Positions 1-64,000 of a DNA stretch of 64,000 nucleotides are shown piece after piece. Below the pieces are notes generated by a model. That model saw nothing but the letters and a program-made list of their open reading frames with translations, did not search any database and was not told where the DNA came from. Numbering within the stretch: position 1 is the first letter of the stretch; each line of letters begins with the position of its first letter. This DNA comes from Mycolicibacterium monacense (GTDB lineage Bacteria > Actinomycetota > Actinomycetes > Mycobacteriales > Mycobacteriaceae): assembly GCF_010731575.1 (NCBI RefSeq), contig NZ_AP022617.1, forward strand, positions 310,001 through 374,000, in the 5' to 3' direction. A program made the translations under genes and the position numbers.

Positions 1-1126
1 CGTGCGCGAAGGACGCCGACGCGGTGATGGTCAGACCGGCGACGACCGCGAGGATCGTCGCGAACGCCACCGCGGAGATGACGCCCAGCAGCACTACGCC
101 GCCGAGTTCGAACGCCAGTTGCGGCGCAGCGGAATTCACCCCACCGGGGGCGGCCAGGATGCGGTCGGGTCCGACCAGGGCCGCGGCGCCGTAACCCAGG
201 GCCAGGGTGAACAGGTAGAACGCGCCGATGAGCGCGATCGCCCAGACCACCGACCGGCGGGCCTCCTTGGCGGTGGGCACCGTGTAGAAGCGCATCAGCA
301 CGTGCGGCAGGCCGGCGGTGCCGAGCACCAGGGCCAGCGCCAGCGAGATGAAGTTGATCTGCGTGGTCAGCGACGCGCCGTACTGCGCGCCGGGGGCAAG
401 CACGTCGCGCGAGGCGACCTTGGCGTCCTCGCTGCTGCTCACCATCGCCTGTGCGCTGCCGAGGATCTCGGAGAAGTTGAAGTTGAACTTCGCCAGCACC
501 ATGATCGTCATGATCCCCGCGCCGCCGATCAGCAGGACCGCCTTGATGATCTGCACCCAGGTGGTGCCCTTCATCCCGCCGACCAGGACGTAGACGATCA
601 TCAGCACGCCCACGACGGCGATCACGATCGACTGTCCGAGGTCGCTTTCGATGTTGAGCAGCAGTGCGACCAGCACGCCGGCGCCGGCCATCTGGGCGAG
701 CAGGTAGAACAACGACACCGCCAGGGTGTTGGTGGCCGCGGCCAACCGCACCGGACGTTGTTTGAGCCGGAAGCTCAGCACGTCGGCCATGGTGAATTTT
801 CCCGTGTTGCGCAGCAGTTCGGCGACCAGCAGCAGCGCCACCAGCCAGGCGACCAGGAATCCGATCGAGTACAGGAACCCGTCGTAGCCGTAGACGGCGA
901 TGGCGCCGGCGATGCCGAGGAAGCTCGCGGCCGACAGGTAGTCACCGCTGATCGCGATGCCGTTCTGCGGACCGGTGAAGGCGCGGCCCGCGGTGAAGAA
1001 CTCGGTGGCGGTGGCGTTCTTCTTACTCGCCTTGATGACGATGAAGAGCGTCACCAGGACGAACAGGGCGAAGATCGACATGTTGGCGACGGGGTTGCCG
1101 ATGGTCTCGGCGGCGAGCACGGTCAC
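1..1126 (-). CDS. Sodium:solute symporter, ActP/MctC-like (partial, C-terminus beyond window)
   Basis: N-terminal three quarters of a sodium:solute symporter (SSS) permease that probably imports short monocarboxylates such as acetate, pyruvate or propionate. The translation starts at a GTG (1126) and runs off the window edge at base 1. It contains the family signature GDYLSAASFLG, many hydrophobic helices and the conserved GLPHVLMRFYT segment. Its start overlaps the stop of the upstream DUF485 gene by four bases (GTGA). A DUF485 protein followed by an ActP/MctC transporter is the known layout of mctBC in Corynebacterium glutamicum and of yjcH-actP in E. coli. The exact substrate cannot be read from the sequence. 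Confidence 0.85.
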   Translation of the reverse strand, partial: MTVLAAETIGNPVANMSIFALFVLVTLFIVIKASKKNATATEFFTAGRAFTGPQNGIAISGDYLSAASFLGIAGAIAVYGYDGFLYSIGFLVAWLVALLLVAELLRNTGKFTMADVLSFRLKQRPVRLAAATNTLAVSLFYLLAQMAGAGVLVALLLNIESDLGQSIVIAVVGVLMIVYVLVGGMKGTTWVQIIKAVLLIGGAGIMTIMVLAKFNFNFSEILGSAQAMVSSSEDAKVASRDVLAPGAQYGASLTTQINFISLALALVLGTAGLPHVLMRFYTVPTAKEARRSVVWAIALIGAFYLFTLALGYGAAALVGPDRILAAPGGVNSAAPQLAFELGGVVLLGVISAVAFATILAVVAGLTITASASFAH

Positions 1127-1476
1127 GGTGCGTGGCCTTCCAGTTCGGCGCGGATGGCCGCCGCGCGCGGGTCGATCACCTTGTTGGCGAAGCGGACGTA
1201 GATCCCCGTGATGAGGAATGTGGTGATGAACTGACCGATGCCGATGAGCAACCCGACGTTGACGTTGCCGAACACCCGGATCGCCATGAAGTCGGTGGCG
1301 AACGTACTCAGCAGCACGTAGGTGGTGTACCAGATGAGGAACGCCGCGCTCATCGGGAACACGAAGCCGCGCAACCTCTTCCGCAACTCCTGGAATTCGG
1401 GGCTGGCCTGCATGGCCAGATACTCGTCACCGCTGGGCATCGCTGCCTCCCGCGGTGGAAGATCCGTCTCGGACAC
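1123..1476 (-). CDS. DUF485 membrane protein, symporter partner
   Basis: Protein of 117 aa with two hydrophobic segments (around FPMSAAFLIWYTTYVLLSTF and VGLLIGIGQFITTFLITGIY), typical of DUF485 (YjcH/MctB) proteins that are encoded just before ActP-type carboxylate symporters. The GTG at 1476 is chosen because an AGGAG ribosome site lies five bases upstream; a longer in-frame extension to 1563 has no such site. The stop overlaps the start of the symporter by four bases, so translation is probably coupled. It lies downstream of a second symporter in the same strand and is probably part of the same regulon. The role, helper or stabiliser of the permease, is inferred. Confidence 0.85.
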   Translation of the reverse strand: MSETDLPPREAAMPSGDEYLAMQASPEFQELRKRLRGFVFPMSAAFLIWYTTYVLLSTFATDFMAIRVFGNVNVGLLIGIGQFITTFLITGIYVRFANKVIDPRAAAIRAELEGHAP

Positions 1477-1638
1477 CGTGACTCCTGACCTCGTCGTGTG
1501 AACCAGTTCTCGACTGAAACTAGATGAGATGCAGGTCACATACCCGCACCTCGGGGAGGTCACACGGTGAAGGCCGACAGCGGTGCGGTGAGCGGTCGGA
1601 TGCCGGCGACGAACGGCGGCGCCCGCGCAGGCGCGAGG

Positions 1639-3375
1639 TCAGTCGCCGGGTACGCGTTCGATGCCCATGCCCAGCCGTTCGGGCACGTGCATCCGCGCGA
1701 AGATCTGGGCGACATCGGGCGGGACGCTGCGCCGGGTGAGCCGGCTGACGGCGATCATCGTGACGAAGGCCAGCGGGACGGTGATCGCGGCGGGATAGCC
1801 GACGGCCACCGCGGCCCACCCGCCGAGCGCCGCTTCGTCGACCGCACCCGCGATCGCGAGGGCCACCGCCGTCCCCGAGGCCGCCCCGCCGACCACCAGG
1901 CCGCAGGACGCACCGACCGCGGTCAGCCCCCGCCACCAGATGCCCAGCACCAGCAGCGGGCACAGCGTGGATGCGGCCACCGCGAACGCCAGCCCGACGC
2001 TGCGCGACAACTCCAGTCCGGAGGTGATGAGCGACAACGGGATCGGGATCAGCCCGCCGACGAGCGCGGCGATCCGGAAGTCCCGCACCCGGCCACGCAG
2101 CACGTCGGTCGCCAACGCACCGGCGATGCTCACCAGCAGACCCGACGACGTCGCGAGAAACGCCGCGCTCGCCCCGGCGGCGACGAGTGCGGCGAGCAGC
2201 TGCCCGAACACCCCGCCGATCGCGGCGGCGGGGGCGAGCAGGACCGCTGCGTCGGCGGCGCCGGTGATGAGAAGCTGCGGTACGTAGAGCCGGGAGAACA
2301 CGCCGATCAGCGTGGGGAACAGGTAGAACAACCCCAGCAGCGCGATGACCGCGAGCGCGGTGCGCCGGGCGACCCTGCCGTCGGGGTTGGTGTAGAAGCG
2401 CACCAGTACATGCGGCAGCCCCATCGTGCCGAGGAACGTCGCCACGATGATCGAGACGACCTGGTAGAGCGGATGCGCGCCACCCAGGCCGCCGCCGGAG
2501 GCGAGCCATTCACCGCCGGCCGCCGGGGTGCCCGCCAGCACGGGCGTGGCCGCGCCGTCGGCCAGCGTCATCGTGGAATCCGCGCCCAACTCATGTTCCC
2601 CGGGCGCGCCGATGGGTGCGGCGATGACCGGCCGGCCGTCGAGCGTGCCCGTCACCGTGATGCCGGCCGGTTCGGTGACCTGCACGACGACGTCGGTCTC
2701 GATGGCGACGGTCGTGTCCTGGGTGACGGACGGCGGGAGCGGCCCACCCAGTTCGCCCCGGTCGGTGAAGAACAGTCCGAGCAGCGCGATCGCGGGAATG
2801 GCGATCGCCGTCAGTTTCAGCCAGTACTGGAAGGCCTGCACGAAGGTGATCGAGCGCATGCCACCGGCGACCACGTTGGTGATGACGATGCCGCCGACGA
2901 CCACCGGCCCGATCCACACCGGCATGCCCAGCAGGGTCTTGAGTGCGAGGCCGGCGCCCTGGTACTGCGGGACGAGATACACCACGCAGATCACGATGAC
3001 GACGAGCATCGCGACCTTGCGCAGCCGCCGTGACCCGAGCCGGAACTCGGCGAAGTCGGGCACCGTGTAGGCCCCGGAACGACGCAGCGGCGCCGCCACG
3101 AACAGCAGCAGGCCCAGATAGCCCGCGGTGAAACCGACCGGATACCACAGCGCGTCGGCGCCGTATTTCGCGATCAGCCCGGCGACGCCGAGAAACGATG
3201 CAGCGGAGAGGTATTCGCCGGAGATGGCGGCCGCGTTCCATTGCGGCCCGACCGTGCGGGAGGCGACCAGGAAGTCGGAGGTGGTGCGGGAGAACCGGAC
3301 ACCGTAGGCGCCGATCGCGATGGTGGCCACCGCCGCGGCGAGCAGCGCGGCCGCCGTCAACGCCGAACCGGTCAT
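1639..3375 (-). CDS. Sodium:solute symporter family permease (second copy)
   Basis: A 578-aa SSS-family permease. It carries ISGEYLSAASFLGVAG near the N-terminus and GLPHVLVRFYTNPDGRVAR in the middle, the same landmarks as the symporter at the window edge. Unlike that one it has an insert of roughly 70 residues, rich in Thr, Val and Gly, after the LLGLFFTDRG helix, probably an extracytoplasmic loop. The ATG at 3375 overlaps the stop of the small membrane protein upstream by four bases (ATGA), so it belongs to the kinase-regulator-symporter operon. A carboxylate substrate is likely by family and by the LytS/LytTR neighbours but is not proven. Confidence 0.85.
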   Translation of the reverse strand: MTGSALTAAALLAAAVATIAIGAYGVRFSRTTSDFLVASRTVGPQWNAAAISGEYLSAASFLGVAGLIAKYGADALWYPVGFTAGYLGLLLFVAAPLRRSGAYTVPDFAEFRLGSRRLRKVAMLVVIVICVVYLVPQYQGAGLALKTLLGMPVWIGPVVVGGIVITNVVAGGMRSITFVQAFQYWLKLTAIAIPAIALLGLFFTDRGELGGPLPPSVTQDTTVAIETDVVVQVTEPAGITVTGTLDGRPVIAAPIGAPGEHELGADSTMTLADGAATPVLAGTPAAGGEWLASGGGLGGAHPLYQVVSIIVATFLGTMGLPHVLVRFYTNPDGRVARRTALAVIALLGLFYLFPTLIGVFSRLYVPQLLITGAADAAVLLAPAAAIGGVFGQLLAALVAAGASAAFLATSSGLLVSIAGALATDVLRGRVRDFRIAALVGGLIPIPLSLITSGLELSRSVGLAFAVAASTLCPLLVLGIWWRGLTAVGASCGLVVGGAASGTAVALAIAGAVDEAALGGWAAVAVGYPAAITVPLAFVTMIAVSRLTRRSVPPDVAQIFARMHVPERLGMGIERVPGD

Positions 3376-3746
3376 GGCTCGCTGTCGATGACGCGGACGA
3401 AGTCGCGCTCGGCCTGTTCGGCCAATCGGACGTAGAGCCTGCCCACCCCGTACATCAGTGGGTACGCCAGCAGCCCGAGCGCCAGCCAGTTGAGCCGGAT
3501 GCCCGCGACGGTGAGGGCCGCCCAGCCGGGGAACACCGCCGTCAGCAACGGGATCGCCGCGACCACGCACACCACCACCGTGGCCAGCCGCAGCGCCAGC
3601 CCCAGCTGTGCGCGCACCAGACCCCGCACGAGCGCGTCACCCACCTGGGTCTGCTCCTGCACCTCGACCCTGGTGCGCACCATGCGCGCACCGCGACGGT
3701 GGGCCAGCACCACCCGTTCGCGTTGCGGGCGGCCCGGCTCAGTCAT
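3372..3746 (-). CDS. Small two-helix membrane protein, symporter partner
   Basis: 124-aa protein with a charged N-terminal 50 residues and two hydrophobic stretches (LALRLATVVVCVVAAIPLL and LNWLALGLLAYPLMYGVG), ending in an acidic tail. It has the size and topology of DUF485-type partners but little obvious sequence likeness to the DUF485 protein at 1123-1476. The ATG at 3746 overlaps the response regulator stop by eight bases, and its own stop overlaps the symporter start by four. Its position directly before an SSS permease implies a helper role for that permease. The function is inferred from context only. Confidence 0.75.
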   Translation of the reverse strand: MTEPGRPQRERVVLAHRRGARMVRTRVEVQEQTQVGDALVRGLVRAQLGLALRLATVVVCVVAAIPLLTAVFPGWAALTVAGIRLNWLALGLLAYPLMYGVGRLYVRLAEQAERDFVRVIDSEP

Positions 3747-4548
3747 CGCCGCCGGCGGGTCGCAGATGCCGCAACGGATCGCGCACCAACCGGTCACGCA
3801 GCTCACGGGCCTGACGGCGGCTCACCGGCAACTCGACGGCCGGCGACGAACCGTTGGCGCGCAACCGCACCAGCACCGCGCCGTCGCTCGTGCGCAGCCC
3901 CGTCACCAGCCGCAGCGCCACCAGGTAGGAGCGGTGGATGCGTTGGAAACCCCGCTCCCGCCAACGGGTTTCGAGGGTGCTGAGCGGAATGCGCACCAGG
4001 TGTGATCCCGACGCCGAGTGCAGCCGGGCGTAGTCGCCCTCGGCCTCCACCCAGCCGATGCTGTCGCGGGGGACCAGGTGGGTGATCCCGCCGAGTTCTG
4101 CGGGTACGACGTCGGAGTCGGGTTCCTCGTCGGCGGCCGGTTCGGCGCTGCGCGCCGCACCGGCCGATTCGGCGCTGCGCGCCGCGACCACCCGCCGGAC
4201 CGCCTCGTCGAGGCGATCCTGCCGGATGGGTTTGAGCAGGTAGTCGATCGCCCCGACGTCGAAGGCGGCGACGGCCTTGTCGTCGTGGGCGGTGACGAAC
4301 ACGATGGCCGGCCGCTGAGCGAAATTGCCCAGCACACCGGCCAATTCGATACCGGACAGGCCGGGCATGTTGATGTCGAGGAAGATCGCGTCGATGGTGC
4401 GCTGGTTCAGTTCGCGCAGTGCCGAGGTGGCGTCGTTGACGCGCAGCACCTCGCCGATGTCGGGATGGCGGCCCAGCAGGTAGGCCAGCTCGTCGAGGGC
4501 GGGCATCTCGTCGTCGACGGCGAGCACGGTCAGGCCGGACCTGTTCAC
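3739..4548 (-). CDS. LytTR-family response regulator
   Basis: A 269-aa two-component response regulator. The receiver domain (about residues 6-120) has the acidic pair D12/D13, phospho-acceptor D58 in FLDINMPG, T86 and K106 in LLKPI. The C-terminal half (about 150-260) is a LytTR DNA-binding domain, recognisable from IGWVEAEGDYARLH and FQRIHRSYLVAL. The linker is rich in Ala, Glu and Ser. It overlaps the upstream sensor kinase by four bases. In E. coli, LytS/LytTR systems (BtsSR, YpdAB) control pyruvate-responsive transporters, so this regulator probably switches on the two symporters downstream in response to an external carboxylate. Confidence 0.92.
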   Translation of the reverse strand: MNRSGLTVLAVDDEMPALDELAYLLGRHPDIGEVLRVNDATSALRELNQRTIDAIFLDINMPGLSGIELAGVLGNFAQRPAIVFVTAHDDKAVAAFDVGAIDYLLKPIRQDRLDEAVRRVVAARSAESAGAARSAEPAADEEPDSDVVPAELGGITHLVPRDSIGWVEAEGDYARLHSASGSHLVRIPLSTLETRWRERGFQRIHRSYLVALRLVTGLRTSDGAVLVRLRANGSSPAVELPVSRRQARELRDRLVRDPLRHLRPAGGDD

Positions 4549-5756
4549 CCGTACGCACCTCCGCCGGCCCGCACGCCGGACCGGAATTTGGGTACCCGCA
4601 TGATGACCTTCGTGCCCGCCCCGATCGCCGTCTCGACCACCAGACCGTAATCGTTGCCGAACGCCGCCCGCAGGCGATGGTCGACATTCGTCAGGCCGAC
4701 GTGCGCGCTGTCGCCGGGGGCGGGGGAACCGTCACCGCCCAGCGCGTCACCCGGCCCGGTGCGCAGGGCGGCGGGGTCCATCCCGACACCGTCGTCCTCG
4801 ACGGTGATGACGCAGTCGGAACCCTCGTCGCGGGCGATGATCTCGATGGACCCGCCGCCGCGCCCGGCCAGCCCGTGCCGCACGGCGTTCTCGACGAGCG
4901 GTTGCAGCGCCAGGAACGGCACCACGACCCCGAGCACCTCGGGGGCCACCTGCAGGCGAACGTCCAGCGACGTCCCGAACCGGGCCCGCTCGAGCGTCAG
5001 GTAGCGGTCGATGTTGCGCAACTCCTCGGCCAGCGTCGTGTACTGCCCGGCGGCGCGGAACGAATAGCGGGTGAAATCGGCGAACTCCAGGATGAGTTCG
5101 CGGGCCCGGTCGGGATCGGTGCGCACGAACGAGGCGATGGTGTTGAGCGCGTTGTAGATGAAGTGCGGGCTGATCTGCGCGCGCAGGGCCAGCACTTCGG
5201 CCCGGTCCAGGCGGGCGCGGGAGGCGTCGAGTTCGGCGAGTTCGAGTTGGCCTGCGGCGTAGCGCGCGACCTCGCCGACCGCGCCGAGCATGCCCGGCCC
5301 CGGATCGCGGGTGGTGACGACGGCGAGCACCCCGAGTAGGTCCCCGGCATCGGTCAGCAGGGGTTGGGCGATGACCGTGGCCGCGCGCACGGACGTGAGC
5401 ACGCGGCGCTCCCCGGCGATCGACTCGCGGACGGTGCGTGCCGCGTCGTCGACCACGTCGGACGTCCAGATCGCGTCGTCCTCCGGTTCGCGGGCGAGCA
5501 GCCGGCCTTCGCCGTCGAACAGCGCGATCCCGTCGGTGCCGGTGAGCTCGCGCAGGAACGGCGCCGCCGATTCGGCCGAGGTGGTGTCGAGACCCTGGCG
5601 CAACGCGCGCGCGGCCAGCGATGCGGTGTGCAACGCGGCGTGGACGGCGCGTTCGGTGGGGGTCGCCACCACCCGGCGGGTGCGCACGACGACCGCGGCG
5701 GCCACGGCTGTCACGATCAGCACCGCCGCCAGGACTATCGCGAGCTCGCCGGACAT
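4545..5756 (-). CDS. LytS-type sensor histidine kinase
   Basis: A 403-aa membrane-bound histidine kinase. One hydrophobic segment (residues about 5-25) is followed by a GAF-like sensor region (about 35-175) and a His_kinase domain of the LytS class, with phospho-acceptor H198 in AQISPHFIYNALN. The ATPase has the N-box LQPLVENAVRHG and the G-box VEDDGVGMD. Unlike true LytS or BtsS it has one membrane helix rather than a multi-helix 5TM domain, so the signal is probably sensed in the cytoplasm or at the membrane. It is first in the operon with the LytTR regulator and two symporter pairs. ATG start at 5756. Confidence 0.9.
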   Translation of the reverse strand: MSGELAIVLAAVLIVTAVAAAVVVRTRRVVATPTERAVHAALHTASLAARALRQGLDTTSAESAAPFLRELTGTDGIALFDGEGRLLAREPEDDAIWTSDVVDDAARTVRESIAGERRVLTSVRAATVIAQPLLTDAGDLLGVLAVVTTRDPGPGMLGAVGEVARYAAGQLELAELDASRARLDRAEVLALRAQISPHFIYNALNTIASFVRTDPDRARELILEFADFTRYSFRAAGQYTTLAEELRNIDRYLTLERARFGTSLDVRLQVAPEVLGVVVPFLALQPLVENAVRHGLAGRGGGSIEIIARDEGSDCVITVEDDGVGMDPAALRTGPGDALGGDGSPAPGDSAHVGLTNVDHRLRAAFGNDYGLVVETAIGAGTKVIMRVPKFRSGVRAGGGAYG

Positions 5757-5820
5757 CTGCTGTAGGTGCTCCTCGCGTCCGCGTCACCTCACGGGTTTTC
5801 GGCCACCTTAAACTGGCGGG

Positions 5821-6402
5821 GTGGCGAAACTGCAGCTTGTCCAGGATCCGGCGGCCGACGCGCTGCTCGAATCAAACCCGTTCGCGCTGCTGGTCGGCAT
5901 GCTGCTCGATCAGCAGTACCCGATGGAGGCGGCGTTCGCCGGGCCGAAGAAGATCGCCGACCGCATGGGTGGTGTCGACGCCCGCGAGATCGCCGAGTAC
6001 GACCCCGAGAAGTTCGCCGCCCTCTGCTCGACGACGCCTGCGGTGCACCGGTTTCCCGGGTCGATGGCCAAACGCATCCAGGCGCTGGCCCAACTGATCG
6101 TCGACCGCTACGACGGTGACGCCGCCGCGCTGTGGACCTCGGGCGATCCCGACGGCGCCGAGGTGCTGCGCAGGCTCAAGGCGCTGCCGGGGTTCGGCGA
6201 GCAGAAGGCCAAGATCTTCCTCGCGCTGCTGGGCAAGCAGTACGGCGTGACACCGCAGGGCTGGCGGGAGGCCGCGGGCGACTACGGCAAGGCCGGGACG
6301 TACATGTCGATCGCCGACGTGACCGATCCGGGCGCACTCGAAAAGGTGCGCTCGTACAAGAAGCAGGCGAAGGCCGCCGCGAAGGATCAGGCGAAGAACT
6401 GA
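5821..6402 (+). CDS. HhH-GPD-type base excision DNA repair protein (Rv1156-like)
   Basis: 193-aa protein of the HhH-GPD superfamily. The helix-hairpin-helix appears as LKALPGFGEQKAKIFLALL (about residues 118-138), and the N-terminal half has the family helix ALLVGMLLDQQYPMEAAF. GTG start at 5821, divergent from the sensor kinase. It matches Rv1156 of M. tuberculosis in size and in position upstream of the Rv1157c/Rv1158c pair. It lacks the four-Cys iron-sulfur loop of EndoIII and MutY, so it is a short glycosylase-like protein; substrate and catalysis are unproven. Confidence 0.85.
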   Translation: MAKLQLVQDPAADALLESNPFALLVGMLLDQQYPMEAAFAGPKKIADRMGGVDAREIAEYDPEKFAALCSTTPAVHRFPGSMAKRIQALAQLIVDRYDGDAAALWTSGDPDGAEVLRRLKALPGFGEQKAKIFLALLGKQYGVTPQGWREAAGDYGKAGTYMSIADVTDPGALEKVRSYKKQAKAAAKDQAKN

Positions 6403-6405
6403 CGC

Positions 6406-6461
6406 CGAGACTGCTGCCAGATCGCGATTCTCGACGAATTCGCGATCTGTGCGCAGTCTCG
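6406..6461. repeat. Two-tier inverted repeat after the glycosylase gene
   Basis: Outer arms CGAGACTGC (6406-6414) and GCAGTCTCG (6453-6461) and inner arms AGATCGCGA (6419-6427) and TCGCGATCT (6440-6448) are perfect complements, separated by four-base unpaired collars, with a 12-base loop. There is no T-run. It may end transcription or protect the mRNA 3' end; similarly built hairpins occur at other gene ends in this window. Confidence 0.7.
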
Positions 6462-6498
6462 CTGACTCATATGCCGACGTGCGAATAGGCTGAGGCAC

Positions 6499-6645
6499 AT
6501 GAAGACACACTTGAACTGTCCGTGCGGTGAGGCGATCACCGGTAAGGACGAAGAGGATCTGGTCGAGAAGGCGCAGAAGCACCTGTCGGAGGCGCATCCC
6601 GGCCGCGAATACGACCGCGACGCCATCCTGTTCATGGCCTACTAG
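6499..6645 (+). CDS. DUF1059 small protein
   Basis: A 48-aa protein starting MKTHLNCPCGEAITGKDEED and ending ILFMAY. It has a CPCG pair near the N-terminus and the charged helix DLVEKAQKHLSEAHPG, which together fit the DUF1059 family of small metal-binding-like proteins, usually 50-60 aa. It is a free-standing gene between two hairpins and reads toward the terminator at 6739-6770. The function of DUF1059 is unknown. The coding call rests on family-like sequence, acidic/basic helix pattern and codon use. Confidence 0.8.
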   Translation: MKTHLNCPCGEAITGKDEEDLVEKAQKHLSEAHPGREYDRDAILFMAY

Positions 6646-6660
6646 GCCACCCTGCCTCCC

Positions 6661-6717
6661 CGAGTTCGACACCAGGGCTGTGCCGATCGCCGATCGACGA
6701 CCCTGACGTAGAACTCG
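6661..6717. repeat. Inverted repeat downstream of the DUF1059 gene
   Basis: Outer arms CGAGTTC (6661-6667) and GAACTCG (6711-6717) enclose inner arms CAGGG (6673-6677) and CCCTG (6701-6705), and the centre can pair further through GATCG/CGATC. The two-tier build is the same as at 6406-6461. It is probably a transcript-end structure rather than an operator. Confidence 0.55.
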
Positions 6718-6738
6718 ACGCACCAGCCCACAAACGAA

Positions 6739-6770
6739 AAATCCCCGGCCGCAACCGCGACCGGGGATTT
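6739..6770. terminator. Bidirectional hairpin terminator
   Basis: Perfect 10-base arms AAATCCCCGG (6739-6748) and CCGGGGATTT (6761-6770) with a 12-base loop. The A/T ends give a short T-tract in both directions. It sits between the convergent DUF1059 gene and the Rv1157c-like gene and can serve both. Confidence 0.8.
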
Positions 6771-6782
6771 GTCGTCTGAGCG

Positions 6783-7811
6783 TCAGGGCACGACCGTTGA
6801 TCCGATGGTCGGCATGAACTGGCACTGCTTCTCGGTGGTGGTGACCTGGCCGAAGATCGTCGACATGATGCTGCCCGATCCGGTGTCCACGATGGCGGTC
6901 AGCGTCGTCGGCCCCTCCGGGTTGATGTCCGACCGCGGTTTGAGCGTCGCGCTGCCGGACTTACCGGTGGTCAGGTTCACCCACGTCACGTTCAGCGGGA
7001 GCTTCTGCTCGGCCGCAGGTCCCGGCGTGCCGACCGCGGTGAACACGTACGCCGTCTGACCGGGTCCCGGTCCTGGTGCGGGGATCTTGGCCGGGCCGGC
7101 CACCGAGATCGCGGTCGCCAGGACGTTTCCGCCGTCCTTCAGGCATCCGTTGCTGATCGACGGATACATGAAGTCCTGCGTGGGCGGGGCGTCCGGACCG
7201 AATCCCGGCGGACCCGGGGTGGGGGCCGGCGCAGGCGCGGGCGCGGGTCCGGGCAGCGCTCCGGCGGCCTCCGCAACAGGAGCGGCAACCGGAGCGGCCA
7301 CCGGCGTGGCGACCGGAGCCCCGGGGACGGGTGCCGGTGCGGCCGCGGGGACGGCGACCGGATCGACCACCGGAGCGGCGGCCACCTCGGGACCCGGTGC
7401 GGGCGGCGTGGCGCCCGCGGGCAGCGGTCCGACCGCGTGCGCCGGGTTGACCCCGGCCGGTAGGTGCGCCTGTGTCCCCGGCACCGCACCCGGTGCGGGC
7501 ACATGCGCCGCCGGGTCGGCCACGAACTGGTTGACCGCCGAGGCCACATCGCGCGACGACGCGGGCGCCGCCGCATCTCCGGCGAACACGGCGGCTGCGG
7601 CCATCAGCATCGAGGCGGCGTTGTTCGGATCCGCCGCCGCCTGCTGGATGACCGGACCGAGGCTTTCCATCGCGGGCAGACCGGGCGCCTGAAGCGTGTC
7701 GATCGGAAGCCCGGGTGCGGGTTCGGCGGTGGCCATCGCACTGCTGAACAGCAGTGCGACGGACGCGCCGACCCCGGCCGCGGTCGTCAACAGAGTTCGA
7801 GTCGGTGACAT
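6783..7811 (-). CDS. Secreted Ala/Pro-rich protein (Rv1157c-like)
   Basis: A 342-aa exported protein. The N-terminus has a signal peptide (TRTLL, hydrophobic GVGASVALLFSSAMATA, probable cleavage before EPAPG). A helical region (about 35-100) is followed by a long low-complexity Pro/Ala/Gly/Val stretch (about 100-205) and a globular C-terminal domain (about 210-342) with two cysteines (SNGCLKDG, EKQCQFM) that may form a disulfide. Size, composition and position next to an Rv1158c-like gene and pimE fit Rv1157c of M. tuberculosis, annotated as a conserved Ala/Pro-rich protein. The function is unknown; a cell-wall location is likely. Confidence 0.85.
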   Translation of the reverse strand: MSPTRTLLTTAAGVGASVALLFSSAMATAEPAPGLPIDTLQAPGLPAMESLGPVIQQAAADPNNAASMLMAAAAVFAGDAAAPASSRDVASAVNQFVADPAAHVPAPGAVPGTQAHLPAGVNPAHAVGPLPAGATPPAPGPEVAAAPVVDPVAVPAAAPAPVPGAPVATPVAAPVAAPVAEAAGALPGPAPAPAPAPTPGPPGFGPDAPPTQDFMYPSISNGCLKDGGNVLATAISVAGPAKIPAPGPGPGQTAYVFTAVGTPGPAAEQKLPLNVTWVNLTTGKSGSATLKPRSDINPEGPTTLTAIVDTGSGSIMSTIFGQVTTTEKQCQFMPTIGSTVVP

Positions 7812-7860
7812 GTCACTCCTCGCGAGTTTCGGTCAGGGCACAGACGATCGACAGCGGTGA

Positions 7861-8376
7861 TCAGGGCAGGGCCGAGACCGGGAAGATCGTCGGCGCCATC
7901 GCCGGGGCCGCCGGTCCTCCCGCAGGCGGTGCGCCGACGGGCGGTGCGGCCGGCGTCGCCGCGGGCAGCAGGCTCGTCAGCGGTGAGCCCGCCGGCATCA
8001 GCGAGGCCAGTCCGGTCGGCACGTTCACCCCGGGCAGCGGTGACGTGGCGGCCGGCGTGCCGGGCAGCGCCGACGCGGTACCGGGCAGGGCCGGGGTCTG
8101 CGGCAGTGTGATCGACGCCGTCGCACCGGGTGCGGTGGCCGGCGCGGCGGGTGCCGCGGGTGCCGCGGCGGGCATCCCGCTGCCGGTCAGGGCCGAGGCG
8201 AAGGTCTGCAGCAACTGCGGCGCGTTGCCGAGCTGATCGAGGAACGGAATGGCCGGCGCGGGCGGTGCGGGGGCCGCCGGCTGGGCAGCGGCGGGCGCAC
8301 TGAGGGCCAGCACGATCGGAACCGCCCCAGCCGCAGCAATCACGCTGGTCACGAGGGTTTTTCTGGTGAGTTTCAT
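7861..8376 (-). CDS. Secreted Ala/Pro-rich protein (Rv1158c-like)
   Basis: A 171-aa exported protein with a clear signal peptide ([17 protein letters not shown], cleavage probably after APAAA) and a mature part made almost wholly of Ala, Pro, Gly, Leu and Thr. A short less biased piece reads [20 protein letters not shown]. It lies 50 bases upstream of the Rv1157c-like gene on the same strand, so the two may be co-transcribed, and it is divergent from pimE as in M. tuberculosis. No catalytic motif is visible; the function is unknown. Confidence 0.85.
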
Positions 8377-8445
8377 GGATCTCCCAATCCGTTGACAGCA
8401 CGTCTGCGACCGACGCTACGCAGTTACTGGTGTTACTCAAGTGAC

Positions 8446-9777
8446 ATGTGTGGCATTTATTCAACCGTTACGGAGGTGACGGGAATCGGTTACCGGATCA
8501 GTAGAGTCGGGCCGATAAGCGACTCCACTGCCGCCCCCGCCGCCACCGCCGACGGGGCGAACCCCACCCGACTGCCGGGCCGACTGGCTGCGGCGGCGCC
8601 CGTGCTGCTCGTCCTGAGCATCGCCGCGCGGCTCGCGTGGACCTATCTCGCCGCCAACGGCGCCAACTTCGTCGATCTGCACGTCTACGTCGGCGGAGCG
8701 GGTGCGCTCGACGCGCCGGGGACGCTCTACGACTACGTCTACGCCGACCAGACGCCGGACTTCCCGCTGCCCTTCACCTATCCGCCGTTCGCCGCGCTGC
8801 TCTTCTACCCGCTGCACCTGCTGCCGTTCGGGGTCGTCGCCTTCGCCTGGCAGATCGGCATCGTTGCCGCGTTGTACGGCGTGGTGCGCCTCAGCCAGCG
8901 GTTACTCGCCGACGGCGGCGACCGCAGGACCGCCATGCTGTGGACCGCGATCGGCATCTGGCTCGAACCGTTGCGCAGCACCTTCGACTACGGGCAGGTC
9001 AACGTGCTGCTGGTGCTGGCGGTGCTGGCCGCGGTGCACAGTTCGCGGTGGTGGTGGTCGGGACTTCTGGTCGGCCTCGCCGCCGGGGTGAAACTCACCC
9101 CCGCGGTGTCGGGGCTGTACTTCGTCGGTGCGCGGCGCTGGAAGGCAGCGGTCTTCTCGGCGGTGGTGTTCGCCGGCACCGTGGCGGTGTCCGTGGCCGT
9201 GGTCGGTCCGCAGGCGCGGTACTACTTCACCGACCTGCTCGGCGACGCCGACCGGGTCGGCCCGATCGGCACGTCGTTCAACCAGTCCTGGCGCGGTGGC
9301 ATCTCCCGGATCGTCGGGCACGACGCCGGCTACGGTCCGCTGGTCGTGGCGGCGATCCTCGTCACCGCGGTGCTCGCGCTACTGGCGTGGCGGGCGATCG
9401 GGGGCAGCGCGGATCGCTTGGGCGCCATCGTCATCGTCCAACTGTTCGGCCTGCTGCTCTCGCCGATCTCGTGGACCCACCACTGGGTGTGGGTGCTGCC
9501 GCTGATGATCTGGTTGTGGCACGGGCCGCTGCGGCGCCGGGCCGGCGCGCGGGCGCTGCGCTGGGGCTGGTTGGCGCTGACCCTGATCGGGGTGCCGTGG
9601 CTGCTCAGCTTCGCCCAGCCGACGATCTGGGAGATCGGCCGGCCGTGGTACCTGGCCTGGGCCGGGTTGATCTACATCGTCGCCACGCTGGTGACGCTGG
9701 CGTGGCTGGCGACTACCGGCGCTACCGGTCGAGGATCTCGTCGATCTCCCGAGCCATCTGCAGATCTTTCTCCGTGA
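8446..9777 (+). CDS. pimE: Polyprenol-phosphate-mannose alpha-1,2-mannosyltransferase PimE
   Basis: GT87-family membrane mannosyltransferase that adds the fifth mannose, alpha-1,2-linked, in polar PIM synthesis. The protein is strongly hydrophobic with about ten helices. Segments such as [39 protein letters not shown] and [15 protein letters not shown] match what is known of mycobacterial PimE; the catalytic Asp58 of M. tuberculosis PimE corresponds to the D in NFVDLHVY. The ATG at 8446 (MCGIYS) is chosen over an in-frame GTG at 8392 because M. tuberculosis PimE also begins Met-Cys at this distance; GTG 8476 is another option. The 3' end overlaps the convergent pterin dehydratase gene by 56 bases. 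Confidence 0.93.
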
Positions 9778-10006
9778 TACCGCCCTCTGAGTGTGTGACG
9801 AGTACGAAAGTCACTGTCCGCCAACGGATATCGATATCGGGATGGTGGTCTTTCGCCTCGGCGCGCTCAGCCACCCGGCGCACCGCTTCGATGCCGTCGA
9901 GAAACGCCGGGAACTTCACCGAGCGGCGCAGCACCCCGTCGGCCCGCTCCCAGCCGCCCAGCTCCGGCAGTGCGGCGTCCACCTGATCGTCGGTCAACAC
10001 AGCCAT
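9722..10006 (-). CDS. Pterin-4-alpha-carbinolamine dehydratase (Rv1159A-like)
   Basis: A 94-aa PCD/DCoH family protein. The active-site motif appears as [23 protein letters not shown], with the catalytic His pair (HH) and a downstream His. It dehydrates 4a-hydroxy-tetrahydropterins in folate/biopterin recycling; its real substrate in mycobacteria is unclear. It corresponds by position to Rv1159A, between pimE and mutT2. It is divergent from mutT2 and converges on pimE with a 56-base overlap. Confidence 0.92.
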
Positions 10007-10033
10007 GCCTTCGACGGTATACCGTCACCGCTG

Positions 10034-10432
10034 ATGGCAGAGCAGATCGTCGTGGCCGGAGCCTTGATCACCGGGTCGCAACTGTTGGTCGCGCAGCGCG
10101 ACCGGCCACCCGAGCTGGCCGGGTTGTGGGAACTCCCGGGCGGGAAGGTCGCGCGTGGGGAGAGCGACTCGGCGGCGCTGACGCGGGAGTTGCAGGAGGA
10201 GTTGGGCATCGACGTCGCGGTGGGTCCACGAATCGGCGACGACATCGCCCTGAGCGCGACGACCGTGCTGCGCGCGTATTTGGTCACCCACCTCGGCGGG
10301 GACCTGCGGCCGATCGACCACCGCGCCCTGCGCTGGGTCGCGGTGCACGAACTCGACGACCTGCCGTGGGTTCCCGCGGACCGGGCCTGGCTCGGGGCGC
10401 TCGGTCACGCGCTGCGCAACGGCGCCGGATAG
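10034..10432 (+). CDS. mutT2: (d)CTP-type NUDIX pyrophosphatase MutT2
   Basis: 132-aa NUDIX hydrolase with the box GGKVARGESDSAALTRELQEELGI (about residues 35-58) and the MutT2-like WELPGG and RPPELAGLWE upstream of it. MutT2 of M. tuberculosis hydrolyses dCTP, 5-methyl-dCTP and related nucleotides, cleaning the nucleotide pool. The ATG at 10034 is preferred to the long upstream extension because the family starts directly with the first beta strand (MAEQIVVAGALI). In M. tuberculosis the next genes are narGHJI; here it is followed by a convergent small membrane protein. Confidence 0.9.
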   Translation: MAEQIVVAGALITGSQLLVAQRDRPPELAGLWELPGGKVARGESDSAALTRELQEELGIDVAVGPRIGDDIALSATTVLRAYLVTHLGGDLRPIDHRALRWVAVHELDDLPWVPADRAWLGALGHALRNGAG

Positions 10433-10439
10433 CGGGCGG

Positions 10440-10712
10440 TCAGTACCGCAGGCGGTCGTCGATCACCCGCACGCGTTCGGGGCCGCGCGCGTGATGTACC
10501 GCATACAGCGGATGCGTCAACACCGGATGGCGGCAGTGCGGGCACGATTGCTGCGGCTGTCGGGCCGACGCCACCGTGAGGTGATGACAGGTGCTGCACC
10601 GCACGACGTGTGCGGCGCCGGCCCAGTTCATCAACCCAATGTAGAGCGCGGCGATCGAGGCCATGGCCAACACGATGATCAAGGCGACGGTGAGTGCCTC
10701 GTAAACCGCCAT
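10440..10712 (-). CDS. Small membrane protein with zinc-ribbon-like C-terminus
   Basis: 90-aa protein: one membrane helix (residues about 8-30, ALTVALIIVLAMASIAALYI), then RCSTCHHLTV and SCPHCRHPV, two CxxC pairs about 20 residues apart that look like a zinc ribbon facing the cytoplasm, then a basic tail. The ATG at 10712 has a good ribosome site (GGAGGTG, six bases upstream). It converges on mutT2 with seven bases between the stops. I do not recognise a named family; a membrane-anchored metal-binding or regulatory role is possible. Confidence 0.75.
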   Translation of the reverse strand: MAVYEALTVALIIVLAMASIAALYIGLMNWAGAAHVVRCSTCHHLTVASARQPQQSCPHCRHPVLTHPLYAVHHARGPERVRVIDDRLRY

Positions 10713-10801
10713 GATCGCACCTCCAAGCCTGTACGACGGATCTCGACGGATGACACCAACGGTACTCGCCGAACCGCTGTCGCGGCAGGTCAACGGCGCT
10801 C

Positions 10802-10969
10802 TCAGGCCTTGCGCGCCCGCTTGTACACCTTCTCCAGTTCCTTGCCCCGGATGCCCATGTGCTCGGCCTTGAGCACCTTGTGCACCACCAGCGGGCACCG
10901 TTTGCACCGCGGCTTGCTGCGGCAGCACTTCTTCTTCGGTTTGAGCTCGGCGAACTTGCTGGACTTCAC
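10802..10969 (-). CDS. Small basic Cys-rich protein
   Basis: A 55-aa very basic protein (starts MKSSKFAELKPKKKCCRSKP, ends YKRARKA) with four cysteines clustered as CC...C..C (residues about 15-25). GTG start at 10969; the frame upstream is closed by a stop and offers no other start. The C-terminal half is a predicted amphipathic helix (VLKAEHMGIRGKELEKVYKR). The high Lys/Arg content suggests RNA, ribosome or DNA contact, and the Cys cluster could bind zinc. It lies divergent to typA, a ribosome-associated GTPase, with about 150 bases between. I recognise no characterised family. Confidence 0.7.
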   Translation of the reverse strand: MKSSKFAELKPKKKCCRSKPRCKRCPLVVHKVLKAEHMGIRGKELEKVYKRARKA

Positions 10970-11116
10970 GGTGCGGACGGGATCCTGACGGAGGCTGGGG
11001 ACGGGCGGGCTCGGGCGCCATTACATTGCCACGGCGCGATCGGGCCGCGGTGGCCTCCCTCGCGTGCCCGGCTGTGCATTTCGCGATCGAGTCACCGCAC
11101 TGCGACAATCACCGAC

Positions 11117-13018
<1,902 letters not shown>

Positions 13019-13049
13019 TCAAGCTTCAGCGGTCGATACTCTGAGGAGC

Positions 13050-14924
13050 GTGCCGACCCGTCCCCGCCGCCACCGCGTGACGTTGGGGGCGTTAGTCTCT
13101 GCCGTCGCACTGCTGCTCGGTGGGTGCACCGTGAGCCCGCCGCCGGCACCGCAGAGCACCGAGACGCCGCAGACCACCCCGCCGCCGGCGCCCAAGGCCA
13201 CCCAGATCATCGTCGCGATCGATTCGATCGGTCCGGGGTTCAACCCGCATCTGCTGTCGGATCAGTCGCCGGTCAACGCGGCGATCGCCGCCCTGGTGCT
13301 GCCGAGTTCGTTCCGGCCGATCCCGGATCCGAACACGCCGACCGGATCGCGGTGGGAGCTGGACCCGACGCTGCTGGAATCGGCCGAGGTGACCAACGAG
13401 AACCCGTTCACCGTCACCTACAACATCCGGCCCGAGGCGCAGTGGACCGACAACGCGCCGATCGGCGCCGACGACTACTGGTATCTGTGGCGTCAGATGG
13501 TCAGCCAGCCCGGCGTCGTGGACCCCGCCGGCTACGACCTGATCACCGGGGTGCAGTCCGTCGAGGGCGCCAAGCAGGTCGTCGTCACGTTCTCCCAGCC
13601 CTACCCCGCGTGGCGCGAGCTGTTCAACAACATCCTGCCCGCGCACATCGTCAAGGACGTGCCCGGCGGTTTCGGAGCGGGTCTGGCCGAGGCGATGCCG
13701 GTGACGGGCGGACAGTTCCGGGTGGAGAGCATCGATCCGCAGCGTGACGAGATCCTGCTGGCCCGCAACGACCGGTACTGGAGTGCACCCGCCAAACCCG
13801 ACCTCGTGCTGTTCCGCCGCGGCGGTGCCCCGGCGGCGCTGGCGGACTCGATCCGCAACGGTGACACCCAGGTCGCCCAGGTGCACGGCGGCGCAGCGAC
13901 CTTCGCGCAACTGAGCGCGATCCCGGATGTGCGCACGGCCCGCATCGTGACGCCGCGGGTCATGCAGGTGACGCTGCGCGGTCAGCTGCCCAAACTCGCC
14001 GATCCGTCGGTTCGCCGGGCGATCCTCGGCCTGCTCGACGTCGACCTGCTGGCGTCGGTGGGTGCCGGCGACGACAACACCGTCACCCTGGCCCAGGCGC
14101 AGGTGCGCTCACCGTCCGATCCCGGGTATGTGCCGACGGCCCCACCCGCGCTGGGCACCGAGGCGGCCCTCGAACTACTGGCCGAGGCGGGCTATCAGAT
14201 GGCGCCGGTGGGGGATGGCGCACCGGGGGCTCCCGCACCGGACCACAGTCGCGGACGCCTCTCGAAAGACGGTGCCCCGCTCACCCTGGTGCTCGGGGTG
14301 GCCGCCAACGATCCGACGTCGGTCGCCGTGGCGAACACCGCCGCCGACCAACTCCGCAGTGTCGGCATCGAGGCGTCGGTGCTGGCGCTGGATCCGGTGA
14401 AGCTCTACGGGGAGGCGCTGGCCGAGAACCGGGTCGACGCCGTCGTGGGGTGGCACCAGGCCGGGGGAGACCTGGCCACCGCGCTGGCCTCCCGGTACGG
14501 CTGTCCCGCGCTGGAGGCGACGCCCGTGCAGACCGCGCCTGCGGCGCCGCCCGGATCGTCGCGGCCGACCACGACCGCGGCTCCGGCGACGACGGCTCCC
14601 GCCACCCCGACGGCCACCCCCACCACCACACCCAGCCCCGCACCGGAATCCGGCGCGCTGGTGCAGGCGCCGAGCAACATCACCGGAGTGTGTGACCGCA
14701 GCATCCAGCCGAAGATCGACGCGGCCCTCGACGGCAGCGAACCGATCGCCGAGGTGATCGACGCCGTCGAGCCACGGCTGTGGAACATGTGGACGGTGTT
14801 GCCGATCCTGCAGGACACCACGATCGTCGCGGCGGGGCCGAGCGTGCGCAACGTGAGCCTCACGGGGGCCGTGCCGGTCGGCATCGTCGGCGATGCAGGC
14901 AGTTGGGTGAAAACCCCGCAGTGA
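13050..14924 (+). CDS. lpqW: Lipoprotein LpqW, PIM/LAM pathway factor
   Basis: 624-aa lipoprotein with a signal peptide ending in the lipobox LLGGC (Cys about residue 26) and a solute-binding protein family 5-like fold ([20 protein letters not shown], then [27 protein letters not shown]). LpqW in mycobacteria steers flux between polar PIMs and LAM and acts near PimE, which is encoded a few genes upstream. The start GTG at 13050 lies 31 bases after the typA stop, so the two may be co-transcribed. A Thr/Ala/Pro low-complexity linker of about 40 residues (about 500-540) interrupts the C-terminal domain. Terminator follows at 14930. Confidence 0.9.
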
Positions 14925-14929
14925 CGCAT

Positions 14930-14961
14930 ACGGGCCCCCACCCCGAAGGGTGAGGGCCCGT
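14930..14961. terminator. Bidirectional terminator between lpqW and the surface-protein gene
   Basis: Arms ACGGGCCC...CACCC (from 14930) and GGGTG...GGGCCCGT (to 14961) form a long stem around a CGAA tetraloop, with single-base bulges. It lies between two convergent stops and is followed by T/G-rich sequence on both sides. Confidence 0.8.
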
Positions 14962-14972
14962 TGGTGGTCGGA

Positions 14973-16256
14973 TCAGGCCTCGGCGCCTCCGGCGTCGCCG
15001 CCGGTGTTCTCGGTTCCGGTCTCCTTCTCACCGGGGTCGTTCGCGTTGTCGTCGTTGGCGTTGTCATCGTTCGCGTTCTGTTCTTCGGACGGTTCCTGCT
15101 CGGTGGTGTCGTCGCCTCCGGTCTCCTCTTCGGATGCGTCCTCCTCGAGCGTGTCCTCGAGCGTCTCCTCGTCGAGGGCTTCCTCTTCTTCGGGAGCATC
15201 CTCGTCGGGCGCTTCCTCCTGGGGAGCCTCCTCGGCAGGCGTCTCGTCGACGACCTCATCGCCGGACTTCTCGTCCACGACGGGAACACCGTCGCCCGGC
15301 TCGGCGCCCGGGCTCTGAGCCTCCTCGCCACCGGCTACCTCGGTCTTGAACGCGGCCGGAGTCACGCCCGAATCGGTGAGGTCCAGGGTCACCGTCTCGG
15401 TGGCCTCCGTCTTCGTCGACGAGACGTCGGCGACGCGCAACGCCGGCAGATCGGGCTTGAGCGCGTCGGCGATCATCTGGCGCAGGGTCAAAAACGCAGC
15501 GACAGTGCCGGATTCCGGGGTGAGAAGCCCGCCGTCGAACCCGAAACCGTTCAGCACACCGCCGACCACGACGCCCGGGATGTCGAGCACCGCGGTGATC
15601 ACGCCCGCGATGTCTCCGACGTTGGCGGCGTCGACCACGGCCTGTGCTGCGGCTCCGGCCGCATTGAACCCGCTGAACACCGGGGTGAGCACTGCGATCG
15701 CGCCGACCGCGAAAACCGTGAGCGCCTGATTGGCGACGTCGAGGACGTTCTGCGCCGTCTGCGTGATGATGCCCTGTACCGGCATCAGGAGTGCGAGCGA
15801 CGGGAAGAGGATCGGTTGCAGGAAGGCCTGCATGATCGCCGGGATCCCCTCGGCCGGGTTACCGCCGACGATCAGTTCGAACGCCTCCCGTAGATTTGCC
15901 GGGATTCCGTCGGGGTTGGTCGGATCGAGTGAGGCGACGACCCCGGTGAAGAACTCCTCGAGCGCCGGCGCCAGCGTCTCGATGTTCGCGAGTTGATTCT
16001 CGAACACCTGCTGCAGAATCGGTGCCGGGTTTTGCGCCACCGTCTGCCCGAGCACCGCGAGGTTCTCCGCCGCCTGGCCGAAGACCTCGATCCAGGTCTG
16101 GATCGGGTTGACGGCGGCGTTGAGCTCGACGCCGATCGTCGACAGCGTCGGCACCTTCGCATCGGGCAACGGCGGCGCAATCGGGCTGATCGCGATCGCT
16201 CCGGCTCCGACCAGCGCCACGCCGGCGGAGAGATACGAACGGGCTGCGATTTGCAT
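14973..16256 (-). CDS. Secreted surface protein with acidic tail, GjpA-porin-like N-terminus
   Basis: 427-aa exported protein. The N-terminus (MQIAARSYLSAGVALVGAGA, then ISPIAPPLPD) is the signal type seen in mycobacterial proteins that databases often label outer-membrane porin GjpA; I use that label only as a likeness. Residues about 40-290 are hydrophobic/amphipathic helices without catalytic motifs. The last 110 residues are extremely acidic (runs such as EEAPDEDAPEEEEALDEE, then NDDNANDD repeats). ATG 16256 with GGAG upstream. It is first of three similar-type genes in a row between lpqW and mshB, where M. tuberculosis carries Rv1167c, PPE17 and PE11. The function is unknown; cell-envelope location is likely. 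Confidence 0.8.
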   Translation of the reverse strand: MQIAARSYLSAGVALVGAGAIAISPIAPPLPDAKVPTLSTIGVELNAAVNPIQTWIEVFGQAAENLAVLGQTVAQNPAPILQQVFENQLANIETLAPALEEFFTGVVASLDPTNPDGIPANLREAFELIVGGNPAEGIPAIMQAFLQPILFPSLALLMPVQGIITQTAQNVLDVANQALTVFAVGAIAVLTPVFSGFNAAGAAAQAVVDAANVGDIAGVITAVLDIPGVVVGGVLNGFGFDGGLLTPESGTVAAFLTLRQMIADALKPDLPALRVADVSSTKTEATETVTLDLTDSGVTPAAFKTEVAGGEEAQSPGAEPGDGVPVVDEKSGDEVVDETPAEEAPQEEAPDEDAPEEEEALDEETLEDTLEEDASEEETGGDDTTEQEPSEEQNANDDNANDDNANDPGEKETGTENTGGDAGGAEA

Positions 16257-16722
16257 GGGTCTCCTTACATCGAGGTAAATCTTTTCCGTTCCACAACTTA
16301 CCTCTCAGTAAGATCACATGATCATGAATTGGCAAACTTCTTGCGCTGACGCAAAGGCTTTGCGATGAACCCGCACGCCTGTTGGAGAACAAAGTAAAAC
16401 GCAGGTAGAGCCATGATCAACGCTGGAATCGATGCGGCCACATGGTGTCTGTCCATGTCATATGTCAGTAGCTGGCAATTTCAAGATCGTTATAATTCGT
16501 TTGAGCAAACAAAGAGTTTTGCTATACGAACGTATACCTCGCGGATTTCGCAGGTGACGCGGCCGTTAATTAGCTGGCAGGACCTTTGCGGAGTGGGCGG
16601 CTTCGTCCGATGTCAGTCCCGTGTGACGGCAACCTCCGCGTCGACCGGCAAAGACACCGACCGGTGACAACGCAGAGCGGCCCCGGACTGATGTCCGGGG
16701 CCGCCTGCGTCGGTGCTACTGA
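16257..16722. other. Intergenic region, AT-richer, upstream of surface-protein gene
   Basis: 466 bases without a supported gene. The part at about 16430-16580 is clearly poorer in GC than the rest of the window and probably holds the promoter of the 427-aa surface protein gene. Next to that gene, CTTAC/GTAAG arms flank CTCTCA at about 16300. At the far end, GGCCCCGGAC...GTCCGGGGCC around 16680-16705 forms a hairpin that probably ends the 1351-aa gene on the minus strand. Confidence 0.5.
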
Positions 16723-19700
16723 TTACTCCGAGGCGGAGCTGGAGCTGGCGGACTCCTTCTTCTTCGAGGAGGTGTCAGCCGATTCCTTCTTCGTCGACTC
16801 GCCGGCCGGCTTCTTGCTACCGCCGACAGCGTTCTCGATGTTCTTCCGGACCCCGTCGAGGTTCTTGCGGGTCTGGTTCGCCGCTCCCTCGAGGTTCTTG
16901 CGGGTCTGGTTCGCGGCCCCCTCGAGGTTCTTGCGGGTCTGCTCCGCGGCCCCCTCGAGGTTCTTGCGGGTCTGGTTGAGACCGTCGTTGACCTGCTTGC
17001 CCGCGGTGTCGAAGGCCTCGCGCAGCTGCACCTGACCCTTCTGGATCTGCTTCTGCAGGTCGGCCACCGGCGCGGGAGGAGCCGGCAACACCGGGTTGAC
17101 CTTCACCTCAGGCAGCTTCGCCTCGGCGGCCGGTGCCTTCTCTTCGACGGGGGCCGTGGCCACCGACAACGTCCGGGACTCCGGCGCGATCCGGGTCGAA
17201 GTGACCTCCGGCGACGCGACCTCACCCGTACCGGCGCTCAGCGTGTTGATCCCGCCGCCGAGCTCACCGCCGATGCTGCCACCGAAACCACCCAGCGCCC
17301 CGCGGATGGCGCCACTGATCGCGGCGCTGATGGCACCGCCGATGTTGACGTCACTCGCGGCCTCGGCGAACGCGTTCACCGCGGCGTAGATACCGGCGCC
17401 GATGGCCTGGAGCGCATCGTTGCCGTTCTCCAGGGCCGACACCGCCGTGGCGCGGAACGCTTCGACGACGGCGTCGGCCGCCGCGGCGAAGTTGTTGACC
17501 GCGTCGACACCGATCTCGGTGATGGCATCCGCCGCCGCACCGAACTGCGCACCGGCTTCGGCGAAGGAGCCGACGAACTCGGCGGGCGTCGGCAGGCCTT
17601 CCAGGCTCGCGCCGATCGCGGCGGAGATCTCTCCGCCGATCTCGGCGAAGCCCTCCAGCGCTGCGGCACCCAGGTCGAGGCCCGCTTCCAGGCCGGCCTG
17701 CAGTGAGGCGCCGAGGTCGGCCAGCACCGGTCCGAGCGAGGCGGACGCCTCGATCAGGGCGCTGATGAAGACCTCCGGGCTGGGCAGGTTCTCCAGGGCG
17801 GCCTCGAACGCGGCGGCCAGGGTGCCACCGCCCTCGACCAGGGCCTCGAGGAAGCCACTGAACGCGGCGCCGCCGATGTCGATGCCCGACTGGATGGCGG
17901 CGGTCAGCGCGGCCGACAGGTTGCCGATGGCCTCGGCAGTCGCATCGGCGATCGCGTTGAAGCCGGGTGCGAAAGCCTCGATGGCGCCCTCGATCGCGGC
18001 GACGAACTCCGCCGGGGTCGGGAAGCCCTCGAACGCCGCGTTGAAGGCAGCTGCCAGTTCTGCTCCGGCATCGAGGAGCACGTCGGCGATGAGCCCCGCG
18101 TCCAGGTCGATGCCGAGGTCGACGATGAGCTCCAGCGCCGCCTCGAGGGAGGCGCCGAGGTCGACGTCGATCGCACCCAGTGCGCTGACGAGGGCCTCGA
18201 CGAACGCCTCCGGCGTCGGGAACGCGCTCAGCGCGGCCTCGAACGCCGCGGCCAGCTGGCCGCCCGCGTCCTGCAGTCCGGCAATGACCGCCTCGAAGGC
18301 CGTCTCGCCGGCCTCGATGCCGGCTTCGATCGCGGCCGTCAGCGCGCTCGAGAAGTTCGCGATCGCCGTGCCGGTGGCATCGGCCAGCGCGGTCAGCCCC
18401 GGGATCACACCTTCCAGGGCCGCCTCGAAGGCGGCGACGAACTCCGCGGGTGACGGGAAGCCTTCGAGCGCGGCATCGAAGATCGCCGCCAGCTCCGCAC
18501 CCGCTTCGGCGAGGGCCTCGCCGAGCGCGGTGGCGTCCAGGTTGAGCCCCAGCTCCACGAAGACCTCGAGCGCGGCGTCGATGGCGCCGGCCAGGTCGAC
18601 GTCGATGGCCCCGAAGGCCGTGACGAGGGCGTCGATGAACGCCTCGGGCGTCGGGAAGGCCTCGATGGCCGCGTTGAACGCCGCCGCGAGCTCACTGCCC
18701 GCGTCGAGCAGACCCGCGACGATGGCGTCGAACGCCTCCACTCCGGCGGCGAAACCGGTCTCCAGCGCCGTCGTCAGGGCGCCCGAGAGATCGGCGATCA
18801 CCTCGGCGGTGGCCGCGGCGAGCGCGTCGAAGCCCGGGACGACGCCCTCGAGGGCGGCGTTGAAGGCGGCGATGAACTCTTCCGGAGTCGGGAAGCCTTC
18901 CAGCACACCGTTGAACAGTGCGGCGAAGTCGGCCCCGGCCTCGAGGAGCGCGTCGGCGATCGCACCGGCGTCCAGGTCGATGCCGAGCTCGACGAGCGCC
19001 TCGAGCGCGACGTCGAGCGCGGCGCCGAGGTCGACGTCGATGGCGCCGAAGGCCGACACCAGGGCGTCGACGAACGCCTCGGGCGTCGGGAAGGCCTCGA
19101 TCGCCGCGGCGAACGCGGCGGCGAGCTCACCCCCGGCGTCCTGCAGCGCGGCGATGACGGATTCGAAGGCGTCCAGACCCGCGGCGAAACCGGCCTCCAG
19201 GGCGCCCGACAGCGCACCCGACAGTTCGGTGAACGCCTCGGCGGCGGCTTCGGCGAATGCGTTGAAGCCCGGGACGAGTCCGGCGATGGCGGCGTTGAAG
19301 GCGGCGAAGAAATCGGCCGGGGTCGGGAACCCCTCGATCGCACCCTCGAACACGGCGGCCAGGTCGGCGCCGGCCTCGATGAGAGCCTGGGCGATGGCCG
19401 TGGTGTCGAGTGCGAGGCCGATGTCGACGAGCGCCTCGAGTGCGACGTCGAGCGCGGCACCCAGGTCGACGTCGATGGCGGCGAACGCGTTCACCAGCGC
19501 GTCGAGGAATGCCTCGGGTGTCGGGAAGGCCTCGATCGCCGCGGCGAACGCGGCGGACAGATCGCTACCCGCGTCCAGCAGGCCGGTGACGATCGCGTCG
19601 AACGCCTCGATGCCGGCAGCCGCGCCCGCGTCGATGGCCGCGGCCAGCGCACCCGACAGCTCGGTGAGCGATGCGGCGGCGGCTTCGGCGAACGCGTTGA

Positions 19701-20778
19701 GCCCGGGCAGGACGCCCGCGATCGCGGCGTTGAAGGCGGCGAAGAACTCGGCCGGGGTCGGGAAGCCCTCGAAGACTCCCTCGAAGGCGGCCGCCAGATC
19801 GGCGCCGGCCTCGATGAACGCGTCGGCGATGGCGCCGGCGTCGATCTCGATGCCCAGGTTGACGAGCGCCTCGAGTGCGACGTCGAGGGCAGCCCCGAGG
19901 TCGACGTCGATGGCGCCGAAGGCCGACACCAGGGCGTCGATGAACGCCTCGGGGGTCGGGAAGGCTTCCAGTGCGGCGTTGAACGCCGCGGCCAGTTCAC
20001 CACCGGCGTCGAGCAGGCCTGCGACGAACGCGTCGAATGCGGTGACGCCCGCGGCGATACCCGCATCGATCGCGGCGGCGAGTTCGGCCGAGAGTTCGGT
20101 GAACGCCTCGACCGCGGCCGTGGCGACGGCGTTGAAGCCCGGGATCACATCACCGAGCGCGGCCTCGAATGCGGCGACGAACTCCTCGGGCGTGGGGAAG
20201 GCGGCCAGGGCGGCGTTGAACGCGGCCTCCAGCGCGGCCCCGGCCTCGAGGAACGCCTCGCCGATGGCGCCGGCGTCGATCTCGATGCCCAGTTCGAGGG
20301 CGGCCTCGAGCGCGACCTCGATGACGCCCGCGAGATCGAGGTTGACGGAGGCGAAGGCCGACACCACGGCATCGACGAACGCCTGCGGCGACGGGAAGTT
20401 GGCGATCGCGTTGTCGATTGCGGTCGCGAGCACACTGCCGCCGTCGAGCAGCCCTTCGACGACCGCCTGGAAGGCGTTGTTGCCTTCTTCGACGGCGCTC
20501 ACGAGTGCCGCTTCGAGGGCCCCACCCAGCCCGACGATGGCGGCCTGGGCGGCCTGAGAGGCGCTGTCCACCGCACCGCCGACCGGCGCCCACGCAGCCT
20601 GCGCGGCGGCGATCAGATCAGCCAGTGAGGACAGCGAGACATCTTCGAGCACCGCGACCATCCGGTCGCCACGAATCTGGAAGTCCGGCGGCAGCACTTC
20701 GACCGGAGCCAACGCGATCGATGTAGCGCCTACAACAGCCACACCGGCGGTCAAGTATGACCGAACAGCAACTTCCAT
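16723..20778 (-). CDS. Giant secreted repeat protein (1351 aa), Ala-rich helical repeats and basic 11-mer tail
   Basis: 1351-aa exported protein of unknown function. The N-terminus (EVAVRSYLTAGVAVVGATSI, ALAPVEVLPP) resembles those of its two neighbours. Residues about 128-1000 are six 145-residue tandem repeats and a degenerate seventh; each repeat has two related halves that begin FPTPEAF and FPTPAEF, and is Ala-rich, acidic and helical. A linker (about 1150-1240) is rich in Gly, then Pro/Val. The tail has four 11-residue repeats of QTRKNLEGAAN type and ends in KK/S/E-rich sequence. ATG 20778 with GAGGGG upstream. An extended surface adhesin or envelope-spanning protein is plausible; the Lys-rich C-terminus recalls HBHA in style only. 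Confidence 0.85.
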   Translation of the reverse strand: MEVAVRSYLTAGVAVVGATSIALAPVEVLPPDFQIRGDRMVAVLEDVSLSSLADLIAAAQAAWAPVGGAVDSASQAAQAAIVGLGGALEAALVSAVEEGNNAFQAVVEGLLDGGSVLATAIDNAIANFPSPQAFVDAVVSAFASVNLDLAGVIEVALEAALELGIEIDAGAIGEAFLEAGAALEAAFNAALAAFPTPEEFVAAFEAALGDVIPGFNAVATAAVEAFTELSAELAAAIDAGIAAGVTAFDAFVAGLLDAGGELAAAFNAALEAFPTPEAFIDALVSAFGAIDVDLGAALDVALEALVNLGIEIDAGAIADAFIEAGADLAAAFEGVFEGFPTPAEFFAAFNAAIAGVLPGLNAFAEAAAASLTELSGALAAAIDAGAAAGIEAFDAIVTGLLDAGSDLSAAFAAAIEAFPTPEAFLDALVNAFAAIDVDLGAALDVALEALVDIGLALDTTAIAQALIEAGADLAAVFEGAIEGFPTPADFFAAFNAAIAGLVPGFNAFAEAAAEAFTELSGALSGALEAGFAAGLDAFESVIAALQDAGGELAAAFAAAIEAFPTPEAFVDALVSAFGAIDVDLGAALDVALEALVELGIDLDAGAIADALLEAGADFAALFNGVLEGFPTPEEFIAAFNAALEGVVPGFDALAAATAEVIADLSGALTTALETGFAAGVEAFDAIVAGLLDAGSELAAAFNAAIEAFPTPEAFIDALVTAFGAIDVDLAGAIDAALEVFVELGLNLDATALGEALAEAGAELAAIFDAALEGFPSPAEFVAAFEAALEGVIPGLTALADATGTAIANFSSALTAAIEAGIEAGETAFEAVIAGLQDAGGQLAAAFEAALSAFPTPEAFVEALVSALGAIDVDLGASLEAALELIVDLGIDLDAGLIADVLLDAGAELAAAFNAAFEGFPTPAEFVAAIEGAIEAFAPGFNAIADATAEAIGNLSAALTAAIQSGIDIGGAAFSGFLEALVEGGGTLAAAFEAALENLPSPEVFISALIEASASLGPVLADLGASLQAGLEAGLDLGAAALEGFAEIGGEISAAIGASLEGLPTPAEFVGSFAEAGAQFGAAADAITEIGVDAVNNFAAAADAVVEAFRATAVSALENGNDALQAIGAGIYAAVNAFAEAASDVNIGGAISAAISGAIRGALGGFGGSIGGELGGGINTLSAGTGEVASPEVTSTRIAPESRTLSVATAPVEEKAPAAEAKLPEVKVNPVLPAPPAPVADLQKQIQKGQVQLREAFDTAGKQVNDGLNQTRKNLEGAAEQTRKNLEGAANQTRKNLEGAANQTRKNLDGVRKNIENAVGGSKKPAGESTKKESADTSSKKKESASSSSASE
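16855..16986 (-). repeat. Four 33-bp tandem repeats coding an 11-residue motif
   Basis: Four head-to-tail 33-bp units begin at 16855, 16888, 16921 and 16954 and encode QTRKNLEGAA plus one variable residue. An 11-residue period gives a three-turn amphipathic helix (as in LEA and apolipoprotein repeats), here with Arg/Lys-Asn-Leu-Glu on one face. The near-identical DNA suggests recent expansion. Confidence 0.9.
17353..20397 (-). repeat. 435-bp (145-aa) coding tandem repeats, six full plus one degenerate
   Basis: Units begin at 20397, 19962, 19527, 19092, 18657, 18222 and 17787 on the minus strand, exactly 435 bases apart each time, with no indel. Units 2-4 are most alike (AIDVDLGAALDVALEAL is identical in three); units 1, 5 and 6 diverge, and the seventh keeps only the LPSPEVF and LPTPAEF landmarks. 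A half-unit precedes unit 1. The constant length argues for selection on a fixed structural module. Confidence 0.9.
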
Positions 20779-20821
20779 GACATCCCCTCAGAGTCAAAAA
20801 CAGCCCGACGGAGCAAAACAT

Positions 20822-20840
20822 ACCTGAGAACTACCTAAGT
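20822..20840 (-). promoter_or_regulatory. 19-bp direct-repeat box, MprA-box-like, upstream of the giant gene
   Basis: On the gene strand the site reads ACTTAGGT, AGT, TCTCAGGT: two related 8-base subunits with a 3-base spacer, about 44 bases before the ATG at 20778. The 19-base two-subunit architecture is what has been described for the envelope-stress regulator MprA. The same arrangement occurs at 23027-23045. The MprA link is an inference from pattern. Confidence 0.5.
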
Positions 20841-21794
20841 AACAAAGCGATCTACGCCTTTTTCTATGACTGTTTTCTAAGGAGCTGGACAGCGTTTGCC
20901 TGACCCTTCGCGATGCGAATTAGCCTCGACGGTGATGGCAAGCAAATCAAGGCGTGAACGGCAAATTCCGACGGGATCCGGGCCGTCTCCGGATGCTACG
21001 GAACGCGCCACGTGAACAGCGGTCGCCAAGATTGCTGAGATCGTTGAATGGGGAAGTTTAACCAGTACAGTGGCGCCAGTGTGACCGACAGGCGCTGTTG
21101 CCGAATCTGTGTTCTGATGCACACTTCCGGTGCGGCATCCCAGGCGTGGGTCCGGAGCGCTCGCGAATGCGGCGTTTCAGCAAGGGTCCGTCGCGGATGT
21201 GGGCGTTTCCGCAGCTCTTCGCTGATTCTCGGGTTACCGGGGAGTTGGCGACATGGCCCCGCGGCGGATCCGATGCGGCGCCGGCCGGCCCGACGGGGTG
21301 GGTGCTGCAAGCACGCCGACGGGCGTAACGCGACGCGACCCGCCGTCGATTCCACTCGTGATGCTGCTGCTAGCGGACGTGTTTTGACGCCGACGAAAGT
21401 GGGTATCTGTCCAGCGCTTCGTTCGCATGGCGGCACCCGGAGGGGGAGGTTTATCCTGTCGGTTCGGTCTATGTGCCTCGTGTCGAAGCTCCAAGTTCGC
21501 GCCCGCTGAGGCGCTATTGAGAAGACGTTGCTGGCAGGTAGCTGACGGGCAAATTCTGCTCGCTTAATGGATTAGCCACCTTGTCAAAGATCTCCGAATC
21601 TGAGAAGCAGCTGAGTCGCTCAGTTAACTTCTTTTAGCCGCACGCAGCGAACAGTCAGGTAGGCGGCACAAACGCGTTCACGAGGGCTTGCTGAACGTCC
21701 GGGTGCGCTCCGTCGGGGGCCGCTCCGGGCCCGCGCGGGAGCCAACACGCGCACGGCACAGCGAGTCGTCACAGTGACGATTCGAGACGGCTAC
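20841..21794. other. Long intergenic region between two surface-protein genes
   Basis: About 950 bases. Open frames on either strand here (for example 21048-21509 plus, 20996-21436 minus) have unusual composition rich in Cys and Arg, no ribosome site and no family likeness, and I do not call them genes. The stretch next to 20841 is AT-rich and probably holds the promoter of the giant gene. TCGTCAC-A-GTGACGA at 21766-21780 is a perfect 7+7 palindrome just beyond the stop of the next gene. The rest may be decayed or inserted sequence. Confidence 0.4.
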
Positions 21795-22985
21795 TTACTT
21801 TTCAGAGTCGGTCTCGCGGTCGACCGTTGTCTTGTCGTCAGCCGGGGAAGACGCGTCATTCGTGGATCCGGGGGTGGGCTGCTTGCCGCCGGTGGTGTCG
21901 CCTTGTCCGCCCGCGTCGCCGGCCTGGTCGCCGTCTTTGGCGGGGGTGGTCTTCTTGCCGCCAGTGGTGAACCGCTTGATCGTCGAGTGGAAGTTGTCGA
22001 TGCCCTGCTGAACGCCCTGCTGAACCCGGACGCCGAGCTCACGCGCCAACTCACCGGGTTTCGGCAGTTTGGGAGCTCCCGGTTGCGTCGTCGCACTCGG
22101 AGTGTCGGACTCCCCGTCGGGATCGACCTCGAGTGCCGGTAGCGGCACCTCCAGGTCTGTACCGGACTCCACCTGCTGGGGTTTCGCGCCGACTGCCGAT
22201 GGCGGTGTGACGCCGTCGCGGATGTCGACCACGACGCCGTCCACGGTCTGGTCGACCTGATCGATCAGGCCGCCTTCCTTACCGAGTGGCTTCGGCAGAT
22301 TCCGGATCAACGCGCGAATGAGCGGCTTGAGCGCGCTCTCGGCGAAGGCCTTGTCGATCGCCTCGATGCCGGTGAGTTCAGGATCCCCTACCAGGAGAGC
22401 GCTGAGCGGTTCGACGATGAGTCGGTGCAGCGCCTCGATCGGCCCCATTTCCCCGGTGAGCAACCCCGTCGCAACCTGCTTCATCAGCACGAACGCCACC
22501 GCAGGAACCAGGGTGACCTGCTTGACGAACGTGATGCCGGCCTCGCCGAAGCTGGTGCCGATGTCGGTCAGCGCTCCGACGACGCCCTCGAGCGTCTCGC
22601 TGGGGACACCGGGCGGAATCGTTGTGTTGGGGACGAGCGTCCGCTCGTGGGCCGCGGTGAACTCTTCGACCGGCAGCGCGACGGATGGTTCGGTGACACT
22701 GACGCCGGCGCTGAAAGCGGAGATCACGGAATCGCGGCCGGTGTTCGACACGTCGTTGAAGAGGCGTTGCAGTTCTTCTATGGAACTCAGCCAGTCCTGA
22801 CGGATGGCGCCGATGGATTCGAGGAACTCGGGGTCGAGGACGTCGAGCCGGTCACCGTCGGCGGTGAAGTCCGACGCGGAGACGCGGATATCGCTGGGGA
22901 GTGGGACCACGGGATTGGCCACGACCACGGCCGCACCGGACAGTACGACCCCGGTGGCCAGAAAAGGGGCGATGGCCCGCCGCAT
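21795..22985 (-). CDS. Secreted surface-type protein, third of the cluster
   Basis: 396-aa exported protein. The ATG at 22985 (MRRAIAPFLATGVVLSGAAV) is chosen because GGAGGG lies just upstream and a signal peptide begins directly; the longer open frame to 23057 would place the leader motif inside the gene. The signal is followed by VVPLPSDIRVSASDF, comparable to PVEVLPPDFQIRGD in the giant neighbour. Residues about 60-270 are helical, then a Pro/Asp/Thr-rich linker and a Lys/Asp/Gly-rich tail (TTGGKKTTPAKDGDQ). No enzyme motif is visible. Likely an envelope protein of the same broad family as its two neighbours. Confidence 0.8.
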   Translation of the reverse strand: MRRAIAPFLATGVVLSGAAVVVANPVVPLPSDIRVSASDFTADGDRLDVLDPEFLESIGAIRQDWLSSIEELQRLFNDVSNTGRDSVISAFSAGVSVTEPSVALPVEEFTAAHERTLVPNTTIPPGVPSETLEGVVGALTDIGTSFGEAGITFVKQVTLVPAVAFVLMKQVATGLLTGEMGPIEALHRLIVEPLSALLVGDPELTGIEAIDKAFAESALKPLIRALIRNLPKPLGKEGGLIDQVDQTVDGVVVDIRDGVTPPSAVGAKPQQVESGTDLEVPLPALEVDPDGESDTPSATTQPGAPKLPKPGELARELGVRVQQGVQQGIDNFHSTIKRFTTGGKKTTPAKDGDQAGDAGGQGDTTGGKQPTPGSTNDASSPADDKTTVDRETDSEK

Positions 22986-23026
22986 GGCGCCCTCCCCACG
23001 TGCGCAGCGTTCAATCGGTAAAGAGT

Positions 23027-23045
23027 AGCTGAGACTGACCTGAGA
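23027..23045 (-). promoter_or_regulatory. 19-bp direct-repeat box, MprA-box-like, upstream of third surface-protein gene
   Basis: On the gene strand: TCTCAGGT, CAG, TCTCAGCT. The two 8-base subunits differ at one base and have a 3-base spacer, 42 bases before the ATG at 22985. The second subunit of the box at 20822-20840 is identical to the first subunit here, and the spacing to the start codon is nearly the same, which supports shared regulation. Confidence 0.55.
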
Positions 23046-23433
23046 ATACAGCAGCATGAAATGGTTCTTTCCTGAGAATGTCGCTGCACACGTTTAGAAA
23101 CCGACCGGCGCGGGCTCGCGTGCAGGGCGGTTGCCGGGTCATCCGCTCGGCGTCGGTTGATCGTCTCGAAATCCTTGATCTCCCTTCACGTCTCGATCAT
23201 GAGGCATCGTGTGCCGACGGAACATTGCTGTGATTGCAGATGTCGATGATTGCGAAAAGACAATCATTTGTGCCTCACGCGCAGCCGGCCCGCCTTACCA
23301 GCGAAAAGGGCGAACATCCGTATTCAAGGAACATCCGGCGAATAGGGCGGGTCGTCGGGTGTAAATGTTCGCCGATTCGGCGGTCGCGTGCGTCATCTCG
23401 GCGCTGCGGGCCGTTGGCGTAGATTCACCGCTG
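23046..23433. other. Intergenic region upstream of mshB
   Basis: About 390 bases between the leader box of the third surface gene and mshB. It contains AT-richer pieces (around 23215-23275, with GATTGCGAAAAGACAATC as an 18-base inverted-repeat-like string). It presumably carries divergent promoters. No gene is supported; the short open frames lack starts with ribosome sites. Confidence 0.4.
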
Positions 23434-24291
23434 ATGTCAGAACTCGTCCCTCGCCTGCTGTTCGTCCACGCCCATCCGGACGACGAGACGCTCACGACCG
23501 GCGGCACCATCGCTCATTACGTCCGCCGCGGTGCGGACGTTCGCGTGGTCACCTGCACGCTCGGCGAGGAAGGTGAGGTGATCGGGGAGCAGTACGCCCA
23601 GCTCGCCGTCGACCACGCCGACCAGTTGGGCGGTTACCGGATCGCCGAACTCACCGCCGCGCTCGCCGCGCTGGGAGTGGACGCACCGCATTTCCTCGGT
23701 GGCCCCGGCCATTGGCGCGACTCCGGGATGGCCGACACCCCGGCGCGCCACCAGCCGCGCTTCGTCGACGCCGACATGGCCGAGGCCGCCGGCCTGCTCG
23801 CCGCGATCCTCGACGACTTCCGCCCGCACGTCGTGGTCACCTACGACCCCGACGGAGGGTATGGACACCCGGACCACGTCCAGACCCACCGCGTCACCAC
23901 CGCGGCCGTCGAGCGTGCGCAGTGGCAGGTGCCCAAGTTCTACTGGACCGTCATGTCCAAGAGCGGGATGGGCGACGCCTTCGCCGTTGCCCGCGACGTC
24001 CCCGAGGAGTGGTTGCAGGTCAGCGTCGACGACGTGCCTTTCCTCTATACCGACGACCGGATCGACGCCGTCGTCGACGTCAGCGACAGCATCGAGGCGA
24101 AGGTCGCCGCCATGCGCGCCCACGCCACGCAGATCTCGGTCGCGCCCAACGGCCAGTCCTGCGCGCTGTCGAACAACATCGCGATGCCGATCCCCGGCGT
24201 GGAGCACTATGTACTCGTCTCCGGTGCGCCGGGCCCACGCGACGCACGCGGCTGGGAAACCGACCTGCTCGCCGGCGTGAACCTGGCGTAG
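23434..24291 (+). CDS. mshB: N-acetyl-1-D-myo-inosityl-2-amino-2-deoxy-alpha-D-glucopyranoside deacetylase MshB
   Basis: 285-aa zinc deacetylase of the LmbE/PIG-L family, the second step of mycothiol synthesis: GlcNAc-Ins to GlcN-Ins. The zinc site is visible as AHPDDE (His14, Asp17) and [11 protein letters not shown] further on. The ATG at 23434 ([18 protein letters not shown]) matches the known short N-terminus; the open frame extends upstream to 23365 without homology. It is followed by an Rv1171-like gene and fbiC as in M. tuberculosis (Rv1170-1173, without PE12). Confidence 0.95.
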
Positions 24292-24345
24292 CGAATTCGG
24301 CGCGCGGTAAGCTCCACGGCATCCGGCGACATCGAAGGGGCATTC

Positions 24346-24453
24346 ATGGATCCCGACCTTGATCCGAACCTGCAGCACTGGCAGGACCGCCTCGACAACT
24401 TCCAGTGGGTGGTCGGTTCGTTCGTGGGGCTGCTCGACAGCATCCCGACCTGA
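24346..24453 (+). CDS. Possible 35-aa protein upstream of and overlapping the Rv1171-like gene
   Basis: ATG at 24346 with GAAGGGG about eight bases upstream encodes [20 protein letters not shown] and 15 further residues (ending LLDSIPT). It is acidic and Trp-containing with an amphipathic helix, and has a better ribosome site than the overlapping membrane protein gene, whose GTG at 24405 lies inside it in another frame. It may be a real micro-protein or a leader that couples translation. No family is recognised. Confidence 0.45.
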   Translation: MDPDLDPNLQHWQDRLDNFQWVVGSFVGLLDSIPT

Positions 24454-24851
24454 CGGCACCGCCGCGCGGCTCCCGTCGGGCCGCAGGTCTGCTCCGTGGC
24501 GTCATCCTGGCGCTGCTCACCCTCGACGGTGTGCTCACCGCCGTCCTCGGTGCCTTCTTCCTGCCCCTGCGCATCGGCGTCGCGCCGTTCCCGCTGAGCG
24601 CCTTCGTCGTCGGCGCCGTCAACGCCGCGCTGGTGTGGGCGGCGTTCCAGTGGACCGACTCCGGCCGGCTCGCGGCGTTACCGCTCTGGGCCTGGCTGGC
24701 CACCCTGGCCGTCCTGACGGTCGGGGGTCCGGGCGGGGATGTCGTCTTCGGAGGCCGTGACGTCATGGCTTTCGGCGTTCTGATCTACACCGCCGTCGGC
24801 GTCGCTCCCTCCGCCTGGCTGCTCTGGCGCCGCGGCCTCCGCACCGGCTGA
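24405..24851 (+). CDS. Rv1171-like membrane protein
   Basis: A 148-aa protein with four hydrophobic segments ([71 protein letters not shown]) and a basic C-terminus, matching in size and position Rv1171, a conserved membrane protein between mshB and fbiC. GTG 24405 is the only ordinary in-frame start before the first helix, but it lacks a ribosome site and lies inside the 35-aa frame, so the true start is uncertain and could be a weak codon near 24450. Function unknown. Confidence 0.7.
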
Positions 24852-24940
24852 AACCTCCCCGCCCACGCCCGACTCGTCCGGTCGCGGACTACTGTGGCCG
24901 ATATGCCGGACCCAGTGCTTCCAGGATGTGAGACACGCGG

Positions 24941-24982
24941 ATGAAAGTTGCCATCGCCGGGGTTACAGGGGAGTGGCCCTGA
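24941..24982 (+). other. Mini-ORF overlapping the fbiC start, resembles a Rossmann N-terminus
   Basis: ATG 24941 to TGA 24982 encodes [13 protein letters not shown]. The first ten residues look like the beginning of an NAD(P)-binding protein. It overlaps the fbiC GTG at 24973 in another frame. It may be a gene remnant, a leader peptide coupling translation to fbiC, or chance. Confidence 0.25.
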
Positions 24983-27552
24983 ACCCCCAGCACGGCGCTG
25001 ATCTTCCCAGCCCGGCGGTCCCGCCGAAGTCTGCAGTGCCCACCCCCGCCGCGATGAGGCGCGTACTGCGCCGGGCCCGGGACGGCGTCGCCCTCAACGT
25101 CGATGAAGCCGCGATCGCGATGACCGCGCGCGGCGAGGATCTGGCCGATCTCTGCGCCAGCGCCGCGCGGGTGCGCGATGCCGGGCTCACATCGGCGGGC
25201 CGCCGCGGACCCGCCGGGCGGCTGCCGGTCACCTACTCCCGCAAGGTCTTCATCCCGGTCACGCATCTGTGCCGCGACACCTGCCACTACTGCACGTTCG
25301 TCACCGTGCCCGGACGCCTGCGCGCCCAGGGTGCGGGTATGTACATGGAGCCCGACGAGATCCTCGAGGTCGCGCGTCGCGGCGCCGAATTGGGCTGCAA
25401 GGAAGCGCTTTTCACGCTCGGTGACCGCCCTGAGGCCAGGTGGGACGAGGCGCGGCAGTGGCTGGACGAGCGTGGCTATGACTCCACACTCGACTACGTC
25501 CGCGCGATGGCCATCCGCGTGCTCGAGGAGACGGGGCTGCTTCCGCATCTCAACCCCGGCGTGATGAGCTGGTCGGAGCTCTCGCGGCTCAAACCCGTTG
25601 CGCCGTCGATGGGGATGATGCTCGAGACGACGTCGCGGCGTCTGTTCGAGACCAAGGGGCTGGCGCACTACGGCAGCCCGGACAAGGATCCGGCCGTCCG
25701 GCTGCGCACCCTCGACGACGCCGGCCGGCTCTCGATCCCGTTCACCACGGGTCTGCTCGTCGGGATCGGCGAGACGCTCGCCGAGCGGGCCGAGACCATG
25801 CATGCGATTCGCAAGTCGCACAAGGAATTCGGTCACGTCCAGGAAGTGATCGTGCAGAACTTCCGGGCCAAGGATCACACCGCGATGGCGTCTACACCGG
25901 ACGCCGGTATCGACGACTTCCTCGCGACGGTCGCGACCACCCGCCTCGTGCTCGGCCCGAAGATGCGCATCCAGGCGCCCCCGAACCTGGTGTCGCGCGA
26001 CGAGTGCCTGGCCCTGATCGCCGCCGGGGTCGACGACTGGGGTGGCGTCTCACCGCTGACCCCCGATCACGTCAACCCGGAACGGCCGTGGCCGGCCCTC
26101 GACGAGTTGTCCGACGTGACCGCCGAGGCCGGCTACGACCTGGTGCAGCGGCTCACCGCGCAACCGCAGTACGTACAGGCCGGTGCGGCGTGGATCGATC
26201 CGCGCGTGCGTGGCCACGTCGACGCGCTCGCCGATCCGGAGACCGGGCTCGCCCTCGACGTCAACCCGGAGGGCCGTCCGTGGCAGGAGCCCGACGAGGC
26301 ACTGCAGTCGCTGGGACGCATCGACTTGCACGAGGCCATCGACAGCGAGGGGCGGCTCACCGAGACCCGCAGTGACCTCGGCAGCGCCTTCGGTGACTGG
26401 GAGTCGATCCGCGAGAAGGTCCACGAACTGGCCGCACGCGCGCCGGAGCGGGTGGACACCGATGTGCTGGCGGCACTGCGCGCCGCCGAGCGCGACCCGG
26501 CGTCGCTGTCCGACGACGCCTACCTGGCGTTGGCCACCGCCGACGGGCCTGCTCTGGAAGCCGTTGCCGCGCTTGCTGATTCGCTGCGCCGCGACACCGT
26601 CGGCGACGATGTGACGTTCGTGGTCAACCGCAACATCAACTTCACCAACATCTGCTACACCGGGTGCCGGTTCTGCGCGTTCGCGCAGCGCAAGGGTGAC
26701 GCCGACGCGTATTCGCTGTCCACCGACGAGGTCGCCGACCGCGCCTGGGAGGCGCACGTCGCCGGTGCCACGGAGGTGTGTATGCAGGGCGGGATCGACC
26801 CCGAACTGCCGGTGACCGGTTACGCCGACCTGGTGCGGGCGGTCAAGAAGCGGGTGCCGTCCATGCACGTGCACGCCTTCTCGCCGATGGAGATCGCCAA
26901 CGGCGTGACCAAGAGCGGTCTGTCGGTGCGCGAATGGCTGACCGCGCTGCGCGAAGCCGGTCTGGACACCATCCCCGGCACCGCCGCGGAGATCCTCGAC
27001 GACGAGGTGCGCTGGGTGCTGACCAAGGGCAAGCTGCCGACGTCGATGTGGATCGACGTGGTCACCACCGCCCACGAGGTCGGGCTGCGGTCGAGTTCGA
27101 CGATGATGTACGGCCACGTCGACCAGCCCCGGCACTGGGTCGGTCATCTGCGGGTGCTGCGCGAGATCCAGGACCGCACCGGTGGGTTCACCGAGTTCGT
27201 CCCGCTGCCGTTCGTGCACCAGTCCTCACCGCTGTACCTGTCCGGCGGCGCCCGGCCGGGACCGACGCACCGCGACAACCGGGCGGTCCACGCGCTGGCG
27301 CGAATCATGTTGCACGGCAGGATCTCTCATATCCAGACCAGCTGGGTCAAGCTCGGCGTCGAACGTACGCAGGTGATGCTGCAGGGCGGCGCCAACGACC
27401 TCGGCGGGACGCTGATGGAGGAGACCATCTCGCGGATGGCCGGTTCGGAGAACGGCTCGGCCAAGACGGTCGCCGAACTCGTCGCGATCGCCGAAGGGAT
27501 CGGCAGGCCGGCGCGGCAACGCACCACCACGTACGCACCCCTGGCGGCCTGA
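24973..27552 (+). CDS. fbiC: FO synthase FbiC (bifunctional CofG/CofH radical SAM)
   Basis: 859-aa FO synthase that builds the deazaflavin core (7,8-didemethyl-8-hydroxy-5-deazariboflavin) of coenzyme F420 from tyrosine and a ribityl-diaminouracil. Two radical-SAM halves are visible: an N-terminal CofG-like half with CRDTCHYC (C100, C104, C107) and a C-terminal CofH-like half with CYTGCRFC (C561, C565, C568). The GTG at 24973 gives a length close to the 856 aa of M. tuberculosis FbiC; an in-frame GTG at 24928 would add 15 residues. The ribosome site is very close to the GTG, so the start is not certain. It ends in front of a large hairpin (27575-27636). Confidence 0.96.
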
Positions 27553-27574
27553 TCGTCGGGGCAGTAGGCCTTCG

Positions 27575-27636
27575 CGCCGAACGTGCGCTGACTGCGAATT
27601 CCGGGCCGGTATCTCGCAGTGGACGCACGTTCGGCG
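27575..27636. repeat. Long two-tier hairpin after fbiC
   Basis: Outer arms CGCCGAACGTGCG (27575-27587) and CGCACGTTCGGCG (27624-27636) and inner arms ACTGCGA (27591-27597) and TCGCAGT (27614-27620) are perfect complements, with 3-base collars and a 16-base loop. It closely follows the fbiC stop. No T-run is present. Confidence 0.75.
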
Positions 27637-27723
27637 GAGCCGGTGGAATACAACCGGACCATGGTCCGTTTCACCGGGGGAGTGCCGGCACCGGGCCGGC
27701 GCGCGACCGGAGGAGACACACAC

Positions 27724-28272
27724 ATGACCGCTGCAACCACCACGGCATTGAGCGCAGGCACCTGGGCCATCGACCCGGTGCACTCGACCATCGGCTTTTC
27801 CGTCCGCCACCTCATGGTGAGCAAGGTGCGCGGCACCTTCGACGACTACAGCGGGACCATCACGGTGGGTGAGGACGGCACCGCATCGGTGACCGCCGAG
27901 ATCGCCGTCGCCTCGGTCAACACCCGCAACGAACAGCGTGACGCCCACCTTCGCGCGGCCGACTTCTTCGACGTCGAGAACCACCCGGTCGCCACCTTCA
28001 CCTCGACCGGCGTACGGGCCGACGGCGACGGCTACGTCATCGACGGCGAGTTCACCCTCAAGGGCGTCACCAAGCCGATCACCCTCGACCTGGAGTTCAA
28101 CGGCACCAACCCGGGGATGGGTCACGGCGAGGTTGCCGGATTCGACGCCTCCGTGGTTCTCAACCGCAAGGACTTCGGCATCGACTTCGACGCCCCGCTG
28201 GAGACCGGCGGCGCGGTCGTCGGTGACAAGATCACCGTCACCCTCGAAATCGAAGCCCTCAAGCAGGCCTGA
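27724..28272 (+). CDS. YceI-family lipid-binding protein
   Basis: 182-aa protein of the YceI/polyisoprenoid-binding lipocalin-like fold. It begins with the family hallmark WAIDPVHSTIGFSVRHLMVSK and continues with KVRGTFDDYSG, ADFFDVENHPVATF and TLKGVTKPITLDLEF, ending in VVLNRKDFGIDFD. The ATG at 27724 is used because it is followed directly by conserved sequence. There is no signal peptide, as in other actinobacterial cytoplasmic YceI proteins. The ligand (isoprenoid or fatty amide) is unknown. It is a single gene closed by a strong hairpin. Confidence 0.93.
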   Translation: MTAATTTALSAGTWAIDPVHSTIGFSVRHLMVSKVRGTFDDYSGTITVGEDGTASVTAEIAVASVNTRNEQRDAHLRAADFFDVENHPVATFTSTGVRADGDGYVIDGEFTLKGVTKPITLDLEFNGTNPGMGHGEVAGFDASVVLNRKDFGIDFDAPLETGGAVVGDKITVTLEIEALKQA

Positions 28273-28283
28273 TACCGACTTCC

Positions 28284-28324
28284 CGACGCCACGGTGCCGC
28301 ACGGTGTACGACACCGTGGCGTCG
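28284..28324 (+). terminator. Hairpin terminator of the YceI gene
   Basis: Perfect 13-base arms CGACGCCACGGTG (28284-28296) and CACCGTGGCGTCG (28312-28324) with a 15-base loop, followed by TTTCTGTCC. Confidence 0.8.
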
Positions 28325-28588
28325 TTTCTGTCCACGCGTTGTCCCAGCGCACAATCGCTTACGCGCATCAGGTGTGGCGGGTGGCAGGTTTGTATCTGCG
28401 ACGTTTAGTATCAGTAACCACGCGCGGCTCCAGTCCGGGTTGGCGCGTGAAAGTTAGGGCACACTGAGACAACCGTCCAGGTATCGGCTGGGATACTTCC
28501 AGGCGGATCGGCGGAACTGCCTCGGGGCGCCCGACCTGATCCGGCAGCCCACTGGACAGTTAGACCGAGGAACACTGAGGAGAATCCG
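28325..28588 (+). promoter_or_regulatory. Upstream region of fdxC
   Basis: About 264 bases without a gene; no long inverted repeat was found. An AT-richer patch around 28398-28418 (ACGTTTAGTATCAGTAAC) could hold a -10 element (TAGTAT), giving a long leader before the GAGGAGAA ribosome site and the GTG at 28589. Confidence 0.4.
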
Positions 28589-28912
28589 GTGACGTACACC
28601 ATTGCCGAACCCTGTGTCGACGTTAAAGACAAGGCATGTATCGAGGAGTGCCCCGTCGACTGCATCTATGAGGGCGCACGCATGCTGTACATCCACCCCG
28701 ACGAATGCGTCGACTGTGGAGCCTGCGAACCGGTGTGCCCCGTCGAGGCGATCTACTACGAGGACGACGTCCCGGACCAGTGGAGTGCCTACACCCAGTA
28801 CAACGCGGACTTCTTCGCCGAGCTCGGCTCCCCGGGCGGTGCGTCCAAGGTCGGCCAGACCGACAACGATCCGCAGGCCGTGAAGGACCTGCCCCCGCAG
28901 GGCGAGGACTGA
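28589..28912 (+). CDS. fdxC: Seven-iron ferredoxin FdxC
   Basis: 107-aa low-potential ferredoxin carrying one 3Fe-4S and one 4Fe-4S cluster, with cysteines C9, C17, C21, C25, C40, C43, C46 and C50; CVDCGACEPVCP holds the last four. The C-terminal 50 residues are the acidic extension typical of the mycobacterial form. GTG start with GAGGAGAA nine bases upstream. Gene order fdxC then aminotransferase is as in Rv1177-Rv1178. It probably donates electrons to cytochromes P450 or other oxidoreductases. Confidence 0.96.
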   Translation: MTYTIAEPCVDVKDKACIEECPVDCIYEGARMLYIHPDECVDCGACEPVCPVEAIYYEDDVPDQWSAYTQYNADFFAELGSPGGASKVGQTDNDPQAVKDLPPQGED

Positions 28913-28955
28913 CACGCCTCCGCACGAACCCGCCCCTGAGGTAGCCCGCCGGGCG

Positions 28956-30053
28956 GTCTCCGCGAAGCTGCCGGAGTTCCCCTGGGACACGCTGGCGGCG
29001 GCCGGCGCGCAGGCTCGCGCGCACCCGGACGGCATCGTCGACCTGTCGGTCGGCACCCCTGTGGACGAGGTGGCGCCCGTCATCCGTGAGGCGCTCGCGG
29101 CGGCCAGTGGCGCGCCCGGGTATCCGACGACCGCGGGAACACCCGAGCTACGGGCGTCGGCGAAGGCCGCGCTCGAACGCCGCTACGGCATCACCGGCCT
29201 GGGGGACGACGCCGTGCTGCCCGTCATCGGCAGCAAGGAGCTCATCGCGTGGCTGCCCACGCTGCTCGGGGCGGGATCGGACGATCTGGTGGTGGTGCCC
29301 GAACTCGCGTACCCCACCTACGACGTCGGCGCCCGGCTGGCCGGAGCCCAGGTGATCCGGGCCGATTCGCTCACCCAGTTGGGCCCGCAGCGGCCGGCGC
29401 TGATCTTCCTCAACTCGCCGAGCAACCCGACCGGACGGGTGCTGGGCGTCGACCACCTCCGCAAGGTCGTCGGCTGGGCCCGCGACCGCGGGGTGCTCGT
29501 CGCCTCCGACGAGTGCTACCTCGGCCTCGCCTGGGACGCCGAACCGGTCTCCGTGCTGCACCCCTCGGTCTGCGACGGCGACCACACCGGCCTGCTGGCC
29601 GTGCATTCGTTGTCCAAGACGTCGTCGCTGGCCGGCTACCGCGCCGGCTTCGTCGCAGGCGACCCGGCGGTCATCGCCGAACTGCTCGCGGTGCGTAAGC
29701 ACGCCGGGATGATGGTGCCGACCCCGGTGCAGGCGGCGATGGTGGCCGCCCTCGACGACGACGCCCACGAACGCGAGCAACGCGAGCGTTATGCGCGCCG
29801 CCGCGAGGTGCTGTTGCCCGCGCTGAAGGCCGCCGGTTACACCGTCGACCATTCCGAGGCCGGGCTGTACCTGTGGGCCACCCGCGCTGAACCGTGCCGG
29901 CAGACGGTCGACCGGCTGGCGCGGCTCGGGATCCTCGCCGCGCCGGGGGAGTTCTACGGACCACGCGGCGCACAGCACGTCCGACTGGCGCTGACCGCCA
30001 CCGACGAGCGGATCGCCGCCGCCGCCGAACGGCTTTCGGCGAATCAGGGTTAG
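28956..30053 (+). CDS. Aminotransferase, N-succinyldiaminopimelate type (Rv1178-like), no canonical start codon
   Basis: PLP-dependent class I/II aminotransferase, candidate DapC of the lysine/DAP pathway (Rv1178 orthologue by position). The PLP lysine is in VHSLSKTSSLAGYRAGF, and LNSPSNPTGRVLG is the substrate loop. The conserved N-terminus, starting SAKLPEFPWDTL, lies in the same frame from 28959, but the codon where M. tuberculosis has GTG is here GTC (28956-28958). In this frame no ATG, GTG or TTG exists between the upstream stop at 28881 and GTG 29061. Starting at 29061 would remove 35 conserved residues. Either a rare start (GTC, or CTG 28968), a sequence error, or a shortened protein. 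Confidence 0.85.
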   Translation, partial: VSAKLPEFPWDTLAAAGAQARAHPDGIVDLSVGTPVDEVAPVIREALAAASGAPGYPTTAGTPELRASAKAALERRYGITGLGDDAVLPVIGSKELIAWLPTLLGAGSDDLVVVPELAYPTYDVGARLAGAQVIRADSLTQLGPQRPALIFLNSPSNPTGRVLGVDHLRKVVGWARDRGVLVASDECYLGLAWDAEPVSVLHPSVCDGDHTGLLAVHSLSKTSSLAGYRAGFVAGDPAVIAELLAVRKHAGMMVPTPVQAAMVAALDDDAHEREQRERYARRREVLLPALKAAGYTVDHSEAGLYLWATRAEPCRQTVDRLARLGILAAPGEFYGPRGAQHVRLALTATDERIAAAAERLSANQG

Positions 30054-30083
30054 CCCGCCGGCACCCGTAATACCGTCGATGCC

Positions 30084-31832
30084 GTGGACCGGCTTCCGTT
30101 CAGTACCGCCGACAAAGCCGAGCGTTACCGCACCGAGCGCTTCGCCGGGGCCGTCGGCCTGAACTGGTACACGACCGATCCCACGCTGCAGTTCACGCTC
30201 GCCTACTACGTGCCGCCGGACCAATTGCCCGTTGCCGAAACACATCTGACGCGCATCGGGGAGTTGATGGGCGGTGCGGTCGCCCGATGGGCCGAGGAGA
30301 CCGACCGCAACCCGCCGCGGCTGGAGCGCTACGACAAGTGGGGCCACGACGTCAGCCGGGTCGTCATGCCACCGTCGTTCACCGCAGCCAAGCGCGCGGT
30401 GCTCGACGCCCAACAGGCGCTACGCGACGATATGCGCGCCGCCGGGGGCCGCTCGTCGATCCCGATGTTCGCCGCGAACTACCTGCTCAACCAGGCCGAC
30501 ATCGGGTTGGGCTGCGCGCTGGGCACCGGTGGCGGCATGGTGGCTGCCCTGGTGGCCGCGTATGCACCCGCCGACGTACGCGACCACGTGCTCGCGAAGT
30601 TCGAGTCCGGTGAGTGGGCGGGGGAGACGGCCCAGATGCTCACCGAACGCACCGGAGGTTCCGACCTCGGCGCGCTGGAGACGACGGCGACCCGCCGGGG
30701 CGATGCCTGGCGGCTCGACGGGTTCAAGTGGTTCGCGTCGAACTGCGACGGTGAGGCCTTCGTCGTCCTGGCCAAACCCGAGGGAGCGCCCGACTCCGGG
30801 CGCGGTGTCGCCTCGTTCCTCGTCCTGCGCACCCGGCGCGACGGCTCCCGCAACGGGGTGCGCATCCGGCGGCTGAAGAACAAACTCGGCACCCGTTCGG
30901 TGGCCTCCGGAGAGGTGGAGTTCGTCGACGCCGAGGCGTTCCTGCTCTCGGGTGAGCCCAGCACCGAGGCGGGACCGTCCGACGGCAAGGGGCTGGGCCG
31001 GATGATGGAACTCACCAACGCCGCCCGCCTCGGCATCGCACTGTTCGCCGTCGGGAATGCGCGACGCGCCCTGGTCGAATCGCTGACCTATGCGCGGAAT
31101 CGGCACGCGTTCGGGTCCGCGCTGATCGACAAACCGCTGATGCGGCGCAAACTCGCCGAGATGATCGTCGACGTCGAGGCCGCCCAGGCGCTGGTGTTCG
31201 ATTGCACGGGGCTGGCCAATCACCGTCAGCCGCGGCGCGTGCGGCAGCGCATCGCGGTGCCGGTCACCAAACTCAAGGTGTGCCGGCTCGGCATCACGGC
31301 CGCGTCCGATGCGGTCGAGATCCACGGCGGCAACGGCTACATCGAGGACTGGCCGGTGGCCCGGTTGCTGCGCGATGCACAGGTCAACACCATCTGGGAG
31401 GGCCCCGACAACATCCTGTGCCTCGACGTCGCGCGCGGCATCCGGCGCGCTCACGCGCACGAACAGCTGCTGAGCCGGTTGCACGACGCGGTGTCGGTGT
31501 CCGACGACGAGGCGACCACCGCGCTGGTGTCCCGGCGCGTCGACGATCTCGACGCCGCGATCACGGCCTGGACGAAGCTCCACGGTGCGGTCGCCGAGGC
31601 ACGCCTGTTCCCGCTGGCGCAGTTCATGGCCGACGTGTATGCGGGCGCTCTGCTGACCGAGCAGGCGGCGTGGGAACGCGCGGAACGCGGCGGTGAGCGG
31701 AAAGCGTTGGTCGCCCGGCTGTATGCCCGGCGCTACCTCGACGATCCCGGCCCGCTGCGCGGTATCGACGACGATCGCGACGAGGCGTTGGAGCGGTTCG
31801 ACGAGCTGGTCGACGGCGCGTTCAGCGGCTGA
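30084..31832 (+). CDS. AidB-like acyl-CoA dehydrogenase
   Basis: 582-aa flavoprotein of the acyl-CoA dehydrogenase superfamily in the long AidB-type subfamily. Typical pieces are MLTERTGGSDLGALETTA (FAD loop), WFASNCDGEAF, EIHGGNGYIEDWPVARLLRDA and the candidate catalytic base in TIWEGPDNILCLD. GTG start at 30084. It lies between the aminotransferase and the proline genes in place of the pks/fadD21 block of M. tuberculosis. The last 100 bases overlap the convergent PucR-type regulator on the other strand. The substrate is unknown; AidB members act on isovaleryl-CoA weakly or bind DNA. Confidence 0.88.
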   Translation: MDRLPFSTADKAERYRTERFAGAVGLNWYTTDPTLQFTLAYYVPPDQLPVAETHLTRIGELMGGAVARWAEETDRNPPRLERYDKWGHDVSRVVMPPSFTAAKRAVLDAQQALRDDMRAAGGRSSIPMFAANYLLNQADIGLGCALGTGGGMVAALVAAYAPADVRDHVLAKFESGEWAGETAQMLTERTGGSDLGALETTATRRGDAWRLDGFKWFASNCDGEAFVVLAKPEGAPDSGRGVASFLVLRTRRDGSRNGVRIRRLKNKLGTRSVASGEVEFVDAEAFLLSGEPSTEAGPSDGKGLGRMMELTNAARLGIALFAVGNARRALVESLTYARNRHAFGSALIDKPLMRRKLAEMIVDVEAAQALVFDCTGLANHRQPRRVRQRIAVPVTKLKVCRLGITAASDAVEIHGGNGYIEDWPVARLLRDAQVNTIWEGPDNILCLDVARGIRRAHAHEQLLSRLHDAVSVSDDEATTALVSRRVDDLDAAITAWTKLHGAVAEARLFPLAQFMADVYAGALLTEQAAWERAERGGERKALVARLYARRYLDDPGPLRGIDDDRDEALERFDELVDGAFSG

Positions 31833-33397
31833 GCACTTTCGGTGGCGCGAAGACCCAGGGCGAGCACCAGCCGGTCGTCGGGGTCGTCGAGCGAGGTGCC
31901 GAGCAGCGTCTCGATGCGCCGGACCCGGTAGCGAATCGTGTTGGGGTGCACGTGCATCCGACTTGCGACGGCCGCGATGTCGCCGAAGCCGTCGAGGTAG
32001 GCGTGCAGCGTCTCGGCCAGCAGCGGATCCTTTTCACGGAGGGTCCGCACCCGCGGGTCGACGAGCCCGGGACGGCCGGCGACATGCGCGACGATCTCGT
32101 CCAGCAGCACCGTGGCACGGGCGTCCGCCAGCGAGGTGATCTGTCCGATGGCGCCGGGATGGCGTGCGGCACTGTCGAATACGCGGTCGATCTCGGCTCG
32201 CGAGGCCGCGACGTCGGCCAGCCCGGGCAGCGGCGCGGCGATCACCGCGTGTAGCGTCAACCCGGCCTCACGGCGCAGCGTACCCACGACGCCGCGCACC
32301 CATGACGTCACCGACGGCGCGCCGATCTCGGGGAGCACCACGTACACCCGGTCACCGGCCGAGGCGACCTGGGCGTCGGCGCGAAATGCCGTGGCGCTCA
32401 GCGCGATGACATCGGCGGGAGGAGTGGGCGCCGCTGTGCCGAAGCCGATCAGCGCGGCGCGGCTGTCGGCGTCGACGCCCAGCTCGCGGGCGATGGCGCC
32501 GATGTCGGTGTCGGTGTCGGACAGCCCGAGCAACTCCCGCACCCGCAGGGTGTGCGTGGACGGGGTCGCCGCCATCCTGCCGAGCACCCGCGCCGCCAGC
32601 ACCGCCCCGCCGCGCAACACCTCCTCGGCGTCGTCGGCGAACGGTGCCGAACCCTGCTGCAGCCAGATGGTGCCGGCGAACGTGGGTGTGCGACGGGCCC
32701 CCGATCGCAGGTGGATGCCGACCGCCATACGCGGGCGCAGCCCGAGCTCGGGCCGTTCGGCCACCCGCACCACGTCGCGACCGGCTCGCAGCGCGTCGAA
32801 GATGCCCCACTGCCCGATCCAGGCCAGGTGCTCGGGCGGTCCCGCGCGGCCGAGGATCGACAGCCGGCGCAGCTCGTCGGCCTCCTCGCTGGACGCCGAG
32901 TACGCGAGGACGTGCGACTGTGCGTCCTCGATGCTGACCATGCCGCGGGCCCGGTCGGCGATGGACTGCGCGAGACCGAACAGGTCGGTGCCGCCGGGCA
33001 GCGGCGGATCGCCGTGGTCGCCGCGGTGGTCGAAGAACTGGTTGACCAGGCGGTACAGCCGTTCCCAGCGGGCATGCGGGTCGACCGCGACGACGGCCGC
33101 GCCGCGCGCTATCGCGTGCCGCACGAGTTCGGGCGCCGGGTCCTTGACGAACACCGCCACCGGGGGGCGTGGTTGCGCGGCCAGCCAGCGCACGGCGTCG
33201 TCCGACGGGACGCCGAGGAGGAAGAACAGGTCGGCGTTACCCGCCGATGGGGCGATGCCGAGCCGCACGTCGTCGGCGTCGACGAGCGCGACCGAGGCCA
33301 CCGGCAGGTCGAGACCCCGCGGCGCCTGCTGCAGCGTGACCATGGTGCGATCCAGCGCCAGCAGCAGCTCGCCGAGCCGGATCCGGGCGGCGCGCAT
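31733..33397 (-). CDS. PucR-family transcriptional regulator (Rv1186c-like)
   Basis: 554-aa regulator with an N-terminal PucR-type sensor region and a C-terminal helix-turn-helix of the PucR/CdaR type: DIAAVASRMHVHPNTIRYRV then RRIETLLG. It is divergent from the P5C dehydrogenase gene and corresponds to Rv1186c. PucR proteins upstream of rocA/putB control proline use (PruR-like in mycobacteria), so it probably senses proline or a product and activates the two genes. The last 33 codons, Ser-rich and unconserved in look, are the antisense of the acyl-CoA dehydrogenase end (100-base overlap). Confidence 0.9.
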   Translation of the reverse strand: MRAARIRLGELLLALDRTMVTLQQAPRGLDLPVASVALVDADDVRLGIAPSAGNADLFFLLGVPSDDAVRWLAAQPRPPVAVFVKDPAPELVRHAIARGAAVVAVDPHARWERLYRLVNQFFDHRGDHGDPPLPGGTDLFGLAQSIADRARGMVSIEDAQSHVLAYSASSEEADELRRLSILGRAGPPEHLAWIGQWGIFDALRAGRDVVRVAERPELGLRPRMAVGIHLRSGARRTPTFAGTIWLQQGSAPFADDAEEVLRGGAVLAARVLGRMAATPSTHTLRVRELLGLSDTDTDIGAIARELGVDADSRAALIGFGTAAPTPPADVIALSATAFRADAQVASAGDRVYVVLPEIGAPSVTSWVRGVVGTLRREAGLTLHAVIAAPLPGLADVAASRAEIDRVFDSAARHPGAIGQITSLADARATVLLDEIVAHVAGRPGLVDPRVRTLREKDPLLAETLHAYLDGFGDIAAVASRMHVHPNTIRYRVRRIETLLGTSLDDPDDRLVLALGLRATESAQPLNAPSTSSSNRSNASSRSSSIPRSGPGSSR

Positions 33398-33480
33398 ATT
33401 GTCCGATCGTAATGGCCTGGCGGTGTTTCTTTGGCCGATCGGCTAAGTGACGCAGGTCTCGTCTCGGGGATTCTTGAGCC

Positions 33481-35109
33481 ATGGACGCGATCACCGACGT
33501 ACCCCTGCCGGCCAACGAGCCGGTGCACGACTACGCCCCCGGGTCGGGTGAACGCACCCGCCTCACCGACGCCCTCGACGCGTTGGCCGCCACACCCCTC
33601 GATCTGCCGCACGTCATCGGCGGCCACCACCGCATGGGTGACGGCGAGCGCATGGACGTCGTGCAGCCGCACCGGCACGCCGAGCGGCTGGGCACGTTCG
33701 CCAACGCCTCGCACGACGACGCCCGCGCCGCCGTCGACGCCGCGCTCGCCGCGAAACCGGCGTGGGAGGCGACGCCGTTCGACGAGCGCGCGGCGGTCTT
33801 CCTGCGCGCGGCCGATCTGCTTGCCGGGCCGTGGCGGGAGAAGCTCGCCGCGGCGACCATGCTCGGCCAGTCCAAATCGGCCTATCAGGCCGAGATCGAC
33901 GCCGCGTGCGAGCTGATCGACTTCTGGCGGTTCAACGTGGCGTTCGCCCGCGGCATCCTCACACAGCAGCCGGTGAGCGCCCGAGGGGTGTGGAACCGCA
34001 CCGACTACCGGCCGCTGGAGGGGTTCGTCTACGCGATCACCCCGTTCAACTTCACCGCGATCGCCGGGAATCTGCCGACGGCGCCGGCGTTGATGGGCAA
34101 CACCGTCGTGTGGAAGCCGTCGCCGACGCAGACGTTCGCCGCGTACCTGACGATGCAGCTGCTCGAGGCGGCGGGCCTGCCGGACGGCGTGATCAACATG
34201 GTGGCCGGCGACGGTAGGGCGGTGTCCGATGTGGCCCTGGCCGATCCGCGGCTGGCGGGCATCCACTTCACCGGGTCGACGGCCACGTTCCAGCATCTGT
34301 GGCGTGAGGTCGGTGCGAACATCGAGCGCTACCACGGCTATCCGCGTCTGGTCGGGGAGACCGGCGGGAAGGACTTCGTCGTCGCACACACGAGCGCACA
34401 ACCGGACGTGTTGCGGACGGCGCTGATCCGTGGCGCGTTCGACTACCAGGGGCAGAAGTGCTCGGCGGCCTCTCGGGCGTTCATCCCTCGCTCGGTGTGG
34501 CAGCGGATGGGTGACGACTTCCTCGCGGCCACCGAGGCGGTGCGCTACGGCGACGTCACCGACCTGTCGAACTTCGGTGGGGCACTGATCGACTCGCGGT
34601 CGTTCGCCAAGAACGTCGCGGCGATCGAGCGGGCGAAGAGCGCATCCTCGGTGACGGTCGCGGTCGGTGGCGAGTACGACGACAGCGAGGGCTATTTCGT
34701 CCGGCCGACGGTGCTGCTCTCCGACGATCCGTCCGACGAGTCGTTCAGCACCGAATACTTCGGGCCGATCCTGTCGGTGCACGTCTATCCCGACGACGAC
34801 TACGAGCGCATCCTCGGCGTCGTCGACACCGGAGCGAAGTACGCGTTGACCGGCGCGGTGATCGCCGACGATCGCAGCGCGGTGCTTACCGCCCAGCAGC
34901 GGTTGCGCCACACCGCGGGCAACTTCTACGTCAACGACAAACCGACCGGCGCGGTGGTGGGTCAGCAGCCGTTCGGCGGATCGCGCGCATCGGGCACCAA
35001 CGACAAGGCGGGGTCGCCGATGAACCTGCTGCGGTGGACGTCGGCGCGGTCGATCAAGGAGAACTTCGTCCCGCCGACCGACCACGACTATCCCCACATG
35101 GAGGTGTGA
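33481..35109 (+). CDS. rocA: L-glutamate gamma-semialdehyde (P5C) dehydrogenase
   Basis: 542-aa aldehyde dehydrogenase of the P5C dehydrogenase type that oxidises glutamate semialdehyde to glutamate with NAD, the second step of proline breakdown. The active-site Cys is in FDYQGQKCSAASRAF and the general base in RLVGETGGKDFVV; the NAD loop reads GFVYAITPFNFTAIAGN. ATG 33481. The next gene, proline dehydrogenase, begins three bases after the stop. Corresponds to Rv1187. Confidence 0.96.
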   Translation: MDAITDVPLPANEPVHDYAPGSGERTRLTDALDALAATPLDLPHVIGGHHRMGDGERMDVVQPHRHAERLGTFANASHDDARAAVDAALAAKPAWEATPFDERAAVFLRAADLLAGPWREKLAAATMLGQSKSAYQAEIDAACELIDFWRFNVAFARGILTQQPVSARGVWNRTDYRPLEGFVYAITPFNFTAIAGNLPTAPALMGNTVVWKPSPTQTFAAYLTMQLLEAAGLPDGVINMVAGDGRAVSDVALADPRLAGIHFTGSTATFQHLWREVGANIERYHGYPRLVGETGGKDFVVAHTSAQPDVLRTALIRGAFDYQGQKCSAASRAFIPRSVWQRMGDDFLAATEAVRYGDVTDLSNFGGALIDSRSFAKNVAAIERAKSASSVTVAVGGEYDDSEGYFVRPTVLLSDDPSDESFSTEYFGPILSVHVYPDDDYERILGVVDTGAKYALTGAVIADDRSAVLTAQQRLRHTAGNFYVNDKPTGAVVGQQPFGGSRASGTNDKAGSPMNLLRWTSARSIKENFVPPTDHDYPHMEV

Positions 35110-35112
35110 GCA

Positions 35113-36069
35113 ATGGGTGCCTTCCAGCGCGTAGCACGTCCGGTGATCCTGGCGGCCGCCCGGTCGGACTCGCTGCGGCACACGGCGGAGCGGCTGCCGG
35201 TGACACGGAATGTGGTGCACCGCTTCGTACCTGGCGAAAGCGTCGAAGAGGCGATGTACTGCGTTACGGGACTGCGGAACTCGGGCCGCATGGTCAGCGT
35301 CGACTACCTCGGCGAGGATGTGACCGACGTCGACACCGCGAACGCGACCGTCGAGGCGTACGTGAAACTGCTCGACGCACTTGGCCGCCGGGACGAGCCG
35401 GCCGGTGCCGTCAGGCCGCTGGAGGTGTCGCTGAAGCTCTCCGCGCTGGGTCAGGCGCTGCCGCGGGACGGCGAGAAGATCGCACTGGAGAACGCGCACA
35501 CGATCTGCACGCACGCCCAACGCGTCGGTGCGTGGGTGACCGTCGATGCCGAGGACCACACGACCACCGACTCGACGCTGTCGATCGTGCGCGAGTTGCG
35601 TTCGGAGTTCGACTGGTTGGGCACGGTGCTGCAGGCCTACCTGCGCCGCACGCAGGCCGACTGTGCGGAGTTCGCCGCCTCCGGGGCGCGGATCCGGTTG
35701 TGCAAGGGGGCGTATGACGAACCGGCTTCAGTGGCGTTCCGCGATGCGGACGAGGTCACGGACAACTATCTGCGCTGTCTGGAGACGCTGATGGCAGGAC
35801 GCGGGTATCCGATGGTGGCGTCACACGATCCGGTGGTGATCGACGCGGTGCCGGGGCTGGCGGCGGCGCAGGGACGGGCATCCGGGAGTTACGAATATCA
35901 GATGCTGTACGGCATCCGTGACCAGGAGCAGCAACGGCTGGCCGATGCCGGAAACGTTGTTCGCGTGTATGTTCCGTTCGGCACGCAGTGGTATGGCTAC
36001 TTCGTTCGCAGGCTCGCCGAACGGCCGGCAAACATGGCGTTCTTCCTGAGAGCCCTGGCGGGTCGCTGA
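35113..36069 (+). CDS. Proline dehydrogenase, monofunctional
   Basis: 318-aa FAD enzyme oxidising proline to P5C at the membrane, passing electrons to quinone. Conserved motifs include RIRLCKGAYDEP, PMVASHDP, EYQMLYGIRDQEQQR and YVPFGTQWYGYFVRRLAER, the last carrying the substrate-binding Arg pair. The ATG at 35113 is three bases after the rocA stop, so the pair is one transcript. Corresponds to Rv1188 (putB). Confidence 0.95.
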   Translation: MGAFQRVARPVILAAARSDSLRHTAERLPVTRNVVHRFVPGESVEEAMYCVTGLRNSGRMVSVDYLGEDVTDVDTANATVEAYVKLLDALGRRDEPAGAVRPLEVSLKLSALGQALPRDGEKIALENAHTICTHAQRVGAWVTVDAEDHTTTDSTLSIVRELRSEFDWLGTVLQAYLRRTQADCAEFAASGARIRLCKGAYDEPASVAFRDADEVTDNYLRCLETLMAGRGYPMVASHDPVVIDAVPGLAAAQGRASGSYEYQMLYGIRDQEQQRLADAGNVVRVYVPFGTQWYGYFVRRLAERPANMAFFLRALAGR

Positions 36070-36171
36070 CACGTCTGTCATGATCATGATCGGCGCCGTG
36101 TCTGGCCGTGCCCGCCTTGGGTTCGGGGGAACGCGGTGGAGTCGGTCAGGCCACGGGCGCCGTCAGGTGGG

Positions 36172-36729
36172 TCACCACACCGGGAAGGCCGCGACGGCCA
36201 TGGTGACGTTGCCGCTGCACGGGCCGCCGAGGATGTCGGTGCGCCAACTGCCTTCGAGTGAACCGTCGCGCTGCGGCACGTAGTAGACGAAACTGCGCGC
36301 GGGCGCCCATACCTTCGGTACGCCGTCGCCCATGAAGCAGTCCCACTGCCAGTCGTAGGACTGCGTCCAACGGGCGCCGTCCCACGTGTAGCGAAGCGGT
36401 TGCGGAACGGTGGGATTCGACGAGCGTGGACCACTGACCACGGTGGCGATGCACACCCCACTCGAGCAGTCGGTCTTGAAGACGTATTGACCGGTGAAGT
36501 CGGCTTCGGGTTGTTGGGCCGCCGGGCTGGTGCCGGCCTTCTGCGAGGCATAGCTCACCACGGAGAACCTGCCCGTCCAGATCTGGCCGACGGGAGCCGC
36601 GGATGCGGTGTCCAACGGGCCGACGAGCGTACCGACCATGGCGAGCAACACGACGGCGGCGGTCGACAACGCCACTAACGCTCGACGGGTAGCCATCGTC
36701 TGCCTCGCACTCTTCATGACACTCTTCAT
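36172..36729 (-). CDS. Secreted protein of unknown function
   Basis: 185-aa exported protein. The ATG at 36729 (MKSVMKSARQTMATRRA) begins a signal peptide with hydrophobic core LVALSTAAVVLLAMVGTLVG and cleavage probably after TASA; an in-frame ATG at 36717 would also fit, since the first codons are a tandem 12-base duplication. The mature part is a beta-rich domain (IWTGRFSVVSYASQKAG, TWDGARWTQSYDWQWDCF) with four cysteines. It resembles small secreted mycobacterial proteins of unknown role; I do not recognise a named family. It lies just downstream of a SnoaL-like gene on the same strand. Confidence 0.8.
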   Translation of the reverse strand: MKSVMKSARQTMATRRALVALSTAAVVLLAMVGTLVGPLDTASAAPVGQIWTGRFSVVSYASQKAGTSPAAQQPEADFTGQYVFKTDCSSGVCIATVVSGPRSSNPTVPQPLRYTWDGARWTQSYDWQWDCFMGDGVPKVWAPARSFVYYVPQRDGSLEGSWRTDILGGPCSGNVTMAVAAFPVW

Positions 36730-36812
36730 GCCGGAAGCGCCAGCGTAGCAGTGGAATTCAGGCTGACCTGCGCTGTTACCCGAAATTGTCGATCTTGTTA
36801 CCGCGTCGGGGG

Positions 36813-37205
36813 TCACGTCATGCAGAAGGAGTGGTGTTCATGGGTGACGTACCAGCGACCGTCGTGCTGGCGTAGAGCGATGGTCATCCTCAGCCGGGTG
36901 TCGGGGTTCTGGTCGCACATCTCCTGGGTGCCGCACCGCAGCAGGCCGTATGCGAACGCCACGTCGGTGCCCGCGGTTACGTGCAGTTCGAGGAGTTCGA
37001 ACCTGGCGCCGCCGCGGAGGAATTCGAAGAAGTCCGGCCAGGTGCCGCGGTAGGCGTCGAGGCCGCGTACGCCGGTATGTGGCGGCGGCACGTCGAACAT
37101 CACGATGTCAGGATCGTGGTCGGCCAGCACGCCGTCGATGTCGCAGGCCGCGACGGCGTCGACCCATCGGGTGATCAGCTGGCGGATCGTTGTCTCGGTG
37201 CTCAT
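36813..37205 (-). CDS. SnoaL-like/NTF2-fold protein
   Basis: 130-aa protein of the SnoaL/ketosteroid-isomerase-like fold: ETTIRQLITRWVDAVAACDID, GVLADHDPDIVMFDVPPP, GLDAYRGTWPDFF, then TLRLRMTIAL-like strand and WYVTHEHHSF near the end. The ATG at 37205 is preferred to the longer frame at 37238. Members catalyse isomerisation or hydrolysis or act as binding proteins; the reaction here cannot be told. The stop lies 83 bases before the ATG of the secreted protein. Confidence 0.85.
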   Translation of the reverse strand: MSTETTIRQLITRWVDAVAACDIDGVLADHDPDIVMFDVPPPHTGVRGLDAYRGTWPDFFEFLRGGARFELLELHVTAGTDVAFAYGLLRCGTQEMCDQNPDTRLRMTIALRQHDGRWYVTHEHHSFCMT

Positions 37206-37247
37206 ACCGATATGACCCGGCGGCCGGGTGTAAGTCATCGCCGAACC

Positions 37248-38954
37248 TCAGAACGGGGGTGGTTTGTTGCGTTCGGCGACGAGGTCGTCGTTGAGTCGGC
37301 GTTCTTCTTGGATGCGGCGGGCGCGGTTTTGGGCGCGGGTGCGGCGGCGTTTGGGCATTTTGAGGCCGCGGTCGGTGGTGGTGGTCTCGGTGGGTTGGAT
37401 CGGCGCCTCGGCGGTCGGGGTGCACAGGGTCGGGAACAACAGCGCGCTGCCGGGGCGGGTGGTGTAGGTCTGCCCGCTCGGGGAGGTCCACACGATGGTG
37501 GCGTCGGTGAACTGTTCGTCGCGCCAACCGTTTTCACCGGTCCAGAAGGTTTTGAGCAGGTGGTGTTTTCGGCACAGGCATTTGAGGTTGGCGGCGCAGG
37601 TCGGTCCGGCCGGCCAGGGCACGGTGTGGTCGATGTCGCAGCGGGTGGCCGGGGCGTCGCAGCCGGGGAATCGGCAGGTCAGGTCGCGGCAGCGCACGAA
37701 GTCCTGCAGGGCTGCCGAGGGTCGGTAGTGGGGTTCGGGTGGCGCGTTGCCGGGGTGCTGGATGGTGCGGAGGCGGGCGCGGCGGAGGAAGGCGGCGAGC
37801 ACGGTGGGGTTGGTGACTCCGGCGCCGATGACGAATGCCGGTGCGCGGCAGGCTGACTGCTGCGGGGCCGACGGTGGTTGCGCAGCGGCCTCGGCCAAGG
37901 GCGCCGCCTCCGCCTCGGGGGTCGCTTCCGGTTCCGGCGTCGCTTCAGCCTCCGCCTCGGGGGTCGGCCCCGCTTCGGCCTCCGGCTCTGGCTCAGGCTC
38001 CGCTTGCGGCTCCGCCTCGGGCTCCGGCTGCGCCTCGTCTTCGGCCTCCGGCTCGTGCTGGGGCTCAGTCTCCGCGTGCGGTTCCGCTTCGGGTTCGGGC
38101 TGCGTTTCGGTTTGGGTGCGGGCGGCGTCGAGTGTTTCTTCGGTGGTGACGATGTGGACGACGACGTCTTTGGTGGGTTGTGTGTCGCGGTGGCCGGGGC
38201 AGTCGGGGTTGGGGCATTCGCAGCGCAGGTGGGTGCCGGTGGCGACGGCGGCCAGGGCGTCGTTGCGGCGTTCGTCGGCGGTGCGGGGGTCCTCGTCGCA
38301 GACGGTGTGGGCCATGTCGGTGACGCGTTGTTCGAAGGCGGCGCCGTCGGGGGCGTACATGCGGGCCCAGACGGTCATGAAGCCGGCGGCGTCGCTGATG
38401 AAGCCGAATTGCAGGCCGCGGTCGTTTTCGGCGTCTTTGACCCGCCGTAGCGCGCCGGGGTCGTGGGTTTCGACGATGGCGTCGATGGCGGCGAGGGTCT
38501 TCTTTTCTGATTGGGGTCCCCAGCTGGTGATCTGGGCGGCCAGGTCGGTGTCGACGGCGGCCATCAGGGTGGGGTCGGTGATCAGGGCGGTGCGGGTCAC
38601 GATGGCGCGGACCAGCAGGTCGGTGATCAGTCCGGCGGTGAACAGGGCGGCGACCTGGGGGAGTCGGTCGGCCAGGGCGACGGCGCGGTGGGTTTGGAAC
38701 ATGGCCAGGCGTTCGGTGATGTTGTGGGCGGCGGCCAGTTCGCTGACGGCGTTGGCGTCGGGGTCGACGAACCAGTTGTGGCGGTCGGTGGCGGTGTCGC
38801 AGCCGGTGCGGCGGCGGAACAGTTCGGCCATGGCGGCCAGTTTGCGGGCGGCGGCCGCGTTTTCGGCGCGTCCCCAGCCGGCCGAGGCGGCCACCAACTC
38901 CGCGTCACTGAGCGCGGAGAAGTCGCCGATCCCGGGCAACGAACCATCGAACAT
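37248..38954 (-). CDS. 13E12-repeat family HNH endonuclease-like protein (DUF222)
   Basis: 568-aa protein of the REP13E12 family common in mycobacteria: an N-terminal DUF222 helical domain (from MFDGSLPGIGDFSALSDAEL) and a C-terminal HNH nuclease domain (CRFPGCDAPATRCDIDHTVP, then CLCRKHH). Between them, about residues 280-370, lies a low-complexity stretch of Glu-Pro-Ala repeats (PEAEPQAEPEPEPEAEA). The ATG at 38954 is the usual start; a GTG at 38984 would add ten residues. In M. tuberculosis these elements are dispersed repeats, and one is the phiRv1 prophage attachment site. Whether the protein is an active nuclease is unknown. Confidence 0.88.
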   Translation of the reverse strand: MFDGSLPGIGDFSALSDAELVAASAGWGRAENAAAARKLAAMAELFRRRTGCDTATDRHNWFVDPDANAVSELAAAHNITERLAMFQTHRAVALADRLPQVAALFTAGLITDLLVRAIVTRTALITDPTLMAAVDTDLAAQITSWGPQSEKKTLAAIDAIVETHDPGALRRVKDAENDRGLQFGFISDAAGFMTVWARMYAPDGAAFEQRVTDMAHTVCDEDPRTADERRNDALAAVATGTHLRCECPNPDCPGHRDTQPTKDVVVHIVTTEETLDAARTQTETQPEPEAEPHAETEPQHEPEAEDEAQPEPEAEPQAEPEPEPEAEAGPTPEAEAEATPEPEATPEAEAAPLAEAAAQPPSAPQQSACRAPAFVIGAGVTNPTVLAAFLRRARLRTIQHPGNAPPEPHYRPSAALQDFVRCRDLTCRFPGCDAPATRCDIDHTVPWPAGPTCAANLKCLCRKHHLLKTFWTGENGWRDEQFTDATIVWTSPSGQTYTTRPGSALLFPTLCTPTAEAPIQPTETTTTDRGLKMPKRRRTRAQNRARRIQEERRLNDDLVAERNKPPPF

Positions 38955-39044
38955 GTCTTCGATTCTGACAGACGGGTCTGACACGCAACCCCCGAAAACC
39001 CCACGCCTGTGGATGAATTCACCGCTGGGGACAACCGGGATGAC

Positions 39045-39590
39045 TCAGCCGAGTAAGCGCTCCCGAAGCAGCAGCATCCCGTACGCCGCGATGCTCTGGG
39101 CGTCGGTGATCTCTCCGTCGGCGACCATCCGCTCGAACTCGTCGCGCGTGAACCAGGCGCTGCGCATGTCCTGCTCCTCGTGTTCACGGTCGTGGTCGCC
39201 CTCGGTCAGGTCGGTGGCGAGGAAGACCCAGCCGCGTTGGCTGCTCATCCCCGGCGCGACGTCGAGCAGGCCCAGCGTGGTGACGGTCCCGGCCCGCAGT
39301 CCCGTCTCCTCCCGCAACTCCCGCGCAGCCAGGTCGAGCGGCTCCATATCGGCCCGCCCCGGGGCGGTGCCCTGCGGGAACTCCCACCGGCGCAACCCGA
39401 GCGGGTAGCGGAACTGTTCCACCAGCTTGAGCCGGTCACCGTCACAGGCGATCACCAGCGCATAGTTCGGCTTGTCGACGACGGCGTAGATCCCGTCACT
39501 GCCGTCCGGGCGTTGGATGTCGTCCTCGCGCAACGTCAGCCAGTCGTTGCGGTACACCTCGCGCGACGACACCTGCCGGATCGAATCCAC
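39045..39590 (-). CDS. NUDIX hydrolase, ADP-ribose pyrophosphatase type
   Basis: 181-aa NUDIX protein. The box is GTAPGRADMEPLDLAARELR followed by EETGL (about residues 75-99); the residues before the conserved REL-EETG core include a small insertion compared with the classic Gx5Ex7 spacing. LVEQFRYPLGLRRWEFPQG upstream and an acidic C-terminal region (EGDHDREHEEQDM) fit the ADP-ribose/nucleoside-diphosphate-sugar type. ATG 39590; divergent from fadD36. The substrate cannot be fixed by sequence. Confidence 0.88.
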   Translation of the reverse strand: MDSIRQVSSREVYRNDWLTLREDDIQRPDGSDGIYAVVDKPNYALVIACDGDRLKLVEQFRYPLGLRRWEFPQGTAPGRADMEPLDLAARELREETGLRAGTVTTLGLLDVAPGMSSQRGWVFLATDLTEGDHDREHEEQDMRSAWFTRDEFERMVADGEITDAQSIAAYGMLLLRERLLG

Positions 39591-39631
39591 GCGACCAGTA
39601 TTGCCCAGCCCGGACGAGTAGCCTCGTCGGC

Positions 39632-41035
39632 GTGTTGCTGACCTCGCTGAACCCCGCCGCGGTCGCCGCAGGCGCCGATATCGCCGACGCCGTCACGATC
39701 GGGGAGGCGGTGCTCAGCCGTAGCGATCTGGTCGGGGCGGCCACGTCGGTCGCCGAGCGGGTCGGCGGTGCGCAGCGGGTCGCGGTGCTGGCAACGCCGA
39801 CGCCCGCGACGGTGTTGGCGATCACCGGCTGCCTGATCGCCGGCGTGCCCGTCGTGCCCGTGCCCGCCGACGTGGGTGTGGCCGAACGCCGCCACATCCT
39901 CACCGATTCCGGCGCGCAGGCGTGGCTCGGCGACAAGCCCGAGGACACTGAGCTGCCGCACATCCCCGTCCGCCTGCACGCCCGGTCCTGGCACCGCTAC
40001 GCCGAACCGCATCCCGACTCGGCCGCGCTGATCGTCTACACCTCCGGCACGACGGGCCCGCCCAAGGGCGTCGTCATCAGCCGCCGCGCGATCGCGGCCG
40101 ACCTCGATGCGCTCGCCGAGGCGTGGCAGTGGACCGCCGAGGACACCCTCGTCCACGGGTTGCCGCTCTACCACGTGCACGGGCTGGTGCTCGGACTTCT
40201 CGGTTCGCTGCGCATCGGGAACCGGTTCGTCCACACCGGTCGGCCCACCCCCGAGGCCTACGCACAGGCGCAGGGCACGCTGTACTTCGGGGTGCCGACG
40301 GTCTGGTCCCGCATCGCCGCCGACGACGACGCCGCCCGCGCACTGGCGACGGCGCGGCTGCTCGTCTCGGGCAGTGCGCCGCTGCCGGTCCCGGTGTTCG
40401 ACCGGTTGGCGGCGTCGACGGGCCACGAGGTGGTCGAGCGCTACGGCAGCACCGAATCGTTGATCACCCTGAGCACCCGCGCGGACGGGGAGCGCCGGCC
40501 CGGCTGGGTGGGACTCCCGCTGGCCGGGGTGGAGACCCGCCTGGTCGGCGACGACGGCGCACCGGTGCCCCACGACGGCGAAACCATTGCGCGCCTAGAG
40601 GTTCGCGGCCCGACGTTGTTCGACGGATATCTGAACCGGCCGGATGCGACGGCCGATGTGCTGGGTGTGGACGGTTGGTACCGCACCGGTGACGTCGCTG
40701 TTGTCGACGGGGTTGGTATGCACCGCATCGTCGGCCGTGAGTCGGTCGACCTGATCAAGACGGGCGGCTTCCGAGTGGGGGCCGGTGAGATCGAGACGGT
40801 CCTGCTCGGCCACGACGGCGTCGCCGAGGCCGCGGTGGTCGGGATGCCCGACGACGATCTCGGCCAGCGCATCGTCGCGTTCGTCGTCGGTGATGCGACA
40901 CCCGAGGCGTTGATCGATTATGTCGCCGAACAACTCTCGGTGCACAAGCGGCCCCGGGAAGTCCGCATGGTCGACAGCCTGCCCCGCAACGCGATGGGCA
41001 AGGTGCTCAAGAAGGAGCTGACGCAATGGGTTTGA
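39632..41035 (+). CDS. fadD36: Fatty-acid-CoA ligase FadD36
   Basis: 467-aa adenylate-forming acyl-CoA synthetase, matching M. tuberculosis FadD36 (473 aa) closely along its length (LNPAAVAAGADIADAV, GVPVVPVPADVGVAERRH). P-loop YTSGTTGPPKGV, YGSTESL, YRTGD and C-terminal lysine in NAMGKVLKKEL are all present, so adenylation and thioester steps should work. GTG start at 39632. The last ten bases overlap the start of a VOC-family gene. Likely substrate: short to medium acids. Confidence 0.95.
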   Translation: MLLTSLNPAAVAAGADIADAVTIGEAVLSRSDLVGAATSVAERVGGAQRVAVLATPTPATVLAITGCLIAGVPVVPVPADVGVAERRHILTDSGAQAWLGDKPEDTELPHIPVRLHARSWHRYAEPHPDSAALIVYTSGTTGPPKGVVISRRAIAADLDALAEAWQWTAEDTLVHGLPLYHVHGLVLGLLGSLRIGNRFVHTGRPTPEAYAQAQGTLYFGVPTVWSRIAADDDAARALATARLLVSGSAPLPVPVFDRLAASTGHEVVERYGSTESLITLSTRADGERRPGWVGLPLAGVETRLVGDDGAPVPHDGETIARLEVRGPTLFDGYLNRPDATADVLGVDGWYRTGDVAVVDGVGMHRIVGRESVDLIKTGGFRVGAGEIETVLLGHDGVAEAAVVGMPDDDLGQRIVAFVVGDATPEALIDYVAEQLSVHKRPREVRMVDSLPRNAMGKVLKKELTQWV

Positions 41036-41376
41036 GGTTCACCGATCTGTGTGTCGATGCCGCCGACATCCACGCGCTCGGGGGCTGGTGGGCCGAGGTC
41101 CTCGGATATGCCCAGGAAGTCACCGACGACGGTGACGTGATCCTGCGGCCGCCCTCAGGTGCCGGCCCGAACATCTTGTTCCTCGCCGTGCCGGACGAGA
41201 AGGTGGTCAAGAACCGCCTGCACGTCGACCTCACCCCCGACGATCAGCAGGCCGAGGTCGACCGGCTGCTCGCACTGGGCGCCCGCCGCGTCGACATCGG
41301 GCAGGGCGAGCAGAGCTGGGTGGTGCTGGCCGACCCCGAGGGCAACGAGTTCTGCGTGCTCGCTGCGCAGAGCTGA
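41026..41376 (+). CDS. VOC-superfamily (glyoxalase-like) protein
   Basis: 116-aa protein with two beta-alpha-beta-beta-beta modules of the vicinal oxygen chelate fold: LRFTDLCVDAADIHALGGWW, NILFLAVPDEKVVKNRLHVD and a final WVVLADPEGNEFCVL. It overlaps the fadD36 3' end by ten bases and is probably translated with it. The metal ligands usual for dioxygenases are only partly present (His in RLHVDL, Glu in GNEFCV). The reaction is unknown. Confidence 0.85.
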   Translation: MGLRFTDLCVDAADIHALGGWWAEVLGYAQEVTDDGDVILRPPSGAGPNILFLAVPDEKVVKNRLHVDLTPDDQQAEVDRLLALGARRVDIGQGEQSWVVLADPEGNEFCVLAAQS

Positions 41377-41383
41377 AGCGCCG

Positions 41384-41785
41384 TCAGCCGGCGGCCAGCG
41401 CGTCGATCGCCGCCTGCAGCCGTTTGGTGACGTCTTCGGCGATCGGCTGCAGCTGCGGTTCGCCGGTGACGTCCACGAGCAGCTGTGGGTTCATCGCCTC
41501 GACCAGCGTGGTCTGCGGGTCGTCGGGATCGCTGCGCACCACCACGTTGCACGGCAGGAGCAGGCCGATCTGCCGGTCGACGCCGATCGCACGGTGGGCC
41601 AGCGGGGGATTGCAGGCGCCGAGGATCAGGTAGTTCTCCATGTCCTCGTCGAGCTTGGCCTTCAGCGTCGACTTGACGTCGATCTCGGTCAACACACCGA
41701 AACCCTGTTCCGACAACGCTTCCCGCGTGCGGGTCACCGCGTCGTCGAAGTTCGTCTTCAGGCTGGTGGACAATGCGATACTCAT
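41384..41785 (-). CDS. DUF302 protein in the sulfur module
   Basis: 133-aa cytoplasmic DUF302 protein: SLKTNFDDAVTRTREALSEQ GFGVLTEIDV at the N-terminus, LGACNPPLAHRAI in the middle and LLPCNVVVRSD with a second Cys. DUF302 genes occur often next to CsoR-type repressors, sulfur transferases and thiol-related genes. It is 32 bases downstream of the CstR-like repressor on the same strand, so the two form an operon under the repressor's own control. The two Cys residues may take part in sulfane sulfur handling (inference). Confidence 0.88.
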   Translation of the reverse strand: MSIALSTSLKTNFDDAVTRTREALSEQGFGVLTEIDVKSTLKAKLDEDMENYLILGACNPPLAHRAIGVDRQIGLLLPCNVVVRSDPDDPQTTLVEAMNPQLLVDVTGEPQLQPIAEDVTKRLQAAIDALAAG

Positions 41786-41817
41786 CTACGACTCCTTTGT
41801 CGTCCTTTGTCGATGTA

Positions 41818-42141
<324 letters not shown>

Positions 42142-42198
42142 TCAGCGCACCGCCGGCGGGACGGCGACCGCGGATAGCGCGGACCGGGCCCGGAATAA

Positions 42199-42214
42199 AT
42201 ACCCTATGGGGTAT
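42199..42214. promoter_or_regulatory. CstR/CsoR-type operator 1 of the exporter operon
   Basis: ATACCC-TATG-GGGTAT, a perfect six-base-arm palindrome of the G-tract kind bound by CsoR-family repressors, 84 bases upstream of the 54-aa peptide gene. Adjacent to AATAAAT, the AT-richest point of the gap, which is likely the promoter. Confidence 0.75.
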
Positions 42215-42222
42215 TGTAGAAC

Positions 42223-42238
42223 ATACCGATCGGGGTAT
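42223..42238. promoter_or_regulatory. CstR/CsoR-type operator 2 of the exporter operon
   Basis: ATACC-GATCGG-GGTAT, five-base arms, starting exactly 24 bases after operator 1. The two-site layout would allow two repressor tetramers to bind side by side. Confidence 0.72.
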
Positions 42239-42297
42239 CCATGGGCGAACGCTGCAGGATGCCCCGGCGACCAGTCCGACCAGAGAAGGAGAGGCAG

Positions 42298-42462
42298 ATG
42301 TGTTACGCCGTCACGTGCCCGTCCTGCGGCAAGACCACGTGGGACGGTTGCGGCCAGCACGTCGACGACGTGATGCGGTCGGTTCCGACCGCGGACCGTT
42401 GTCGCTGTGAGCGAGTGACCGAAACCCCACGCCGGACCGCCGGCCGGTTCTGGCGCCGGTGA
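42298..42462 (+). CDS. 54-aa Cys-rich peptide, zinc-ribbon-like, in the sulfur operon
   Basis: Small protein starting MCYAVTCPSCGKTTWDGCGQ and continuing with HVDDVMRSVPTADRCRCERV. Seven residues are Cys (C2, C7, C10, C18, C35, C37 and nearby), including CPSC and CRC pairs that could bind zinc or be persulfidated. The ATG at 42298 has GAAGGAGAG upstream; a longer frame from 42241 would run through operator-proximal DNA. It is first in the operon ahead of the TauE exporter. Similar peptides seem common in actinobacteria but I know no assigned function. Confidence 0.75.
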   Translation: MCYAVTCPSCGKTTWDGCGQHVDDVMRSVPTADRCRCERVTETPRRTAGRFWRR

Positions 42463-42480
42463 TCGGGTAGAGGGAGTCAT

Positions 42481-43254
42481 ATGGCGGTGGCGATAGGCCT
42501 GGGCCTCGGTGCGCTGATCGGCGTTCTGCTGGGGCTGCTCGGCGGCGGCGGTTCGATCCTCGCCGTTCCGGCGCTGGTCTACGGGATGGGCCTCGGGATC
42601 GAACAGGCCATCCCCATCTCGCTCATCGTCGTCGCCACCGCCTCCGCAGTCGGGGCGTTGCCGAAAATCCGTGCCGGACAGGTGCAGTGGCGGCTCGCCG
42701 GCATCTTCGCGGCGGCGGGCATCCCGGCGACCGTCGCGGGCAGCGCGATCAGCAGGCATCTACCGCAGCCGGCGCTGATGATCGGATTCGCGGCGGTGAT
42801 GGTGTTCGCCGGGATCCGCATGCTCACCGACCAGGAGAACACCGGCACGGCATGCGAGGTCGAAGCCGGCCGGGTCAACTGGCGCCGCTGCGCACCCCGG
42901 TCGATCGGCGCCGGCCTGCTGGTCGGACTGTTGACCGGCCTGTTCGGCGTCGGTGGCGGGTTCCTCATCATCCCCGCGCTCGTGGTGGTGCTCGGCGTCG
43001 AGATGTCAGTCGCCGTCGGCACATCGCTGCTGATCATCACCGCCAACTCCGTCGCCGGCATCTTCTCGCATCTCGGCGCCATCACCGTCGACTGGACGGT
43101 CATCGCTGTGTTCGTCGCCGCCGCGATGGCGGCGTCGCTGGTGGCCGGACATCTCGGCACCAAGGTCGACACCACCCGATTGCAGCGGTGGTTCGCCTAC
43201 CTCGTATTCGCCGTTGCCGCATACGTAATCGTCGACACCGTCTTCCTACAGTGA
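42481..43254 (+). CDS. TauE/SafE-family sulfite/organosulfonate exporter
   Basis: 257-aa membrane protein with two repeats of the TauE fold, each starting in a Gly-rich helix: GVLLGLLGGGGSILAVPAL and GLLTGLFGVGGGFLIIPAL. About eight hydrophobic helices. It begins 18 bases after the Cys-rich peptide stop and ends 18 bases before the MBL-rhodanese gene, so it is in the same operon. TauE proteins next to CstR and persulfide dioxygenases export sulfite or thiosulfate made when persulfides are oxidised. Confidence 0.92.
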   Translation: MAVAIGLGLGALIGVLLGLLGGGGSILAVPALVYGMGLGIEQAIPISLIVVATASAVGALPKIRAGQVQWRLAGIFAAAGIPATVAGSAISRHLPQPALMIGFAAVMVFAGIRMLTDQENTGTACEVEAGRVNWRRCAPRSIGAGLLVGLLTGLFGVGGGFLIIPALVVVLGVEMSVAVGTSLLIITANSVAGIFSHLGAITVDWTVIAVFVAAAMAASLVAGHLGTKVDTTRLQRWFAYLVFAVAAYVIVDTVFLQ

Positions 43255-43272
43255 CGTAGAAAGGGAAATCAC

Positions 43273-44634
43273 ATGCACGTCTCCATCATCGAAACCTCCG
43301 GCCTCGGGGATCGCAGCTACCTGATCAGCGACCGCGACACCGCCGTCGTCGTCGATCCGCAGCGCGACATCGACCGGGTACTCGCACTCGCCGACGAGCG
43401 CCAGGCGCGGATCACCCATGTGTTGGAGACCCACCTGCACAACGACTATGTGACCGGGGGCCTGGAGCTCTCCCGCACGGTCGGTGCCGAATACGTGGTG
43501 CCCGCGGGCGACGACGTCGGTTACCCCAGGCGCGCCGTCACCGAAGGTGACGTCATCGATGCCGGGCCGATCCGGTTGGAGGTCCTCCACACACCGGGGC
43601 ACACCCACCACCACGTGAGCTATGTGCTGAGCGACGACACCGGAACGGTCCACGGCGTCTTCACCGGAGGCTCGATGTTGTTCGGCACCACCGGACGCAC
43701 CGATCTCGTCGGGCCCGACGACACCGAGAAGCTCACGCACGCGCAATACCACTCGGTGCGCAAGATCGCCGACCGGCTGCCCGCCGACACGGTCGTCTAC
43801 CCGACCCATGGATTCGGCAGTTTCTGCTCGGCGACACCGGCTTCCGGCGACGCGTCGACCATCGGCGAACAGTGGCAGGCGAATCCGGCGCTCACCAAGG
43901 ACGAACAGAGCTTCGTCGACGAACTGCTCGCCGGACTGGAGGCGTACCCCGCCTACTACGCGCACATGGGCGTGATCAACCGCGAAGGCCCTGCACCGGT
44001 GGACCTCACACCGCCCGCACCGGTCGATCCGGCCGAACTACGCCGCCGGATCGAGGCCGGTGAGTGGGTGGTCGATCTGCGCAACCGCACCGCGTTCGCC
44101 GCAGGACATCTGCAGGGGACGCTGGGTTTCGAGCTGTCCGGATCGTTCGTCAGCTACTTCGGCTGGCTCTACGAGTGGGGCGCCCCGGTGACGCTGATCG
44201 GGGAGTCGCAGGACCAGATCGCCGACGCCAAACGGGAACTGGTGCGCATCGGGGTGGACCGCCTGACCGGTTCGGCCACCGGCGACATCGACGAACTGCG
44301 CGACGGGGCCGAGGTCGGCAGCTATGCAGTGTCCGACTTCGCCGGTCTGGCAGAGCATCTGGACGATGACACGGTGGCGGTACTCGACGTGCGGCAGCAC
44401 GGCGAATACGAGGAAGACCACGTCCGGGGCGCGGTCAACATCCCGCTGCACGAACTCCCGCAACGGCTGGACGAGGTTCCCGCGGGAACGATCTGGGTGC
44501 ACTGCGCCTCGGGTTACCGGTCGTCCATCGCGGCGTCGTACCTCGACCGCGCCGGCCACGATGTCGTGCTGATCGACGACGACTTCGGCAACGCCGGTCA
44601 GTTGCCGCTCAGTTCGCGTGCAGCGCCTCGTTGA
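43273..44634 (+). CDS. MBL-fold/rhodanese fusion, persulfide-dioxygenase-like (CstB-like)
   Basis: 453-aa protein: an MBL domain (about 1-235), a rhodanese-like domain without Cys (about 255-335) and a second, active rhodanese (about 355-445) with Cys411 in HCASGYRSS. In ETHE1-type persulfide dioxygenases iron is held by two His and an Asp. Here the His positions are kept (H54 in THLHNDY, H110 in PGHTHHH), but the HxHxDH motif ends in Tyr59 and the ligand Asp of FTGD is Gly133 (FTGGSMLFG). The active rhodanese fits sulfane-sulfur transfer in the CstR operon. The last 26 bases overlap dapD on the other strand. Confidence 0.88.
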
Positions 44635-45556
44635 GCGTGACACCGGTGCCGTCGCGCCGGACCACTTCGACGGCACCGGAGACGGAGTTACGGCGGAACA
44701 GCAGGTTGTTTGCACCGGAGAGGTCACGCGCCTTCACCGTCTGCCCGTCTGACGTCTGCACCTTGGTGCCCGCGGTGACGTACAGCCCCGCCTCCACCAC
44801 GCAGTCGTCACCCAGCGAGATGCCCAGCCCGGCGTTCGCGCCGAGCAGGCAGCGCTTGCCGACGGAGATGACCTCTTTGCCGCCCCCGGACAGGGTGCCC
44901 ATGATCGACGCGCCGCCACCGACGTCGGATCCGTCGTCGACCACCACGCCCGCCGAGATCCGGCCCTCCACCATCGACGAGCCCAACGTGCCCGCGTTGT
45001 AGTTCACGAAACCCTCGTGCATCACCGTCGTCCCCGGCGCGAGGTGCGCACCCAGGCGCACCCGGTCGGCGTCGGCGATCCGCACACCGGTCGGCGTCAC
45101 GTAGTCGACCATCCGCGGGAACTTGTCGATCCCGAACACGGTCACGGTCCCGCGGCGCCGCAACCGGGCGCGCACGGTCTCGAAGCCCTCGACCGCACAC
45201 GGCCCGAAGTTGGTCCACACCACGTTGGCCAGCACCCCGAAGACGCCGTCCAGGTTGGCGCCGCGCGGCTGGATCAGCCGGTGGGACAGCAGGTGCAACC
45301 GCAGGTAGGCGTCATAGCCGTCGGCCGGCTTGTCCTCCAGCGAGGAGATGACCGTGCGCACGACGACGATGTCGACGTCGCGGTCCTCGTCGCGGCCGGT
45401 GAGCTCACCGAGTTCGGCCGGAACCTCGGCGACCGACAGGCGGACGGTCCCGGACTCGCCGAGGTCGGCGCCCAGTTCGGGCGCCGGGTACCAGGTGTCG
45501 AGGACGGTTCCGTCGGCGGCGATGGTGGCCAGGCCGATTCCTGCAGCAGAAGTCAC
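44609..45556 (-). CDS. dapD: Tetrahydrodipicolinate N-succinyltransferase DapD
   Basis: 315-aa left-handed beta-helix acyltransferase of the actinobacterial DapD type, which succinylates tetrahydrodipicolinate in the DAP/lysine pathway. Hexapeptide turns are seen in [20 protein letters not shown] and [19 protein letters not shown]. The GTG at 45556 ([20 protein letters not shown]) matches the M. tuberculosis protein (317 aa); an ATG at 45583 would add nine residues and overlap the dapE ATG on the other strand. A TAATCT element at 45565-45570 sits eight bases before the GTG and suggests a leaderless transcript. Confidence 0.95.
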
Positions 45557-45581
45557 GGAGCTAGAGATTACCGTTGACCTC

Positions 45582-46682
45582 ATGGCCCCATCATCGGCTC
45601 TTCGCGCAAGCGGCTCATCGCTGGATCTCCGTGGTGACCCGGTCGAGCTGACGGCCGCACTCGTCGACATCCCCAGCGAGTCGCGCCACGAGCAGCGCAT
45701 CGCCGACGAGATCGAGGCCGCACTGCGCGAACAGACAGACGGTTTCGAGATCATCCGCAACGGCGACGCGGTGCTGGCCCGCACCAACCGGGGGCTCCCG
45801 TCACGCGTGCTGCTGGCCGGGCACATCGACACCGTGCCCGCCGCCGACAACGTCCCCAGCCGCCGGGTCGGTGACGAGCTGCACGGCTGCGGCACCTCCG
45901 ACATGAAGTCCGGGGACGCGGTGTTCCTGCACCTCGCCGCCACTGTCGCCGACCCCGCACACGACCTCACGCTGGTGATGTACGACTGCGAAGAGATCGA
46001 GGCGTCGGCCAACGGGCTCGGCCGCATCGAACGCGAACTGCCCGAGTGGCTGCAGGCCGACGTCGCGATCCTCGGCGAACCGTCCGGCGGTTTCATCGAG
46101 GCCGGCTGCCAGGGCACGCTGCGAGTCGTGGTGAGCGCCACCGGAACCCGGGCGCACTCCGCGCGATCCTGGTTGGGCGACAACGCCATTCACAAACTCG
46201 GCGCGGTCCTCGACCGGTTGGCCGCCTACCAGGCCCGCAGCATCGACATCGACGGCTGCGTCTACCGCGAGGGACTCTCCGCGGTGCGCATCGACGGCGG
46301 CATCGCGGGCAACGTGATCCCCGACGCCGCCTCGGTCACCGTCAACTTTCGCTTCGCCCCCGACCGCACCGTCGACCAGGCGCTGGCCCACGTCCACGAG
46401 GTCCTCGACGGACTCGACGTCACCGTCGAGCAGACCGACGCCGCCGCCGGAGCCCTGCCGGGGCTGACCAGGCCGGCGGCCGCGGCGCTGGTCGAGGCCG
46501 CCGGCGGACAGGCGCGGGCCAAGTACGGGTGGACCGACGTGGCGCGGTTCGCGGCGCTGGGGATCCCGGCCGTCAATTACGGTCCGGGGGATCCGAACCT
46601 CGCCCACCGCGCGGACGAACGGGTCGACGTCGGCCAGATCACCGCGACCACCGAGGTGCTGCGCCGGTATTTAACCGCTTGA
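45582..46682 (+). CDS. dapE: Succinyl-diaminopimelate desuccinylase DapE
   Basis: 366-aa M20-family zinc peptidase that removes succinate from N-succinyl-LL-DAP. Metal-site motifs: [11 protein letters not shown] (His), [13 protein letters not shown] (bridging Asp), MYDCEEIEA (catalytic/ligand Glu), [14 protein letters not shown] and the final His in [16 protein letters not shown] 45582, divergent from dapD with about 25 bases between the starts, so both genes of the pathway share one tiny promoter region. Corresponds to Rv1202. Confidence 0.95.
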
Positions 46683-46705
46683 CGCGCTGACTTACCCTCG
46701 AAGAC

Positions 46706-46735
46706 ATGTGGGGAGACGACGACATCTCCGGGTGA
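46706..46735 (+). CDS. Putative nine-residue leader peptide before the ABC-F gene
   Basis: ATG 46706 to TGA 46735 encodes MWGDDDISG. A TACCCT hexamer (46693-46698), fitting the mycobacterial -10 pattern TANNNT, ends seven bases upstream, so the mRNA could begin at this ATG (leaderless). GGAGA/TCTCC within the ORF can form a hairpin. Antibiotic-inducible ABC-F genes are often controlled by such leaders through ribosome stalling. The idea rests on layout only. Confidence 0.4.
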   Translation: MWGDDDISG

Positions 46736-46784
46736 TCCGGAAAACCTGCTCGTCCGTACTCGTACCCTCCTCGAAAGTCCCCGC

Positions 46785-48398
46785 ATGTCATCGATCGTCT
46801 GTTCCTCCCTGTCGTTCGCCTGGCCCGACGGCACCACGGTTTTCAGCGAGCTGACCGCCTCTTTCGGTGACGGCCGCACCGGCCTGGTCGCGCCCAACGG
46901 TGCGGGCAAATCCACTCTGCTGCGGCTGATCGCGGGGGAGTTGTCGCCGTCGGCCGGGACCGTGAGCGTCACCGGGACACTCGGTCACCTCCCGCAGACC
47001 CTGCCGCTGGCGGCCGACCTCACCGTCGCCGACGTGCTCGGTGTCGCTCCGGTGATCGCCGCGCTGAACGCACTCGCCGAAGGTGATGCCGGTGACGACG
47101 TGTTCACGGCCATCGGCGACGACTGGGATGCCGAAGAATGCGCCCGCGCCCAACTGGACCGGTTGGGGCTCGCGCACGTAGCGCTCGACCGTCGCCTCGA
47201 AACGCTGTCCGGCGGCGAGATCGTCTCCGTGGGCCTGGCGGCGAAACTCCTCGAGCGGCCCGACGTGCTGCTGCTCGACGAGCCGACTAACAACCTCGAT
47301 GCCGACGCCAGGAACGCGCTGTACGCCGCGCTCGACGATTTCGCCGGCACCCTGCTGCTGGTCAGCCACGACCGGGTGCTGCTCGACCGGATGGACCGGA
47401 TCGCCGAACTGAGCCGTGGCGAAATCGTCTTCTACGGCGGCAATTTCACCGCCTACCGGGAGGCGGTGGCAGCCGAGCAGCAGGCCGCCGAAAGCGACCT
47501 CCGCAACGCCGAGCAACAGCTCAAACGCGAGAAGCGTCAGATGCAGGAGGCCCGCGAGCGCGCGGGGCGGCGTTCGAACACCGCGGTGCGCAACCTCGCC
47601 GACGCGGGTCTGCCGAAGATCCTCGCCGGGGCCAGGAAGCGCAGGGCCCAGGAGTCCGCAGGCAGGGCCGACGACGTACACGCCAGGCGGGTGGGTGACG
47701 CCAGGGTTCGGGTCGAGGACGCCGAGCGTTCGCTGCGTGACGACGATGCGATCGCGCTCGACCTGCCCGACACCGAGGTGCCCGCCGGCCGCAACCTGTT
47801 CGCCGGGCACGGGCTCCGCATCGCCCGCGGCGGCCGGGAGCTGTTCGCGGACAACGGAATCGACCTCTCGCTCCGGGGGCCGGAGCGGGCCGCCCTCACG
47901 GGACCGAACGGGGCGGGCAAATCCACGCTGCTGCGGATCATCGCCGGCGCCGTCGAGCCCGACGCGGGTGCCGTGCAGCGCGCCGACGGCCGAACCGCCT
48001 ACATCTCCCAGCGGCTGGACCTGCTCGACGACGACCTGTCGGTGGCCGAGAACCTGGCCCGCTTCGCGCCGGACATGACCGTGACCAGAAGCCGACACCT
48101 GTTGGCGCAGTTCCTGTTCCGCGGTGACCGCATCCATCTGCCGGTGTCGGTGCTCTCGGGCGGCGAGCGGCTGCGGGCGACGCTGGCGTGCGTGCTCTAC
48201 GGCGAACCTGCGCCGCAGCTGCTCCTGCTCGACGAGCCGACCAACAACCTCGACCTGGTCAGCGTCGGCCAGCTCGAATCGGCCCTCGATGCCTACCGGG
48301 GTGCGTTCGTGGTGGTGAGCCACGACGAGCGGTTCCTGGCCCAGATCGGCGTGGACCGGTGGCTTCGCCTGGCCGATGGGGTGCTGGTCGAGAGGTGA
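46785..48398 (+). CDS. ABC-F family ATPase (ribosome protection type)
   Basis: 537-aa cytoplasmic protein with two ABC cassettes and no membrane part. Cassette 1: Walker A APNGAGKST, signature LSGGE, Walker B VLLLDEPTNNLD. Cassette 2: TGPNGAGKST, LSGGERLR, LLLLDEPTNNLD. The linker (about 230-320) is a charged coiled coil (QQLKREKRQMQEARERAGRR) as in ABC-F proteins that enter the ribosomal E site to dislodge antibiotics or regulate translation. It starts at ATG 46785 after a leader of about 100 bases. It is inserted between dapE and the Rv1203c-like gene relative to M. tuberculosis. Which drug, if any, is unknown. Confidence 0.92.
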   Translation: MSSIVCSSLSFAWPDGTTVFSELTASFGDGRTGLVAPNGAGKSTLLRLIAGELSPSAGTVSVTGTLGHLPQTLPLAADLTVADVLGVAPVIAALNALAEGDAGDDVFTAIGDDWDAEECARAQLDRLGLAHVALDRRLETLSGGEIVSVGLAAKLLERPDVLLLDEPTNNLDADARNALYAALDDFAGTLLLVSHDRVLLDRMDRIAELSRGEIVFYGGNFTAYREAVAAEQQAAESDLRNAEQQLKREKRQMQEARERAGRRSNTAVRNLADAGLPKILAGARKRRAQESAGRADDVHARRVGDARVRVEDAERSLRDDDAIALDLPDTEVPAGRNLFAGHGLRIARGGRELFADNGIDLSLRGPERAALTGPNGAGKSTLLRIIAGAVEPDAGAVQRADGRTAYISQRLDLLDDDLSVAENLARFAPDMTVTRSRHLLAQFLFRGDRIHLPVSVLSGGERLRATLACVLYGEPAPQLLLLDEPTNNLDLVSVGQLESALDAYRGAFVVVSHDERFLAQIGVDRWLRLADGVLVER

Positions 48399-48401
48399 GG
48401 G

Positions 48402-49010
48402 TCAGACCTGCTGGGTGGGGGTCGGCGCGTCGGGCCCGCCGTCGCGGTTCTCTTCCACCGGCGCCCTCTCGGACTCGCCCGCACCGGCGGCGCCCGTCGC
48501 CGCCTGGACGATCTGCTGGACTCCCTGCATGACCTGTTGCGGCACCTGCTGCAACCCCTGCACCAGACCCTGCACCGCGCCGCTGCCCTGCTGACCCATC
48601 TGGCCGAGCTGCCCGAGTGCCTGGCCGATCGCTCCCGTCGCACCGGCTGCCGTGTTCGCCCCGCCGCCGCCACTGGCCGGGCCGCCGGGGCCGCCGGCCC
48701 CCTCGATCGCGGCCTTCAGCTTGCCCGCCGAGCGCTCGTCGCCCTTGTCGTAGGCGGCGGCGGCCTTCTGCAGCAGCTCGGCGATCTTGTCACCGCTTCG
48801 GGCGGTGGTCTGCAAAGTGCCCTGCCGCGCACCGAGCAGGCCGGTGAGGGCGTTCTGGACCGCGAAGGCGATCTGACCGTGGGAGGCCTCGACACCCGCG
48901 ACGGTCGGTGCGCCGCCCACGAGCTGCGATACTCCCGCGGCGATCTCGGCATGTGTCTGCGAGAACTGGCGCAGACCATCGGTCTGCACGAACAGCGGCC
49001 CACCGGTCAT
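48402..49010 (-). CDS. EspC-like ESX secretion-associated protein (Rv1203c-like)
   Basis: 202-aa protein with an N-terminal helical region of EspC/DUF2580 type (LFVQTDGLRQFSQTHAEIAA, then GVSQLVGG) and a Gly/Ala/Gln-rich C-terminus (GAIGQALGQLGQMGQQGSG). The helix ends in AAAAYDKGDE, which contains YxxxD, the general type VII secretion signal. ATG 49010. Position and size fit Rv1203c. It lies 45 bases downstream of the large ATPase on the same strand. Export by an ESX system is inferred from the fold and motif. Confidence 0.75.
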   Translation of the reverse strand: MTGGPLFVQTDGLRQFSQTHAEIAAGVSQLVGGAPTVAGVEASHGQIAFAVQNALTGLLGARQGTLQTTARSGDKIAELLQKAAAAYDKGDERSAGKLKAAIEGAGGPGGPASGGGGANTAAGATGAIGQALGQLGQMGQQGSGAVQGLVQGLQQVPQQVMQGVQQIVQAATGAAGAGESERAPVEENRDGGPDAPTPTQQV

Positions 49011-49055
49011 GGGGTCAGTTTAAGTGCCGCCGGGTGGGGCGGACGGCGGCAAAAC

Positions 49056-51128
49056 TCAGGCCCGCACGGCGTCGGCCTGCCGCTCGGCATCGGCGGCCGA
49101 GCCCTGCAGGCCTATCGCAGCGAACGCCCCGGCGGCCTCGTCCAGCCCGACCGGGTCCGCCGCCGTGAACGCCCTGGCGTGCAGGAGTGCGATCCGCCCG
49201 AACTCACAGTCGACGCCGAGGCGGGCCATGTGGTCGGCCGCGCGCGCATCACCCAGGCGCACCGCGACGTGCAAGGCCCGTAGCGCCACCGCCAGCTGAC
49301 CACCCCGCTCGGCGGTGCGCGCCGCATCGCGGGCCGCGGCGACCGCGCCGTGGGTGTCGCGGCGCGCCGACATCGTCCAGGCCCGGCCGAGCCCGAGTTC
49401 GGGAGCGAACAGCATCGACTTGAGTCCGTGCCGAGACTCCGCGCGGGCCAACGCTTTACCGGCCTCGACGGCGGCGCCCCGCTCGCCCAGCGCCTGCGCG
49501 AGGAGCATCCACGCCAACGGGCCCCACGAATAGCCCGTCGGTGCGAGGGCCGCTGCCGCGTCACGCAGCAGCGCCGCCGCGCCGTCCACGTCGCCGCGGG
49601 CGATGAGCACGTCGGCGATCAGCACCTCGCCGATCGCCCGCCCCGGCTGCTGCAGTTCGGCGAATTCGGTGATCCGCCGGGCCAGTTCCTGTGCGCGGTC
49701 CAGCTCACCGGACATCATCAGCGCCGTCGTCTGCCCGAATCCGGTGGTGAAGCGCAGCAGGCCGGGGTGATCGGCGGCCGCGGCCCGCTCCGCCAGCGCG
49801 TCGACCTCGAGGAACCGGCCCATCCGGGCGCAGCTGAGGGCCGCGGCGGCGGCCGCCCACCCGATCGCCGTGTCATCGGCGTCCGCGGAGTCGAGCACCT
49901 CGGAGGCGATCTCCACCGCCCGGGCCGGGGTACCCGCGTTCATCGCGAAGGTCGACGACAGCGCATCGATCGTCGTCCTGGCGGCCGGGTTGACCACCTG
50001 GTTGCGCACCGTGCGCAGGAACGCCGTCGCCCGTTCGGGTTCCGAGAGCATCCAGAACCGGTTCGCCGCGCACGGCAACGCCCACGCCATCAGGTCGCCC
50101 TCGTCGAGCGCGGCTTCGTCGACCGCGGCGAGCACCTCGTCGGCTTCGCGTCCGCGGCCCTGCCAGCCGAGCGCGTAGCCCAGCGCCAACCGGGCCCGCA
50201 GCTCACCCGAATCCTGCAGCGCCGCGCGCGCCAGGCGCTCACTCAGCCGGAGGTCACCGAGCCGCAGCGCCTCCTCGGCGGCGGCCGTCAACTCCGCGGC
50301 GGGCACGTCGTGGTCGCAGTCGAGCGCCATCGCCGCCACCTGCAGCCGCTCCAGGACGCCGGTCGGTCGGGCTGCCCACAGCCGCGCGACGACCTCGGTG
50401 CGCAGCCTGCGCAGGTCCGGTCCGCCGATCCGGTCCCGGACGGCATCGACGAACAACGGATGTCCCGCGTGCACCACGTCACCCTCGACGGCGACCGCAC
50501 CCGCAGCCGTCGCCGCCACCACGGCCTCGTCACCGGCCAGCGCACGCAACTCGGCCGCCGGCAGCGGATCGCAGACCGCCAGGTACTCCAGTGCGTGCCG
50601 CGCCGGCGCCGGGAGATCGGCGATGAAGGACTCGACCTGCGCCGCGACCCGGGTGTCGTCGTGCCCCGGCGGTTGCAGGTCGATGCGGGCCAGCAGATCG
50701 TCCTCCCACAGTGCCGCGAGCGGCGCGGGCACCGGCGTCCCGGCGGCCACCGACACCACCAGGCTCGCGGTGCCGGTCAGCCCGAGCTGATACAGCAGGG
50801 TCGCCGACAACGGGTCGAGCAGATGCGCGTCGTCGACGTAGAGCACCTGATCGCGCAGTCTCTCGCGCGCCGCGCGCACGATCGCCGCCGTCTTGCCGGT
50901 GGCCGGGATGTCGATCAGACGGCGGAACGCGCCGAACGGGATGGCGGCGTCGAAGGCGGTTCCCGTGACCGACCCGCCCGGCCCCAGGCGCTCGGCGGCT
51001 GCCCGCAACAACGTCGTCTTACCCACCCCGGCCGGGCCGATGACCACGGCGCCGGAGCGCGTGCGGACGCCCGCCTCGATGGATTCCAGTGCCGGTTCGT
51101 GCGGCGCCACAACCCAGTCGACAGGCAC
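49056..51128 (-). CDS. Large STAND-type ATPase, LuxR-like without DNA-binding domain (Rv1204c-like)
   Basis: 690-aa cytoplasmic protein: an N-terminal AAA/STAND ATPase domain with Walker A GPAGVGKTT (about residues 31-39) and Walker B QVLYVDDAHLL, then about 450 residues of TPR-like helical repeats (LGYALGWQGRGREADEVLAA is typical). MalT/LuxR relatives end in an HTH; here the C-terminus (GIALLHARAF-like helices to ADAERQADAVRA) has none. Corresponds to Rv1204c. GTG-type start at 51128. It is divergent from the LOG gene with 26 bases between. The role is unknown; the TPR part suggests a signal-transducing scaffold. Confidence 0.82.
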   Translation of the reverse strand: MPVDWVVAPHEPALESIEAGVRTRSGAVVIGPAGVGKTTLLRAAAERLGPGGSVTGTAFDAAIPFGAFRRLIDIPATGKTAAIVRAARERLRDQVLYVDDAHLLDPLSATLLYQLGLTGTASLVVSVAAGTPVPAPLAALWEDDLLARIDLQPPGHDDTRVAAQVESFIADLPAPARHALEYLAVCDPLPAAELRALAGDEAVVAATAAGAVAVEGDVVHAGHPLFVDAVRDRIGGPDLRRLRTEVVARLWAARPTGVLERLQVAAMALDCDHDVPAAELTAAAEEALRLGDLRLSERLARAALQDSGELRARLALGYALGWQGRGREADEVLAAVDEAALDEGDLMAWALPCAANRFWMLSEPERATAFLRTVRNQVVNPAARTTIDALSSTFAMNAGTPARAVEIASEVLDSADADDTAIGWAAAAAALSCARMGRFLEVDALAERAAAADHPGLLRFTTGFGQTTALMMSGELDRAQELARRITEFAELQQPGRAIGEVLIADVLIARGDVDGAAALLRDAAAALAPTGYSWGPLAWMLLAQALGERGAAVEAGKALARAESRHGLKSMLFAPELGLGRAWTMSARRDTHGAVAAARDAARTAERGGQLAVALRALHVAVRLGDARAADHMARLGVDCEFGRIALLHARAFTAADPVGLDEAAGAFAAIGLQGSAADAERQADAVRA

Positions 51129-51154
51129 CGCCGGATTGTAGGACCGTCTAGGTT

Positions 51155-51721
51155 GTGCGTGTGCCCGATCGACCCGACCGCCCGTGGGCGGTCTGTGTGT
51201 ACTGCGCCTCCAGCCCGACCGACGAGAGGTTGCTGAGCCTGGCCGCTCGCGTCGGAGAGGCGATCGCCGACCGCGGCTGGACGCTGGTTTCCGGCGGCGG
51301 GAACGTTTCCGCGATGGGCGCCCTCGCCCACGCCGCCAGGGCGCACGGCGGCCGGACGGTCGGGGTGATCCCCAAGGCGCTGGTGCACCGGGAGGTCGCC
51401 GACGTCGACGCCGACGAGCTCGTCGTCACCGACACCATGCGTGAGCGCAAACAGGTGATGGAGGACCGCGCCGACGCGTTTCTGTCATTACCCGGGGGCA
51501 TCGGCACACTCGAGGAATTTTTCGAAGCCTGGACTGCCGCGTATTTGGGTATGCATGACAAGCCGGTGGTGATGCTCGATCCGATCGGTCACTACGAGGG
51601 TCTGCTGGCCTGGTTGCACGGTTTGGTCGACAGCGGTTACGTCGCCCGCAGTGCGCTGGACCGGTTGATCGTCGTCGACAACATCGACGAGGCGATGGCA
51701 GCGTGCGCCCCTCGCCTCTGA
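51155..51721 (+). CDS. LOG-family cytokinin riboside 5'-monophosphate phosphoribohydrolase (Rv1205-like)
   Basis: 188-aa Rossmann-like enzyme of the LOG family with both signature motifs, SGGGNVSAMG and PGGIGTLEEFFE, plus the catalytic Arg/Glu region DTMRERKQVM. It releases free cytokinin or another base from a nucleoside monophosphate. In M. tuberculosis Rv1205 is this enzyme and is degraded by the proteasome. GTG at 51155; a second GTG at 51161 is also possible. Adjacent fadD6 follows with about 50 bases between. Confidence 0.93.
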   Translation: MRVPDRPDRPWAVCVYCASSPTDERLLSLAARVGEAIADRGWTLVSGGGNVSAMGALAHAARAHGGRTVGVIPKALVHREVADVDADELVVTDTMRERKQVMEDRADAFLSLPGGIGTLEEFFEAWTAAYLGMHDKPVVMLDPIGHYEGLLAWLHGLVDSGYVARSALDRLIVVDNIDEAMAACAPRL

Positions 51722-51773
51722 GTGAGCGTGGTTAGGTGGTGCGCACGCACGACGATCGGAGGGGTTGCACCAC

Positions 51774-53552
51774 ATGAGCGACGAGAAATCGGGGACTCGT
51801 AGCAGCGTCGGTTTGCTGGACATCGCCGCGAGGTTGCCGGGGTTCCTCATGGACGTGCCGACGATCCTGGGCGGCGTCGTCACCGGGTTCGGGGCCAGGC
51901 CGTCGGCGAAGACGTCGATCGGCAAGGTCTTCCAGGAGCGGGCCGCCAAGTACGCCGACAAGACCTTCCTCAGGTTCGAGGACCGCGACATCTCCTACCG
52001 GGAGGCCAACGAGACGGTCAACCGCTACGCCGCCGTACTGGCCGACCGCGGAGTCGGCCGCGGTGACGTCGTGGCGATCATGCTGCGCAACTCACCCGAA
52101 CCCGTGCTGCTCATGCTGGCGGCCGTCAAATGCGGCGCTATCTCCGGGATGCTCAACTTCCACCAGCGCGGCGACGTGCTCAAGCACAGCCTCGGCCTGC
52201 TCTCGGCCAAGGTCGTGATCGCCGACCCCGACTTCGTCGACCCGATCAAGGAATGCGGCGCCGACACCGACGGTCTGCTGACGATCGAGGAGTTCGAGGA
52301 GCTCGCGGAGGGCGCCCCGACCGACGACCCGGAATCGGCGTCGGCCGTCCTCGCCAAGGACAAGGCGTTCTACATCTTCACCTCGGGCACCACCGGGATG
52401 CCGAAGGCCAGCGTGATGACGCACTACCGCTGGCTGCGCGCACTGGCCGGCTTCGGCGGGCTCGGTGTGCGGCTGAGCAGCAAGGACACCATGTACTGCT
52501 GCCTGCCGCTGTACCACAACAACGCGCTGACGGTGGCGCTGTCGTCGGTGCTGAACTCCGGCGCGACACTCGCGCTGGGCAAGTCGTTCTCGGCGTCGAA
52601 GTTCTGGGACGACGTCATCCGTTACGACGCCACCGCATTCGTCTACATCGGTGAGATCTGCACCTACCTGCTCAACCAGCCGAAGAAGGACACCGACCGC
52701 AAGCACAAGGTCCGCGTCATCGCGGGCAACGGTCTGCGCCCGGCGATCTGGGACGAGTTCACCAACCGGTTCGGTATCGACCGGGTGTGCGAGTTCTACG
52801 CCGCCAGCGAGGGCAACACCGCCTTCGTCAACGCCCTCAACGTCGACAAGACCACCGGCATGTGCCCGACCCCGGTCGCGTTCGTCGAATACGACGGCGA
52901 CTCGGGAGATCCGGTCCGCGACGAGAAGGGCCGGGTCAAGAAGGTCCGCACGGGTGAGCCGGGGCTGCTGTTGAGCAAGGTCAGCAACTTCCAGCCCTTC
53001 GACGGCTACACCGACGAGAAGGAGTCCGAGAAGAAGCTCGTTCGCGACGCCTTCAAGGACGGCGACGTGTGGTTCAACACCGGCGACCTGATGCGCTACC
53101 AGGGTCTCGGGCACGCTGCGTTCGTCGACCGCCTGGGCGACACCTTCCGGTGGAAGGGGGAGAACGTCGCCACCACCGAGGTCGAGGCGGCGCTGTCGTT
53201 GGACCCGACGGTGGACGAGTGCACGGTCTACGGCGTCGAGGTGGAAGGCGCAGGCGGCCGGGCGGGTATGGCGGCGATCAAGCTCAACGAGGGCTGCGAC
53301 TTCGACGGCAAGACGCTGGCGCAGACCCTCTACGACCGGCTGCCCTCGTACGCCGTACCGCTGTTCGTCCGCGTCGTCGGCGAACTCGAGCACACCTCGA
53401 CCTTCAAGAGCCTCAAGGTCGACCTGCGCAAGGAGGGCCACGGCAGCCACATCGAGGATCCGCTGTACGTGCTCAAGAGCCGCGACGAGGGCTACGTCGA
53501 GTACTACGACGAGTACGCCGAAGAGGTCAAGGAAGGCAAGAAGCCGAAGTAG
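51774..53552 (+). CDS. fadD6: Long-chain-acyl-CoA synthetase FadD6
   Basis: 592-aa FATP/ACSVL-type acyl-CoA synthetase. P-loop FTSGTTGMPKASV (about residues 205), CEFYAASEGNTAF, and the adenylation signature NTGDLMRYQGLGHAAFVDR then LGDTFRWKGENVATTEVE. The ATG at 51774 (SDEKSGTRSSVG) is preferred over upstream codons because GGAGGGG lies nine bases before. FadD6 in M. tuberculosis (Rv1206) activates a broad range of fatty acids and may couple uptake to lipid storage. It is followed by an imperfect hairpin. Confidence 0.95.
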   Translation: MSDEKSGTRSSVGLLDIAARLPGFLMDVPTILGGVVTGFGARPSAKTSIGKVFQERAAKYADKTFLRFEDRDISYREANETVNRYAAVLADRGVGRGDVVAIMLRNSPEPVLLMLAAVKCGAISGMLNFHQRGDVLKHSLGLLSAKVVIADPDFVDPIKECGADTDGLLTIEEFEELAEGAPTDDPESASAVLAKDKAFYIFTSGTTGMPKASVMTHYRWLRALAGFGGLGVRLSSKDTMYCCLPLYHNNALTVALSSVLNSGATLALGKSFSASKFWDDVIRYDATAFVYIGEICTYLLNQPKKDTDRKHKVRVIAGNGLRPAIWDEFTNRFGIDRVCEFYAASEGNTAFVNALNVDKTTGMCPTPVAFVEYDGDSGDPVRDEKGRVKKVRTGEPGLLLSKVSNFQPFDGYTDEKESEKKLVRDAFKDGDVWFNTGDLMRYQGLGHAAFVDRLGDTFRWKGENVATTEVEAALSLDPTVDECTVYGVEVEGAGGRAGMAAIKLNEGCDFDGKTLAQTLYDRLPSYAVPLFVRVVGELEHTSTFKSLKVDLRKEGHGSHIEDPLYVLKSRDEGYVEYYDEYAEEVKEGKKPK

Positions 53553-53556
53553 CGGC

Positions 53557-53605
53557 GATTCGGGCGTGGTTGGTCGCGCCCACCGCGACCGAACACGCCG
53601 AAATC
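53557..53605. repeat. Imperfect two-tier hairpin after fadD6
   Basis: Inner arms GGTCGCG (53572-53578) and CGCGACC (53584-53590) are perfect; outer arms GATTCGGGCGT and ACGCCGAAATC (ending 53605) pair with two mismatches. It starts five bases after the fadD6 stop and has the same build as the hairpins at 6406 and 27575. Confidence 0.6.
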
Positions 53606-53627
53606 ACCCCGCCCGTAGCCTGGCAGG

Positions 53628-54503
53628 GTGGAGTCGACCTTCTGCGGACGTCCGGTCGCCGGTGACCGCGCCATGATCATGGCGATCGTGAACCGGACGC
53701 CGGACTCGTTCTACGACCGGGGCGCGACGTTCACCGACGAGGCCGCCAAATCCGCCGCCTATCGCGTCGTCGAGGACGGGGCCGACGTGGTCGACGTCGG
53801 CGGGGTCAAGGCCGGTCCGGGTCAGACCGTGGGCGCCGACGAGGAGATCGCCCGCGTCGTGTCGTTCATCGAATGGCTGCGCGGCACGTTCCCCGACGTG
53901 GTGATCAGCGTCGACACCTGGCGGGCCTCGGTGGCCAAACAGGCCTGCGCCGCCGGCGCCGATCTGATCAACGACACCTGGGGCGGTAGCGACCCCGGAC
54001 TGCCCGAGGTCGCCGCCGAGTTCAACGCCGGGCTGGTCTGCTCCCACACCGGGGGAGCGGTGCCACGCACCCGCCCGTTCCGCGTCAACTACGGCATCAC
54101 CGAACGCGGCGTGGTCGACGACGTCATCGCCGAGGTCACCTCGGCGGCGGAGCGGGCGGTCGCCGCGGGCGTCGCGCGGGACCGGATTCTCATCGATCCG
54201 ACGCACGATTTCGGCAAGAACACTTACCACGGTCTTAGTTTGTTGCGGCACGTGGAAGAGCTTGTAAAAACTGGATGGCCGGTCCTGATGGCGCTGAGCA
54301 ACAAGGATTTCGTCGGGGAGACTCTGGGTGTGGGTTTGACTGAACGCCTCGAGGGCACCCTCGCAGCAACCGCGCTGGCAGCGCACGCCGGTGCGGCGAT
54401 GTTCCGGGTGCACGAGGTCGGGCCCACTCGGCGCGTACTGGAGATGGTCGCGTCGATCCAAGGCGTGCGTCCGCCGACGCGCACGGTGAGGGGACTGGCA
54501 TGA
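53628..54503 (+). CDS. folP2: DHPS-like protein FolP2
   Basis: 291-aa TIM-barrel homologue of dihydropteroate synthase (MAIVNRTPDSFYDRGATF, DVVDVGGVKAGPG, DLINDTWGGS). The Rv1207 protein has been reported to lack DHPS activity. Here some substrate residues differ from FolP1: NRTPDSF stands where FolP1 has NVTDDSF, VGG-VKAGPG where FolP1 has VGGESTRPG. GTG at 53628. It overlaps gpgS by four bases, so it is translationally coupled to glucosyl-3-phosphoglycerate synthesis rather than to folate genes; its role is therefore open. Confidence 0.92.
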   Translation: MESTFCGRPVAGDRAMIMAIVNRTPDSFYDRGATFTDEAAKSAAYRVVEDGADVVDVGGVKAGPGQTVGADEEIARVVSFIEWLRGTFPDVVISVDTWRASVAKQACAAGADLINDTWGGSDPGLPEVAAEFNAGLVCSHTGGAVPRTRPFRVNYGITERGVVDDVIAEVTSAAERAVAAGVARDRILIDPTHDFGKNTYHGLSLLRHVEELVKTGWPVLMALSNKDFVGETLGVGLTERLEGTLAATALAAHAGAAMFRVHEVGPTRRVLEMVASIQGVRPPTRTVRGLA

Positions 54504-55504
54504 CTGTTATTTCGCGGTTACCGGAACTGGAGACACCAGAACTGCACTCCGCCGACGCGATCGCGCGGCACCGCTGGTTCGACACCCACAGTTGGAACCG
54601 TCCGACGTGGACGATCGCCGAACTCGAGGCCGCCAAGGCCGGGCGCACCGTATCGGTGGTCCTGCCCGCGCTCAACGAGGAGGAGACCGTGGCCGGGGTG
54701 ATCGAGACGATCACCCCACTGCTCGGCGGTCTGGTCGACGAGCTGATCGTGCTGGACTCCGGCTCCACCGACGACACCGCGATCCGGGCCCTGGCCGCCG
54801 GGGCGCGGGTGGTCAGCCGGGAGACCGCGCTGCCCGAGGTGGCGCCGCAACCCGGTAAGGGCGAGGTGCTGTGGCGCTCGCTGGCCGCGACGACCGGCGA
54901 CGTCATCGCCTTCGTCGACTCCGATCTGCTCGACCCCGATCCGATGTTCGTGCCGAAACTGCTCGGCCCGCTGCTGCTCACCCCGGGTGTGCACCTGGTC
55001 AAGGGCTTCTACCGGCGCCCGCTCAAGGTGAGCGGGCGTGAGGACGCCAACGGCGGCGGCCGCGTCACCGAACTGGTGGCCCGCCCACTGCTGGCGTCGC
55101 TGCGGCCCGAGCTGACCTGCCTGCTGCAACCGCTGGGCGGCGAGTACGCCGGCACCCGCGAACTGCTGACCTCGGTGCCGTTCGCACCCGGATACGGCGT
55201 GGAGATCGGCCTGGTGGTCGACACCTACGACCGGCTGGGCCTCGACGGCATCGCCCAGGTCAACCTCGGCGTGCGCACCCACCGCAACCGTCCGCTGACC
55301 GAACTGGCGTCGATGAGCCGTCAGGTCATCGCGACGCTGATGTCGCGGGTCGGCGTCGGTGACTCCGGTGTGGGGCTCACCCAGTTCTTCGCCGACGGGG
55401 AGGGCTTCACCCCGCGGGCGTCGGGCGTCTCGCTCGAGGACCGGCCGCCGATGGCCACGCTGCGACCCCTGAGCGCCGGCGCGAAGAGCCGCCAGTCCCG
55501 CTGA
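54500..55504 (+). CDS. gpgS: Glucosyl-3-phosphoglycerate synthase GpgS
   Basis: 334-aa GT81 glycosyltransferase that transfers glucose from NDP-glucose to 3-phosphoglycerate, the first step of methylglucose lipopolysaccharide (MGLP) synthesis. GT-A fold with VVLPALNEEETVAGVIET at the N-terminus and metal site D140-S141-D142 in FVDSDLLDPDP. QPGKGEVLWRSL and EVAPQPGKG hold the nucleotide. ATG overlaps the folP2 stop by four bases. Corresponds to Rv1208. Confidence 0.96.
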   Translation: MTVISRLPELETPELHSADAIARHRWFDTHSWNRPTWTIAELEAAKAGRTVSVVLPALNEEETVAGVIETITPLLGGLVDELIVLDSGSTDDTAIRALAAGARVVSRETALPEVAPQPGKGEVLWRSLAATTGDVIAFVDSDLLDPDPMFVPKLLGPLLLTPGVHLVKGFYRRPLKVSGREDANGGGRVTELVARPLLASLRPELTCLLQPLGGEYAGTRELLTSVPFAPGYGVEIGLVVDTYDRLGLDGIAQVNLGVRTHRNRPLTELASMSRQVIATLMSRVGVGDSGVGLTQFFADGEGFTPRASGVSLEDRPPMATLRPLSAGAKSRQSR

Positions 55505-55537
55505 GGTCTGTCACACCGGTCAGGCAGTATCGGTGTC

Positions 55538-55849
55538 GTGACGCTGATACTGCTTTACCTGGTGGTCCTCGTCCTGGTGGGCGTCGTGCTGTTCGGGGTC
55601 GGCAGCGTGCTGTTCGGCCGCGGGGAGTCGCTGCCGCCACTGCCACGCGCCACCACCGCGACGGTGCTGCCGGCCTCCGGCGTCACCGGCGCCGATGTCG
55701 ACGCGGTGAAGTTCACGCAGACGCTGCGCGGCTACAAACCCGGCGAGGTCGACTGGGTGCTCGACCGGCTCGGTCAGGAGATCGACGCGCTGCGCGGTGA
55801 ACTGGCCGCGGTGCGCGCCGCCGCGGAGCTGGCCGAGGAGTCCCCGTGA
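55538..55849 (+). CDS. DivIVA-domain-containing membrane protein (Rv1209-like)
   Basis: 103-aa protein with an N-terminal membrane helix (MTLILLYLVVLVLVGVVLFG) and a C-terminal DivIVA-type motif (VKFTQTLRGYKPGEVDWVLD, then RLGQEIDALRGEL) that would form a coiled coil. It matches Rv1209 in place. GTG at 55538; its stop overlaps the tagA start by four bases. Such short DivIVA-domain proteins are thought to help localise envelope machinery at the pole (inference). Confidence 0.88.
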   Translation: MTLILLYLVVLVLVGVVLFGVGSVLFGRGESLPPLPRATTATVLPASGVTGADVDAVKFTQTLRGYKPGEVDWVLDRLGQEIDALRGELAAVRAAAELAEESP

Positions 55850-56478
55850 CCGTCGCCGCCGAGGAAAGGGTCGTCGACGACGGCCGGGTCCGGTGCGGCT
55901 GGTTGGACGGATCCCGGCTTGCCGCAGCGGATTTCGAGCTCTACCGGGACTACCACGATTTCGAGTGGGGGCAACCGGTTCTCGAGTCCCCTGCGCTGTT
56001 CGAGCGGATCAGCCTGGAAGCCTTCCAGAGTGGTCTGTCGTGGCTCATCATCCTGCGCAAGCGGGAGAACTTCCGGCGGGCGTTCGACGGCTTCGACATC
56101 GACCGCGTCGCCGGGTACACCGACCGCGACGTCGAGCGGTTGATGGCCGACACCGGAATCGTCCGCAACCGCGCGAAGATCGAGGCGACCATCGCCAACG
56201 CGCGCGCCACGGCCGCCCTCTCCGACGCCGGGGTCGATCTCGCGCAGCTGCTGTGGTCGTTCGCACCGGCCCGGCGGGGCAGGCCGGCGGGGCTGTCCGA
56301 GGTACCCGCGGTCACCCCCGAATCGACCGCCATGGCCAAGGAACTCAAACGCCGCGGCTTCCGGTTCGTCGGTCCCACGACGGCCTACGCGCTCATGCAG
56401 GCGACCGGAATGGTCGACGACCACATCGCGACGTGCTGGGTGCCACCGGCCGTCGAGGTGCCTCGACACAGCGGTTAA
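55846..56478 (+). CDS. tagA: 3-methyladenine DNA glycosylase I TagA
   Basis: 210-aa TAG-family glycosylase that removes 3-methyladenine from alkylated DNA. Family motifs: CGWLDGS with the first zinc Cys, YRDYHDFEWGQPV with the first zinc His, LFERISLEAFQSGLSWLIIL with Trp in the base pocket, FRFVGPTTAYALMQATGMVD and a final DDHIATCW (His, Cys zinc ligands). GTG overlapping the Rv1209-like stop by four bases. Corresponds to Rv1210. Confidence 0.95.
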   Translation: MTVAAEERVVDDGRVRCGWLDGSRLAAADFELYRDYHDFEWGQPVLESPALFERISLEAFQSGLSWLIILRKRENFRRAFDGFDIDRVAGYTDRDVERLMADTGIVRNRAKIEATIANARATAALSDAGVDLAQLLWSFAPARRGRPAGLSEVPAVTPESTAMAKELKRRGFRFVGPTTAYALMQATGMVDDHIATCWVPPAVEVPRHSG

Positions 56479-56591
56479 AACGGGTCTTTGCACACGTGGT
56501 CGCGCGGATAGGGAACAATAGAGGAGTTGAGTGCCGGTTCCGCCGAGAGGTGGGCGGCCTGGCGGTTGGTTCAGTGTGGAGGGAGCTCTCG

Positions 56592-56759
56592 ATGGCGGCG
56601 ATGAAGCCCCGGACCGGTGACGGTCCCCTGGAAGCAACCAAGGAGGGGCGCGGCATCGTGATGCGGGTACCACTGGAAGGTGGTGGCCGGCTCGTCGTCG
56701 AATTGACTCCAGACGAGGCGGCCGCGCTGGGCGACGAACTGAAGAACGTCACCAGCTAG
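56592..56759 (+). CDS. DUF3117 protein (Rv1211-like)
   Basis: 55-aa protein (MAAMKPRTGDGPLEATKEGR, then GIVMRVPLEGGGRLVVELTP, ending LGDELKNVTS), nearly invariant in actinobacteria. It is a single-domain beta-rich fold; its function is unknown, but it has been suggested to be an essential calmodulin-like small protein in M. tuberculosis (Rv1211). ATG 56592 with GGGAG upstream. A long non-coding gap of 113 bases separates it from tagA, so it probably has its own promoter. Confidence 0.93.
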   Translation: MAAMKPRTGDGPLEATKEGRGIVMRVPLEGGGRLVVELTPDEAAALGDELKNVTS

Positions 56760-56773
56760 CGGTTTTGGGCAAT

Positions 56774-56806
56774 ACCGGCGCGGCGGCTTTCGGGTCCCGC
56801 GCCGGT
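56774..56806. terminator. Bidirectional hairpin between the DUF3117 gene and glgM
   Basis: Perfect 10-base arms ACCGGCGCGG (56774-56783) and CCGCGCCGGT (56797-56806), 13-base loop, between convergent stops. Confidence 0.78.
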
Positions 56807-56835
56807 TCCCGGATGGCCGCACGACGCCGGCCGGG

Positions 56836-57999
56836 CTACCCCGACACCTTGCGGTAGATCTCCATGGTCTGCTCGGCGATGTGCGCCCACGAGAATTCGG
56901 CGATGCACCGTTCACGGCCTGCGGCGCCGTATGCGCGCGCCCGCTGCGGTTCGGCGACCAGTGAGTTGACCGCATCGGCCAACCGGGTCTCGAAGAAGGC
57001 GGTGTCGGCAGCGTCGTAGTGCACCAGCAGCCCGGTCTGGTGGTCGGCGACGACCTCGGGGATGCCGCCGACGTCCGAGGCGACCACCGCCGTCCCGCAT
57101 GCCATCGCCTCGAGGTTGACGATGCCCAGCGGTTCATACACCGACGGGCAGACGAAAACAGTTGCCGCCGAGAGGATTTCGCGAATCTTGCCGATCGGCA
57201 GCATCTCCCGCACCCAGAACACCCCGGTGCGGGCGCGGGCCAGCTGCTGCACCGCGGACGTCACCTCCGCGGCGATCTCCGGGGTGTCGGGCGCCCCGGC
57301 ACACAGCACCAACTGCACCTCGGGGGCGAAGTGGTGGGCGGCCGCGACGAGGTGGGCCACGCCCTTCTGCCGCGTGATCCGGCCGACGAACGCCACGATC
57401 GGCCGCGTCGGATCCACCCCGAGTTCGGCGAGCACCGACTCCCTCGGATCCGGTTCGACCGGGTACCAGACGTCGGTGTCGATGCCGTTGCGCACAACGT
57501 GCACCCGGTGGGGATCGAGCGCGGGATAGGTCTTGAGCACGTCGTCACGCATCCCGTTGCTGACGGCGATCACCGCGTCGGCCGCCTCGACCGCGGTCTT
57601 CTCCACCCAGGACGACACCCGGTAGCCGCCGCCGAGCTGTTCGGCCTTCCACGGCCGCATCGGCTCCAGCGAATGCGCCGTGAGCACGTGGGGGATGCCG
57701 TACAGCAGCGCCGACAGATGCCCCGCCAGCCCGGTGTACCAGGTGTGGGAGTGCACGACGGTGGCCTGCCCGGCCGCATTGACCATGTTCAGATCCGCCG
57801 ACAGCGTCGACAACGCCGGGTTGGCGCCCACCAGTGCCGGATCCGGCGCGGCGACGAAGGCGTCGGCGCGGGGTGCGCCCATGCAGTGCACGTCGACCTC
57901 GCACAGATGGCGTAACTGGGCGACGAGTTCGGTGACGTGTACGCCTGCTCCGCCGTAGACCTCGGGTGGATACTCCCGAGTCATCATCGCCACCCGCAT
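56836..57999 (-). CDS. glgM: Alpha-maltose-1-phosphate synthase GlgM (annotated GlgA, Rv1212c)
   Basis: 387-aa GT4 glycosyltransferase that joins ADP-glucose to glucose-1-phosphate, forming maltose-1-phosphate for GlgE, and contributes to alpha-glucan. N-terminal MTREYPPEVYGGAGVHVTEL; C-terminal GT4 nucleotide site FVGRITRQKGVAHLV and E-x7-E motif in PSVYEPLGIVNLEAMACG. Length equals that of Rv1212c (387 aa). Divergent from glgC, which makes its ADP-glucose. Confidence 0.95.
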   Translation of the reverse strand: MRVAMMTREYPPEVYGGAGVHVTELVAQLRHLCEVDVHCMGAPRADAFVAAPDPALVGANPALSTLSADLNMVNAAGQATVVHSHTWYTGLAGHLSALLYGIPHVLTAHSLEPMRPWKAEQLGGGYRVSSWVEKTAVEAADAVIAVSNGMRDDVLKTYPALDPHRVHVVRNGIDTDVWYPVEPDPRESVLAELGVDPTRPIVAFVGRITRQKGVAHLVAAAHHFAPEVQLVLCAGAPDTPEIAAEVTSAVQQLARARTGVFWVREMLPIGKIREILSAATVFVCPSVYEPLGIVNLEAMACGTAVVASDVGGIPEVVADHQTGLLVHYDAADTAFFETRLADAVNSLVAEPQRARAYGAAGRERCIAEFSWAHIAEQTMEIYRKVSG

Positions 58000-58170
58000 G
58001 AGTACGACGGTAGTGGTCGCGCCGCGCTGACGCGATCCCGTTCACGAACGCGATTGCGACGAATCCCGACGGGTATTCAGGAGACGAAACCCGCGTTCTA
58101 CCACCCGCAGACGCGTAATCAATGGTGTCAATGGCTGGCCCCAGTCACCACCGGCGGATAGGTTTGAGAC

Positions 58171-59385
58171 ATGAGGGAATTGCCACACGTGCTGGGCATC
58201 GTCCTGGCCGGCGGGGAGGGCAAGCGGCTGTATCCGCTGACGGCGGACCGGGCCAAGCCGGCGGTTCCCTTCGGTGGGGCCTACCGGCTCATCGACTTCG
58301 TGCTGTCGAATCTGGTCAACGCGCGCTACCTGCGGATCTGCGTCCTCACCCAGTACAAGTCGCACTCGCTGGACCGGCACATCTCGCAGAACTGGCGGTT
58401 GAGCGGCCTGGCGGGGGAGTACATCACCCCGGTTCCGGCCCAGCAGCGCCTCGGGCCGCGGTGGTACACCGGTTCGGCCGATGCGATCTACCAGTCGATG
58501 AACCTGATCTACGACGAGGATCCGGACTACATCGTGGTGTTCGGCGCCGACCACGTGTACCGGATGGACCCCGAGCAGATGGTGCAGTTCCACATCGAGA
58601 GCGGTGCGGGGGCCACCGTCGCGGGCATCCGCGTGCCCCGCGCGGAGGCGAGTGCGTTCGGGGTCATCGACGCCGACGAATCCGGTCGCATCCGCAGCTT
58701 CGTCGAGAAGCCGGCCGACCCGCCCGGGACGCCGGACAACCCCGACGAGGCGTTCGTCTCGATGGGCAACTACATCTTCACCACCAAGGTGCTGATCGAC
58801 GCGATCCGCGCCGACGCCGACGACGACGACTCCGACCACGACATGGGCGGCGACATCATCCCGCGCCTGGTGGGCGACGGGATGGCCGCGGTCTACGACT
58901 TCAGCAACAACGAGGTGCCCGGCGCGACCGAACGCGACCACGGCTACTGGCGTGACGTCGGCACGCTCGACGCGTTCTACGACGCGCACATGGATCTGGT
59001 GTCGGTGCACCCGATCTTCAACCTCTACAACAAGCGCTGGCCGATCCGCGGCGAGTCGGAGAACCTGGCACCGGCGAAGTTCGTCAACGGCGGCTCCGCC
59101 CAGGAGTCCGTGGTGGGGGCGGGCAGCATCATCTCCGCGGCGTCGGTGCGCAATTCGGTGTTGTCGTCGAACGTCTACATCGACGACGGCGCGATCGTCG
59201 AGGGCAGCGTCATCATGCCCGGCACCCGGATCGGACGCGGCGCCGTGGTGCGGCACGCGATCCTGGACAAGAACGTCGTCGTCGGGCCGGGGGAGATGGT
59301 CGGGGTGGACCTCGAGAAGGACCGTGAGCGGTTCTCGGTCAGCGCCGGTGGCGTCGTGGCGGTCGGCAAGGGCATCTGGATCTAG
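58171..59385 (+). CDS. glgC: Glucose-1-phosphate adenylyltransferase GlgC
   Basis: 404-aa ADP-glucose pyrophosphorylase. N-terminal nucleotidyltransferase motif [20 protein letters not shown], substrate site [25 protein letters not shown], and C-terminal left-handed beta-helix with hexapeptide turns ([24 protein letters not shown]). ATG 58171. It shares a 171-base divergent promoter region with glgM, joining both steps to maltose-1-phosphate. Same length as Rv1213. Confidence 0.96.
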
Positions 59386-59404
59386 CTGGCTGTAGGTCGA
59401 GTCG

Positions 59405-59441
59405 GCAGGGGTCGACGCCGTGGGTGGGTCGACACCCCTGC
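59405..59441 (+). terminator. Hairpin after glgC
   Basis: Arms GCAGGGG-TCGAC (59405-59416) and GTCGAC-AC-CCCTGC (59428-59441) pair with a two-base bulge. It starts 20 bases after the glgC stop. Confidence 0.65.
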
Positions 59442-60035
59442 GTGGGGTGTCGTCTTCGAGCGGTCGGTGGTGATGCTGTTGAGGGGCGGGTGCCTGGCGC
59501 CCACGCTGACGTATGCAACCCCAGTGTGGGTTATCTGGCGTCGTTCGGGCTGCCATGGAGGCGACGGGTCGCGTGCCAAGCTAGACGCTGCGTAACCCGA
59601 GGGGGTCCGCCATAGCGGGTACGGTATCTGATCCGGCCCTTCGTCCCGTTTGCTTAGCGTGGAACTACCGACGGGGGTTGTGACTGATCGTCAACAACTC
59701 CAGGTCGGCAGTCAAATTCGGCGCGCGATCACAGCGTCGTGGGCCTGGCAAAGCATCGGAGCCGCCGCTACCAGCGGCCAGAGTCAATCGAGGAAACGCC
59801 CACCTCACGATCACGACATCGCGATCGTCACCGGGCGTCCGTACCAGGTCTTGCCGACATCGACGGCAACTGATCGTGGACGACGTGACTGGAGCTACAT
59901 GCGCAGACACAACGACACCTCCGGGGCGTGTCAGGAGGTCCACGCGCGTCAACACGCGGACAACGAAAGGAATCTAGTTACAGATCCCTTCCTTTAACCT
60001 CCGGCGACGTTTGAGAAGGACTGCCTCGACCTATA
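59442..60035. other. Gene-free stretch at the edge of the accessory block
   Basis: About 590 bases with no convincing gene. Open frames (59650-59997 plus; 59665-59955 minus, with a CRRC motif) lack ribosome sites and family likeness. Near 59966-59999 AAAGGAATCT and AGATCCCTTCCTTT can pair with a four-base bulge, just past the stop of the CoA-transferase gene, and may be its terminator. No integrase, tRNA or direct repeat was found. It marks where synteny with M. tuberculosis ends. Confidence 0.45.
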
Positions 60036-61190
60036 TCAGCGGGTCGTGCCGAACTCGGCACGTATGGCGGGGTTGTGCTCACCGAGTCGCGGCACCGGCC
60101 GCATCGGTGCCTCATGCCCGGCGATCGTGACCGGCGGAAGCAACGCGTTCACCGTCCCTCCTGCGGTGGCCACTGCGCGCCAGCGGTTCCTGGCCGCGAG
60201 TTGAGGGTGTTGGGCGAAGCCGGCCGGGCTGCGCAACTCCGCGCAGGCGATACCGGCCGCGTCCAGGCGCGCTGTCACATCGTCTGCGGTGCTCGCGCGG
60301 AATGCCTCTTCGAGGAGTCCCGTGATCTCGGCGTCATTGGTGACCCGCGCCGTATTGGTGGCGAACCGCTCGTCTTCGACGAGTTCCGGGCGGTTGATGA
60401 CGCGCTCACACAACGCTTTCCACTCACGGTCGTTCTGCACTCCCAAGAACACCGTTGAAGTTTCGCCCACTCGATACGGCCCGTAGGGAGCGATCGAGGC
60501 ATGCCGCGCCCCGGTGCGTCGCGTCGGTTGACTTCCGTAGACGCTGAAGTACACGGGTTGCATCATCCATTCGCCCAATGCATCGAGCATCGCGACGTCG
60601 ATCGTGGCACCTTCGTCGGTGCGCCCGCGCGTGTAGAGCGCCGTCAGGATGCCGGTGTAGGCGTACATACCGGTGGCGATGTCGGCGATGGAGATACCGA
60701 CCTTCGACGGGGTGTCTGCTGTTCCCGTGGTGGCGAGCAGTCCGGCCTCACATTGGATGAGCAAGTCGTAGGCCTTCTTCGACGTGTATGGGCCGCCGGG
60801 TCCGTAACCGGATATCGAGCAGTGGATGAGGCCGGGGCGGCGTGCGCGCAGCGTCGAAGCGTCCAGGCCGATCCGGTCGACTACCCCAGGGCCGAGATTT
60901 TGAACGAAGACGTCGGCACGGTCGATGAGGTTGTCGAGCAATCGGCGATCGGCGGCGTCCTTGATGTCGATCTCGACGCTTTCCTTACCACGGTTGAGCC
61001 AGACGAAGTAGCTCGATTCGCCGTGCACCGTCCGGTCATAGGTCCGGGCGAAGTCGCCGACCATGGGGCGTTCCACCTTGATCACCCGGGCCCCTAGGTC
61101 CGCAAGCTGCCGCGTCGCGAAAGGCGCGGCCACCGCATGCTCGAGAGTGACCACCGTGATGCCCTCCAGGGGCTGCGCGAGTCCCGTCAT
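60036..61190 (-). CDS. CaiB/BaiF-type (class III) CoA-transferase
   Basis: 384-aa family III CoA-transferase. The catalytic Asp is D142 in AYDLLIQCEAG, and the N-terminal VVTLEHAVAAPFATRQLADL and GARVIKVERP as well as HCSISGYGPGGPY are typical. It would move CoA from a donor such as succinyl-CoA to a carboxylic acid (mesaconate, citramalate or similar are known acceptors). Its ATG overlaps the acyl-CoA dehydrogenase stop by four bases. The pair faces a LysR regulator and looks like an inducible acid-degradation unit; the substrate cannot be read. Confidence 0.9.
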   Translation of the reverse strand: MTGLAQPLEGITVVTLEHAVAAPFATRQLADLGARVIKVERPMVGDFARTYDRTVHGESSYFVWLNRGKESVEIDIKDAADRRLLDNLIDRADVFVQNLGPGVVDRIGLDASTLRARRPGLIHCSISGYGPGGPYTSKKAYDLLIQCEAGLLATTGTADTPSKVGISIADIATGMYAYTGILTALYTRGRTDEGATIDVAMLDALGEWMMQPVYFSVYGSQPTRRTGARHASIAPYGPYRVGETSTVFLGVQNDREWKALCERVINRPELVEDERFATNTARVTNDAEITGLLEEAFRASTADDVTARLDAAGIACAELRSPAGFAQHPQLAARNRWRAVATAGGTVNALLPPVTIAGHEAPMRPVPRLGEHNPAIRAEFGTTR

Positions 61191-62344
61191 GACTTGATCG
61201 GGTGTCGTCTGATGAGCTCCCGGGCAATGACATTGCGCTGAATCTCGTTGGTCCCTTCCCCGACGATCATCAACGGTGCGTCACGGAAATACCGTTCGAC
61301 ATCGAATTCGGTGGAATAGCCGTAGCCGCCGTGGATGCGGACGGCGTCCAGCGCGATCTGCATGGCCGTCTCCGAGGCGAACAGTTTGGCCATTCCGGCT
61401 TCCATGTCGGCTCGGTCGCCGGACTCGTAACGGCGCGCGGCGAACTGCACGAGTTGGCGGGCGGCGGTCAGCCGGGTTGCCATGTCGGCGAGGTAATTGC
61501 CGATCGACTGGTGTTGCCAGATCGGCTTTCCGAACGTCTCGCGCTCCTGGACGTAGCGCAGCGAGTCCTCCAGGGCGGCCCTGGCCACCCCCAGCGCACG
61601 AGAGGCCACCTGGATACGGCCGATCTCCAGGCCGCGCATCATCTGCGCGAAGCCGTGGCCTTCCTCCGAGCCCAGCAGGGCGGTCTCCGGAACGCGGAAG
61701 TCGTCGAAAGACAGCTCGCAGCTCTCGACGCCTTTGTAACCGAGTTTCGGAAGGTCGCGGGACACCTCGAAGCCGGGCCCCTTCTCCACGAGCAGGATGC
61801 TCACACCACGGTGCGCGGGAACCGCGGTGCGGTCGGTCTTGCACATCAGCGCGATCAGTTGTGAGCGGCGGGCGTTCGTGATCCATGTCTTGGCGCCGTT
61901 GATCACGTAGTGGCCGCCGTCGCGCCGGGCGTGGGTGGTCATCGCCTGCAGATCCGAGCCGCCGCCGGGCTCGGTGAGCGCCATGGTGGCGCGAATGTCG
62001 CCGGTGGCCATCCGAGGCAAGTAACGGTCCTTCTGCTCCTCCGTGCCATAGGTCAGGAGAAGTTTCGCGACCACGGTGTGTCCGCCCATTGCGCCGGCCA
62101 AACTCATCCAGCCCCGCGCGAGCTCCTCGGTGACGGCTGCGTAGCAGGGCACGGAGACATTGGCCTCGCCCCAGGGCTGGGGAATCGCCAACCCGAAGAT
62201 GCCCATCTGCTTCATCTGGTCGATGAGTGCTTCCGGATAGGTGTTTGCATGCTCGAGCTCCCGGACCACGGGTTTGACTTCGCGGTCGACGAACTGGCCC
62301 ACGAGCGCGACAATCGCGGCTTCTTCTTCGTTGAACGTGTACAT
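61187..62344 (-). CDS. Acyl-CoA dehydrogenase
   Basis: 385-aa FAD enzyme of the acyl-CoA dehydrogenase family: MALTEPGGGSDLQAMTTHAR (FAD/substrate loop), WITNARRSQLIALM, RIQVASRALGVARAALEDSL, DAVRIHGGYGYSTEFDVERY and catalytic Glu in MIVGEGTNEIQRNVI. Length is standard. First gene of the minus-strand operon with the CoA-transferase; ATG 62344 opposite the LysR gene. Together they could activate an acid by CoA transfer and desaturate or decarboxylate the product. Confidence 0.92.
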   Translation of the reverse strand: MYTFNEEEAAIVALVGQFVDREVKPVVRELEHANTYPEALIDQMKQMGIFGLAIPQPWGEANVSVPCYAAVTEELARGWMSLAGAMGGHTVVAKLLLTYGTEEQKDRYLPRMATGDIRATMALTEPGGGSDLQAMTTHARRDGGHYVINGAKTWITNARRSQLIALMCKTDRTAVPAHRGVSILLVEKGPGFEVSRDLPKLGYKGVESCELSFDDFRVPETALLGSEEGHGFAQMMRGLEIGRIQVASRALGVARAALEDSLRYVQERETFGKPIWQHQSIGNYLADMATRLTAARQLVQFAARRYESGDRADMEAGMAKLFASETAMQIALDAVRIHGGYGYSTEFDVERYFRDAPLMIVGEGTNEIQRNVIARELIRRHPIKS

Positions 62345-62384
62345 CCGCTGCTTGTGCTCCTCGCCATCACCCGCCCCGCCGCTC

Positions 62385-62411
62385 CATCATGGTCGTTGAT
62401 GATTCATGATG
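62385..62411. promoter_or_regulatory. Likely LysR operator in the divergent gap
   Basis: CATCATG (62385-62391) and CATGATG (62405-62411) are perfect inverted arms with a 13-base spacer, 41 bases from the dehydrogenase ATG and 55 from the regulator start. LysR regulators bind such dyads between divergent genes. Confidence 0.55.
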
Positions 62412-62466
62412 TGAAATAGCGATTGATGATGGTGCGATGTCGCGAACGCATGAGAGGACGCAGCTC

Positions 62467-63474
62467 GTGGAGATCAAACAGTTGCAAGCGTTGGTCACGG
62501 TTGCCGAGGTGGGGTCCATAACGAAGGCCGCTGCGCTGCTGCATCTCGTGCAGCCGGCGGTCACGCGCCAGATCCGCGCTCTCGAGGACGAGCTCGGCGT
62601 CGACCTGTTCGAGCGGACGCGGCAGGGCATGCGTGCGACACCGGCGGGCGTAGCGATGGTGGAGCGGGCACGGCGAGCCTTGACCGAACTGGAGCGCGCC
62701 CGAGCCGAGCTTCGGCCGCGGGCCGACCACGTGACCGGCATCGTGACGGTCGGGCTCCTCGAGAGCGTGCTGGACGTCGTGGCAGCGCCGTTCACGGCGG
62801 CCGTCACCCGACGTCATCCAGGGATCGAATTGCGGTTACTCACAGCGTATTCCGGTCATCTGCAGCAGTGGCTGGACGCCGGGGACGTCGACCTGTCTCT
62901 GCTGTACAACATGCGCAGTACATCATCGGTGCATGCGCGTCCGCTGTTGCATGAGGCGATGTGGGCGGTGGCGCCACCGGACGCGGGACTGCGCACCGAT
63001 GAGCCGGTGGATTTGGCGGCACTCGCCAGACACCCGATCGTGATGCCGGTGGCCGGGCACGGCCTGCGCGTCATCATCGACCAGGCGTGTGCCCGCGCGA
63101 CCGTCAGCCTGGACGTGGCTGTCGAAACCAACTCGATGCGCCTGCAGAAACAGCTGGTGATCGCCGGTTACGGCTGGACGATTCTGCCTTCCGCCGGCGT
63201 CGCCGACGACGTGGCCCGCGGGATCCTGAGCGCCGCGCCGGTGTCTGCGCCGACGATGTCACGCCTGGTGGTGCTGGGCCGGCAGCGCAGCGGGAGAATC
63301 CCGCCGGCGGTCGAAACAGTGGCTCACGAGCTGGTCGAGGTCATTCACTCAGTCGTTGCCTCCGGTGCCTGGCCATCTGCCGAACTGATCGAGGGTGGGC
63401 CGACTCGAGACGGGTCAGTTGTGCGCGAAGGAGCCCGGATCCGCACGCCGGTGTACGACCCGGTCGATGCGTGA
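62467..63474 (+). CDS. LysR-family transcriptional regulator
   Basis: 335-aa LysR regulator with the usual N-terminal winged HTH (EIKQLQALVTVAEVGSITKA then AALLHLVQPAVTRQIRALED) and a C-terminal ligand-binding domain (about 95-300; GIVTVGLLESVLDVVAAPF). The GTG at 62467 is chosen because AGAGGA lies eight bases upstream and LysR proteins begin at this residue; an ATG at 62437 would add ten residues without a ribosome site. It is divergent from the dehydrogenase/CoA-transferase operon, which it probably activates on an organic acid signal. Confidence 0.9.
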   Translation: MEIKQLQALVTVAEVGSITKAAALLHLVQPAVTRQIRALEDELGVDLFERTRQGMRATPAGVAMVERARRALTELERARAELRPRADHVTGIVTVGLLESVLDVVAAPFTAAVTRRHPGIELRLLTAYSGHLQQWLDAGDVDLSLLYNMRSTSSVHARPLLHEAMWAVAPPDAGLRTDEPVDLAALARHPIVMPVAGHGLRVIIDQACARATVSLDVAVETNSMRLQKQLVIAGYGWTILPSAGVADDVARGILSAAPVSAPTMSRLVVLGRQRSGRIPPAVETVAHELVEVIHSVVASGAWPSAELIEGGPTRDGSVVREGARIRTPVYDPVDA

Positions 63475-63551
63475 GCGCCGCGTCGGCTTTGCCGGCGCGC
63501 CGGCCGAGGTGCCGCGGCGGTCATCCGAGGAATGCCCTAGATTCGTCTGCC

Positions 63552-64000
63552 ATGACTGCCTACGACGTCGGAGTCCTGATCCTGCGGGTGGTGCTGGGCC
63601 TGGCCATGGCCGCCCACGGCTACAACAAGTTCTTCGGCGGCGGACGGATCCCCGGAACCGCGCGCTGGTTCGACAGCATCGGCATGAAGCCCGGCATGTT
63701 CCACGCTCGCATCGCCGCGACCACTGAGATGGCCGCGGGCATCGGCCTGGTGGTCGGCCTGCTCACTCCCATTCCGGCCGCGGGCTTCGTGGCGCTCATG
63801 CTCGTCGCCGCGTGGACCGTGCACCGAGACAACGGCTTCTTCATCGTCAAGGAGGGCTGGGAATACAACCTGGTGCTCGCGACTGCCGCGGTCGCCGTCG
63901 CGACCATCGGGTCCGGCAGGCTCAGCCTCGACTACGCCCTCTTCCACGGCACCGGCTTCTACGACCTGCTGCGGGGCTGGTGGGGTCTGCTGATCTCGGT
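63552..64000 (+). CDS. DoxX-family membrane protein (partial, C-terminus beyond window)
   Basis: First 149 residues of a DoxX/DUF417-like protein: VGVLILRVVLGLAMAAHGYN KFFGGGRIPGTARWFDSIGM, then TEMAAGIGLVVGLLTPIPAA. Four hydrophobic segments so far; the frame is open at the window end. ATG 63552. DoxX-type proteins are membrane oxidoreductase partners in thiosulfate or redox metabolism and a DoxX protein works with SodA and SseA in M. tuberculosis. The assignment here is by likeness of the N-terminal motif. Confidence 0.8.
   Translation, partial: MTAYDVGVLILRVVLGLAMAAHGYNKFFGGGRIPGTARWFDSIGMKPGMFHARIAATTEMAAGIGLVVGLLTPIPAAGFVALMLVAAWTVHRDNGFFIVKEGWEYNLVLATAAVAVATIGSGRLSLDYALFHGTGFYDLLRGWWGLLIS

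Follow-up and report, generated by a model that had tools for sequence, protein, structure and literature searches.

There are several described systems that resemble parts of P0001, a large repeat protein of Mycolicibacterium monacense. Proteins of the GjpA family (NF033942) occur in the same genus, and one member adjoins the P0001 gene. The likeness covers the N-terminal ~58 residues (95-98% profile probability). However, the family model lacks a repeat array, a base-free body, and a basic tail. PS2 of Corynebacterium is presented in PMC12021427 as an all-helical acidic coat whose C-terminus anchors to the mycomembrane. It resembles P0001 in its acidity (pI 4.25, and 4.05 for the P0001 units), its helical character (predicted for P0001), its mycomembrane host, its N-terminal signal, and its separate C-terminal anchor, the last two being putative in P0001. 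PS2 differs in that it has 498 aa, forms a lattice, and carries a hydrophobic helix at its C-terminus; that source reports it in Corynebacterium only. P0001 instead has six full units in tandem and ends in a basic tail. This comparison is by description, not by sequence. PE_PGRS3 (PMC8007152) and HBHA (PMC6176652) are mycobacterial surface proteins that also have a basic C-terminal region, and these papers state that such tails bind anionic phospholipids. Their N-termini and bodies differ from those of P0001. PorA and PorH of Corynebacterium are alpha-helical mycomembrane proteins, but they have 45 and 57 residues and form pores as O-mycoloylated hetero-oligomers, as described in PMC12632848 and set beside P0001 by that description. 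Likewise compared by description, from PMC12863079, are Giant1-5 of Apilactobacillus kunkeei, which have a signal peptide, a long imperfect alpha-helical repeat rod, and a separate C-terminal part. These are of 3,000-8,000 aa, are Asn-rich, end in DUF5776, and belong to an unrelated lineage. Literature searches showed no paper on the P0001 repeat protein.

The window, which is the whole stretch of 64,000 nucleotides that was analyzed, contains the 1351-aa P0001 gene at 16723..20778. The open reading frame begins with ATG at 20778 and runs to 16723 on the minus strand, to which all coordinates below refer; the strand was absent from the first-pass annotation. A sequence resembling a ribosome-binding site, GAGGGG (20784..20789), can be read five bases before the start codon. 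Purifying selection acts on the gene, as the dN/dS of the whole protein against four relatives is 0.13-0.27. Rfam gave 0 matches at gathering level in the window.

P0001 is modular. Its FPTP-like heads (FPTP, FPSP, LPSP, and LPTP) are found at aa 128, 194, 273, 339, 418, 484, 563, 629, 708, 774, 853, 919, 998, and 1062. The spacing alternates between 66 and 79 aa, with a final spacing of 64, and thus seven unit starts each lie exactly 145 aa (435 bp) from the next. Six units are full and 54-75% identical in pairs: unit 1 (aa 128-272, 19963..20397), unit 2 (aa 273-417, 19528..19962), unit 3 (aa 418-562, 19093..19527), unit 4 (aa 563-707, 18658..19092), unit 5 (aa 708-852, 18223..18657), and unit 6 (aa 853-997, 17788..18222), all placed by heads and the unit HMM. 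Tandem Repeats Finder reported a period of 435 with 5.5 copies, 76% matches, 0% indels, and a score of 1612. The two halves of each unit, of 66 and 79 aa, are related (98.1% profile-profile probability; reversed controls, 19.7% and 30.4%). A leading half-unit of the second-half type (aa 49-127, 20398..20634) precedes the array; positions 67-144 of the unit HMM match its aa 49-126 at 34.5 bits. The array is followed by a seventh, degenerate unit that reaches to about aa 1139, and by a Gly-rich stretch (together aa 998-1180, 17239..17787). The seventh unit has 14-16% identity in fixed register, and its aa 999-1139 scored 41.7 bits with the unit HMM, compared with 207-227 for the full units. The C-region profile matched the unit profile at 99.6% (reversed, 22%). 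The unit profile was built from 110 of the 130 available units, and A3 took in 53 of the 75 listed unit pairs. The first-pass annotation had described seven starts 435 bases apart, two related FPTP-headed halves per unit, no named domain for the unit, and four C-terminal 33-bp repeats coding an 11-residue motif before a Lys-rich end. The repeat anatomy was confirmed, with the refinement that the seventh unit is degenerate, and the lack of a named domain was supported. Profile and sequence searches of Pfam, NCBIfam, and PDB gave no family that fits the unit, and sequence searches of a PDB copy that may lack a PS2 chain returned chance-level rows only.

The repeat protein was found only in Mycobacterium sensu lato, in at least 14 of 146 genomes, a lower bound since few candidates were scored per genome (4, 2, or up to 15 by search). 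There are three clades, labeled A, B, and C in this analysis, with six 145-aa units, four 145-aa units, and 7-9 units of 136 aa. The window belongs to clade A. M. litorale (L100) is excluded from the tree.

The hydrophobic N-terminus, RSYLTAGVAVVGA..IALAP (aa 1-48, 20635..20778), is of the GjpA type and was taken as the export start on the basis of profile matches and column conservation. Residues 1-58 matched GjpA-like proteins at 98.5% profile probability. In profile-profile comparison, which found the conserved GjpA-type N-terminus in P0001, residues 1-56 matched GjpA (NF033942) at 95.2% (reversed controls, 2.6% and 5.4%). Column conservation was seen across 52 rows, which had been picked for the motif R-[SPA]-[YF]..G; conservation of the motif columns is therefore a product of that choice. 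The N-terminus is thus shared with GjpA-like proteins, and the repeat body barely or not at all. The unit profile reached 10.0% against GjpA and 16.4% against GjpA-like proteins, which is above the reversed controls (0.2-0.4%) and too weak to claim a common body domain. P0001 was not assigned to GjpA, as NF033942, with a curated cutoff of 100 bits, had no match at E 10 in it, nor in its relatives P0002, P0005, P0008, and P0010. Because the N-terminus is shared with GjpA-like proteins, export and an envelope location are plausible.

In the window and in four other loci (L094-L097), the gene sits between two GjpA-like genes. One neighbor, W427 (427 aa, 14973..16256), has an acidic tail and scored 53.4 bits with NF033942, below the cutoff. 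The other, W420 (21795..23057; listed with 420 aa, or 396 aa if a later ATG is the start), has a GjpA-like N-terminus; its aa 1-68 matched the GjpA-like set at 87.7% by hhalign (reversed, 0.1%). W427 is absent by tblastn from the M. doricum locus and from L119 and L120 of clade B. At E 1e-5, tblastn found only a 26-residue remnant of one GjpA-like neighbor and none of the other at the M. doricum locus, and neither at L119 and L120. Therefore, the body does not need these neighbors, and they were rejected as obligate partners.

Residues 40-1108 of the body contain no Lys, Arg, or His, a run of 1069 residues; the longest such run in 23 other open reading frames of the window, a comparison set picked by the authors, is at most 135. 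The feature is not kept in all relatives, as the run is 219 residues in P0002. Acidity is not general either, since proteins with 136-aa units have few acidic residues. Helical periodicity near 100 degrees is present in the body and tail. Structure prediction of aa 36-1180 gave an all-helical model (pLDDT 48.8, pTM 0.27), as did prediction of two units (pLDDT 72.9, pTM 0.58; the other four models, 36-46). The fold is thus predicted to be all-helical at low to middling confidence, and no known fold was recognized in it. Neither model contains a strand, at that same confidence, and a beta-barrel porin was rejected for this reason.

A rival explanation is a helical channel. In this reading, P0001 would be related to GjpA, and its hydrophobic amphipathic helices would line a pore through the mycomembrane, alone or with the GjpA-like neighbors. 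It shares its N-terminus with GjpA, called an outer membrane porin by NCBIfam, and helical pore proteins are known in mycomembranes, as PMC12632848 describes for PorA and PorH. The unit mean hydropathy of +0.94 exceeds the 0.33-0.56 of the bodies of seven GjpA proteins. However, on the octanol scale membrane insertion is favored in just 1% of the 19-residue windows of the P0001 units (17-31% in three relatives), the unit profile matches leave room for a very distant relation to GjpA at most, and NF033942 does not match. The M. doricum genome (G002) keeps the repeat protein, yet it has no GjpA match. A channel is therefore rather doubtful.

The C-terminal region begins with a Gly/Pro-containing linker read in the sequence (aa 1181-1268, 16975..17238). 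Next are four 11-residue repeats of the QTRKNLEGAAN type (aa 1269-1312, 16843..16974), with QTRKNL at aa 1269, 1280, 1291, and 1302. Tandem Repeats Finder gave 3.8 copies of the 33-bp array with 91% matches. A Lys/Ser-rich end follows (aa 1313-1351, 16726..16842). The calculated pI is 9.58 from aa 1201 on, in contrast to that of the units. Binding of anionic ligands by this basic tail would be an analogy to the Lys-rich C-terminal repeats of HBHA, drawn by description. Apolipoprotein (PF01442) matched weakly over aa 1240-1327, and membership was rejected at 23.3 bits against a gathering score of 90. The tail differs by clade, with Pro-rich repeats in clade C. Within clade A, a regular expression that misses variant copies in L094 counted 2 to 7 copies of the 11-residue repeat, and tail repeat number is more variable there than unit number.

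The apolipoprotein-like tail, weak as it is, could fit a role in binding or shuttling hydrophobic nutrients such as lipids or hydrocarbons, with the helical body holding apolar ligands as they cross the envelope. Genes of lipid and CoA catabolism adjoin the gene at three other genomic sites. In L099, these are two acyl-CoA dehydrogenases, a P450, and amidohydrolases (L101, L103, and L121 were judged by eye to be laid out alike); in M. komossense (L098), a thiolase and a FadB/FadJ-like enzyme; and in M. litorale (L100), a thiolase. However, such genes are common in mycobacteria, the neighborhood, given here as seen and not against a background rate, is weak evidence, and the apolipoprotein match is far under its cutoff. 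In clades A and B, the gene sits instead between mshB and lpqW/typA. Such a role is unlikely.

Six units are present in 7/7 clade-A proteins counted. Between the window and two relatives, units at matching positions share 72-86% identity and those at different positions 44-70%. With a count fixed at six and each unit closest across species to its positional counterpart, the clade-A array is old and stable. Many draft contigs end within the gene. It had been suggested at first pass that repeat-number change between strains would alter the length of this exported and probably envelope-exposed protein; comparisons between species, not strains of one species, did not bear out such change in the window's lineage, although length does vary among the relatives with 136-aa units. 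The idea of a surface adhesin tuned in length in this way could draw on the tandem array and probable export of P0001, the 7-9 near-identical units of the 136-aa relatives (adjacent units up to 98% identical), the contig ends, and a basic tail like that of HBHA (PMC6176652), but it is very unlikely given the fixed count, positional orthology, and divergence of the window's units (76% matches in DNA) and the lack of any adhesin domain in Pfam and NCBIfam searches.

There are also giant PE proteins (L122 and L123) with Ala-rich helical repeats that align loosely with the P0001 unit (hhalign, 92.7%; reversed, 0.4%). They differ in starting with a PE domain (PF00934), which was not found in P0001 at E 10, and P0001 was not placed in the PE family. 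By hmmsearch, the giants had summed scores of 38 to 149 bits, and reversed, shuffled, and 8-residue-block controls were all negative. However, in one of the two models used, three of six 20-residue-block shuffles scored 18-24 bits, which the best single stretch from a real giant (17-24 bits) did not surpass. A two-unit profile found no giant PE protein at E 1e-4, and a protein search started from L123 had no hits at E 0.001. The link appears weak. These shuffles and empty searches lower the odds that a base-free helical surface module became part of giant envelope proteins behind two unrelated export starts, GjpA-type and type VII PE, giving two routes to the mycomembrane and an S-layer-like scaffold independent of PS2; we regard this as improbable.

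We infer, with a probability of roughly 40%, that P0001 is an exported helical protein that forms a scaffold or coat associated with the mycomembrane and is tethered by its basic tail. The GjpA-type N-terminus would carry the protein over the inner membrane and toward the outer envelope. The body, which is acidic and base-free, would be long and hydrophobic-cored, packed from some fifteen half-units with three to four helices each: the leading one, twelve from the full units, and two degenerate ones. It would lie on or in the outer envelope. The tether to anionic envelope lipids or wall polymers could be formed by the Lys/Ser tail and by the basic amphipathic helices of the 11-residue repeats, which come after the linker. 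A scaffold or coat is favored by the N-terminus, the periodicity and all-helical models, the base-free run, the pI contrast, the hydropathy, the six fixed units with positional orthology, the GjpA-like flanks, and the PS2, PE_PGRS3, and HBHA analogues. Counted against it are the low structure confidence, the base-free run and acidity that are not general, the clade-variable tail, the lack of a PS2-like hydrophobic anchor helix, and the dispensable GjpA-like neighbors.

The P0001 family offers a well-bounded and testable case of how mycobacteria construct the proteins of their outer envelope and anchor them there, with an export start found in many paralogues, a repeat body outside the searched libraries, and a separable basic tail. 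P0001 seems to represent a type of building block of the cell envelope that has had no study so far. Should it prove to be a surface scaffold, it would be a case of a helical envelope coat outside Corynebacterium, and it could account in part for how diverse the envelopes of environmental mycobacteria are.

The repeat protein, P0001, is encoded on the minus strand of the window by an ORF of 1351 aa (20778..16723). This ORF is a real gene, as its ATG start has GAGGGG just upstream, the changes that separate it from four relatives are mostly at the third codon position, and dN/dS over the whole protein is 0.13-0.27. An antisense ORF of 1051 aa (17402-20557, plus strand) is most likely a side effect of GC-rich codon usage, because stops on that strand depend on TTA, CTA or TCA codons, which are rare. 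The first-pass annotation described seven unit starts exactly 435 bases apart and two related halves in each unit, and both descriptions hold. The starts are at aa 128, 273, 418, 563, 708, 853, and 998, and TRF gave a period of 435 with 76% matches and zero indels. Six units are full, with 54-75% identity, and the seventh is degenerate (decayed unit, aa 999-1139). The halves, of 66 and 79 aa, matched in profile-profile comparison at 98.1%, whereas reversed profiles gave 19.7% and 30.4%. Since the halves are related, the basic module is a half-unit of about 70 aa. An extra half-unit (aa 49-126) precedes the array.

Relatives of P0001 numbered 15 by protein searches and 16 by profile, one of the latter being new. 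P0001 matched 33 of 148 genus genomes at E 0.001, in many of them through the N-terminus or PE-protein repeats only; the repeat body was matched in 14 of 146 genomes at E 1e-4. Across the wider taxonomic family, 26 of 401 genomes gave a match, all from one of 31 genera, with five of the 26 matching in the repeat body and the rest within the first 131 model positions. In a scan of named genomes, all 25 loci were labelled Mycobacterium or Mycolicibacterium; carriers include M. komossense, M. pinniadriaticum, M. litorale, M. rhodesiae, M. vinylchloridicum, and M. sphagni. Two Mycobacterium PE proteins (PF00934), of 3474 aa (L122:4199-14620, minus strand) and 2574 aa (L123:6972-14693, minus strand), contain long Ala-rich helical repeats loosely similar to the P0001 unit. 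A link between these repeats and the unit is the weakest lead, and some controls and searches count against it.

When the first 275 aa of 27 rows were placed in a tree, three clades emerged, each set off by a well-supported branch, and M. komossense stood apart from them. All seven clade A proteins counted (window, L094-L097, P0002, and the M. doricum protein P0003) possess six units. Four units are present in clade B (P0004, P0006, P0009, P0012, L119, and L120). Proteins with 136-aa units have 7-9 in all eight loci counted, and among further ones P0005 and P0010 have 7 and P0008 has 8. The M. komossense protein has six. Between P0001 and P0002 or P0003, units at the same position are 72-86% alike and those at other positions 44-70%, so the six-unit array is older than the split of the clade A species compared. 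The 11-residue tail motif was counted seven times in M. doricum (L125:8109-12191) and four times in the window. In draft genomes L106 and L109-L118, matches stop at a contig end or close to it, an effect that near-identical units would have if they break assemblies.

In the window, L094, L096, and L097, the gene order is mshB, W420-type gene, repeat gene, W427-type gene, a solute-binding lipoprotein gene (presumably lpqW, by synteny), and typA. L095 has the same order, although its mshB is truncated where the locus ends. In M. doricum (L125) and clade B (L119 and L120), the repeat gene is within the same mshB-lpqW-typA interval. The W427-type gene was not found in the interval of these three loci; of W420, a 26-residue match remains in L125, and none was found in the interval of L119 or L120. 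A ClC-type channel gene lies within the L120 interval. The GjpA model had zero matches in the M. doricum genome. The 136-aa-unit genes and the M. komossense gene are at other sites, adjoining lipid-catabolism genes. No gene is evident in the roughly 1 kb (20779-21794) between the repeat gene and GjpA-like W420 (21795..23057, minus strand), and the two are probably on separate transcripts. The other GjpA-like neighbor, W427 (14973..16256, minus strand), has a C-terminal tail of low complexity that is strongly acidic (14973-15300, minus strand; pI 4.05 over the last 140 residues) and includes short 12-30 bp tandem repeats. The charge of this tail is opposite to that of the repeat-protein tail.

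In the M. monacense genome, one GjpA (NF033942) passes the NCBIfam cutoff, and five paralogues, including the downstream neighbor, score lower. The model matched 68 of 98 genomes in the genus sample, 29 of them above cutoff, and none of 14 control genomes. G022 and G069 have 22 and 21 match rows, which suggests a large paralogue expansion, although one gene can account for several rows. The N-terminal profile of the repeat proteins aligned with GjpA-like proteins at 98.5% (aa 1-58) and with GjpA at 95.2% (aa 1-56), against 0.2-5.4% for reversed controls. From these alignments, P0001 shares a putative export start with the GjpA-like clan. The unit profile gave 16.4% against GjpA-like proteins and 10.0% against GjpA, too weak to establish kinship of the bodies yet above the reversed controls (0.2-0.4%). 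Among 52 motif-selected N-termini of GjpA-like type, taken from the window and from fetched loci, the motif R[SP]Y.(T)AGVA.VGA..IA..P[VI] is conserved more strongly than is usual for a signal peptide. In 51 of the 52, the hydrophobic stretch is followed by a proline, at the expected cleavage position. This N-terminus may be a sorting signal.

P0001 contains zero K, R or H from aa 40 to 1108; the longest such run among 23 hand-picked other window ORFs is 135, in a GjpA-like neighbor. Relative P0008 has a K/R-free run of similar length (1128 residues), but the run is interrupted in P0002 (219 residues from one such residue to the next) and in other relatives, which makes it a tendency rather than a rule. 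It is conjectured that this composition could help translocation or withstand trypsin-like proteases. The repeat region is 29% Ala, the units have a mean hydropathy of +0.94, and helical (100-degree) hydropathy periodicity is found in both body and tail. Calculated pI is 4.05 for the units and 9.58 for the last 151 residues. Where clade A columns are acidic, the 136-aa-unit proteins mostly have N, Q, T or A; the correlation of column hydropathy is 0.78. Thus, the pattern of polar positions is conserved, unlike the charge.

AlphaFold gave an all-helical model for aa 36-1180 (pLDDT 48.8, pTM 0.27). For aa 418-723, which hold two units and 16 further residues, only one of five models reached pLDDT 72.9 and pTM 0.58, with seven helices in the first unit and six in the second. 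Fold comparison of the models returned zero matches of note. Sequence searches of solved structures gave weak rows only (best E 0.01 and 0.35), and a third gave none at E 1.

A channel, the main rival reading of this helical protein, is less likely than a scaffold or coat. Tests placed P0001 outside the GjpA, PE, and Apolipoprotein families. For an envelope-associated protein, there are precedents in the same envelope type: PS2 is all-helical and acidic with its C-terminus as anchor (PMC12021427), PorA/PorH are helical mycomembrane proteins (PMC12632848), and HBHA (PMC6176652) and PE_PGRS3 (PMC8007152) have basic tails. We infer location and function tentatively, at a probability of roughly 0.4: P0001 may be an envelope-associated helical scaffold or coat that would be held by its basic tail.
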